A stretch of DNA of 40,672 bases from contig CACHDH010000002.1 of assembly GCA_902578515.1 (NCBI GenBank), positions 1 to 40,672 of the forward strand. The letters run 5' to 3'. Below the pieces are notes generated by a model. It did not search any database, was not told where the DNA came from, and saw nothing but the letters and a program-made list of their open reading frames with translations. Below are positions 1-40,672 of this stretch, in pieces (the first letter of the stretch is position 1; every line of letters starts with the position of its first letter). Origin of the DNA: an uncultured marine group I thaumarchaeote (GTDB lineage Archaea; Thermoproteota; Nitrososphaeria; Nitrososphaerales; Nitrosopumilaceae). The position numbers and the translations under genes are program-made.

Positions 1-1
1 A

Positions 2-1252
2 GATACACTTCCTGATTGGTACATAAAAAAATATGGAAAACAACCATGTGTCAATATTGGCACTGCAGGTCATGTGGATCATGGAAAAACAACTCTAATT
101 CAGGCTCTAACTGGCACTTGGACAAGTGTACACAGTCAGGAACTAAAGCGAGGTATTACTATACGCGTTGGATATTCAGACGCGGCATTTTACAAATGTA
201 AAGACTGTGAATCACCATTAGGATATTCAACTGAACCAAAATGCAATAACTGTGGAAAAGAAAGTGAATTATCAAGAGTGATAAGCTTTGTTGACAGTCC
301 AGGGCACGAAAGTTTGATGGCTAACATGCTTTCTGGCTCCGCATTAATGGACGGCGCTTTACTGCTAGTAGCTGCAAACTCCAAAGTACCACAACCACAG
401 ACAAAAGAACATCTTCTAGCCTTGCAAATATTAGGAATCAAACAAATTGTAATTGTCCAGAACAAAATTGATTTAATATCACATAAAGAAGCTTTATCAA
501 ATTATTCTGAAATTACAAAGTTTGTAAAAGGAACCAAGGCATCTAGCTCTCCCATTATACCAATCAGTGCACAGTCATCTCTTAATGTGGATGCTTTAAT
601 TGGTGCTATCGAGGAAACAATTGAAACACCAGCTAGAGATGAATCTAGTGATAGTGTAATGCATGTTTTACGATCTTTTGATATAAACAAACCTGGAACC
701 AAAATAACAAATCTCAAGGGCGGTGTAATTGGCGGCAGTTTAACTCAGGGAAAACTATCAGTGGGTGATGAAATTGAGATTAAACCTGGAATACTTAACT
801 CGAAGAAAAAATCTTATGAACCGATACAAACGGAAATTGTTTCTTTGGGAACAGGCGCTGGTATTGTTGATGATGTAAAATCTGGCGGTCTAGTTGCAAT
901 TGGAACAAAACTTGATCCAGCTCTCTCAACAAGTGATTCCCTTATAGGATCTGTCATTGGCAAGCCTGGAACATTGCCTGAAAATTCCACAGAAGCTAAA
1001 CTAAAGATCAGCTTGTTTGATACTGCTGTTGGCTCTGGTGGAGAAACCAAAGTAGTACCTGTAAAAGTCGGCGAATTGCTTAGAATTAATGTTGGAACAG
1101 CACCTGTACCTGCAAAAGTAAGCAAGGTAAAGTCTGATAACATCGAAGTAGAATTTCGAAGACCAGTATGTCTTTTTGATAAGGGAAATGTTGCACTAAG
1201 TAGAAGAATTGCAGAAAGATGGAGACTGATTGGTGCAGGAATAATTGGTTGA
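2..1252 (+). CDS. eif2g: Translation initiation factor aIF2 subunit gamma (5'-truncated at window edge)
   Basis: Frame is open from base 2 (DTLPDWYIKKYGKQPCVNIGTAGHVDHGKTTLIQALTG...), so the ORF-track start at 74 is internal. GTPase motifs GHVDHGKT, DSPGHE, NKID and Cys4 zinc knuckle CKDC..CNNC. Confidence 0.95.
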   Translation, partial: DTLPDWYIKKYGKQPCVNIGTAGHVDHGKTTLIQALTGTWTSVHSQELKRGITIRVGYSDAAFYKCKDCESPLGYSTEPKCNNCGKESELSRVISFVDSPGHESLMANMLSGSALMDGALLLVAANSKVPQPQTKEHLLALQILGIKQIVIVQNKIDLISHKEALSNYSEITKFVKGTKASSSPIIPISAQSSLNVDALIGAIEETIETPARDESSDSVMHVLRSFDINKPGTKITNLKGGVIGGSLTQGKLSVGDEIEIKPGILNSKKKSYEPIQTEIVSLGTGAGIVDDVKSGGLVAIGTKLDPALSTSDSLIGSVIGKPGTLPENSTEAKLKISLFDTAVGSGGETKVVPVKVGELLRINVGTAPVPAKVSKVKSDNIEVEFRRPVCLFDKGNVALSRRIAERWRLIGAGIIG

Positions 1253-1613
1253 AGTTATTTGCGATACAAGCTTTTTGATTCACTTAGCTACTAGAAAGAT
1301 CAAGAACATTGATTCTGTAAATACGGAGATTGGTCAAATACAATTTGTTGTTCCATCTGTCGTGTTAGGCGAACTGGAAAGACTTTCTAAAACTGAAGAG
1401 AAAAGACAGGATGCTACAACAACTCTCGAATTTGCACAAAATTTGAAGACCATTGAAATGTCAGGAAAGTTTGCGGATCAATCAATAATTAACCACGTAA
1501 GAAATCATGGAGGCATGATTGCCACGATGGACAAGGAATTAAAAAACAAAATCAAAAGCCTAAATGGCTCGATCATTTCATTCTCAAATGATAAGATCGT
1601 TTTGGAATCCTAG
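1245..1613 (+). CDS. PIN-domain protein (putative RNase), overlaps aIF2 gamma stop
   Basis: TTG start; CDTSFLIHLA, VPSVVLGELERL and IATMDKELKNKI match the spacing of PIN acidic residues. Confidence 0.75.
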   Translation: MVEVICDTSFLIHLATRKIKNIDSVNTEIGQIQFVVPSVVLGELERLSKTEEKRQDATTTLEFAQNLKTIEMSGKFADQSIINHVRNHGGMIATMDKELKNKIKSLNGSIISFSNDKIVLES

Positions 1614-1649
1614 CAAAATTTAACAGTAGTGTAATGGAAAATTAAGCAA

Positions 1650-2087
1650 ATGGGAGACCTCAAACTTACAAGTTCTGCTTTTTCTGATGGCAGTGAGATA
1701 CCACGGGAATGTGGATATAAGAATGGAAATAAACAGCCACCCTTGACCGTTAGTGGAACTCCTGACGGAACAAAATCTCTAGCTCTCATTATGGACGATC
1801 CAGATGCTATGGGAGCTGTTGGAAAAGTTTGGGTGCATTGGGTTGCATGGAACATAGATCCAACTACAGAATTAGAAAACTTGACAGCAGAGGGAATGAC
1901 AGATTTTGGTGAAGTAGGATATGGGGGACCTGCGCCTCCTGACAAAAGACACACGTATGTCTTCAAACTTTATGCGTTGGATAGTATGCTTGATCTTTCT
2001 AGCGAATCTACAAAGGCAGATGTTGAAAAAGCAATGGAAGGTCACATCTTAGAACAAGCAACACTTACAGGCACATACGCGCCTTGA
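1650..2087 (+). CDS. PEBP family (YbhB/YbcL, Raf kinase inhibitor-like) protein
   Basis: LIMDDPDA, WVHWVAWNIDP, GYGGPAPPDKRHTYVFKLYALD are characteristic PEBP motifs. Confidence 0.9.
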   Translation: MGDLKLTSSAFSDGSEIPRECGYKNGNKQPPLTVSGTPDGTKSLALIMDDPDAMGAVGKVWVHWVAWNIDPTTELENLTAEGMTDFGEVGYGGPAPPDKRHTYVFKLYALDSMLDLSSESTKADVEKAMEGHILEQATLTGTYAP

Positions 2088-2091
2088 AAAT

Positions 2092-2247
2092 TTAATTCTG
2101 TTTTTCCGCTATACGCATTCTTGCATATTTGTCATCTGGAGAAAATTTTGCTGGATGACATAGTACAGTTTGTTTGTTACATTTTTTGCATTCAGTTTCC
2201 AATGTGTATGTTCCACACGAAGAACATTTCCTTAAGTGAAATCGCAT
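2092..2247 (-). CDS. nop10: Nop10-like H/ACA RNP protein (51 aa), absent from ORF track
   Basis: Own translation: MRFHLRKCSSCGTYTLETECKKCNKQTVLCHPAKFSPDDKYARMRIAEKQN*. Zinc ribbon plus FSPDDKYARMR is the Nop10 signature; start overlaps the aIF2 alpha stop (TAATG). Confidence 0.93.
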   Translation of the reverse strand: MRFHLRKCSSCGTYTLETECKKCNKQTVLCHPAKFSPDDKYARMRIAEKQN

Positions 2248-3044
2248 TATCCTTCACCAGTTTTTCTGGACTCTTCTCTCGTAAATTTAAAAGTGCCCTT
2301 ATTTTTTCCAATATTTTTTTCTATGGTTTCTAAAACAGGCTTGAGTGTTTTTTCTGCAGATTTAAAATCCGAATCCGTCACGCTTATTCTGTATTTTGGC
2401 GCTCCTATATACAAAATTTTTACATTTTTGTCAGCAGTTTCAAAACCTTCCAAGCTTTTCTTGATGTTCTCAACTCCGTTTGAACTACTGTCTGTTAACT
2501 CTAAAATTCCTCTAATTTCTACGGATGGAAGCTTAATTTTGGTACTTACCTCCTCAATTGAGCTTAAAGTTTTTTTGGGAAGTTTTAACTCATTAAAAAC
2601 TTCGATTCCGTTTGTAGCAATGTCAACAATCCCGTCATAAACAGAATCATACTTTGAAAGGATTTTGTCTTCTAGCTTTTCAATGTCAGTCTTCGATAAT
2701 TTTGATTTCTCCTGTATGTTTTTCATAATGCCCTTTCCTTTTTCGAATCGTTTTACATCAAGCAGTTTCTTTTTCTGTTGATCCCTTGAAACCTGCTTGA
2801 GTGACAGATCAATCTCTTCTCTGCCTTCCCTAATCTTCTTGACAAGCAGAACTTTTTTTTCTCCCTCCTTTACAAATTTGTTAATATTACGTACCCATCC
2901 ATGCGCTATTTCTGAAGCGTGTAAGAATCCCTGGATATTGTTATACTCATCTAGTGTAGCATAAGCACCATGGTCACCTATCTTGGTGATAGTAGCAACC
3001 ACAATTTCTCCTACCTCTGGTAATTCATGTATTTCAGTTGTCAT
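2247..3044 (-). CDS. eif2a: Translation initiation factor aIF2 subunit alpha
   Basis: S1 domain at N-terminus (PEVGEIVVATITKIGDHGAYATLDEYNNIQGFLHASEIAHGWVRNINKFVKEGEKKVLLV). Confidence 0.95.
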   Translation of the reverse strand: MTTEIHELPEVGEIVVATITKIGDHGAYATLDEYNNIQGFLHASEIAHGWVRNINKFVKEGEKKVLLVKKIREGREEIDLSLKQVSRDQQKKKLLDVKRFEKGKGIMKNIQEKSKLSKTDIEKLEDKILSKYDSVYDGIVDIATNGIEVFNELKLPKKTLSSIEEVSTKIKLPSVEIRGILELTDSSSNGVENIKKSLEGFETADKNVKILYIGAPKYRISVTDSDFKSAEKTLKPVLETIEKNIGKNKGTFKFTREESRKTGEG

Positions 3045-3083
3045 TCGTTGTATTTTTTTAACTAGGTAATTTATTGTTGCTGT

Positions 3084-3617
3084 CTAGAAATCTATCCCTT
3101 TCTTTGCTTTTATGCCAGATTTGAATGGATGCTTGATTTCCTTCATTTCAGTCACAAGATCTGCTAGCTCTATGACTTTCTCTTCTGCATGATTGCCTGT
3201 CAAAACAAGATCAAGCTCAGGCGGCTTTGATTTTATGAGATCTATCACATCATCCAAATTGAGTAATTTCAGTTGTAGTGCATAGTTGATCTCGTCCAGT
3301 ATAACAACATCAAATTTACCGGACATGATCTTTTCTTTACTGATATCCAGTGTGTCATTTGCTGCTTTTACATGATCTTCGCGTGGGCTTTTGTCATCTA
3401 AAATACCTACAAATCCCTTACCAGCAGTAATCATTTCAAACTCGGGAGCTAGTCTTTTTGCAGAATCTAGCTCACCGTAATGCCAAGAGCCTTTTACAAA
3501 CTGAACCATGCAAACCTTGTGGTTGTATCCTACCGCCCTTAGTACAAGTCCAAGTGCAGCAGAGGTTTTTCCTTTTCCTCCACCCGTATATACTATAACA
3601 AGCCCCTTTTCACTCAC
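3084..3617 (-). CDS. cobO: Cob(I)alamin adenosyltransferase, CobA/CobO/BtuR type
   Basis: YTGGGKGKTSAALGLVLRAVG P-loop, QFVKGSWHYGE, VILDEINYAL, LTGNHA. Confidence 0.93.
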   Translation of the reverse strand: MSEKGLVIVYTGGGKGKTSAALGLVLRAVGYNHKVCMVQFVKGSWHYGELDSAKRLAPEFEMITAGKGFVGILDDKSPREDHVKAANDTLDISKEKIMSGKFDVVILDEINYALQLKLLNLDDVIDLIKSKPPELDLVLTGNHAEEKVIELADLVTEMKEIKHPFKSGIKAKKGIDF

Positions 3618-3659
3618 ACATACTTTGAATTTTCTCTAAACTAAAAAGATTGATAGTAG

Positions 3660-5015
3660 ATGAAATTCCTAGACAAAGAATTGAGAGTTCCAAGATTAGT
3701 AGTTGCTGGAGCAACCAGCGAAGTTGGCAAAACATCGATCACGTCTGCGATTATCCATGGGATGAAGAAACGGGGGTATAGCGTACAACCATTCAAAGTT
3801 GGTCCTGATTATATTGATCCCAGTTATCTTTCTGCGATATCAGGTAAGGACACAAAAAATTTGGACGTATGGTTAATGGGAGAAAGCGAACTTGTACATA
3901 GTTTTGTAAAAAATTCCACGTCTGATATTTCTGTAATTGAGGGTGTTATGGGTTATTATGATGGATTTGGAGGAAAGACAAACTACGCCAGCACACATCA
4001 TGTTGCATCACTCATAAAATCTCCCACCATTTTAATTTTAGATGCAAGTAAGGCGGCACGTTCCATCGCTGCAACTGCGCTAGGATTTACAAAGTTTCAT
4101 CGTAATTCTAGGATTGTTGGTATAATTTTGAATAAGATTGGTAGTAAGAAACATGAAAACATGTGCAAGCAAGCACTTGCAAACCTGAAGGTTCCAATAC
4201 TAGGCTCCATATTAAAAAATTCTGAGAGTTTGGATTCACGACATCTTGGACTTATTCCTGTAAGAGAACACAGATCACTGCAAAATAAGATTAGGAAAGT
4301 TTCCCGTGAGATTTCTGACAATCTTGACATTGATAAAATAATTAAGATTTGTAAAAACGTGCCAGAACTTCCAACGGTTCGGTCAAAAAAAATCAAAAAA
4401 TCCATTGCTACGGTAGCAGTTGCACTTGATAGTTCATTTAATTTCTATTATCACGACAATCTTGAGGCGTTACGTAGAGAAGGAGCAAGATTGAAATTTT
4501 TCAGTCCAGTAGCAGATAAAAAAATTCCAAGATGTGATTTAATCTACATTGGTGGAGGATTTCCAGAAGTTCTAGGGCAATCACTTGAACGGAACACGAC
4601 TATGAGGAAGCTGATAAAAAAACAAGCTGAAGAGGGAATGCCAATCTATGCGGAATGTGGTGGCCTTATGTATCTCACAAAATCGATCGATTTTGGTAAC
4701 AAGAAATACAAGATGATTGGCTTGTTTGACACAGAAACTAAAATGACGAAGAAAATGACGCTAAACTATACCGAAGGGAGAATAACATCAAGTTGCCTTA
4801 TTTCTACTCCTAGAAAATTTCGTGCGCATGAGTTTCATTACTCAAAGATTCGAAACCTACCAAAGGATGCTAAACTTGTATATGATCTGAAGATTGGTGA
4901 GGGAATATCTGGTAAAAAGGATGGACTTTCTGAATACAATACGCTTGCATCATATTGCCATCTGTATTTTGATAGCGCAAAGTATGCTACGAAACTTGTT
5001 AGTAAGAGAGTTTAG
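3660..5015 (+). CDS. cbiA: Cobyrinate a,c-diamide synthase
   Basis: VAGATSEVGKTSIT, FKVGPDYIDPSYL, GVMGYYDG and C-terminal class I GATase-like YAECGGLMYL. Confidence 0.95.
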   Translation: MKFLDKELRVPRLVVAGATSEVGKTSITSAIIHGMKKRGYSVQPFKVGPDYIDPSYLSAISGKDTKNLDVWLMGESELVHSFVKNSTSDISVIEGVMGYYDGFGGKTNYASTHHVASLIKSPTILILDASKAARSIAATALGFTKFHRNSRIVGIILNKIGSKKHENMCKQALANLKVPILGSILKNSESLDSRHLGLIPVREHRSLQNKIRKVSREISDNLDIDKIIKICKNVPELPTVRSKKIKKSIATVAVALDSSFNFYYHDNLEALRREGARLKFFSPVADKKIPRCDLIYIGGGFPEVLGQSLERNTTMRKLIKKQAEEGMPIYAECGGLMYLTKSIDFGNKKYKMIGLFDTETKMTKKMTLNYTEGRITSSCLISTPRKFRAHEFHYSKIRNLPKDAKLVYDLKIGEGISGKKDGLSEYNTLASYCHLYFDSAKYATKLVSKRV

Positions 5016-5197
5016 ATTGGTTTCAGTCTCGCTGAATTTTTTAGTAAATAAAAACCTGAAGCAGTCATAGCAATTCCAACAATTGTCCAAACTATATCAA
5101 CTTCAATTCCATTAATTCCATACATGTAATTGAATGGTATAGCTACAATAATTCCAATAATTATAATACAAATGGATGCAACTTTTTTTCCAACCAT
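5012..5197 (-). CDS. Small two-TM membrane protein of unknown function
   Basis: 61 aa with two hydrophobic segments (ICIIIIGIIVAIPFNYMYG; IVWTIVGIAMTASGFYLL); immediately upstream gene cbiC on same strand. Confidence 0.55.
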   Translation of the reverse strand: MVGKKVASICIIIIGIIVAIPFNYMYGINGIEVDIVWTIVGIAMTASGFYLLKNSARLKPI

Positions 5198-5200
5198 TTA

Positions 5201-5830
5201 CTAATTTTCCCTTAACAGTTTGAATAATGCATTAATTGTTGATGCAGCACAGGAACTTCCACCCTTCCTACCAATATTGGTGATAAAGGGAACACTAGTA
5301 GTTTGCAACTTATCCTTAGATTCGACCGCTGCAATAAAGCCCACAGGGATTCCAACAATTAGGGCGGGCTTTGTAATACCCTCCTCAACCATCTTTATGA
5401 CCTCATATAGGGCAGTTGGGGCACTACCTATAGCTACAATCCCTCCATTCATTTGAGAGGCAACAATACGCATGGATGCCTCGGCTCTTGTCTTACCTTC
5501 TTTCTTAGCAGTTTTAATCACATCTGGGTTAGAAATGTTACAAATCACTTCATTTCCAAAATCTTTTGTATTCTGCTTGTTGAGAAATCCAACAAGACCG
5601 TTAACGTCACAGATGATGCTACAACCGTTCTTTAGAGCGGACATTCCGCTAGAAATTGCATCTTTGTGGAAAACAATTTTGTTTTTACCTGCAAAGTCAA
5701 AGTCAGCAGTCGCATGTATCATGCGTCTTACTATAGGCCATTCTAGCTGATTGTACGAATGAGGACCCACTTCACTATCAATTACTTGCATACTTTCGTC
5801 CTCAATATTCTGCCCCTTCCTAGTTTGCAT
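5201..5830 (-). CDS. cbiC: Precorrin-8X / cobalt-precorrin-8 methylmutase
   Basis: RRMIHATADFDFA, IICDVNGLVGFLN, VGIPVGFIAAVESKDKL, RKGGSSCAASTINAL. Confidence 0.95.
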   Translation of the reverse strand: MQTRKGQNIEDESMQVIDSEVGPHSYNQLEWPIVRRMIHATADFDFAGKNKIVFHKDAISSGMSALKNGCSIICDVNGLVGFLNKQNTKDFGNEVICNISNPDVIKTAKKEGKTRAEASMRIVASQMNGGIVAIGSAPTALYEVIKMVEEGITKPALIVGIPVGFIAAVESKDKLQTTSVPFITNIGRKGGSSCAASTINALFKLLREN

Positions 5831-6572
5831 CTTCTACCTCCCTTGCCCGCTCTAAAATCAAATCTATCATTTTTTCATCAGTTCCAAGATGCTTAGTAAT
5901 GCAAACTTTGCTCAGGTTTGATTTTTCCAGTGCTGGTTTCAGATCATTGTTGATGTCAGTCTTTACGTGTGCTCCCTCATGTAGAAAATAGAAAACTATG
6001 ACCAAAACCTCAGGCTTGTTTTTCTCGCAACTTTGTATTCCTTGTTCAATATTTGGCTCCTCAATTTCTAAAAAGCATCTATCAACGTTTCTGTATGAAT
6101 TTCTTAAACTATCAACAATGTAGTCTATTGAAATTTTTGCATTAGGATCCTTGCTGCCATGACCAATTATAAGCACATCAATACTATCTTTTGATAACAA
6201 AACTTGATTTTCCTTTAGAGCAGAATCAATTCTGTTGTCGACTAAATCAACCAGAGTTTTATGCATGGTCATAGGTTTTGATACTACAAACTTGATCTTT
6301 GTATCTTTTTGATATTTCATCGCATCTGCCACAGCAATTTTCACCTTTTTTCCAGGATAAAGAAAATACGGAACAATTGTCATCTCATCAACATTTTTTT
6401 TAAGACACTTATCCATTCCATCCTCAATAAATGGTGGGACAACTTCTAGAAAACAAAATTCTGAAAAATCATAATTACCTTTCTCTTTAACTTTTTTGCA
6501 AATAATCTCTAACTCTTCTTCTGCCTCTCTTTCTCTACTTCCCCTATCTATGAGTAATAAACCACGTTTCAT
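5820..6572 (-). CDS. cbiX: Tandem-domain CbiX-like sirohydrochlorin cobaltochelatase
   Basis: Two repeated CbiX-like halves: LLIDRGSREREAEEEL...YFLYPGKKVK and LIIGHGSKDPNA...YFLHEGAHVKTDI. Confidence 0.85.
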   Translation of the reverse strand: MKRGLLLIDRGSREREAEEELEIICKKVKEKGNYDFSEFCFLEVVPPFIEDGMDKCLKKNVDEMTIVPYFLYPGKKVKIAVADAMKYQKDTKIKFVVSKPMTMHKTLVDLVDNRIDSALKENQVLLSKDSIDVLIIGHGSKDPNAKISIDYIVDSLRNSYRNVDRCFLEIEEPNIEQGIQSCEKNKPEVLVIVFYFLHEGAHVKTDINNDLKPALEKSNLSKVCITKHLGTDEKMIDLILERAREVEDAN

Positions 6573-7627
6573 TCTTGAATCCTCGCTATAGCTATTGTCA
6601 GATCTGGTGAGAATTTTTGTTTTTCAACAATTAAACTACCACCTGATGATTTTATTGCAGCAGCTTCAGATACACTAGCTGTTCCCTCGTATCCTTCAAC
6701 CATTTTGGATGGGTTAGGCGTTTTGATAGGCGCAAGATCATCTTTATCATAAAGTTCCAATGGTACATTCATTTCTTTTGTAAAATCATGTAATCCTGCA
6801 GCATCTTCTCTTTTCTTGGTAGATGCAAGCCTGGCTATGGATTTTTTACTTAGATTGAATTTTTTCAAAGACGTATCTAATCCTTCCATTATCTTCTCTT
6901 TTGTAGTATTCCAATGTAAACCGATTCCTACAACCAGGCTAGGAGGTCTGTAAACAACTGCGTTTTCTAATATATCATTGTCATCAATATGTTCATCTGA
7001 GATGATCAAGTAACCTTTTGATTTTGATTTTTTTAATTCATCAAGCGTTGAGTATGATGAAACATTTTCTGGTAAGTTTTGCTTCCACCAATTCCGTGAA
7101 CCACAGCTTTGATACACAGCTATTTTTTCCTTATTCACCATAAATGCACTAATTCTAGTCACGTTAGAATCATCATCAATCTTCCATCCAAAATCTTTTC
7201 CAACAAGGTCTACTGCAATTGTTTTGTTTACATCCGCAGCAGTTGTTATTACAGGAGTTGCACCAAGTTTTTTTGCGATATCATTTGTTAATTCATTCGC
7301 TCCACCTAAGTGTCCAGAAAGCGTACTGATGACAAACTGAGACTGATCATCAATTACAATAACAGCCGGATCCGTTTTCTTATCTTTCAAATGCGGTGAG
7401 ATTAATCTTACAACAGCGCCTAAAGAGAACAAGCAAACTAGTGCATCATTTGATTTGAATAATTCTGCAATTTTTTCCGTTGTGCTATTAGTATACCAGT
7501 TAATCTCATCGTTACCATCAGAGAATTTATCTGGAGCAAATATTTCCCAGGAAGAGAATTTTTCCTTCAGGTCTCTTGCGATATTTATGCCGTTTTTAGT
7601 AATAGCTAGTATTCCTATTCTTTCCAT
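6569..7627 (-). CDS. cbiG: Cobalt-precorrin-5A hydrolase
   Basis: CLFSLGAVVRLISPHLKDKKTDPAVIVIDD, ISTLSGHLGGANELT, VGIGLHWNTTKEKI are CbiG motifs. Confidence 0.93.
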   Translation of the reverse strand: MERIGILAITKNGINIARDLKEKFSSWEIFAPDKFSDGNDEINWYTNSTTEKIAELFKSNDALVCLFSLGAVVRLISPHLKDKKTDPAVIVIDDQSQFVISTLSGHLGGANELTNDIAKKLGATPVITTAADVNKTIAVDLVGKDFGWKIDDDSNVTRISAFMVNKEKIAVYQSCGSRNWWKQNLPENVSSYSTLDELKKSKSKGYLIISDEHIDDNDILENAVVYRPPSLVVGIGLHWNTTKEKIMEGLDTSLKKFNLSKKSIARLASTKKREDAAGLHDFTKEMNVPLELYDKDDLAPIKTPNPSKMVEGYEGTASVSEAAAIKSSGGSLIVEKQKFSPDLTIAIARIQE

Positions 7628-7659
7628 GTGTTGCTTGTATTCTAGTTTAATAAAATCCC

Positions 7660-8766
7660 TTACTGTTTGGGATAGCGTGCTAATACACTCTCATCAAAAT
7701 TAAACAGAATAATTTCGATAGGGATCTTATTTTCTGAATGACTTCTCATTTGTTTATGAACCTCTGAACAAATTAGATCAAAAAAGCCATCAATATTGTT
7801 TTCAAGGATAATCTCTTGAACATTTCTTGCCGTATTTGCGTTTTTTATTTTCTCGATAATATCTTCATCAGCATTACATTGGCTTGCTAATTCCGAGAGA
7901 AAGTTCATGTCAACTTTTGAACCTTTTACATGCGTCTGCTTTACACCAGTTGCCATTTTGGCAAATTTTCCAATAAATCCACACACATGTGCTTTATTCA
8001 TTCCTTTTTTTGCACATTGTGAAATTGTATATCCAGAAAAATCTCCGAACTGTACAAATGAATGGTCAGGAAGATCAAAAATCTTTCTTGCAAAATCTTC
8101 ACTCCTTCCACCAGTTGTCAGTACAACTGTACTGTCTCCCATTGAAAGCACGACATCAAGTTGCTGTCTAATAGCAGCTGCAAATGATGCAGTTGAGTAA
8201 GGTATTACAATACCACTTGTTCCCAAAATCGATATTCCACCAACAATTCCAATTCGTGGGTTGTCGGTCTTTGGTCCAAGCTCCTTACCTTTCGGGACTG
8301 ATATCACTACTTTAACTCCATTCTTTTCTAAAATTTCCTTACCAACTTCAGTTAAATTTTCTATGATCATTTTTCGTGGAGTTGGATTAATTGCAGCTTG
8401 GCCAATCTCTAATCCTATTCCAGGTTTTGTTACCCTACCTACCCCATCACCGCCATCTATCTCAATAGAATTTGTTTTTGAAGTGAGCTCCAAGTCGACG
8501 ATGATCTCTGCACCATGTGTTACGTCAGGATCGTCACCGCCGTCCTTAATTACTGAGCAACATGCCTTATTTTTTTCAAATTCACAACTGTTGATATTAA
8601 TTTTGATTCTAGATTTTTTGGGAAGTAAAACATCAACTGTTTCAATTTTTTTTTGATTTATAATTGATAAAATACAAGCTATTGAGGCAGCTGTAGCACT
8701 TGTACCAGTTGTAAATCCGGTACGATTCTTACCCTCTGGTTTTTCTGGCTGCTCCATAATGAACAA
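7660..8766 (-). CDS. cbiD: Cobalt-precorrin-5B C1-methyltransferase; start may be the Met at 8757
   Basis: RTGFTTGTSATAASIACI, GGDDPDVTHG, GGISILGTSGIV.PYS, LTTGGRSEDFAR. Confidence 0.95.
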   Translation of the reverse strand: MFIMEQPEKPEGKNRTGFTTGTSATAASIACILSIINQKKIETVDVLLPKKSRIKININSCEFEKNKACCSVIKDGGDDPDVTHGAEIIVDLELTSKTNSIEIDGGDGVGRVTKPGIGLEIGQAAINPTPRKMIIENLTEVGKEILEKNGVKVVISVPKGKELGPKTDNPRIGIVGGISILGTSGIVIPYSTASFAAAIRQQLDVVLSMGDSTVVLTTGGRSEDFARKIFDLPDHSFVQFGDFSGYTISQCAKKGMNKAHVCGFIGKFAKMATGVKQTHVKGSKVDMNFLSELASQCNADEDIIEKIKNANTARNVQEIILENNIDGFFDLICSEVHKQMRSHSENKIPIEIILFNFDESVLARYPKQ

Positions 8767-8795
8767 GCGATGATATCCTTAAAATCAATTGTTGT

Positions 8796-9680
8796 ATGAT
8801 TTTTTTCATGTCAAATACATCCACAGGAATAGTTGTTGTTGGTGCTAATGGTTTTGTAGGAAAAAATCTAAGAAGTTTTCTTTATGAAAATAAGCTCAAT
8901 GTTTTAGCAATTTCTAGGAAAAATTTTCAGAAGCATTCATCTGAGATCAAGATAATATCAACAAATATCTCAGAGCCAAAACTTCAAAGCAAACTCAAAA
9001 ACTATAGTGCTTTGATTAATTTAATTGGTATAGGGAGACAAACTCCAAAATCTACATTCGAAGAGATCAACCTGAATCTAACAAAAGACGTAATTAAAAC
9101 ATGCAAAAACGCTGGAATAAAAAAAATTATCTTTATCAGTGGTCTTGGTGTCTCCAAAAGTAATACATCAGATTATTTTGCTTCAAAATACAAAGCTGAA
9201 CAAGAAATAATCAATTCTGGATTAGATTATACTATATTTCGTGCTTCTTATATTATGGGGAAAACGGATCATTTAACCAAGGCTCTTTCTAAGCAAATGA
9301 AAAATGGAGTTATAGTCATTCCGGGTTCTGGTAAGTATAGATTGCAGCCAATATTTGTGGAGGATGTTGCAAAAATCATTCTAGAGGCGGTTCTTGAAAA
9401 AAAATTTTCCAAGAAGATTATAGATCTCGTCGGACCGCAAAAGATTAGTTTTGAAGATTTTGTGAAACTTTTTACTGGAAATACAGGAGTAAAAATTAAA
9501 AAAATTAGTATAGAAGATGCATATGATGAAGCAAAACGTAATGCAAAAGCTGTTTATGGTTTAGAATCATTAAATATTCTAGTTGGAGATTATACCAGTG
9601 ATGGAAAACAATTACAAAAACTATCTAATGTTAAACTAAAAACTATTCAAGAATTTTTACAGGCCAGCAGCCTTTCTTAG
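8796..9680 (+). CDS. Atypical SDR / NAD-dependent epimerase (NDUFA9-like); start may be Met at 8808
   Basis: [13 protein letters not shown] Rossmann motif, [41 protein letters not shown]. Confidence 0.8.
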
Positions 9681-10817
9681 ATCTTCGGCCTTGTCGGTCT
9701 TTTCCCAGGTAAATTCTGATTCGTTTCTTCCAAAATGACCATAACCAGCAGTCTTTTTGTAAATGGGTCTTTTTAGATTCAAATGAGAAACTATTGCAGC
9801 AGGTTTCATGTCAAAGTGTGCATTTAGAATTTTCTCAATCTGTTCTTCAGATATTTTGTTTGTTTCAAATGTGTTAACCATTATAGATAATGGTTGACAG
9901 ACTCCTATGGCATAAGCAATCTGTACTTCACATCTATCTGCAAGACCAGCAGCCACAAGATTTTTTGCAACATATCTGCACATGTAACAAGCAGATCTAT
10001 CCACCTTTGATGGATCCTTTCCCGAAAATGCTCCACCACCATGTCTACCCATTCCACCATACGAATCAACAATAATTTTTCTACCAGTAAGTCCAGCATC
10101 GCCATGAGGTCCTCCAATTTCAAATTTTCCGGTTGGATTTACATGAATCACAATGTCATCACGCCACCAATTTCCACAAACAGGCTTTATCACTTTATCA
10201 ATAATCTGCTTTCTAATCTCCTCATTCGATATCTCAGGATCATGTTGAGTTGAAATTACAATCGTTTCAACCCTTTCTGGTTTGTCATTTACATATGCAA
10301 CAGAAACTTGAGATTTACCATCTGGTCTTACCCATGACAATTCTTTTGATTTTCTAACATCAGCGAGTTTTTTTGTAAGCTTGTGAGCCAGTGATATTGG
10401 CAATGGCATAAGCTCATCAGTTTCATTTGTTGCATAACCAAACATTAATCCCTGGTCGCCTGCTCCTTGCTCCTTTTGTGTTTCTGATACTGTTACTCCT
10501 TGTGAAATATTTGGGCTCTGTGGATCTATCTTTACAACAACTTTGCAAGTTTTTGCATCAAATTTCAATGCAGCATCATCATAACCAATTTCCGCAATAG
10601 TATCCCTCACTACTTTTTCAATGTCAAATTTTCCCTTTGAGGTAACTTCACCAGCAACTGTAACAAAGTCTGTAGTTACTAATGTCTCAACGGCTACTCT
10701 CGAATCTGGATCCTGTCTAAGAAATTCATCTAATATTGCATCAGAAATATGATCACAGACTTTATCTGGATGTCCTTCAGTTACTGACTCTGATGTGAAA
10801 GTATACGTTTTAGACAT
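9657..10817 (-). CDS. metK: S-adenosylmethionine synthetase, bacterial/eukaryal type
   Basis: [48 protein letters not shown]. Confidence 0.97.
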
Positions 10818-10829
10818 TGGTGATACAAT

Positions 10830-11072
10830 CTAAAGCTCGTTTTCTAATTTGATAAAAAGTACATTATTTCCTCGTAGAATTACTCGTCCAAATTTTTCTA
10901 CGGTTTTACCATCATTTAGCTCCTCAGCGTCAGTCATAATCAAATTCATGTAAGAATCAACATTATCGATCTTCCCTCTATATTCAACATCATTTTTCAG
11001 TCTTACAGTCACAGATTTTTTTGTATTTTTTTGTAATGTAGTTAGGGGTCTTTTTGATGTTGTTTGTGACAT
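10830..11072 (-). CDS. Archaeal Sm-like (LSm) RNA-binding protein
   Basis: VTVRLKNDVEYRGKIDNVDSYMNLIMTDAEE (Sm1) and GRVILRGNNVLFI (Sm2). Confidence 0.95.
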   Translation of the reverse strand: MSQTTSKRPLTTLQKNTKKSVTVRLKNDVEYRGKIDNVDSYMNLIMTDAEELNDGKTVEKFGRVILRGNNVLFIKLENEL

Positions 11073-11170
11073 AATATTCTCTGTGTTGCCTCTTTGACAA
11101 CAAAATAAAAGCCTTGCCTATTTGAATGATAAGGAAAATTTCATTAGTTTTCCATGCAAACACTAAATGT

Positions 11171-11821
11171 ATGATTAAAACTGGATTAAAAGAACTAGAT
11201 CAATTCCTTGGTGGTGGAATTAAAGGGGGATTAATTACTAGTATTTCTGGACAGAGTGCTACCGGAAAAACACAATTAGCGTTTCAAATCTGTCTTAATG
11301 CTTTGGATAGTGGGAAGGAGATCCTTTTTCATGATACAACTGGTGAATTTAGACCTGAAAGACTAGTTGAAATGATGGAATATCAGAAAATTAACCCATC
11401 CCTACTTGACAGAATTAAAATAAATCGGGTTACTAATACTGTAGAGCAACTACAATCACTGACAAAAACAACATTTGAAAATTATTCTTTACTAATAGTA
11501 GACAGTGTAACAGATCTTTTCTCATTTGAATACTCAAAAAAAGAACAATCTTTTGAAAAAAATATTTCTTTTATGAAATATATGCATACTTTATCAATAA
11601 TTGCCATTGAAATGCAAATTCCTATAATCATAACTAATACTGTTCGAAGTATTAACAAATATGAAAAGGAAAACTTGGAGGAATCAATCAGTATGTACAT
11701 ACATAATAAGATAAGACTTTCAAAAAATGGTAATGGGTATTCATGTCAAGCTAGCTCTCCTTTTGATAACAAAAAATTTCAATATACTATAATGTCAAAA
11801 GGCCTAACTGATCAATCTTAA
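11171..11821 (+). CDS. RadB-like/RecA-superfamily ATPase
   Basis: From the ATG at 11171: MIKTGLKELDQFLGGGIKGGLITSISGQSATGKTQLAFQ (Walker A) and LLIVDSVTDLF (Walker B). ORF-track start 11126 is probably too far upstream. Confidence 0.8.
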   Translation: MIKTGLKELDQFLGGGIKGGLITSISGQSATGKTQLAFQICLNALDSGKEILFHDTTGEFRPERLVEMMEYQKINPSLLDRIKINRVTNTVEQLQSLTKTTFENYSLLIVDSVTDLFSFEYSKKEQSFEKNISFMKYMHTLSIIAIEMQIPIIITNTVRSINKYEKENLEESISMYIHNKIRLSKNGNGYSCQASSPFDNKKFQYTIMSKGLTDQS

Positions 11822-11853
11822 TCTATTTAATACACTAAGAACGTGTATACACA

Positions 11854-11973
11854 ATGGCAGGATTTACTGAATATATTCCTATTATTACAATTATTTTGTT
11901 TGCTGCAGGAATTGTAGGTGCGATGGTTTATGAGCGAGTTAGAACAAAAAATATTGAAGAGTCATCATCCTGA
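11854..11973 (+). CDS. Small single-TM protein (39 aa), overlaps 5' end of helicase gene out of frame; absent from ORF track
   Basis: MAGFTEYIPIITIILFAAGIVGAMVYERVRTKNIEESSS*; ATG start with a TATA-like TTTAATAC about 25 nt upstream, consistent with a leaderless transcript. Confidence 0.55.
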   Translation: MAGFTEYIPIITIILFAAGIVGAMVYERVRTKNIEESSS

Positions 11974-14683
11974 AGCTTTTCTAGAAGAAAAATTTCATTC
12001 ATTAGGATTTGAACAACTAACTGATATTCAAAAAAGAGCTACACCTATAATTTATCAAAAAATTGATTCATTGATCATAGCTCCAACAGGCTCAGGTAAA
12101 ACAGAATGCTCAGTAATTCCTATTTTTTCGCAGATAAAAGAAACAAAAAAGCAGGGAAAAATCAAAGCACTTTACATTACGCCATTAAGAGCACTTAACC
12201 GAGATGTTTTTCGAAGAATAATCAAATATGCTGAATTGGATGATCTAACAATTCAAGTTAGACATGGCGACACACCACAATCAGTTAGAAAAAAAATCTC
12301 AGAGTCACCACCAGATGTACTAATTACAACACCGGAAACACTAGTTATTCTTCTCACTCAACAGAAAATGTTATCTGCGCTTTCTGAACTAGAACGTGTT
12401 ATAATTGATGAAGTGCATGAGCTTCTTTCCAGTGAACGTGGATCTCAGTTATCCATAAGTCTAGAAAGACTACAGCTTAATTCAAACCAGAAAATTATAC
12501 GGACTGGACTGTCGGCTACTGTTGGAAATGTTGATGATGCTGCGCACTTTCTTGTTGGAACAGAGAAACCATGTAAGATAATTCAAGATAAGTCAATGAG
12601 GAAGTATGATGTTGAAGTAAAATTTGTTAAAGGTTCAATTTCTGAGGTAGCTGATTCAATTATTCAATATGTTGAAAAATTAGAAATAAATTCTCCAGTT
12701 CTTTTGTTCACTAATACTAGGGGTGAATCTGAATTTTTAGCCTCAATTTTAAAAGAAAAAACTGTGATGAATGTAGAGCTGCATCATGGTTCACTGTCAA
12801 AGCAAGTTAGAGAGGAAACAGAGAGCATACTTCGTAGCGGGGCAAGTGGTATAGTTGTATGTACATCATCTCTTGAATTAGGATTAGACATTGGTTCAGT
12901 GGAACTTGTAATTCATTATGGCTCACCACGCCAAGTATCAAAATTAATGCAACGTATAGGCAGAAGTAAGCACTTTCGTAATTCTTCAGCAAGGGGTCTA
13001 ATTATCACAAACAGTGCTGATGATGAATTTGAAACCAAGGCAATTCTTGACAGAATAAAAAATAGTTCTATTGAAGAACAAAAAATTCATGATGATTCGC
13101 TTGATGTTTTAGCCCACCACCTAGTAGGTCTGTCACTCCAGATGGGTGAATTATCTATTGATTTTGCTTATAAAATAATCAAACAAGCCTATCCATTTAG
13201 AAATCTAACATTAGATGAGTTTTGTAATGTTTTAGAGATCTTGGACAGTATCTACATTCTATCCTTTGACAAGAAAAAAATGAAATTCTGGAAAACACGA
13301 AAGGCATTCAGATATTATTTTGAGAATCTATCAACAATTCCAGATATTTTAAAATTCAAAGTATTTGATTCAGTAGGAAAAAAGATCATAGGATCCTTAG
13401 ATCAAAGGTTTGTTGGTGATCATGGTGAAGCAGGGAACATCTTTGTTCTACGTGGAATGCAATGGAGGATACTGAATGTTGATGAAAAGGCTTTACAAGT
13501 AAACGTTGAACCAATTCGAGGCGAACGAAGGAATGTTCCTTATTGGGAAGGAGAAAACATTCCGGTAGATTACAATACAGCGCAAAAAGTTGGGCTATTC
13601 AGGAATAAAGTAAAACGTGGCTCATTATCAATGCTTAACAAAATAATTCCAGAACTAGATTTTAGCGTTATACCAGATGAGAAAACTATTGTAATTGAGT
13701 CCGTAAGAACAGATCGCAATGTTGTGATTCACGCATGTTTTGGTACAAAAATCAATTCAACCCTCGCAACCATACTTTCCTCACTACTAGAATCTATTCT
13801 TGGGCAAGTTGTTCAATCAAGATCAGATGCATACAGAATTGTTTTGGAATCAAACGCAAGAATTAACCAACAGATGATTATCGATGCTTTAATTGAGAAA
13901 TTTGATCTTCGTGATATTGTAACTGCATCATTGATTGGAACACATAACGTTAATTGGAGAACATGGTGTGTTGCAAAAAAATTTGGGATGGTAGGTCGTG
14001 GGGCTATTTATGATAGAAAATCAGGTCGTTTTCTTTACGAACAATATCAAAATACGCCTGTTGTTATGGAATCATTAAGAGAGCTATTCCATGATAAGTT
14101 TGATCTACAATCAACTGAAATCATTTTAAATAAAATTAGAAATAAGGAAATTCAGATTGAGTGGGTTAATGTCAGCAAGTTTTCCAAATTAGCTGAACCA
14201 CTATTAGATCACACTACAAAATATTATTCATCCCCAGCAAGTGTTGATAAGGCAATTCTTGATTTGGTAAAAAAACGGTTATTCAAAGCCAAGCATCGTC
14301 TAATCTGTGTTCGCTGTGGAAAATGGCAGTTAGCTGTAATTACGGAAGATGTAAAGAATCACCTTAGTTGTAAATATTGTAAAAGTAGGCAAATTACAGC
14401 CACATTTTATTCAGATCATGATTTAGTCAAGATCATTCAGAAAAAACATAGTGGGAAAAAACTTTCAACTGAAGAAAATCAAAAATTTAAACGTGCTTGG
14501 AAAGTAGCTTCGTTAATTGAAACTTTTGGTAAAAATGCTATAATTGTTTTATCAGGTTATGGTGTTGGTGCTGATACTGGTGCGAGAATTTTACGAAATA
14601 TGACTGATCAGGAGCTAATGTATAAACAAATTTACGAAGCTGAAAGACAGTATGTAATGACAAGAGGTTTTTGGGATTACTAA
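11930..14683 (+). CDS. Lhr-type SF2 DEAD/DEAH helicase
   Basis: IIAPTGSGKTE, IIDEVHEL, TGLSATVG, SLELGLDIGSVELVIHYGSP, QRIGRSKH; C-terminal Cys4 knuckle CVRC..CKYC. ATG at 11930 (MSELEQ) is a better start than GTG 11918. Confidence 0.93.
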   Translation: MSELEQKILKSHHPEAFLEEKFHSLGFEQLTDIQKRATPIIYQKIDSLIIAPTGSGKTECSVIPIFSQIKETKKQGKIKALYITPLRALNRDVFRRIIKYAELDDLTIQVRHGDTPQSVRKKISESPPDVLITTPETLVILLTQQKMLSALSELERVIIDEVHELLSSERGSQLSISLERLQLNSNQKIIRTGLSATVGNVDDAAHFLVGTEKPCKIIQDKSMRKYDVEVKFVKGSISEVADSIIQYVEKLEINSPVLLFTNTRGESEFLASILKEKTVMNVELHHGSLSKQVREETESILRSGASGIVVCTSSLELGLDIGSVELVIHYGSPRQVSKLMQRIGRSKHFRNSSARGLIITNSADDEFETKAILDRIKNSSIEEQKIHDDSLDVLAHHLVGLSLQMGELSIDFAYKIIKQAYPFRNLTLDEFCNVLEILDSIYILSFDKKKMKFWKTRKAFRYYFENLSTIPDILKFKVFDSVGKKIIGSLDQRFVGDHGEAGNIFVLRGMQWRILNVDEKALQVNVEPIRGERRNVPYWEGENIPVDYNTAQKVGLFRNKVKRGSLSMLNKIIPELDFSVIPDEKTIVIESVRTDRNVVIHACFGTKINSTLATILSSLLESILGQVVQSRSDAYRIVLESNARINQQMIIDALIEKFDLRDIVTASLIGTHNVNWRTWCVAKKFGMVGRGAIYDRKSGRFLYEQYQNTPVVMESLRELFHDKFDLQSTEIILNKIRNKEIQIEWVNVSKFSKLAEPLLDHTTKYYSSPASVDKAILDLVKKRLFKAKHRLICVRCGKWQLAVITEDVKNHLSCKYCKSRQITATFYSDHDLVKIIQKKHSGKKLSTEENQKFKRAWKVASLIETFGKNAIIVLSGYGVGADTGARILRNMTDQELMYKQIYEAERQYVMTRGFWDY

Positions 14684-16119
14684 TTCTTTTTTACAATAGT
14701 TGAAAACGGTGTCAAAAACAATTCAGTTCTACCTTCAAGACCAGCTTTTGCGTTAACAGCAGTAACAGAAATTATCTCCCCACTAGAAAGTCCATCTAGT
14801 AGGATTGCTTGGTTTCTCCACCCTTTAATCCAAATTTGACCGCTATCATCTTCAACAAACATTTCTGATAACAGGATCGTTTCGCCAGTTTTTGTTTGAA
14901 TTTCGCGCTTTTCTGGTTCTTTCAAAATAATGGCTTCTACACAATAATTATTTTCCAATTCAATCTCAGAAATTTTTGTCCTCAGGCTAGATAATTCTGG
15001 TATATTCTGATCATCATCAATTTTTCTTACAAATGAATCATGATTTAGTGTTACAGCATTACCAAAAACTTGTGAAGGCATGCATTCTATAACATCTTCC
15101 ACATTAATAGAATCCAGCATATTTGAGAAGTCTGATAAGTACATCATGTTTTTCTTATTATCTATACCAATTGCAGAAGTTTTATCTCCATCATTTCTTT
15201 TGATTGATGCAATGCGTACAATAATAGGCTCTGACTCTTTTCCTCCCTCAATTTCAACTAACGTTGCCTCATTTCCATGTATTTCGAGACCCTGATTTCC
15301 TATCTTTGTTCTAACACCTAACAACCTAACTTTTGCATCCTGGGAAATAACTTTAGGTAAAAATGATTCATCTTTTCCCCATATGACAACTCCTTTGGTG
15401 GTACCATCTTTCCCTTTCAATCTCATTCTAAGTCCTTTTCCGGGTTCTCCACGACGATTAGTGAATTGTAGTGTAGTGATATTACCATCTATTTTACCAG
15501 AGACAACCATATTGTCTTGATTTTCTTTAACTTCACTAACATCAATCGTTAATTCATCAACTGCTCGAATTTTACTCTCTTTATTGGTTGATTCGATGTT
15601 AGATCCTGAACCAACATTTAGTGTTGGGCTGCCATTAAGATCTGCCTTAACATAAGCCTTGATTATTTTTATCAGATCACCCGGCTTAAGATCTTCAATT
15701 CCTGGCAGGTTAGCTTTTTCATCCCAAAGCTTAACGCTCACAGTAGAATCATTATCATACACAGTCATAGTTCTAAGTAGAAAGGGCGAACCATCTTTTC
15801 TAGAAAATTGCTTTGTAGGTGAAATATTTAGAACTCTACTTTCTATTGATACGTCCTTAGCACCCACGTAAATGTCCTTTAATCCAATTTCAGTTTTCAA
15901 ACTTTGTTTTAATGATATTCCTAAATCTCCCGCAATAAGAAAAAGAGCACCTTCGTCTGTTAAATATCCTGGACCTATCTTTTCCAGTTTTTGTTTAATT
16001 TTATCATCGATATCTTGTTTGGTTAATTCAGGTTTTTGTTCTTGGATCTTTTCTAACAGTTCTTCAAACTCTGACAAGTTGCTCCCTTTAATTTTCCACT
16101 TTTCATCTCTTATTAACAT
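14680..16119 (-). CDS. Multi-OB-fold single-stranded DNA-binding protein (RPA-like)
   Basis: N-terminal LTDEGALFLIAGDLGISL motif of archaeal RPA; repeated OB-like strands (VYDNDSTVSVKLWDEKANLPGIEDLKPGDLIKIIKAYV; GVVIWGKDESF). Confidence 0.88.
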   Translation of the reverse strand: MLIRDEKWKIKGSNLSEFEELLEKIQEQKPELTKQDIDDKIKQKLEKIGPGYLTDEGALFLIAGDLGISLKQSLKTEIGLKDIYVGAKDVSIESRVLNISPTKQFSRKDGSPFLLRTMTVYDNDSTVSVKLWDEKANLPGIEDLKPGDLIKIIKAYVKADLNGSPTLNVGSGSNIESTNKESKIRAVDELTIDVSEVKENQDNMVVSGKIDGNITTLQFTNRRGEPGKGLRMRLKGKDGTTKGVVIWGKDESFLPKVISQDAKVRLLGVRTKIGNQGLEIHGNEATLVEIEGGKESEPIIVRIASIKRNDGDKTSAIGIDNKKNMMYLSDFSNMLDSINVEDVIECMPSQVFGNAVTLNHDSFVRKIDDDQNIPELSSLRTKISEIELENNYCVEAIILKEPEKREIQTKTGETILLSEMFVEDDSGQIWIKGWRNQAILLDGLSSGEIISVTAVNAKAGLEGRTELFLTPFSTIVKKN

Positions 16120-16145
16120 TTAAGGAGTCTAGAATTTCAAGAAAT

Positions 16146-17090
16146 ATGAAATCTGTTTTTGCCAGATCGCTTTTCAAATCATATGATGGAATAAACGCAG
16201 TAGACGGTATAGATCTTGATGTAGATGAGGGACAAATTTTTGGTTTTCTAGGACCTAATGGAGCAGGAAAATCAACTGTGATTAAACTGTTAACTACATT
16301 AATCCAGCCAACTAGTGGAAAAATTTCAGTTCTAGAAATTGATGCTGCAAAGGAACCATTGAGTATAAGGAAAAAAATCGGTGTAGTTTTACAGCAACCA
16401 AGTTATGAACCGACACTAACAGTAGAAAAATCACTTGAGAAATATGGAATGATGTGGAATATTGAAAAAAAAACTAGAATGAATAGAATGGAAGAACTTC
16501 TTTCTGCTTTCAATCTAGTTGATATTAGAAAGAAAAGAAATGAGGATCTTTCCATTGGTCAAAGAAGACGAGTGCAAGTTGCACGTGAATTTATGCATGA
16601 TATGGATCTTTTGTTCTTAGATGAACCGACAGTTGGATTAGATCCAACTGCAAGACGACAGTTATTAGATTTTTTAAAAAATAAAGTAAAGGAAAAAAAT
16701 TTAACGATATTTTACACAACACATGTGCTTACTGAGGCAGAATATTTTTGTGATAATATTGCAATTATTAACAAGGGTAAAATAATCACTGTCGATTCAC
16801 CAAATGGACTAAAAAAAAGATTTGGTCATGAAAAAACAATCGAAATTCATGTTTCCTCTAATACTAGCACATTAGAAAGTATTTTAAAAAATATTAAAGA
16901 TTGTAAAATTGAATTTAACACTGGTGCAACAATTACAATACGTTCCACTGATTCTGAATTTGTTTTAATGAATGTTCTAAAAATTTTAAATCAAAATAAC
17001 ATAGTAATAGATGATTTATCTGCAATGCCAACAAACCTAGAAGACATATTTCTGAAAGTTGTGAGTGATTCTAATGCATCCGATAATTAG
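16146..17090 (+). CDS. ABC transporter ATP-binding protein (ABC-2 family export)
   Basis: GFLGPNGAGKSTVIKLL, LSIGQRRRVQVARE, LLFLDEPTVGLDP. Confidence 0.96.
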   Translation: MKSVFARSLFKSYDGINAVDGIDLDVDEGQIFGFLGPNGAGKSTVIKLLTTLIQPTSGKISVLEIDAAKEPLSIRKKIGVVLQQPSYEPTLTVEKSLEKYGMMWNIEKKTRMNRMEELLSAFNLVDIRKKRNEDLSIGQRRRVQVAREFMHDMDLLFLDEPTVGLDPTARRQLLDFLKNKVKEKNLTIFYTTHVLTEAEYFCDNIAIINKGKIITVDSPNGLKKRFGHEKTIEIHVSSNTSTLESILKNIKDCKIEFNTGATITIRSTDSEFVLMNVLKILNQNNIVIDDLSAMPTNLEDIFLKVVSDSNASDN

Positions 17091-17835
17091 ATTAGTTAAT
17101 AGAAATATTACCATCTCGGTAAATCCAGGTTTTTTAATCTGGCAGGTAATTTTTCCTTTGATTTGGATTTTTGTAGCTGGTTTTGCATACACTGCATTAA
17201 TTGATAACGTGTCTTTTGGAACTAAGAATCTAACCTATCCGGCATTCCTAGCTTCTGGCATGATTGGTTTCAATATTATGAACAGTACTCTGATTTCTGG
17301 AATTATAATTTGGAATGATAGACGACATGGAATGTTTGAACAGATAATGTCAGGTCCATTCACACGATCAAATTATATTCTTAGTAACATCGTAACTATT
17401 GCAATAGTTGGTTTAGTTAGCGCAATATTAATCGCAGCAGTTGGCTATCCAGTATTTTTCCAATCAGTAGAGTTTAGTATAGTTACAATTCCACTAATAG
17501 TTTTCAGTTCAATTGTTGGTGCAATATTATTTGGTTCTATCGCCTCAATTATTTCTGCAAGATTACGTTCAAGCGAGGGATTTAATGTAATAATAAACAC
17601 AGTTTTTATTTTCTTTGCTTTTGTTAGTACTGCCTTTTATCCTGCTGCAGGTGCACCACAACCACTTGCAACCATATTTTATTTGAATCCATTAACATAC
17701 CTTGTGGACATAATCCGAGCTGGGATTTTTGGTACTATTACAGAATTTGTTATTTTAGAAATGGTAGTTTTGATAACATTGGCTTCTATTCTTTTTGTTA
17801 TCGCAACAAAATTGTTGACTAGAATGGATTTTTAA
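17074..17835 (+). CDS. ABC-2 type transporter permease
   Basis: Six-TM-like hydrophobic protein; ATG at 17074 (MHPIIRLVNRN), overlapping the ATPase gene. Confidence 0.92.
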   Translation: MHPIIRLVNRNITISVNPGFLIWQVIFPLIWIFVAGFAYTALIDNVSFGTKNLTYPAFLASGMIGFNIMNSTLISGIIIWNDRRHGMFEQIMSGPFTRSNYILSNIVTIAIVGLVSAILIAAVGYPVFFQSVEFSIVTIPLIVFSSIVGAILFGSIASIISARLRSSEGFNVIINTVFIFFAFVSTAFYPAAGAPQPLATIFYLNPLTYLVDIIRAGIFGTITEFVILEMVVLITLASILFVIATKLLTRMDF

Positions 17836-17840
17836 AAAAA

Positions 17841-17912
17841 TAGCCCGGCCCGGACTCGAACCGAGGTCAAAGGCTCCAAGGGCCCCTATGCTTGCCACTA
17901 CACTACCGGGCT
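17841..17912 (-). tRNA. tRNA-Gln(UUG), with apparent C33
   Basis: Folded by hand: acceptor AGCCCGG/CCGGGCT, D arm GTGT-AGTGGCAA-GCAT, anticodon arm GGGGC-CCUUGGA-GCCUU, T arm CTCGG-TTCGAGT-CCGGG, discriminator A, no encoded CCA, followed by T7. Confidence 0.87.
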
Positions 17913-17949
17913 TCGTCATTTTTTTTCATTATCCCCTTATAACATTACT

Positions 17950-18981
17950 TCAAACAGATTTCATTGTTTTTACAAGTGTAAGATAAGGGTCTTCCATAGA
18001 ATTCATCATTTTTTTAGAGCGTTTTTTTATACCTAAATTGGATGACCTAAGAATTTTTTCAATTGAATTTGCTATTTGCTTAGGGTTTGTTTTTCTTATT
18101 ACCAATTTTTTCTTCACAAGGTAGGCTTCTATAATATTTGGCACTGCATTATATGAAATCGTTGGGATACCAAGCAGTGCGGATTCAGCAGTCATTGTTC
18201 CACCAGATCCAATAAAAACATCAGTGTTTTCCAATAATTTTTTACTATCAACAACTTTGTTTAAGACTCTAATTTTCTTACCAAAAACTTGTTCTAAGTG
18301 TTTAACCTGGGAAGAATATCTTCCCATTACAACTATTTCTTCATTAGAAAAATTTTTGAGTATTTCTTTGATAATAGGAATTGCTGGTCTTCTTTTTGTT
18401 GAATATGATGCATATTCCTCTTCAACTCTCACTAAAATTATTTTTCTTACATTTTTTTTGCTTCTGGTTTTATTATTTTTTGAAATCTTACGTTTCGCGA
18501 TTATGGCAGCATCAATCGCTCTATAACTGACAATATCTTTGCTATCTATGCCAAATTTTGTGAATTCCTTTTTTGGAATAATCCATGGGATAAGCAGTTT
18601 TTGTACTAGTGGTACAACAAGCCGCATAACAGCTGTAGCATGTGGTGAATCAGAAAAACAGATGTGGGAGATACCCAATCCATAGGATACTCTTGCCGCT
18701 TCAGGAGAACAGAAGCTCACTGTTATATCGGGCGAAAACTGCTTTATCCTTAAAGATAGTGATTTTGACCTATGCAGACTAGCATTTAGTTTGTCATGTC
18801 TTTTAGTTCCTCCATGTTTTCCTATTATTTTCAGCTTAAGATCTCGTATTTTTGCTAATTGTGTAACTTGCTGATAATCACGTGATGTACATAAGACAGT
18901 ATGATTTTTTTTAATGCGTTTAATCATTGGTTCAAAAAAAAGAAGCTGTTTTGGAGTTAAAACATCAAACCAAACCTTCAA
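17950..18981 (-). CDS. DUF354 family glycosyltransferase-like protein
   Basis: MKVWFDVLTPKQLLFFEPMIKRIKKNHTVLCTSRDYQQV and VDSKKLLENTDVFIGSGGTMTAESALLGIPTISY. Confidence 0.85.
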   Translation of the reverse strand: MKVWFDVLTPKQLLFFEPMIKRIKKNHTVLCTSRDYQQVTQLAKIRDLKLKIIGKHGGTKRHDKLNASLHRSKSLSLRIKQFSPDITVSFCSPEAARVSYGLGISHICFSDSPHATAVMRLVVPLVQKLLIPWIIPKKEFTKFGIDSKDIVSYRAIDAAIIAKRKISKNNKTRSKKNVRKIILVRVEEEYASYSTKRRPAIPIIKEILKNFSNEEIVVMGRYSSQVKHLEQVFGKKIRVLNKVVDSKKLLENTDVFIGSGGTMTAESALLGIPTISYNAVPNIIEAYLVKKKLVIRKTNPKQIANSIEKILRSSNLGIKKRSKKMMNSMEDPYLTLVKTMKSV

Positions 18982-19045
18982 GAATTTGATTGAATTTCAA
19001 ACTGCAATAAGTATTTCTTAGCCTAGATTCTAGTATGAATACAAT

Positions 19046-20173
19046 ATGAAAGAAAAAGTTGTATTTTTTGGGCTTAGTACAGAAGGATATCATCTTGCCA
19101 GCAAGATGGTCGTTAATGGAGCAGATGTAAAAATAATTGATGAATCAGCTCAGGGGGCAATTGTATTGAATTCTGAAATTGCACAAACCTATACAGATGT
19201 AATATCTCTTCGAGAAGATGAACCACTACTTTCTATGGAACCGGGTAATATTGCAATATCCAAAGCTAAATACCTTTTCTTTACACCACGAATAAGAAAA
19301 ACTGGTCAGGATTTAAAAACGGAAGTAAATTCGAAATTTAAAGATGCAGTAGCTGAATTGAAGAAAGGTAGTTCAGTCATTAATTGCCTTCCAACAGGAT
19401 TTGGTGGTAACAATGAAAACATTTCACTTTTAGAACACGTTACTGGACTTAAAGCTGGAAAAGATAGTTCATATTTCTATTTTCCACTAAATGATCTGAA
19501 TAAAACACCAGATGTAATAGGTGCAATAAAACAAGCTGAGGAAAAAAAGCTTTTATCACTTTTAAAAACTGATAAAAAAGAAAAAAAGTTTGTGGATATT
19601 TCTTCAGCAGAGAATTTACATGCAATTGATACAATTCAAAGATTTTCAAATCAATGTAGTATTATAGAAGTGTGTGGAAAATTTGTAAAAAACAATTCAA
19701 AATATACTACATCATTTAATGAATTTAAGGATCTATATCTTGACGATATGGTAAGTGGCTTTTATGATCTGCGTATGTTGGGTTCCTCATTTGAAAGCGC
19801 ACAAACTTTGATGTATCTTATTAATGGAAGTGTTCGAGGAATTCATGGTTATATCAAGAGATTGATTGATACTATTAGAATAACCCTGAAAAAAAATGAT
19901 CTAAAAGCTAGTAAGACAAAAATTGTATTATCTTGGACATTAGACACAAACGAGATGCGAGGAGATAAGATTGAAATGCTAAATTCTATTTCGTCTAAAC
20001 TGCGTGATTATATTGGTGATGTAGAAACTTCATCTGGTTCCATAGATCTATTTCATCAGGATAAAGTAACAATCGTTGTAGCTTGTTCTAATCATGACTA
20101 TAAACAGATAAAAGAAAATTCAAAAGATGATAACATTTTTGTAATTAAGGCAAACCCTTTATGTGAAACCTAG
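19046..20173 (+). CDS. NAD(P)-binding Rossmann protein, distantly resembling the N-terminal domain of NDP-sugar dehydrogenases; function unknown
   Basis: N-terminal VVFFGLSTEGYHLASKMVVNGADVKIIDES and SSVINCLPTGFGGNNENISLLEHVTG; helical domain plus C-terminal domain I do not recognise. Confidence 0.65.
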   Translation: MKEKVVFFGLSTEGYHLASKMVVNGADVKIIDESAQGAIVLNSEIAQTYTDVISLREDEPLLSMEPGNIAISKAKYLFFTPRIRKTGQDLKTEVNSKFKDAVAELKKGSSVINCLPTGFGGNNENISLLEHVTGLKAGKDSSYFYFPLNDLNKTPDVIGAIKQAEEKKLLSLLKTDKKEKKFVDISSAENLHAIDTIQRFSNQCSIIEVCGKFVKNNSKYTTSFNEFKDLYLDDMVSGFYDLRMLGSSFESAQTLMYLINGSVRGIHGYIKRLIDTIRITLKKNDLKASKTKIVLSWTLDTNEMRGDKIEMLNSISSKLRDYIGDVETSSGSIDLFHQDKVTIVVACSNHDYKQIKENSKDDNIFVIKANPLCET

Positions 20174-20211
20174 TTATAAAGAATAAAATTATCTAAAAAA
20201 TTAGAAGGCTA

Positions 20212-20736
20212 ATGGCTGAAAACGAAAATAATGATAAAGGCTTTGAGCAAGAAGCTGACGAGAAGAAAGAAACTGAAGAACCAATAGACTATAAACAAAA
20301 AATAGATGAATTAGATTCGCTTCTAGAAAAAGAGAGACAAAAATCTCTACGACTACTTGCAGATTATCAAAATCTTGAAAAGCAGATCATTGATAGGATA
20401 AATTCACGTGGGGATAAGATAATTTTAGATTTCTTAATTGTGTATGAGGATTTCATTCGTACAAAAAATGCATATGAAAAGGAAGGAGGAAACGTAGACA
20501 ATCTAAACGGCATCATAAAAAACATGGAATCCATCTTGGGAAATTATGATGTGAAATCAATAGAAACAAGAGGAAAAAAATTTGATCCTAAGCTACATGA
20601 AGTAGTGCAAGAGATTGAAAATAATGATCATGAGGAGGGAACAATTGTGAAAGAGATCGCAAAAGGATATATTATTCGTGGAGAGGTAATGAAATACTCG
20701 AAGGTATGTGTTTCAAAAAAAATAATTAAAGAATAG
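20212..20736 (+). CDS. grpE: GrpE nucleotide exchange factor
   Basis: Coiled-coil N-terminus then ADYQNLEKQIIDR and HEVVQEIENNDHEEGTIVKEIAKGYIIRGEVMKYSKVCVSK. Confidence 0.95.
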   Translation: MAENENNDKGFEQEADEKKETEEPIDYKQKIDELDSLLEKERQKSLRLLADYQNLEKQIIDRINSRGDKIILDFLIVYEDFIRTKNAYEKEGGNVDNLNGIIKNMESILGNYDVKSIETRGKKFDPKLHEVVQEIENNDHEEGTIVKEIAKGYIIRGEVMKYSKVCVSKKIIKE

Positions 20737-20746
20737 ATGATAAAAT

Positions 20747-22597
20747 ATGGCAGAAAGAATAATTGGTATTGATCTTGGAACAAGTAACTCAGCTGCTGCA
20801 ATTATACAGGGTGGTAAACCAACAATAATCCCTGCAGCTGAAGGCCAAACAGCACACGGTAAGGCATTTCCATCAGTAGTTGCATTTCCAAAGGATGGTA
20901 GTGCTATGCTTGTTGGTACACCAGCTGTAAACCAAGCTGTAACAAATCCAGAAAATACTATTAGCAAAGCCAAGAGAAAGATGGGAACAGATCATGTTTA
21001 TAAAATTGAAGGTAAAGAATACAAGCCACAACAAATCTCTGCGTTTATTTTACAAAAAATCAAGAAAGATGCTGAAGCATTTACTGGAGATAAGATTGAC
21101 AAAGCGGTAATTACAGTTCCTGCCTATTTTGATGATAATCAGAGACAAGCTACCAAAGATGCTGGAACCATAGCTGGTCTTGATGTAGTACGAATTATCA
21201 ATGAACCAACAGCAGCTTCTCTTGCTTTTGGTCTTGACAAAGCAAAACAGGACATGAAAATATTGGTGTTTGACTTTGGTGGAGGCACATTAGATGTTAC
21301 AATAATGGAAATGGGTGGTGGTGTCTTTGAAGTGATGAGTACTTCTGGTGACACTAAGTTGGGTGGAACAGATATGGATTTAGTAATAATGGATTATGTC
21401 AAGGAAGAATTCAGAAAGAAAGAGGGTATTGATCTTTCAAGCGACAAGAAAGCTATGGAAAGACTTAGAGAGGCCTGTGAAAAGGCAAAGATTGAACTTT
21501 CTGGCGTAATGGAAACTGACATAAACTTACCATATATTCATGAAAAAACTGCGCTTGAAGTTAAACTAACGAGAGCTAAGCTAGATAGTCTGGTGACACC
21601 ATTAGTCGAAAGATGCAAGCCTTCAATTGATAAGTCACTTGAGGATGCAAAAATTTCTACTTCAGATATCACCAAAATCGTCCTTGTTGGTGGACCTACC
21701 AGAATGCCAATTGTGAAAAAATTTGTTGGGGATACGATTGGAAAAGATGCTGAATCTGGAGTTGATCCGATGGAGGCTGTAGCCTTTGGCGCTGCTGTTC
21801 AAGCTGGTATTATGGCAGGAGATGTTGAAAGTGATATTGTCTTACTAGATGTTACTCCCTTAACATTGGGAATTGAAACCTTAGGTGGTGTACGTGAACC
21901 AATAATTGAGAGAAATACGACAATACCCACATCCAAGGATAAGACCTTCACGACAGCTGCTGATAATCAAACTGCAGTTACAATAAATGTGGTACAGGGA
22001 GAACGACCAATGGTTGCTGATAATGTTTCATTGGGAAGTTTCAATCTGACTGATATTCCTCCTGCTCCTAGAGGTGTTCCACAGGTTAATGTAAAATTTG
22101 ACATTGATGCAAATGGTATCATTAATGTCACAGCCAAGGATCTTGGAACTGGAAAGGATGCTAAAATTACAATAGAATCTACCACCAAACTCTCAGATGA
22201 AGAAGTAGAAAAATTGAAACAAGATGCCGAAAAGCATGCAGAAGAAGACAAGAAGAAAAAGGAATCTGTAGATATCAAGAATGAAGCAGAAAGTTTCATC
22301 TATACAACCGAAAAATTAGTCAACCAAGATCTTAAAGATAAGATATCACAAGAACAGGGAATTAAGATTACAGACGCGGTAAAGGAAGTAAAGGAAGTGC
22401 TAAGTCAGGATTCAGAGCAAATTAAGACAAAGCTAGATGCATTGAAAGCTGTAGTTAATGAAATCACCACTGAATTATACAAGAATGCAACTCCACCACC
22501 AGGTTCAGAACAACAGCAAGATGGAGCCAAATCTGAAGAAAAATCAGAGCCAGAACCGGAACCAGAATCTAAACCAGATGAAGAGCAATCTAAATAA
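20747..22597 (+). CDS. dnaK: Hsp70 chaperone DnaK
   Basis: [48 protein letters not shown]. Confidence 0.98.
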
Positions 22598-22626
22598 AAT
22601 TCAAAACTAAAATTATTTGATTAGAG

Positions 22627-23733
22627 ATGAGTGCAAAGCGTGATTATTATGAAGTCTTAGGCATTTCAAAGGATGCCCAAATAAATGAGATTAAAGCTCA
22701 ATACAGAAAACTAGCTTTAAAATTTCATCCGGATAGAAACAAATCATCTGAGGCAGCTGAACATTTCAAGGAGATTTCTGAAGCATATGCAGTTTTATCG
22801 GACACGAAAAAACGACAACTCTACGATCAACATGGTCATGCTGGCGTAGATGGTCGATATAGTACAGAGGATATTTTCAGAGGAGCTGGCGCTAACTTTG
22901 ATGACATCTTTAGCGATTTGTTTGGTGGTAGAGGTAGAAGAACAACAGGCGGTTTTGACTCCATTTTTGAAAATCTGTTTGGAGGAGGACAAGGATTTGG
23001 TGGTTTTGGAAGACAAAGAGGCTCTGACATGTTGTATGAAACCTCTGTTTCACTTGAAGATGTACTGAATGGGAAAAAAATGGATCTTGATTTACAAAAA
23101 AATGTGGATTGTCCTGATTGTGATGGTTCTGGATGTTCTCCTGGAACATCTAAAATAAAATGTTCAGATTGTGATGGTCAAGGACAAGTTAGGGTAAGTC
23201 GTAATATGGGATTTTCTACATTTGTAACTGTTCAACCGTGTAGAAAATGTAGCGGACAAGGAATGATGATAGAAAAACCTTGCAAAAAATGTAAGTTAGG
23301 AAAAGTGAAAGGTACTAAGCATATATCATTCGAACTTCCTGCTGGCATAGACAATGGTGATTATGTCATATCCGGTGAGGGTGAATCAATACCTGGTGGT
23401 GCGAACGGTGATCTCATAATAAGGGTCGGCATTCAACCTCATCCTAAATTCAAACGTGACGGAAGAGATATTTTTTATGACGCACAAATTTCAATGACGG
23501 ATGCAAGTTTAGGAAAAAAGTTTGAAGTTCCTACACTAGATGGATTCAATAAAATTACTGTTGAATCTGGCAGCCAACCAAACTCAATAATCAAACTCAA
23601 GGGTAAAGGTTTGCCTGGACGTGGATTTAGAGGCAGAGGTGATCAGTATGTTAGATTGGTTGTTAACATTCCAAAAAAACTAAACAATCACCAAAAGGAT
23701 TTGTTAAAGGAACTGGACGACTCGTTCGATTAA
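22627..23733 (+). CDS. dnaJ: Chaperone DnaJ
   Basis: J domain [18 protein letters not shown], Gly/Phe region, zinc-finger Cys pairs CPDC, CSDC, CRKC, CKKC. Confidence 0.98.
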
Positions 23734-23744
23734 TATCAATTATT

Positions 23745-23906
23745 CTAGGATTTTTTCTTGTGAATTTTTATGTGGTGTCCACCACGAGTGTGAACAACAT
23801 GAATCGTCTGAATTAGCTCCGCTATCATATCTGTTGAGTAATATTTTGTATTATACCTAGCAAGCACCTTCTTGCAGTCATTGCAGTATATCTCCCTGAA
23901 TTCCAC
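23745..23906 (-). CDS. Small putative zinc-binding protein (53 aa, GTG start), absent from ORF track
   Basis: Own translation: (M/V)EFREIYCNDCKKVLARYNTKYYSTDMIAELIQTIHVVHTRGGHHIKIHKKKS*; CxxC then HxxH spacing; fills an otherwise empty intergenic gap. Confidence 0.55.
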   Translation of the reverse strand: MEFREIYCNDCKKVLARYNTKYYSTDMIAELIQTIHVVHTRGGHHIKIHKKKS

Positions 23907-23984
23907 TAAATTGATATGAATACTCGGCTATTTTGTGTTTACTCACAAAAAACAAACTTATTCTATGTTTTTTCTTTTCTTGTT

Positions 23985-24069
23985 GCGGGAGTCGCCCAGC
24001 CTGGTCAACGGCGTAAGGTTCAGATCCTTATCTCCTAGGAGTTCGTGGGTTCAAATCCCACTTCCCGCA
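23985..24069 (+). tRNA. tRNA-Leu(CAG)
   Basis: Acceptor GCGGGAG/TTCCCGC, anticodon arm TAAGG-TTCAGAT-CCTTA, long variable arm TCTCCTAGGAGTTC, T arm GTGGG-TTCAAAT-CCCAC, discriminator A. Confidence 0.95.
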
Positions 24070-24071
24070 TT

Positions 24072-25958
24072 TTATAATTCTGAGATCTTTTTGTGTAGAA
24101 GATCATTAACTATTTTTCCTGATGCTTTACCTCTCACTTCTTTCATGGCAATTCCCATCAGTGTAGTTATCGCTTTATCTCCTAATTTCTTAACAAGTTC
24201 CATGTTACTTTGAATGACTTGGTCTAAAATTCCATTTAACTCATCCCTATCCATACTTGAAACATCTGCACTTTGCATAGCCATTGAAACGTTTTCTGAT
24301 TTTCCAGACATAATGTTTTCAAAAATAATCTCCAGTGATTCTTTGGGTATTTTACTAGATGCTAACAGTTCAAACGATTCTATGATATGTTCTGGTTTCA
24401 ATAAGGTTACATCAAGTCCCTGTCTACCCATGTTTGTTATGCTAGAACAGAGTATAGAGGCTACAAAGTTTGCCGAGTTTTTTTTATTTTGACAGATTTT
24501 TTCAAACAACTCCAGATATTCTGAGTCAAAAATCTGTTCAGATAGTTGAAGATTTAGATTATATTTTTGTTGAATCTCAGCAATTGATTCATCCCATGAT
24601 TTTGGAATGTTGTCTTGTGCAAGTTTTACTTCTTCAGGCATTACACTAACAGAGGGTATGTCTGTCTCCGGATACATTCTTGATGCACCAGGACGTGGTC
24701 GAAGAAAAATAGTTTCACCATCTTGTGTGGCAGCTCTAGTCTCAGCTGGTACTCCATCTGCTGCATCTTGAATTCTTTTTACTATAGAATTTACAGCATA
24801 ATCCAACTTTGAATCTTCACCAGCAATAATCAGAAAACCATCCCCGTCTACTAATTCAAGATGTTTTCTTATCTTATCAACATCTGAATTATTAATTCCA
24901 TAATTAGGAAGCTCATCCGAATGGAAAACTCCTCCAATACCAAAAAATCTTACGAGCTGTCCAATTTCTTTTCCTAATCTAATTTCAGGATATGGTTCGA
25001 AGCCAAACAGACCTGAAAAATTTCTCATTCGTATAGCCTTAATTTTTGTATTTAATTTCATTGCATTTTGAATTATTTTCGAGTCACAATCTTTGAAAAT
25101 TTCAGTAACGTCAATAATATCTTCGTTCGTGATTGTTATTGATAATTTTTTGAGTTTTTCAGCAATTAAAATTAGTCCGTGTTGTCTTTTAGATTCATAA
25201 CTAATTATTTTTTCAAGTTGATCTAACTGTTGTACACCCTTTACTTCTACAACTCCGCTGTTCATAACTGAAATATTTACATCCTGCCTGATGGTGCCAA
25301 TTCCTCTTTTTACCATCCTTGTTGCCCTTAACAATCTCCCAAGTGTCAAGGCAATTTCCTTAACTTCAGAGGGCTTGGTACTTATAGGTTCTAAAGCAAT
25401 TTCAACTAATGGGACACCGAGGCGATCTAAACTGTAGTTTGTTTCATTTTGTTCATTACTGAGAAGCTTCGCCGCATCCTCTTCAAGACAAACTGCCTGC
25501 ACTCCAATCTTTTTTTCACCTACCTTTAGATTTCCTCCTTGGGAAACAAGCATAGTTCTTTGAAAGCCAGAGGTGTTAGAGCCATCAATAACGGTCTTTC
25601 TCATAACGTGAATCTCACTGAAAATTTTTGATTCTAGCATACTACTAATCAGTAATGAAATCTTCTTTGCATCGTGATCTAGATCATGAGGAGGTTCTTC
25701 GTCTTTTTCGACTAGGCAACTGCTTTGAGAATTTGCATAGTAATTGATTTTCTTTGATTTTGTTTTTTCAAATAATGCCGCTGGATCCAATTTGCCGAGC
25801 TCACTTTTTGCCGTTCTTAGGCTTCTAGAGAATTTTTCAGTATATTCATCACTTTCTATCGGTCGGCATTTACAAAACAATTTTTTTTTAGTGTCAAGCT
25901 GTTGGTGAATCTCTAATCCAACCTTCAAACCAATTTTTTCAAAATCAATTTCAGACAT
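24072..25958 (-). CDS. gatE: Glutamyl-tRNA(Gln) amidotransferase subunit E
   Basis: KVGLEIHQQLDTKKKLFCKC, LDRLGVPLVEIALEP, RQDVNISV, archaeal GatE length (628 aa); GatB/Yqey C-terminal domain. Confidence 0.96.
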   Translation of the reverse strand: MSEIDFEKIGLKVGLEIHQQLDTKKKLFCKCRPIESDEYTEKFSRSLRTAKSELGKLDPAALFEKTKSKKINYYANSQSSCLVEKDEEPPHDLDHDAKKISLLISSMLESKIFSEIHVMRKTVIDGSNTSGFQRTMLVSQGGNLKVGEKKIGVQAVCLEEDAAKLLSNEQNETNYSLDRLGVPLVEIALEPISTKPSEVKEIALTLGRLLRATRMVKRGIGTIRQDVNISVMNSGVVEVKGVQQLDQLEKIISYESKRQHGLILIAEKLKKLSITITNEDIIDVTEIFKDCDSKIIQNAMKLNTKIKAIRMRNFSGLFGFEPYPEIRLGKEIGQLVRFFGIGGVFHSDELPNYGINNSDVDKIRKHLELVDGDGFLIIAGEDSKLDYAVNSIVKRIQDAADGVPAETRAATQDGETIFLRPRPGASRMYPETDIPSVSVMPEEVKLAQDNIPKSWDESIAEIQQKYNLNLQLSEQIFDSEYLELFEKICQNKKNSANFVASILCSSITNMGRQGLDVTLLKPEHIIESFELLASSKIPKESLEIIFENIMSGKSENVSMAMQSADVSSMDRDELNGILDQVIQSNMELVKKLGDKAITTLMGIAMKEVRGKASGKIVNDLLHKKISEL

Positions 25959-25960
25959 AA

Positions 25961-27244
25961 TTAAAACTCTGAGGCAATATTCTCCAGCATTAGCGACTTC
26001 ATCTCATCTGTATTCTTTGAATTTCCTAAGGCCCACATGGCTTTTACCAGTGAAGTTTCTGGCGTCATATTCTCAAGAGGAGTGATTCCTAAATCTAACA
26101 AATCTCTACCACTTTCATAGACTGTCATCCTAACCCTGCCGTCGATACACTGTGATGTCATTCCCAAAAACAGATCATTTTCCTTTGCATTTTTTACAAC
26201 ATCGTACATTGTACGCCCAACATGGCCTAATCCTGTTCCCTCAAAAATTATTGCCTTGCATCCTGTTTGTATCATATTTTCAATCAATTCTGGGTCATAA
26301 CCTGGATGATATTTTACAAGAGATACTTTAGTATCAATTTTCATTCTTGGAATGTATTTTGAGTTTTTAAAAAAATCATCTTGCATATTTTTCTTAATTT
26401 TTTCTTCAGCAATTATGAATGCTGGGTGACCACCCATAGTCTCAAACGCTCCACGCTTGCTTGTATGATTTTTTCTAACTCTGGTTCCGACATGACATGC
26501 AACTGTCTGATCATTATCATTATGGTGCATAACAAGAAAAATACCCTTTGTGTTAGATTCAACAAGGAATTTTGAAGCCGCAATCAGGTTTATCGCCGCA
26601 TCAGATGACGGTCTGTCAGATGATCTCTGTGATCCAACAAGTGCAACTGGAATGGGAAACCCAGCAAGTGCAAAAGACAAAAAAGAAGATGTGTAATGCA
26701 TGGTGTCTGTTCCATGTGCAATTAGTATTCCTTTATAGTCGGAATCTGTAAGTGAATCAAGTTTTTCTGCAATTTTTGTCCAATGGTCTGGCTGTAAATT
26801 TTCTGAATATTCGGAGAACAAAACTTCTGCATCAATGTTAGCAATTTTTCCAAGCTCTGGAACTGCTTCATTGATATCAGAAGCAGTAAGCGCGGGAGTA
26901 ACAGCACCAGTTCTGTAGTCAACCTTACTTGCGATTGTTCCTCCCGTAGAAAGAAGTAAAATTTTTGGAAGTTCTGGATCCTCTTTTCTTTCTTCATTCT
27001 GTTCATGCTTTAGTTCAGAACTGGAAACAATCTCTATGTTTTGAATATCGTCAATGTTAATTCCTGCATTGTAACCACTTCCTAATTTTACTACTAGATG
27101 CATATCATCACCAGACTCGTATCTGGGCATTAGAATTCCAGAGTATGTTAAATCAGCAGTAATCTTGATTGAATCGCCAACTTTGGCATTATTTTTTTTC
27201 AAACATTCAAGAGCTTTTCCAGAATATCCTTGGTCTTCTGACAT
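25961..27244 (-). CDS. gatD: Glutamyl-tRNA(Gln) amidotransferase subunit D (asparaginase-like)
   Basis: LLSTGGTIASKVDYRTGAV and LIAHGTDTMHYTSSFLSFAL asparaginase motifs. Confidence 0.96.
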   Translation of the reverse strand: MSEDQGYSGKALECLKKNNAKVGDSIKITADLTYSGILMPRYESGDDMHLVVKLGSGYNAGINIDDIQNIEIVSSSELKHEQNEERKEDPELPKILLLSTGGTIASKVDYRTGAVTPALTASDINEAVPELGKIANIDAEVLFSEYSENLQPDHWTKIAEKLDSLTDSDYKGILIAHGTDTMHYTSSFLSFALAGFPIPVALVGSQRSSDRPSSDAAINLIAASKFLVESNTKGIFLVMHHNDNDQTVACHVGTRVRKNHTSKRGAFETMGGHPAFIIAEEKIKKNMQDDFFKNSKYIPRMKIDTKVSLVKYHPGYDPELIENMIQTGCKAIIFEGTGLGHVGRTMYDVVKNAKENDLFLGMTSQCIDGRVRMTVYESGRDLLDLGITPLENMTPETSLVKAMWALGNSKNTDEMKSLMLENIASEF

Positions 27245-27275
27245 TGTGATGGTTTAAGCAGTTATTTTATTAAAA

Positions 27276-29612
27276 CTACCTGAAAGCAGAAAGTTCTACT
27301 TTCTGTCCAATCTTCAAGTCCTTTTGTTCCCTTACCTTCTTTACAGCGTCTTCGAAGTTCTTCATTGTAACCTTTGCACTCTCAGCTTCTTTTTCAACCT
27401 TAGAAATTTCTTTTTCCTCTTTGGCTTTGGCAGCTTTTTCATCTTCTGCTGAAGCAGCTCGTGCCTCTTTTTCTAATTTCGTGTTAGTCATATCCGCTTG
27501 TTTAGCTGGTATCTCCTTTGCATCAGCTGTTGTTGGCGTTTTTTTAGCAGGTTCACCCATGGCATATTTGTCAAGGTGTTCATGGATAACAAAAGATACA
27601 GCAGTGTTTGCTATAGCTGCTACATCTGCGCCACTAAATCCTTCAGTTGCCTCTGCTAATTTAACAAAATTCACATAGTCTGGACTGTTAGGATCTTTTA
27701 CGAATGGAATTTCTTCTGCATTAATCTCCAAAATTCTTTGTCTGGATTCTTTATCTGGTAATGGAATCTGGATAATTTTATCAAATCTTCCAGGTCTAAG
27801 TAAAGCTGGATCAATCATATCTGCTCTATTTGTAGCAGCTAATACTACTACACCGTGCATATCCTGCATGCCATCTAACTCTGTTAATAGTTGACTAACA
27901 ACTCTTTCAGTAACCTGTGTTTCTGCTCCTCCTCCTCGAATTGGTGCTATTGAATCAATTTCATCAAAGAACACTACACATGGTGATGATTGTCTAGCTC
28001 TCCTGAAAATTTCTCGAATACCTCTCTCTGACTCTCCTACCCACTTTGATAATAATTCAGGACCTCGTACGGAAACAAAGTTTGCTTCACTTTCGGTAGC
28101 AACTGCTTTAGCTAACAGAGTTTTTCCTGTACCACTTTCACCATGAAGTAAAATACCACGAGGCATTTTATGTCCTAATTTATCATATAGAGTAGGGTAT
28201 TTCATTGGCCATTCAACTGCTTCCTGAAGTTCCTGTTTGATATCATTTAGACCACCAACTTCGTCCCACTTTACATCTGGGTTTTCAATGAATACTTCTC
28301 TCATACCGGATGGTGTAACCTCTATCAAAGCTTTTTTGAAATCTTCTCCATTAACAATTAACTTGTCAAGTGTTTCAGGAGGAATCTTTTCATCGTCTAA
28401 GTTAATCTCTGGTAATAATCTACGTAAACACTTCATTGCCGCTTCTTTACACAAGTATTCCAAGTCGGCACCAACATATCCGTGGCTAATTGCAGATACT
28501 TGCTTTATTTCTACATCTTCGTGTAATGGCATGTTTCTTGTGTGAATGTTAAGAATGTCAGCCCTTCCCTTTTTATCAGGAACTTTGATCTCAATCTCCC
28601 TGTCAAATCTTCCAGGTCTTCTTAATGCTGGATCAATTGCATTTGGTCTGTTTGTTGCAGAGATTACAATTACTTTACCTCTAGCTTCCAATCCATCCAT
28701 GAGTGAAAGCATCTGTGAAACAACTCTTCGTTCTACTTCACCCGTTACTTCTTCTCGTTTAGGTGCTATAGAATCAATCTCATCAACGAAAACAATTGAT
28801 GGAGCCTTTTCTCTAGCCTCTTTGAATATCTCTCGTAATCTAGCTTCACTTTCACCGTAGAATTTACTCATGATTTCAGGACCAGAAATACTAATGAAAT
28901 GCGCATTGCTTTCATTTGCCACAGCCTTTGCTAACAGAGTTTTTCCTGTACCAGGTGGTCCATAAAGTAATACTCCTTTTGGAGCTTCTATTCCTAATTT
29001 TTCAAATATCTCTGGATGGCGCAATGGTAGTTCAATCATTTCTCTAACTTTCTTAATCTCGTCAGTCAAACCGCCAATGTCTTCATAAGAAACCTGTGGA
29101 ACACCTCTTAGTGTTTCACCTTTTTCAGCTATAGTGAAAACTGTTTTTTGTGTTACAAGTACAGCATCAGCATTAGGTGTTACTCCAATTACCTGAAACG
29201 TCAACCTACCACCAAAGTATGGTACCATTACATTATCACCCTTGATCAAAGGCACGCTTTCTAAAGCGTCTGCAAGATATCTTTCATCAATTGGTGGAAT
29301 GGCTTCTAATGGTGCTACAATAATTTTCTCTGCTGCTGTAGCCTTGATTTTTTTTACTGAAATACTATCTCCGATCGCAATTCCCGAGTTATTTCGTCCC
29401 AGTCCATCTATTCTGATAATTCCTTTTCCTTCATCAGATGGGTAAAGAGGTAAACATTTAGCGACAGTTCTACGTTTACCCTTAACTTCAATGACATCTC
29501 CGGTTGAGGCATTTAATGTATCCATAGAATCATAGTCAATTCTTGCTACACCACGCCCAACGTCCCGTGTATATGCCTCCAAAACCTTAAGTGATAGCTC
29601 ACTCTCGCTCAT
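27276..29612 (-). CDS. cdc48: CDC48/VCP-like AAA+ ATPase with two AAA domains and an unusual charged C-terminal insertion
   Basis: Two Walker A ([32 protein letters not shown]), two Walker B ([22 protein letters not shown]), Cdc48 N domain. Confidence 0.97.
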
Positions 29613-29720
29613 AATTTATCACCCTCCAAGTATCGTTTATACCTTTGTCGTTAAATTTCTCTACAAATACTCGATTTAATCAGAAGCTTAAAATCTGTTG
29701 AATAGTCACGAAATTTCACC

Positions 29721-30455
29721 TTGGGAAAAAGACCTCTTGTTAGAAGACGTGGCCGTGGAGGATTACAATTTAGAGTAGCCTCTACAGGAAAGATCGCACC
29801 GGCAAAATATCCTAGTTTTGGACTTTCAGATAATCATGACGGAGAGATCATAGATCTTGTTCATGAACGAGGTCGTGATGTTCCACTAGCCAAAGTGAGA
29901 TTTAATGATGGTACTACTTCATTCCTTCCAGCGTTTCTTGGTGCTAAAGTTGGTTCACATATTCAGTTTGGATTAAAATCGAAAATTAATGATGGAAATG
30001 TAATAAGCATACAAAATATTCCTGATGGCACAACTGTGTGCAACGTAGAAAAACAATTTGGTGACGGTGGATCTTTTATTAAATCAGCTGGTACGAACGC
30101 AACAGTATTTTCACATGAAGACAAGGGTGTTACACTAAAACTTCCATCCGGAAAATTTGCTACACTTAATCCAAAGAATCGGGCTATGATAGGGACTTTG
30201 GCGGGAGGTGGAGTTGGTGATAGACCATTGATGCGCGCTGGTGTCGCAGTAAGACGATTCAAAGCTAAAGGTCAAAAATACCCAATTGTTAGAGGTGTAG
30301 CTCAAGGAGCTTATAACCATCCTCATGGAGGCGGTAGACACCAACATGTTGGTCAAAGTTCAACAGTGGCACGTGATGCACCACCAGGAGCAAAGGTTGG
30401 AAGCATTGCAGCAAGAAAAACTGGAAGAGCACGAATTAAGGAAAGAAAGAAGTAA
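29721..30455 (+). CDS. rpl2: Ribosomal protein L2 (TTG start)
   Basis: GKRPLVRRRGRGG..., VRGVAQGAYNHPHGGGRHQHVG. Confidence 0.96.
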   Translation: MGKRPLVRRRGRGGLQFRVASTGKIAPAKYPSFGLSDNHDGEIIDLVHERGRDVPLAKVRFNDGTTSFLPAFLGAKVGSHIQFGLKSKINDGNVISIQNIPDGTTVCNVEKQFGDGGSFIKSAGTNATVFSHEDKGVTLKLPSGKFATLNPKNRAMIGTLAGGGVGDRPLMRAGVAVRRFKAKGQKYPIVRGVAQGAYNHPHGGGRHQHVGQSSTVARDAPPGAKVGSIAARKTGRARIKERKK

Positions 30456-30499
30456 CTTATTTTCCTAAAACTGATTAGCATCTTCATTTTTGTATATCT

Positions 30500-30778
30500 A
30501 TGGAAAATCAACGTATACATATTTTCATTAGTGGTAAGGTACAGGGAGTTTTTTTCAGACAAGCTTTGAAGGTTATTGCTAAGAAGAATAACGTTATGGG
30601 TTGGGTTAGAAATTTACCTGATAAACGTGTAGAAGCTTTACTTGAGGGTGATAGTACATCAGTCAATTCAGTGATCAAATGGACTAGAGTTGGTCCTGCA
30701 AATTCACGCGTAGATGATATTCAAGTTAGTAATGAAGTATTTCGAAATGAATTTTCAACGTTTGAAGTTTTGTATTAA
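30500..30778 (+). CDS. Acylphosphatase
   Basis: RIHIFISGKVQGVFFRQALKVIAKKNNVMGWVRNLPDKRVEALLEGD. Confidence 0.96.
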   Translation: MENQRIHIFISGKVQGVFFRQALKVIAKKNNVMGWVRNLPDKRVEALLEGDSTSVNSVIKWTRVGPANSRVDDIQVSNEVFRNEFSTFEVLY

Positions 30779-30790
30779 TTTTAAAGTTTA

Positions 30791-31114
30791 ATACGGTAGT
30801 AGTTCTGCTGGTTCTAGGCTAGATCAATAGCCCCATTTCAAGGCACGCAAGATCCGCCACGTTGACGAGGAAGCGTGAATGTTCCACCTTAGGATTGCTC
30901 CCTCCCGGACCTGATCCCTTTCGATGGTTCGGTCTTAGAGATTATCCCTTCGGATAATTCTAGTCCTACAACCACCCGCCTCGGCGTGATTTCATTTCCA
31001 CACACCCAGTGGGAACTACCATTCTAGAGATTTACCCAGCAGTTGCTGACCTCTGCATATAGCCGGTTTCAGAACAGGGCACGGCTAGCACCCCGGTCCT
31101 ACCTACTACCGTTC
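30791..31114 (-). ncRNA. 7S SRP RNA
   Basis: Minus-strand ends pair (ACGGTAGTAG...CTACTACCGT, helix 1); GGTGCTAGCC...TCTGAAACCGGCTATATGC; S-domain helix 8 core CAGGTCCGGGAGGGAGCAA. Ends approximate. Confidence 0.9.
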
Positions 31115-31147
31115 ATACTTCAATCTAATGTTATATTTGAATTTGGA

Positions 31148-32056
31148 TCATTCCTTAGTTAAACGCGTTATCATTTTACATACTGAGCAAACATTTCCAC
31201 TACATTCATTTCCACATATTGAACATTTTCGTTTTTCTTTTTGTTCCGCTTGCTTAGTAAATTGGGAAATTTTCATAATTGAACTATACATATTATTTTT
31301 TATTCCATTGTGATTTGATTCAAGTGCATTTAGAAATTCACGGATTTCTGTTCTAATTCCCTCATCCATATGTGGACATGGTTCCGTTTGAAACGGAAGA
31401 TTATTTGTAAATGCGTAAAATACAATTTCTGACTCATAAATCTCAGATAACGGCTTAATCTTTCTTAGTTTGTTTGAGGATGTATCAGGATCCATCCAAC
31501 CTATTTTTGTAGTATCCCCAGAAAGTGTATTTATTAGAAATGTTTGAAGTGTATCATCCAAGTTATGACCAGTTGCAATTACATCTGCGTTAATTGATTT
31601 TGCAGCATGATCCAACGCTCTTCGTCTAAATGTACCACAAATTGAACAGGAAGAAAGTTTCTGGTCATTTCTTAATTGTAAGGATTCTTCCAACGTTAGA
31701 TCAAACAGATTTTTGTATGAAAAGACCTTATGCTCTATGTTTAATTTGGTACAAAAACTTTCGACTATTTTCAGAGCCTCATCTCTGTATCCAGGGATTC
31801 CTTCATCAATTGTTACAGCCATTAGTCTAAAATTATGAGTTTTTGACATTTTATTCAATACATCTAATAATACTAGAGAATCTTTTCCACCTGAAACAGC
31901 AACGCAAACAAGCTCGTTGTTTCTGATCATCTTATGTTTTGATATTGTTTTAGCAGCTTTGTGTAAAATAGAATTAGAAAAACAGTCAGAACAAAGCGTT
32001 TCTCCAGAATACTTTCTGGTATATGTTGCTTGTTTCTGACATTTGTCACAACTCAT
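31148..32056 (-). CDS. TtuA/Ncs6-type tRNA 2-thiolation enzyme (PP-loop)
   Basis: N-terminal CDKC..CSDC, CVAVSGGKDSLVLLD PP-loop, ATGHNLDDTLQTFLIN, C-terminal CSICGNECSGNVCSVC zinc finger. Confidence 0.9.
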   Translation of the reverse strand: MSCDKCQKQATYTRKYSGETLCSDCFSNSILHKAAKTISKHKMIRNNELVCVAVSGGKDSLVLLDVLNKMSKTHNFRLMAVTIDEGIPGYRDEALKIVESFCTKLNIEHKVFSYKNLFDLTLEESLQLRNDQKLSSCSICGTFRRRALDHAAKSINADVIATGHNLDDTLQTFLINTLSGDTTKIGWMDPDTSSNKLRKIKPLSEIYESEIVFYAFTNNLPFQTEPCPHMDEGIRTEIREFLNALESNHNGIKNNMYSSIMKISQFTKQAEQKEKRKCSICGNECSGNVCSVCKMITRLTKE

Positions 32057-32096
32057 TATTTTGTTACTGAATTTTCAGTAATTTAGGTTTTAACGA

Positions 32097-33296
32097 TTAG
32101 ATAGTAAACCATCCAGATTTTACATATGATAATGCGATATTGAGCGCAAATAGAACGAAAGTAAAAGCATAGACAGACCACATTATAGCATTAATTTTTT
32201 TCTCTGAAGCATGTTTCTCAATAATTGTATAGATAAACTTCCCTCCGTCCAGTATAGGTAATGGAAGCATATTGATAATTCCAATGAAAAACGAAATCAT
32301 CCATAACCAAAGAAGAAACATCGATACCTGAGGATTCCATTCTATGAAATTCAAAACTGGTTTGTATGACATTGCATTATCTCTTATGATACCAATCAAA
32401 CCTCTCTCAGGATCATCAGGTGATGGCATAATCTCAACAGGTAGTTGTATCTGTTGACCATCTCTTTGAACTGTAATAGTAGCGGTATCCCCTGGTTTAA
32501 GATCAACCTTCTGAAAATCGAACGGCGATACTATCACTACACCATTTACACCCATTATCAAATCATTTGCTTGTAAACCTGCTTTTTCTGCCCCACTATC
32601 TTCCATGATTGAAATAATGAGCACTCCGTCAGGTGCTTCGTAAAACCATCCCAAGAATGGTTCTGGTAATACTAGTGCAAAAATTGGATTTGTTAATAGC
32701 AATGCCCCCAAAGCAAATGCAAAGATTACATTTGAAGTCGCACCAGCTCCTATAACTCTAAGTCTGGATATTTTTTTTGCACTGTCAAATTCCTTTTCAT
32801 CTGGTTCCACAAACCCCGCAAACAATGCAATAAAAACTGCAAACCCTCCAGTTTTGATCTTTATTTTTTCTAGAGTAGCTACTATACCATGAGCACCTTC
32901 ATGCATGATCAGGACAATTGGGATAGACAATAGAAAATACAATATAGCTGAAACAGAAGTTAATGTAACTCCAGGTATCAACACAGTCAATTCAGCAAAT
33001 TCAGTTGGCTCTACAAAAAAGTTTGAAAGATTATTTAACAGAAACCAGAATGCAAATCCCATCATTAGAAAACCTGCTACAACGCTTACATCAGCAAAAA
33101 CCCGAATTCCACGTTTTGTTCTAGTCAGCATTTTTGAAAGTGCAGACTGAACCTGAGTGTTTTTGTACGTAAGACTATATGGCTTTATTTCAAAACCATG
33201 TTTTTCCAATTTTATAGCCTTTGCTATACCTAGGATTACAACCCAGGCAATGAGAACGTAAATTATTGCATTGTCAGTGAGGAGATCAAGAGCCAA
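32097..33296 (-). CDS. Site-2 protease-like M50 membrane metalloprotease with PDZ domain
   Basis: LIMHEGAHGIVA (HExxH-type), PDZ segment IMEDSGAEKAGLQANDLIMGVNGVVI, NMLPLPILDGGKF. Confidence 0.93.
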   Translation of the reverse strand: MALDLLTDNAIIYVLIAWVVILGIAKAIKLEKHGFEIKPYSLTYKNTQVQSALSKMLTRTKRGIRVFADVSVVAGFLMMGFAFWFLLNNLSNFFVEPTEFAELTVLIPGVTLTSVSAILYFLLSIPIVLIMHEGAHGIVATLEKIKIKTGGFAVFIALFAGFVEPDEKEFDSAKKISRLRVIGAGATSNVIFAFALGALLLTNPIFALVLPEPFLGWFYEAPDGVLIISIMEDSGAEKAGLQANDLIMGVNGVVIVSPFDFQKVDLKPGDTATITVQRDGQQIQLPVEIMPSPDDPERGLIGIIRDNAMSYKPVLNFIEWNPQVSMFLLWLWMISFFIGIINMLPLPILDGGKFIYTIIEKHASEKKINAIMWSVYAFTFVLFALNIALSYVKSGWFTI

Positions 33297-33339
33297 ATCG
33301 ATTGGTACTTTTTTTATTCACGTAAATTTATCGGTTACT

Positions 33340-33651
33340 GTGAAGCCAGTAGTTATTGTATCAACATTTCCTAGTAAACAATCAGTTACAGGCATTGCAA
33401 ATAAACTAGTAAAGAAAAGACTAGCTGCATGCGTCAATATCACAAAAATATCATCGATTTATACTTGGAAAGGAAAAGTGGAAAACCAGAATGAGTATCT
33501 TGCATTTTTTAAAACTACTAAAAAAAACCAATCAACTCTAAAAAAAGAACTGAAAAAACTTCATCCATACGATGTACCAGAGATTGCAGAAATTAATGTT
33601 GAGTCTATTAATCAACCATATATGAAATGGCTTGTTGATTCTACTAACTAG
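33340..33651 (+). CDS. cutA: CutA1-like divalent-cation tolerance protein
   Basis: GTG at 33340: VKPVVIVSTFPSKQSVTGIANKLVKKRLAACVNITKISSIYTWKGKVENQNEYLAFFKT; HPYDVPEI. ORF-track start 33271 overlaps the divergent protease gene. Confidence 0.93.
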   Translation: MKPVVIVSTFPSKQSVTGIANKLVKKRLAACVNITKISSIYTWKGKVENQNEYLAFFKTTKKNQSTLKKELKKLHPYDVPEIAEINVESINQPYMKWLVDSTN

Positions 33652-33724
33652 ATTGAATGTTTACTAAAAATTACAAAATTTGGTTGTTTAATATGGTCCT
33701 ATGCTAATTGTCTGATGGGTAAAA

Positions 33725-35302
33725 ATGCGAATGAATTATAACAAATTCAATATCATACATATTTTTTTGATCTCACTATTTCCAGTTCTATTCATATATT
33801 CACAGAATATGCGTGAGACACCTGTGCAGGAAATTGTTTTACCTGCATTATTGATTTTATTTGGTACAGTATTACTTTGGTTACTAACCAGATTCATCAT
33901 AAAAAATAATGAAAAATCAGCTTTCATAATTTCATTACTTTTAGTTTTATCATTCTCATATGGTCATATCTACCTCCTAGTAGATGATTTTACACTTGGA
34001 GATTCAGATCTAGGTAGACATAGATATTTGTTAATACCTTTTGTTATTTCTTTTGTAGTTGGTACTTACTATTTTATCAAAACGAAAATAAATCTAAATA
34101 ATATGTCAACGATCTTTAATGTTTTTGCTGTATCAGTTCTAGCAATTATTTTAATTAATGTTACAACATATAATCTAGAAAACATTAATTCTTTTGAAAA
34201 TGAACTAGTTGTGCCACCATCTGTATCTTTATTTAATACAACTATTGAAACAATATCTCCATATCACGTTGAAAGTAAGAGTTACCCGGATGTTTATTAT
34301 ATTATACTTGATGCGTACACTAGCTCTAATAGTCTAAACAAATTCTTGAATTATGATAATCATGAATTTGTTTCATATTTAACAAATAAGGGATTTACAG
34401 TAAATCATAATAGTTATTCAAATTATCCTAGTTCCTTACCATCAATTACATCCACTTTCAATATGATGTACCTCAACTCTCTAACTGACGACCAGCTTGG
34501 GCCTCAAGAATTGCATATATCAGAGAAAATGATATCTGATGGTCCAGTAATGCAGAATTTCAAATTAGCTGGTTATGATATTATTATTCTTCATAGACCA
34601 TTTACAGAAATGTCTTCCTCATCATTATTTGATTTAGAATTGTGTAAGAGAAATCAATACATCGATTCTCAACTTTTAAGTTTGATAATTAGGACCAGTG
34701 TGTTAGGGTTAGCCCTAGAAAAATTGCAAGAACAAGAAATGAGAGAGACAGCTTTGTGTAATTTTTCTGAATTACCAAAACAACACAAAGCATTTGACAA
34801 ACCCATTTTTGTCGTTTCTCATATACTTATTCCACATCCTCCTTATCTGTTTGATCAAGATGGAAACCCAGTTGATTCGATACGCCCACAAGGGTTAGAA
34901 GATTGGGATTACAAGGAGGGTTATATTAACAGCGTAAAATTTGTGAATAAAAAAATCACCCAAGTTGTAGATGAACTGCTTATTGATTCAGAAAACCCTC
35001 CAGTAATCATAATACAGGCTGATCATGGCTCTCAATTTGATTTTAATTCGAATAATCCTAGCAATGAAAACATTGAACAGGTAATGTCAAATTTTAGTGC
35101 ATATTATTTACCAGGAATAGAGGGGGATTCATCAAACGACGTTATCACACCAGTCAACACTTTTCGTATAATATTCAATTCTTATTTTAATACAGATTAT
35201 GATTTACTCGAAAATAAAATGTATTGGATAAATCCTGCTGGCACATCAGATGATGCACCAGAGTATTTTATTGATGTAACAGATATCTTAATTGCACCAT
35301 AA
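33725..35302 (+). CDS. Multi-TM protein with alkaline-phosphatase/sulfatase-superfamily domain (phosphotransferase-like)
   Basis: N-terminal TM helices, then DVYYIILDAYTSS, YPSSLPSITSTFN (nucleophile region), HILIPHPPYLFD, IIIQADHGSQFD. Confidence 0.75.
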   Translation: MRMNYNKFNIIHIFLISLFPVLFIYSQNMRETPVQEIVLPALLILFGTVLLWLLTRFIIKNNEKSAFIISLLLVLSFSYGHIYLLVDDFTLGDSDLGRHRYLLIPFVISFVVGTYYFIKTKINLNNMSTIFNVFAVSVLAIILINVTTYNLENINSFENELVVPPSVSLFNTTIETISPYHVESKSYPDVYYIILDAYTSSNSLNKFLNYDNHEFVSYLTNKGFTVNHNSYSNYPSSLPSITSTFNMMYLNSLTDDQLGPQELHISEKMISDGPVMQNFKLAGYDIIILHRPFTEMSSSSLFDLELCKRNQYIDSQLLSLIIRTSVLGLALEKLQEQEMRETALCNFSELPKQHKAFDKPIFVVSHILIPHPPYLFDQDGNPVDSIRPQGLEDWDYKEGYINSVKFVNKKITQVVDELLIDSENPPVIIIQADHGSQFDFNSNNPSNENIEQVMSNFSAYYLPGIEGDSSNDVITPVNTFRIIFNSYFNTDYDLLENKMYWINPAGTSDDAPEYFIDVTDILIAP

Positions 35303-35327
35303 CAAATTCTAACAGATTTTTATTTGT

Positions 35328-36347
35328 TTAATGTAAAAGATCATCATAAGTATCAAGGTAAAGTTTTCCAACTTGTTTCCAGTCATACTTTAGAACAGCT
35401 TTAAGACATTCAGCAGCAATCATAGATCTTCTTTGCGTGTCTGTCAGTAAATCAGAGATTTTGTTCAAGAGCTTTTCCGCGTTATTTGTTTCAATAAGAA
35501 TACCAGTTTTATCATTATCTAAAATTTCCGTATTTCCACCCACATTACTAGCTATAATACATGTCCCACAACCCATTGCTTCAAGCAGTGTAGAACTTGT
35601 TCCCTCCATAATAGATGGTTGCACAAGCAAATCTGATCCACGTATTAAGGAAATTGTATTTTCTTTTGATTGATATCCTAAATAATGTATATTCGTTTTT
35701 GATTTAGCTACCTTACGAACTTTTTCTTCAACAGGACCCACTCCTACAATAACAAGATTATATTTTGCTGGTAGATTTTCAGCTACTTCTAACAGAGTAT
35801 CCATTCCTTTCTCTTTTGATAATCGTCCTGCGTAAATAATTTGATTTTGAAATTTTTTAATAGATTTTTTTGGAAAACTATCGAGGTTTACAGCATTTGG
35901 AATATATCTGACATTGAAACCGAATTTAGAATAATACTCACATACTTCCTTTGATACAGCAGTTATTGAATCAGCCCAGTTTAACGCCTTCTCTTCATAA
36001 TTTTTTGAAATGTTAGAATAGATTTTTCCATGAAGCTCAGTAATTTGTTGTGAGTAAATGCCATGAAGTGATAGAACCTTTTTACCAACAGCCTTTTTCA
36101 TAGCAAGGGCAGCAGGTATATTATGAGCATGAACAATATCATGTTCCTTCACTGTTCTAGATTTCAAAAATGATGATAACATAAAACTGGGATTCCTAAG
36201 ACCTTTTATTGGAATGGTGAATGTGTTCTTCGAGGATATTGTATCTACCTTATGATTATGGCTTGTTAAGAACTTGGAAAGACCACTAACATGTTGTGCA
36301 ATACCACCAATGCCTTCCTCTGTTGGTGAAATTAATAATATTTTCAT
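35328..36347 (-). CDS. GT4-family glycosyltransferase
   Basis: ISPTEEGIGGIAQHVSGLSKFLTSHNH, YAGRLSKEKGMDTLLEV, PSIMEGTSSTLLEAMGCGTCIIAS. Confidence 0.92.
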   Translation of the reverse strand: MKILLISPTEEGIGGIAQHVSGLSKFLTSHNHKVDTISSKNTFTIPIKGLRNPSFMLSSFLKSRTVKEHDIVHAHNIPAALAMKKAVGKKVLSLHGIYSQQITELHGKIYSNISKNYEEKALNWADSITAVSKEVCEYYSKFGFNVRYIPNAVNLDSFPKKSIKKFQNQIIYAGRLSKEKGMDTLLEVAENLPAKYNLVIVGVGPVEEKVRKVAKSKTNIHYLGYQSKENTISLIRGSDLLVQPSIMEGTSSTLLEAMGCGTCIIASNVGGNTEILDNDKTGILIETNNAEKLLNKISDLLTDTQRRSMIAAECLKAVLKYDWKQVGKLYLDTYDDLLH

Positions 36348-36498
36348 TGTGGGAAAATTAGATTAATTGCATAAAAGCTGTTGTATTCATTAATCACATC
36401 TAAAACTAATAACTTTTAATTTTGGAATTAATAATTCAAGTATAAAATCATATTAGCTCTTAAAAAGCCGAACATAATTTCATTATATGTAATTAGGC

Positions 36499-37872
36499 TT
36501 GGAAAATTCAAAGAAAATAGATGTAAATAATATCGATCAAGTTAGGAATTCCCTAAATGATAAATCCCTGAAAGTTTGTGTAGTAGGTATTGGGAGAATT
36601 GGTCTTCCAACTGCGTTATCATTTGCAAAAGCTGGTCTTCAAACAATTGGAATGGATATTAATGAGAAATTAGTGAATTCAATTAATCAAGGAAATTTTC
36701 CGTTAAAAGATGAACCTGGATACGAAGATATATTCAACAATGTCATAAAAAATGGAAATTTTTCAGCAACCACTAACATCAATGAGGCAGTCTCAAAATC
36801 AAATTTAATTTTATTATCACTACCTACCCCTATGAACAAAAAAAATATCCCAGATTATTCTGCTCTTGAATCTGTATGTAAACAGCTTAGTGATATTCTT
36901 CAACCTAATTCCCTGATTGTTGTTGAAAGTACAATTGAACCAGGTTTTATTGAAAGTACTTTGATCAATATTCTAGAGAAAACTAAAAGATTACACGTTG
37001 GTAAAAATTTTACAATTGGTGTGTGCCCAGAAAATGCGAATCCGGGTGAAATTTTTCATGATTTTACAAATTTACCAAGACTTGTGGGAAGTATAGATAA
37101 AGAGACTACAAAAATTATTGCTATGATCTATGATTTTGTATTTTCTGTAGAATTAATTATAATGCCAGACTGCAAAACGGCGAATGCAGTAAAGCTTACT
37201 ACAAATGTTTTCAGAGATGTTAATATTGCATTTGTTAACGAATTATCTTTAATGTTTGACAAGCTAGGAATTGATACACTGAAAGTTTTAGATGCAGCCA
37301 AACGCAAATATAACTTTCAAATTCATTATCCTGGTGCTGGTGTTGGTGGTCCATGTTTACCCATCAATTCGTATCAATTCTTGAATACTGCAACAAGAAC
37401 AGACTCAAAACTAAGTATCATAGAACAAAGTAGAGAGATTAATGAGAAAATGCCTGATCATGTAATTAATCTCACTTTAGATTGCTTCAAAAAATGTAAT
37501 AAATCTATCAAGGGTTCTAACATTTTGATTTTGGGTATATCTTACAAGGCTGATGTAAAAGATGTTCAATTAAGCCCAGCGGAAATAATAATAAACAAAC
37601 TCAAGGATTTAGGTGCAAGTATTAGAATCTATGATCCGTACTACAAAAACAGTGAAGTTTTTGGAATAAATATAGAATCCAATATGAATGATGCAATTAC
37701 AAAAGCAGATGCATCAATAATTATTACTGCACATAAAGAATTTCAAGAAATTAATCCCCAAATATTTACCAAAATGAATACACCAATCTTAATAGATTCA
37801 AGGGGTGTGATTGACACTTCTTCCATAAAGAATACCAATTTAGTTTTTAGAGGTATTGGACGTGGGATCTAA
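36499..37872 (+). CDS. NDP-sugar 6-dehydrogenase, WecC/WbpA-like (TTG start)
   Basis: VGIGRIGLPTALSFAKAG, NAVKLTTNVFRDVNIAFVNEL (catalytic Lys), GAGVGGPCLPIN (catalytic Cys), C-terminal NISYKADVKD-like GISYKADVKDVQLSPA. Confidence 0.92.
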   Translation: MENSKKIDVNNIDQVRNSLNDKSLKVCVVGIGRIGLPTALSFAKAGLQTIGMDINEKLVNSINQGNFPLKDEPGYEDIFNNVIKNGNFSATTNINEAVSKSNLILLSLPTPMNKKNIPDYSALESVCKQLSDILQPNSLIVVESTIEPGFIESTLINILEKTKRLHVGKNFTIGVCPENANPGEIFHDFTNLPRLVGSIDKETTKIIAMIYDFVFSVELIIMPDCKTANAVKLTTNVFRDVNIAFVNELSLMFDKLGIDTLKVLDAAKRKYNFQIHYPGAGVGGPCLPINSYQFLNTATRTDSKLSIIEQSREINEKMPDHVINLTLDCFKKCNKSIKGSNILILGISYKADVKDVQLSPAEIIINKLKDLGASIRIYDPYYKNSEVFGINIESNMNDAITKADASIIITAHKEFQEINPQIFTKMNTPILIDSRGVIDTSSIKNTNLVFRGIGRGI

Positions 37873-39082
37873 TTTCTTACCACCTAATCCATCATCAATC
37901 ACAAATATTCTAACATTAAGATACGATCCGTCAATAACACCAAATCTACCTAGAAAAGCTTGGAATGATTTCAAACCCATAACTGAAAAACCTTCGACTG
38001 AATTTATTGAAAAATCTATTACGAATACTATTAGAAAACAATTAGATATCTCATCTGTCAAAAAAATTTGTATTGCATTAAGTGGAGGAATTGATTCTAC
38101 CCTGATTCTTACCTTAATTAAAAAAACTTTTCCTGCTATACAAGTTGATGCAATATCAGTAAAATTTGCGAATAGTATTGATGAAACAGAAAATGCAGCA
38201 AAAATTGCTGCAAAATTAGAAGCTGATCACCATATTATCAATGTAGAAAATTATTTACAAGAATTACCTAAAGCTATTAGCATCATCAAACTTCCATTCT
38301 GGGACCTTCATTGGTATCATGTTGCTAAGAAGGCACAATCTCTTTCAAAGTATCTTGCTTCTGGTGATGGTGGTGATGAATTATTTGGAGGATATACATT
38401 TAGATACAAAAAATTTCTATCTTTGGTAAATACAAATTCTACGCCATTAGAAAAAGTCAGATTATATCTATCATGTCATGAAAGGGATCAAGTTCCTGAT
38501 CAGGAAAAATTATTTGGAAAACAAGCCAAATTCTCATGGGAATCAATTAGCAAACCACTAATTTCACATTTTGATAATACGTTATCTCCTATTGAACAAG
38601 TATTTCTAGCAGACTATAATGGAAAATTATTATATAATTTTAATCCCATTAATACAAAAATATTAAATCATTTTGATATGAAATCTATATCTCCCTTATT
38701 GTCTGAGGAGATGATCTCTTATGCCTTAAACATACCATTACAGTACAAATATGATGACACTAAAAATATTGGAAAATTACCTTTACGACAGCTGCTAGCA
38801 AAATATAACATGGACAAATTCATCACCAACGAAAAATTAGGATTTAATGTAAATACACTCAATTTATGGAAATCCTTTGGGCAACAATTATGCCAAGAAT
38901 ACTTCACAGATTCTCAGGTAGTAAGGGATGGTTGGATAAACAAAGATTGGATTAATGAATACATGTACAAAGACGATTTAGATGTAAGATATGTGAACAA
39001 GTTTCTTGGTTTATTGGCATTTGAAGTATGGTACAGGTTATTCATCACAAAGGATATGAGTGCAAATACTACACTAAATTAA
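37856..39082 (+). CDS. Asparagine-synthetase-like PP-loop amidase lacking N-terminal glutaminase domain
   Basis: ICIALSGGIDSTLIL PP-loop and LASGDGGDELFGGYTFRYKKF; no N-terminal Cys glutaminase (no MCGI). TTG 37856 or GTG 37862 start overlaps upstream stop. Confidence 0.85.
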   Translation: MDVGSNFLPPNPSSITNILTLRYDPSITPNLPRKAWNDFKPITEKPSTEFIEKSITNTIRKQLDISSVKKICIALSGGIDSTLILTLIKKTFPAIQVDAISVKFANSIDETENAAKIAAKLEADHHIINVENYLQELPKAISIIKLPFWDLHWYHVAKKAQSLSKYLASGDGGDELFGGYTFRYKKFLSLVNTNSTPLEKVRLYLSCHERDQVPDQEKLFGKQAKFSWESISKPLISHFDNTLSPIEQVFLADYNGKLLYNFNPINTKILNHFDMKSISPLLSEEMISYALNIPLQYKYDDTKNIGKLPLRQLLAKYNMDKFITNEKLGFNVNTLNLWKSFGQQLCQEYFTDSQVVRDGWINKDWINEYMYKDDLDVRYVNKFLGLLAFEVWYRLFITKDMSANTTLN

Positions 39083-39112
39083 TTTAGAACGAAAATCCCA
39101 AAAAATTAAACA

Positions 39113-39871
39113 ATGAAAAAAGACGTAGTAGCAGGAATTGGGGAAATAGGGAAACCAATTTTAAAACTTTTATCTAAAAACAATGTTATTGTTGGATTTG
39201 ATTTAAATCCTAAATTAATGGATCAAAGAAAATTTGAAAGATATAAAAAACTTCCAACTTCATTTTTGCATATTACTATTCCCGTAACAAACAGATTCGT
39301 AAATAATGTCTTGAAACTTGAGAAAAAATTTAAGCCTGAATGTATTGTTATTCATAGTACAATAAAACCTGGCACTACAAAAATATTACAAAAAAAATTA
39401 TCAATCCCTGTAATATATAGTGCAACCAGGGGTGTGCACAAAAGAATGATACGTGATCTTAAACGATACACCAAATTTTTTGTAATTTCAACAAATGCAC
39501 CTAGACGCAAATGGGCCTCCTCACGCTTTACAAAATTAATGAAACAATGTGGTATCAAAACAAAGAAAATGTCAAACCCGGAAACGTTAGAATTAGCAAA
39601 AATAATTTGTGACACTTCATATCTAGGTTGGTTAGTAAACTATGCTCAATTAAGTAATAGAATTGCTATTCATCATGGAGTTAACTATGATGAAATGTGG
39701 AGTTTTTCTAATGAAATTCATCAATTCTTAGGAAATAGACCAAAAATGTATCCCGGTCATATTGGTGGGCATTGCGTGATACCAAATCTTAATCTGATAA
39801 ATAATGAAACTCTTAACCTAATTAATAAAATAAATAATAGTTACTCAAAAAAATTAAAAAAATCTAAATAA
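39113..39871 (+). CDS. Short NDP-sugar dehydrogenase-like protein without C-terminal substrate domain
   Basis: VAGIGEIGKPILKLLSKNNVIVGFDLNP, ETLELAKIICDTSYLGWLVNYAQLSN, YPGHIGGHCVIPN; only 252 aa. Confidence 0.75.
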   Translation: MKKDVVAGIGEIGKPILKLLSKNNVIVGFDLNPKLMDQRKFERYKKLPTSFLHITIPVTNRFVNNVLKLEKKFKPECIVIHSTIKPGTTKILQKKLSIPVIYSATRGVHKRMIRDLKRYTKFFVISTNAPRRKWASSRFTKLMKQCGIKTKKMSNPETLELAKIICDTSYLGWLVNYAQLSNRIAIHHGVNYDEMWSFSNEIHQFLGNRPKMYPGHIGGHCVIPNLNLINNETLNLINKINNSYSKKLKKSK

Positions 39872-39876
39872 AAAAT

Positions 39877-40672
39877 ATGGATCTGACCAAATCAATGTTT
39901 GATAAAGAAAAGAATGATATAGAAAAGTTTAATCAATTAGATTTAGACGAACGTTCAATCGTTTTTTATTCAGAAGATATTTCTTCATTTGTTTATTTTG
40001 AACAAATTATTCATGAATTAACTGAAAAAATGGGGCGACAGATTTGCTATGTAACATCAGCTAAGGATGATCCTATTCTTAAAAACCAAAATGAAAAAAT
40101 CAGAGCTTTTTACATAGGAAATTCTGAAATTGTAAAGTTAAAATTTTTTTTAGGATTAAAAGCAAAGGTGTTGATTATGACTATGCCAGATTTAGGAACT
40201 TATCATATTAAACGTTCAAAGGCATTTCCTGTACATTATGTTCACATTTTTCATGCTATGAATAGTACACATAGAAATTATCGTAAAGGTGCATTTGATC
40301 ACTTTGATTCAATTTTTTGTACTGGTTGCCATCATGTGGAAGAGATTAAAGCTACTGAAAAATTGTATAACCTTAAACAAAAAAATTTGGTTGAATGTGG
40401 ATATGGATTATTAGACAAACTACAAAAAACTAAACCACTACAAAATCAAGACATGCATACTAAAGATGGAAGAAAGAAAATCTTAATCGCCCCATCATGG
40501 GGGAAAAAAGGCTTATTTGAAACTAAAGGACTAGAACTAGTAAAAATTTTGCTTGATGCTGGATATCATGTAACTGTTAGACCACATCCAATGACGGTTA
40601 AAAAATGGCCAAAAATAATTAATGTAATTGAAAATGAATTTAAGAACGATTCAAACTTTACAATGGAAAAGG
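39877..40672 (+). CDS. CDP-glycerol glycerophosphotransferase (TagB/TagF-like) family protein, 3'-truncated by window end; absent from ORF track
   Basis: Own translation from ATG 39877: ...VHYVHIFHAMNSTHRNYRKGAFDHFDSIFCTGCHHVEEI...ILIAPSWGKKGLFETKGLELVKILLDAGYHVTVRPHPMT... Confidence 0.75.
   Translation, partial: MDLTKSMFDKEKNDIEKFNQLDLDERSIVFYSEDISSFVYFEQIIHELTEKMGRQICYVTSAKDDPILKNQNEKIRAFYIGNSEIVKLKFFLGLKAKVLIMTMPDLGTYHIKRSKAFPVHYVHIFHAMNSTHRNYRKGAFDHFDSIFCTGCHHVEEIKATEKLYNLKQKNLVECGYGLLDKLQKTKPLQNQDMHTKDGRKKILIAPSWGKKGLFETKGLELVKILLDAGYHVTVRPHPMTVKKWPKIINVIENEFKNDSNFTMEK

Follow-up and report, generated by a model that had tools for sequence, protein, structure and literature searches.

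Ammonia-oxidising archaea (AOA) rank with the most abundant microorganisms of both sea and soil, and the gathering of ammonium has been ascribed to their S-layer. On a contig from a marine ammonia-oxidising archaeon (source genome 58% complete), the gene for an NDP-sugar dehydrogenase, DH1, overlaps with a gene of the asparagine synthetase type, ASN, which raises the question of which reaction the two gene products perform together and from where the nitrogen would be derived. The stretch of DNA analysed, the window, is this entire 40,672-base contig. The initial annotation had read DH1, ASN and a second dehydrogenase-like gene, DH2, as a candidate three-gene module for the formation of an amidated uronic acid; its coordinates and reading frames of the three genes are right and are given here together with the flanking genes:

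35328..36347, minus strand: GT4-type glycosyltransferase, divergent neighbour, cluster context (PF00534, 6.6e-38)
36499..37872, plus strand: DH1, NDP-sugar dehydrogenase of full length, several catalytic residues replaced (profile and alignment evidence)
37856..39082, plus strand: ASN, synthase domain of the asparagine synthetases alone, glutaminase absent (profile searches, AlphaFold, Foldseek)
39113..39871, plus strand: DH2, putative UDPGDH-like protein, truncated so that the UDP-binding C-terminal domain is missing, optional (AlphaFold model, weak TIGR03026 match)
39877..40671, plus strand: CDP-glycerol:poly(glycerophosphate) glycerophosphotransferase-like gene, cluster context (PF04464, 1.3e-6), beginning 5 nt after DH2 and cut by the contig end

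ASN comprises 408 aa from a TTG start, and its proposed 17-nt overlap with a dehydrogenase carrying catalytic Lys and Cys motifs is confirmed. When profiles for Asn_synthase and GATase were searched side by side, PF00733 Asn_synthase alone was found (E 1.1e-39, residues 54–394), the sole domain of asparagine synthetase architecture, while no GATase domain (GATase_7/6) was matched. As the alignments to the full-length models TIGR01536 and TIGR03108 in addition begin around profile position 190–230, the N-terminal glutaminase is absent from ASN, as had been proposed. The PP-loop SGGIDST, the GDGGDELFGGY motif and the fold of the PF00733 family are present, and the AlphaFold model (pLDDT 91) retrieves TsnB9, carbapenam synthetase, human ASNS and E. 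coli AsnB in Foldseek. ASN thus shares the asparagine synthetase fold with the beta-lactam/carbapenam synthetases and the TsnB9 hydroxyamidotransferase, which are the top PDB matches, but these chains span approximately 490–576 residues and their substrates and products differ. With respect to AsnB, ASN stays below the cut-off of TIGR01536 (85.6 versus 267 bits), and upon alignment with true AsnB proteins their ExRxPYLD motif is absent, which argues for an acceptor other than aspartate without indicating which one. Two further readings were dismissed. An apparent 785-aa ASN fusion protein in L055 was taken as an open reading frame artefact of a GC-rich genome, as the extension resembles a non-coding frame and ASN begins at an internal Met, and the equation of ASN with the high-FST 'asparagine synthetase' of Ca. 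N. brevis (PMC9239043) was dropped, as that genome has two more Asn_synthase-like genes of approximately 268 and 316 aa.

Among the nearest parallels are WbpS, WbqG and PGN_1234 (TIGR03108, eps_aminotran_1), which occur together with WbpO/WbpA-type dehydrogenases in the uronamide pathways of Pseudomonas aeruginosa O6, Escherichia coli O121, Porphyromonas gingivalis and Helicobacter pullorum. Uronamide formation by WbpS homologues is documented for P. gingivalis (PMC7468200) and probable for the N-glycan of H. pullorum (PMC6025236). Common to these systems and the archaeal pair is the linkage of an asparagine synthetase-type enzyme to an NDP-sugar 6-dehydrogenase in a surface glycan locus, with a carboxamide sugar as the proposed product. 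However, ASN lacks the N-terminal glutaminase part of approximately 200 residues and resembles these enzymes only distantly in sequence, while DH1, unlike the dehydrogenase partner of the WbpS systems, has Asp264, Tyr10 and Glu201 replaced. By the features tested, ASN is not a WbpS, as it possesses no glutaminase and scores far below the TIGR03108 cut-off (72.3 versus 816.9 bits).

DH1 is translated from a TTG codon into 457 aa, in which each of the three UDPG_MGDP_dh Pfam domains is found, and scores above the cut-off of TIGR03026 over the whole protein (383 versus 189.8 bits); its best sequence match among solved structures is the UDP-ManNAcA dehydrogenase entry PDB 4R16 (2.3e-66). Residue numbering and roles follow a comparison of 229 NDP-sugar dehydrogenases with 18 invariant residues, in which Cys260 is the nucleophile, Asp264 the general base and Tyr10, conserved in 98%, promotes thioester hydrolysis (PMC4794789); as this reference set omits some uncharacterised dehydrogenases, changes comparable to those in DH1 may exist in other families. 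In 29/29 aligned DH1 homologues, Tyr10 is replaced by Arg, Glu201 by Asn, His259 by Pro and Asp264 by Asn, while Cys260, Lys204, Asn208, Glu141, Thr118, Lys320 and the NAD motif GxGxxG are unchanged. Glu201 and Asp264 are retained in all 11 canonical paralogues from the DH1 loci. Measured against the canonical catalytic set, DH1 therefore departs at Asp264, Glu201 and Tyr10 and agrees at Cys260, Lys204, Asn208, Glu141 and Lys320. The designation as WecC-type dehydrogenase consequently holds for the three-domain fold, shared with the UDP-ManNAc dehydrogenases of the WecC/Cap5O type (PDB 4R16, 3OJL), and for the catalytic Cys and Lys, but not for the remaining catalytic residues. From its sequence, DH1 looks like an enzyme with retained oxidising and altered water-activating machinery, which may not release a free acid. 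The statement that the first enzyme makes an NDP-uronic acid is not supported in this form, as the replacements in all homologues render this product uncertain. Loss of Asp264 as a universal mark of ASN-tied dehydrogenases was considered and rejected: a group of Nitrososphaeraceae dehydrogenases, DH3, with Asp264 replaced by Tyr and Asn208 by Gly, is widespread in genomes without ASN, so that an altered catalytic set is tightly tied to ASN for DH1 only.

DH2, the second, truncated dehydrogenase-like gene, starts 30 nt past the ASN stop codon and encodes 252 aa with no match in Pfam and a weak match to TIGR03026 (6.5e-6; 25.2 bits, below the cut-off of 189.8). The best PDB matches of its AlphaFold model are UDP-glucose dehydrogenases, in agreement with the initial annotation, and by this model DH2 most resembles a UDP-glucose dehydrogenase that ends ahead of the domain for UDP binding. 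The motif GGHCVIPN retains the Cys and has Asn at the position of Asp264. Among the 11 loci with a full-length DH2, the window included, the gene adjoins ASN in five and lies 1.7–6.3 kb away in six. DH2 is an optional, looser companion of DH1 and ASN and no constant part of a module.

The coupling of DH1 and ASN, on the other hand, is that part of the three-gene module which stands. In 151 genomes of the family, ASN is located directly downstream and on the same strand of 38 of 42 DH1 genes, the distance being −14 to +35 nt; of the remaining four DH1 genes, a contig edge adjoins two, and for one an ASN is located approximately 1.4 kb away. Both genes are found in 37 genomes, DH1 only in one (at a contig edge), ASN only in 19 and neither in 94 (Fisher p = 5e-20, a value that overstates independence as the genomes share ancestry). 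The gene order persists at 50–70% protein identity. DH1 and ASN are thus a real conserved module, far beyond chance, although 14 ASN genes related to the one of the window have no DH1 directly upstream, some of them at contig edges. The neighbours are glycan genes coding for NTP_transferase, SDR epimerases, DegT aminotransferases, GT4 glycosyltransferases (which flank the pair in most loci), a sulfotransferase and canonical UDPGDH; a canonical UDPGDH-type dehydrogenase is present in nine of the loci examined, while many pair loci show none nearby. The neighbourhood survey in Nitrosopumilales suggested by the initial annotation hence finds the pair conserved within surface glycan loci, but not universal, as ASN-like genes occur in 56 of the 151 genomes, about a third, and DH1 in 38. 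Within the class, 77 of 300 genomes possess ASN; it is absent from the genomes taken as N. maritimus, N. piranensis and N. adriaticus. When genome contigs were scanned with a profile from a Nitrososphaera-type ASN alignment, the best 80 matches comprised, besides three MAGs, only AOA-like records. The three (L183, L188 and L232) were considered as bacterial hosts of the ASN family, but judged by similarity they look like misbinned AOA contigs.

Without a glutaminase of its own, ASN might draw nitrogen from free ammonia or, as the initial annotation considered, from a GATase encoded elsewhere. In five pair-bearing Nitrosopumilaceae genomes (G019, G005, G017, G034 and G076), of which G019 is the complete genome of the window's genus that we take to be Ca. 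Nitrosopelagicus brevis CN25, no free-standing class-II glutaminase was found. GATase_7 is restricted to proteins of approximately 590 and 480 aa; SIS domains identify the 585-aa protein of G019 as GlmS, and the others fit GlmS or PurF by size. As class-II glutaminases beyond proteins of this size are absent, free ammonia is the simplest and likely nitrogen donor, a conclusion drawn from absence in a survey of glutaminases of class II.

Taken together, the pair most likely represents an ammonia-dependent uronamide-forming unit, a variant of the WbpO/WbpS kind. That DH1 and ASN jointly convert C6 of a surface glycan sugar to a carboxamide is given a probability of roughly 0.6. Judged by its conserved residues, DH1 would bind the NDP-sugar and oxidise C6 with NAD+ via a Cys260 thioester to the uronic acid, whereby hydrolysis of the thioester would have to rely on a base other than Asp264 or Tyr10. 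ASN, as fold and motifs suggest, would then adenylate the C6 carboxylate with ATP, and free rather than glutamine-derived ammonia would attack the activated carboxylate to give the uronamide. Amidation on the level of the NDP-sugar or of the growing glycan chain would both be compatible with this scheme; in Campylobacter jejuni, the amide of glucuronate is formed after glycosyl transfer (PMC11800397). In favour of the uronamide reading in the initial annotation are the type of ASN, the conserved pair, a homologue in Nitrososphaera viennensis and the lack of a dedicated class-II glutaminase in trans in the five Nitrosopumilaceae genomes, whereas the atypical DH1, the inconstant DH2 and the restricted occurrence of the module depart from it as formulated.

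The N-glycan of N. viennensis, the most nitrogen-rich archaeal glycan known, contains four di-N-acetyl-hexuronamide residues, Hex(NAc)2(CONH2) of 287.11 Da, while no N-glycan was detected in N. piranensis; the main text of the report names no amidating gene for the N. viennensis glycan (PMC12153357). The S-layer protein of N. viennensis has five sites, one per 239.8 residues, which implies its length, and N1181 is unmodified (PMC12153357). Read from its second possible start, an S-layer-like open reading frame of genome G206 (2,527,938 bases) matches this length precisely with 1199 aa and has a sequon at N1181, which identifies G206 as N. viennensis. This genome encodes a 404-aa ASN with PF00733 only, adjoining a GT2 glycosyltransferase, a location that would also fit amidation after glycosyl transfer. 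In G059, presumably the genome of N. piranensis, ASN was sought and is absent. Uronamide sugars are thus found in an AOA with an ASN homologue, yet this homologue is only around 40% identical to the Nitrosopelagicus ASNs and not linked to a dehydrogenase, in contrast to the pairing with DH1 in the window; the sole full-length NDP-sugar dehydrogenase of G206 at E<=1e-20 is a DH3. As G206 in addition possesses a full AsnB beside uvrB, the contrast between the two species supports ASN without proving its role. ASN is nevertheless a concrete candidate gene for the amide groups of the N. viennensis glycan, and its presence or absence gives predictions open to glycoproteomics on cultured strains.

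Alternative explanations assign the amide, its nitrogen or the division of labour differently. ASN might join the uronate not with ammonia but with another amine, such as an amino acid, to give a substituted amide, as its nearest structural matches include the carbapenam/beta-lactam synthetases, relatives of asparagine synthetase that do not use ammonia, and the AsnB motif is missing. N-glycans of methanogens contain a threonine amide, and the serinol and ethanolamine amides of the C. jejuni capsule are a further parallel for substituted amides. Amidation of glucuronate with an amine is performed in C. jejuni by Cj1438C with ADP as product (PMC11800397); Cj1441, initially considered as a precedent for amine capture, was discarded, as its published role is acid formation. 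With the sole characterised AOA glycan carrying unsubstituted carboxamides (PMC12153357) and no dedicated amine-making gene recognised as conserved beside the pair, this explanation is unlikely. The opposite simplification, an ammonia-dependent asparagine synthetase with incidental adjacency of a dehydrogenase, is highly improbable: the domain is Asn_synthase and the 14 related genes stand without an adjacent DH1, but the coupling in 38 of 42 cases and the patchy occurrence within glycan loci speak against it, other short Asn_synthase-like proteins (approximately 250–270 and 316–350 aa) are present in four Nitrosopumilaceae genomes with or without ASN, and the ExRxPYLD motif is lacking.

The altered DH1 has given rise to two further possibilities. 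DH1 itself could form the amide, with the Cys260 thioester resolved by ammonia instead of water and ASN in a supporting or later role; the loss of general base and hydrolysis Tyr with retention of Cys260, Lys204, Asn208 and Glu141 in all 29 homologues would be in line with this proposal, as would the canonical enzyme in nine loci, by which DH1 is not the sole oxidase there. It would, however, leave the conserved ATP-pyrophosphatase site of ASN purposeless, and DH3, widespread without ASN, demonstrates that the loss of Asp264 alone is no sign of amide formation, so that this role of DH1 appears quite unlikely. Very unlikely is that DH1 is a former dehydrogenase that presents an NDP-uronate made by a canonical UDPGDH to ASN: the altered catalytic residues and the same nine loci would agree with a substrate-binding partner, but a mere binder has no need for invariant Cys260, Lys204, Asn208 and GxGxxG, and many pair loci show no canonical dehydrogenase nearby. 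A joint uronamide-forming role of DH1 and ASN has to accommodate, for its part, the ASN genes without DH1 upstream, the unlinked N. viennensis homologue beside a true AsnB and the missing catalytic Asp. A more far-reaching and rather improbable version of this role is that DH1, with thioester hydrolysis lost, has been retuned to form one unit with ASN that converts an NDP-sugar alcohol to a primary amide at the expense of NAD+, ATP and free ammonia; the AOA surface glycan would thereby act as a store of ammonium nitrogen. In any case, the Asp-less DH1 tied to ASN offers enzymologists a variant from nature of a textbook enzyme, its hydrolysis step seemingly altered. The three departures of DH1 from the canonical catalytic set had been absent from the initial annotation.

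Nitrososphaeraceae possess a distinct full-length group of NDP-sugar dehydrogenases (DH3 type) with the motifs GLGHVG, KLxEGVYRD and GGACIPVYP, in which the textbook general base Asp264 (numbering of PMC4794789) is replaced by Tyr and Asn208 by Gly. The type is encoded at ~30 additional Nitrososphaeraceae loci (L268-L297) and in Nitrososphaera viennensis at

G206:C1:2297176-2298546 (= L144:10176-11549), full-length DH3-type dehydrogenase

As this is the only full-length NDP-sugar dehydrogenase found at E<=1e-20 in N. viennensis and in a putative N. gargensis genome, the glycans of these Nitrososphaeraceae may be served by a dehydrogenase without the textbook base. Each Nitrososphaera genome also harbours several NDP-sugar dehydrogenase-like proteins of ~290-340 aa, which lack the UDP-binding domain and retain GGHCLPKDS, one of them located near a DegT aminotransferase in N. 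viennensis.

L149:7695-8555 and L149:11207-12118, short dehydrogenase-like proteins (also L131-L143)

Some Nitrosopumilaceae encode a second paralogue of the glutaminase-less Asn-synthetase (ASN), closer to the Nitrososphaera type, with a DH3-type dehydrogenase (motif GGLCIPVYP in L051 and L052) within ~3 kb.

L043:16429-17634, L051:12590-13804 and L052:2449-3678, second ASN paralogue

All four Nitrosopumilaceae genomes examined, those lacking ASN among them, encode two further Asn_synthase-like proteins that are short (~250-270 aa and ~316-350 aa) and have no glutaminase domain.

G019:C1:278427 and 658175, short Asn_synthase-like proteins
G046:C1:1333952 and 815943, the same
G059:C1:1664568 and 1027462, the same

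L183, L188 and L232, whose titles name Nitrospina sp., a 'bacterium' and Gammaproteobacteria, encode ASN of the ammonia-oxidizing archaeal type and are probably misbinned contigs.

Two window genes remain to be mentioned.

33725-35302, gene for a protein of 525 aa that has hydrophobic stretches at its N-terminus
39877-40671, CDP-glycerol glycerophosphotransferase-like gene, starting 5 nt past the truncated dehydrogenase gene DH2 and interrupted by the contig end

The former, sulfatase/phosphatase-like in appearance as judged by eye, matched no family above its cut-off in a Pfam search and has homologues in L033, L044 and L058. Together, the two genes hint at a polyol-phosphate polymer.
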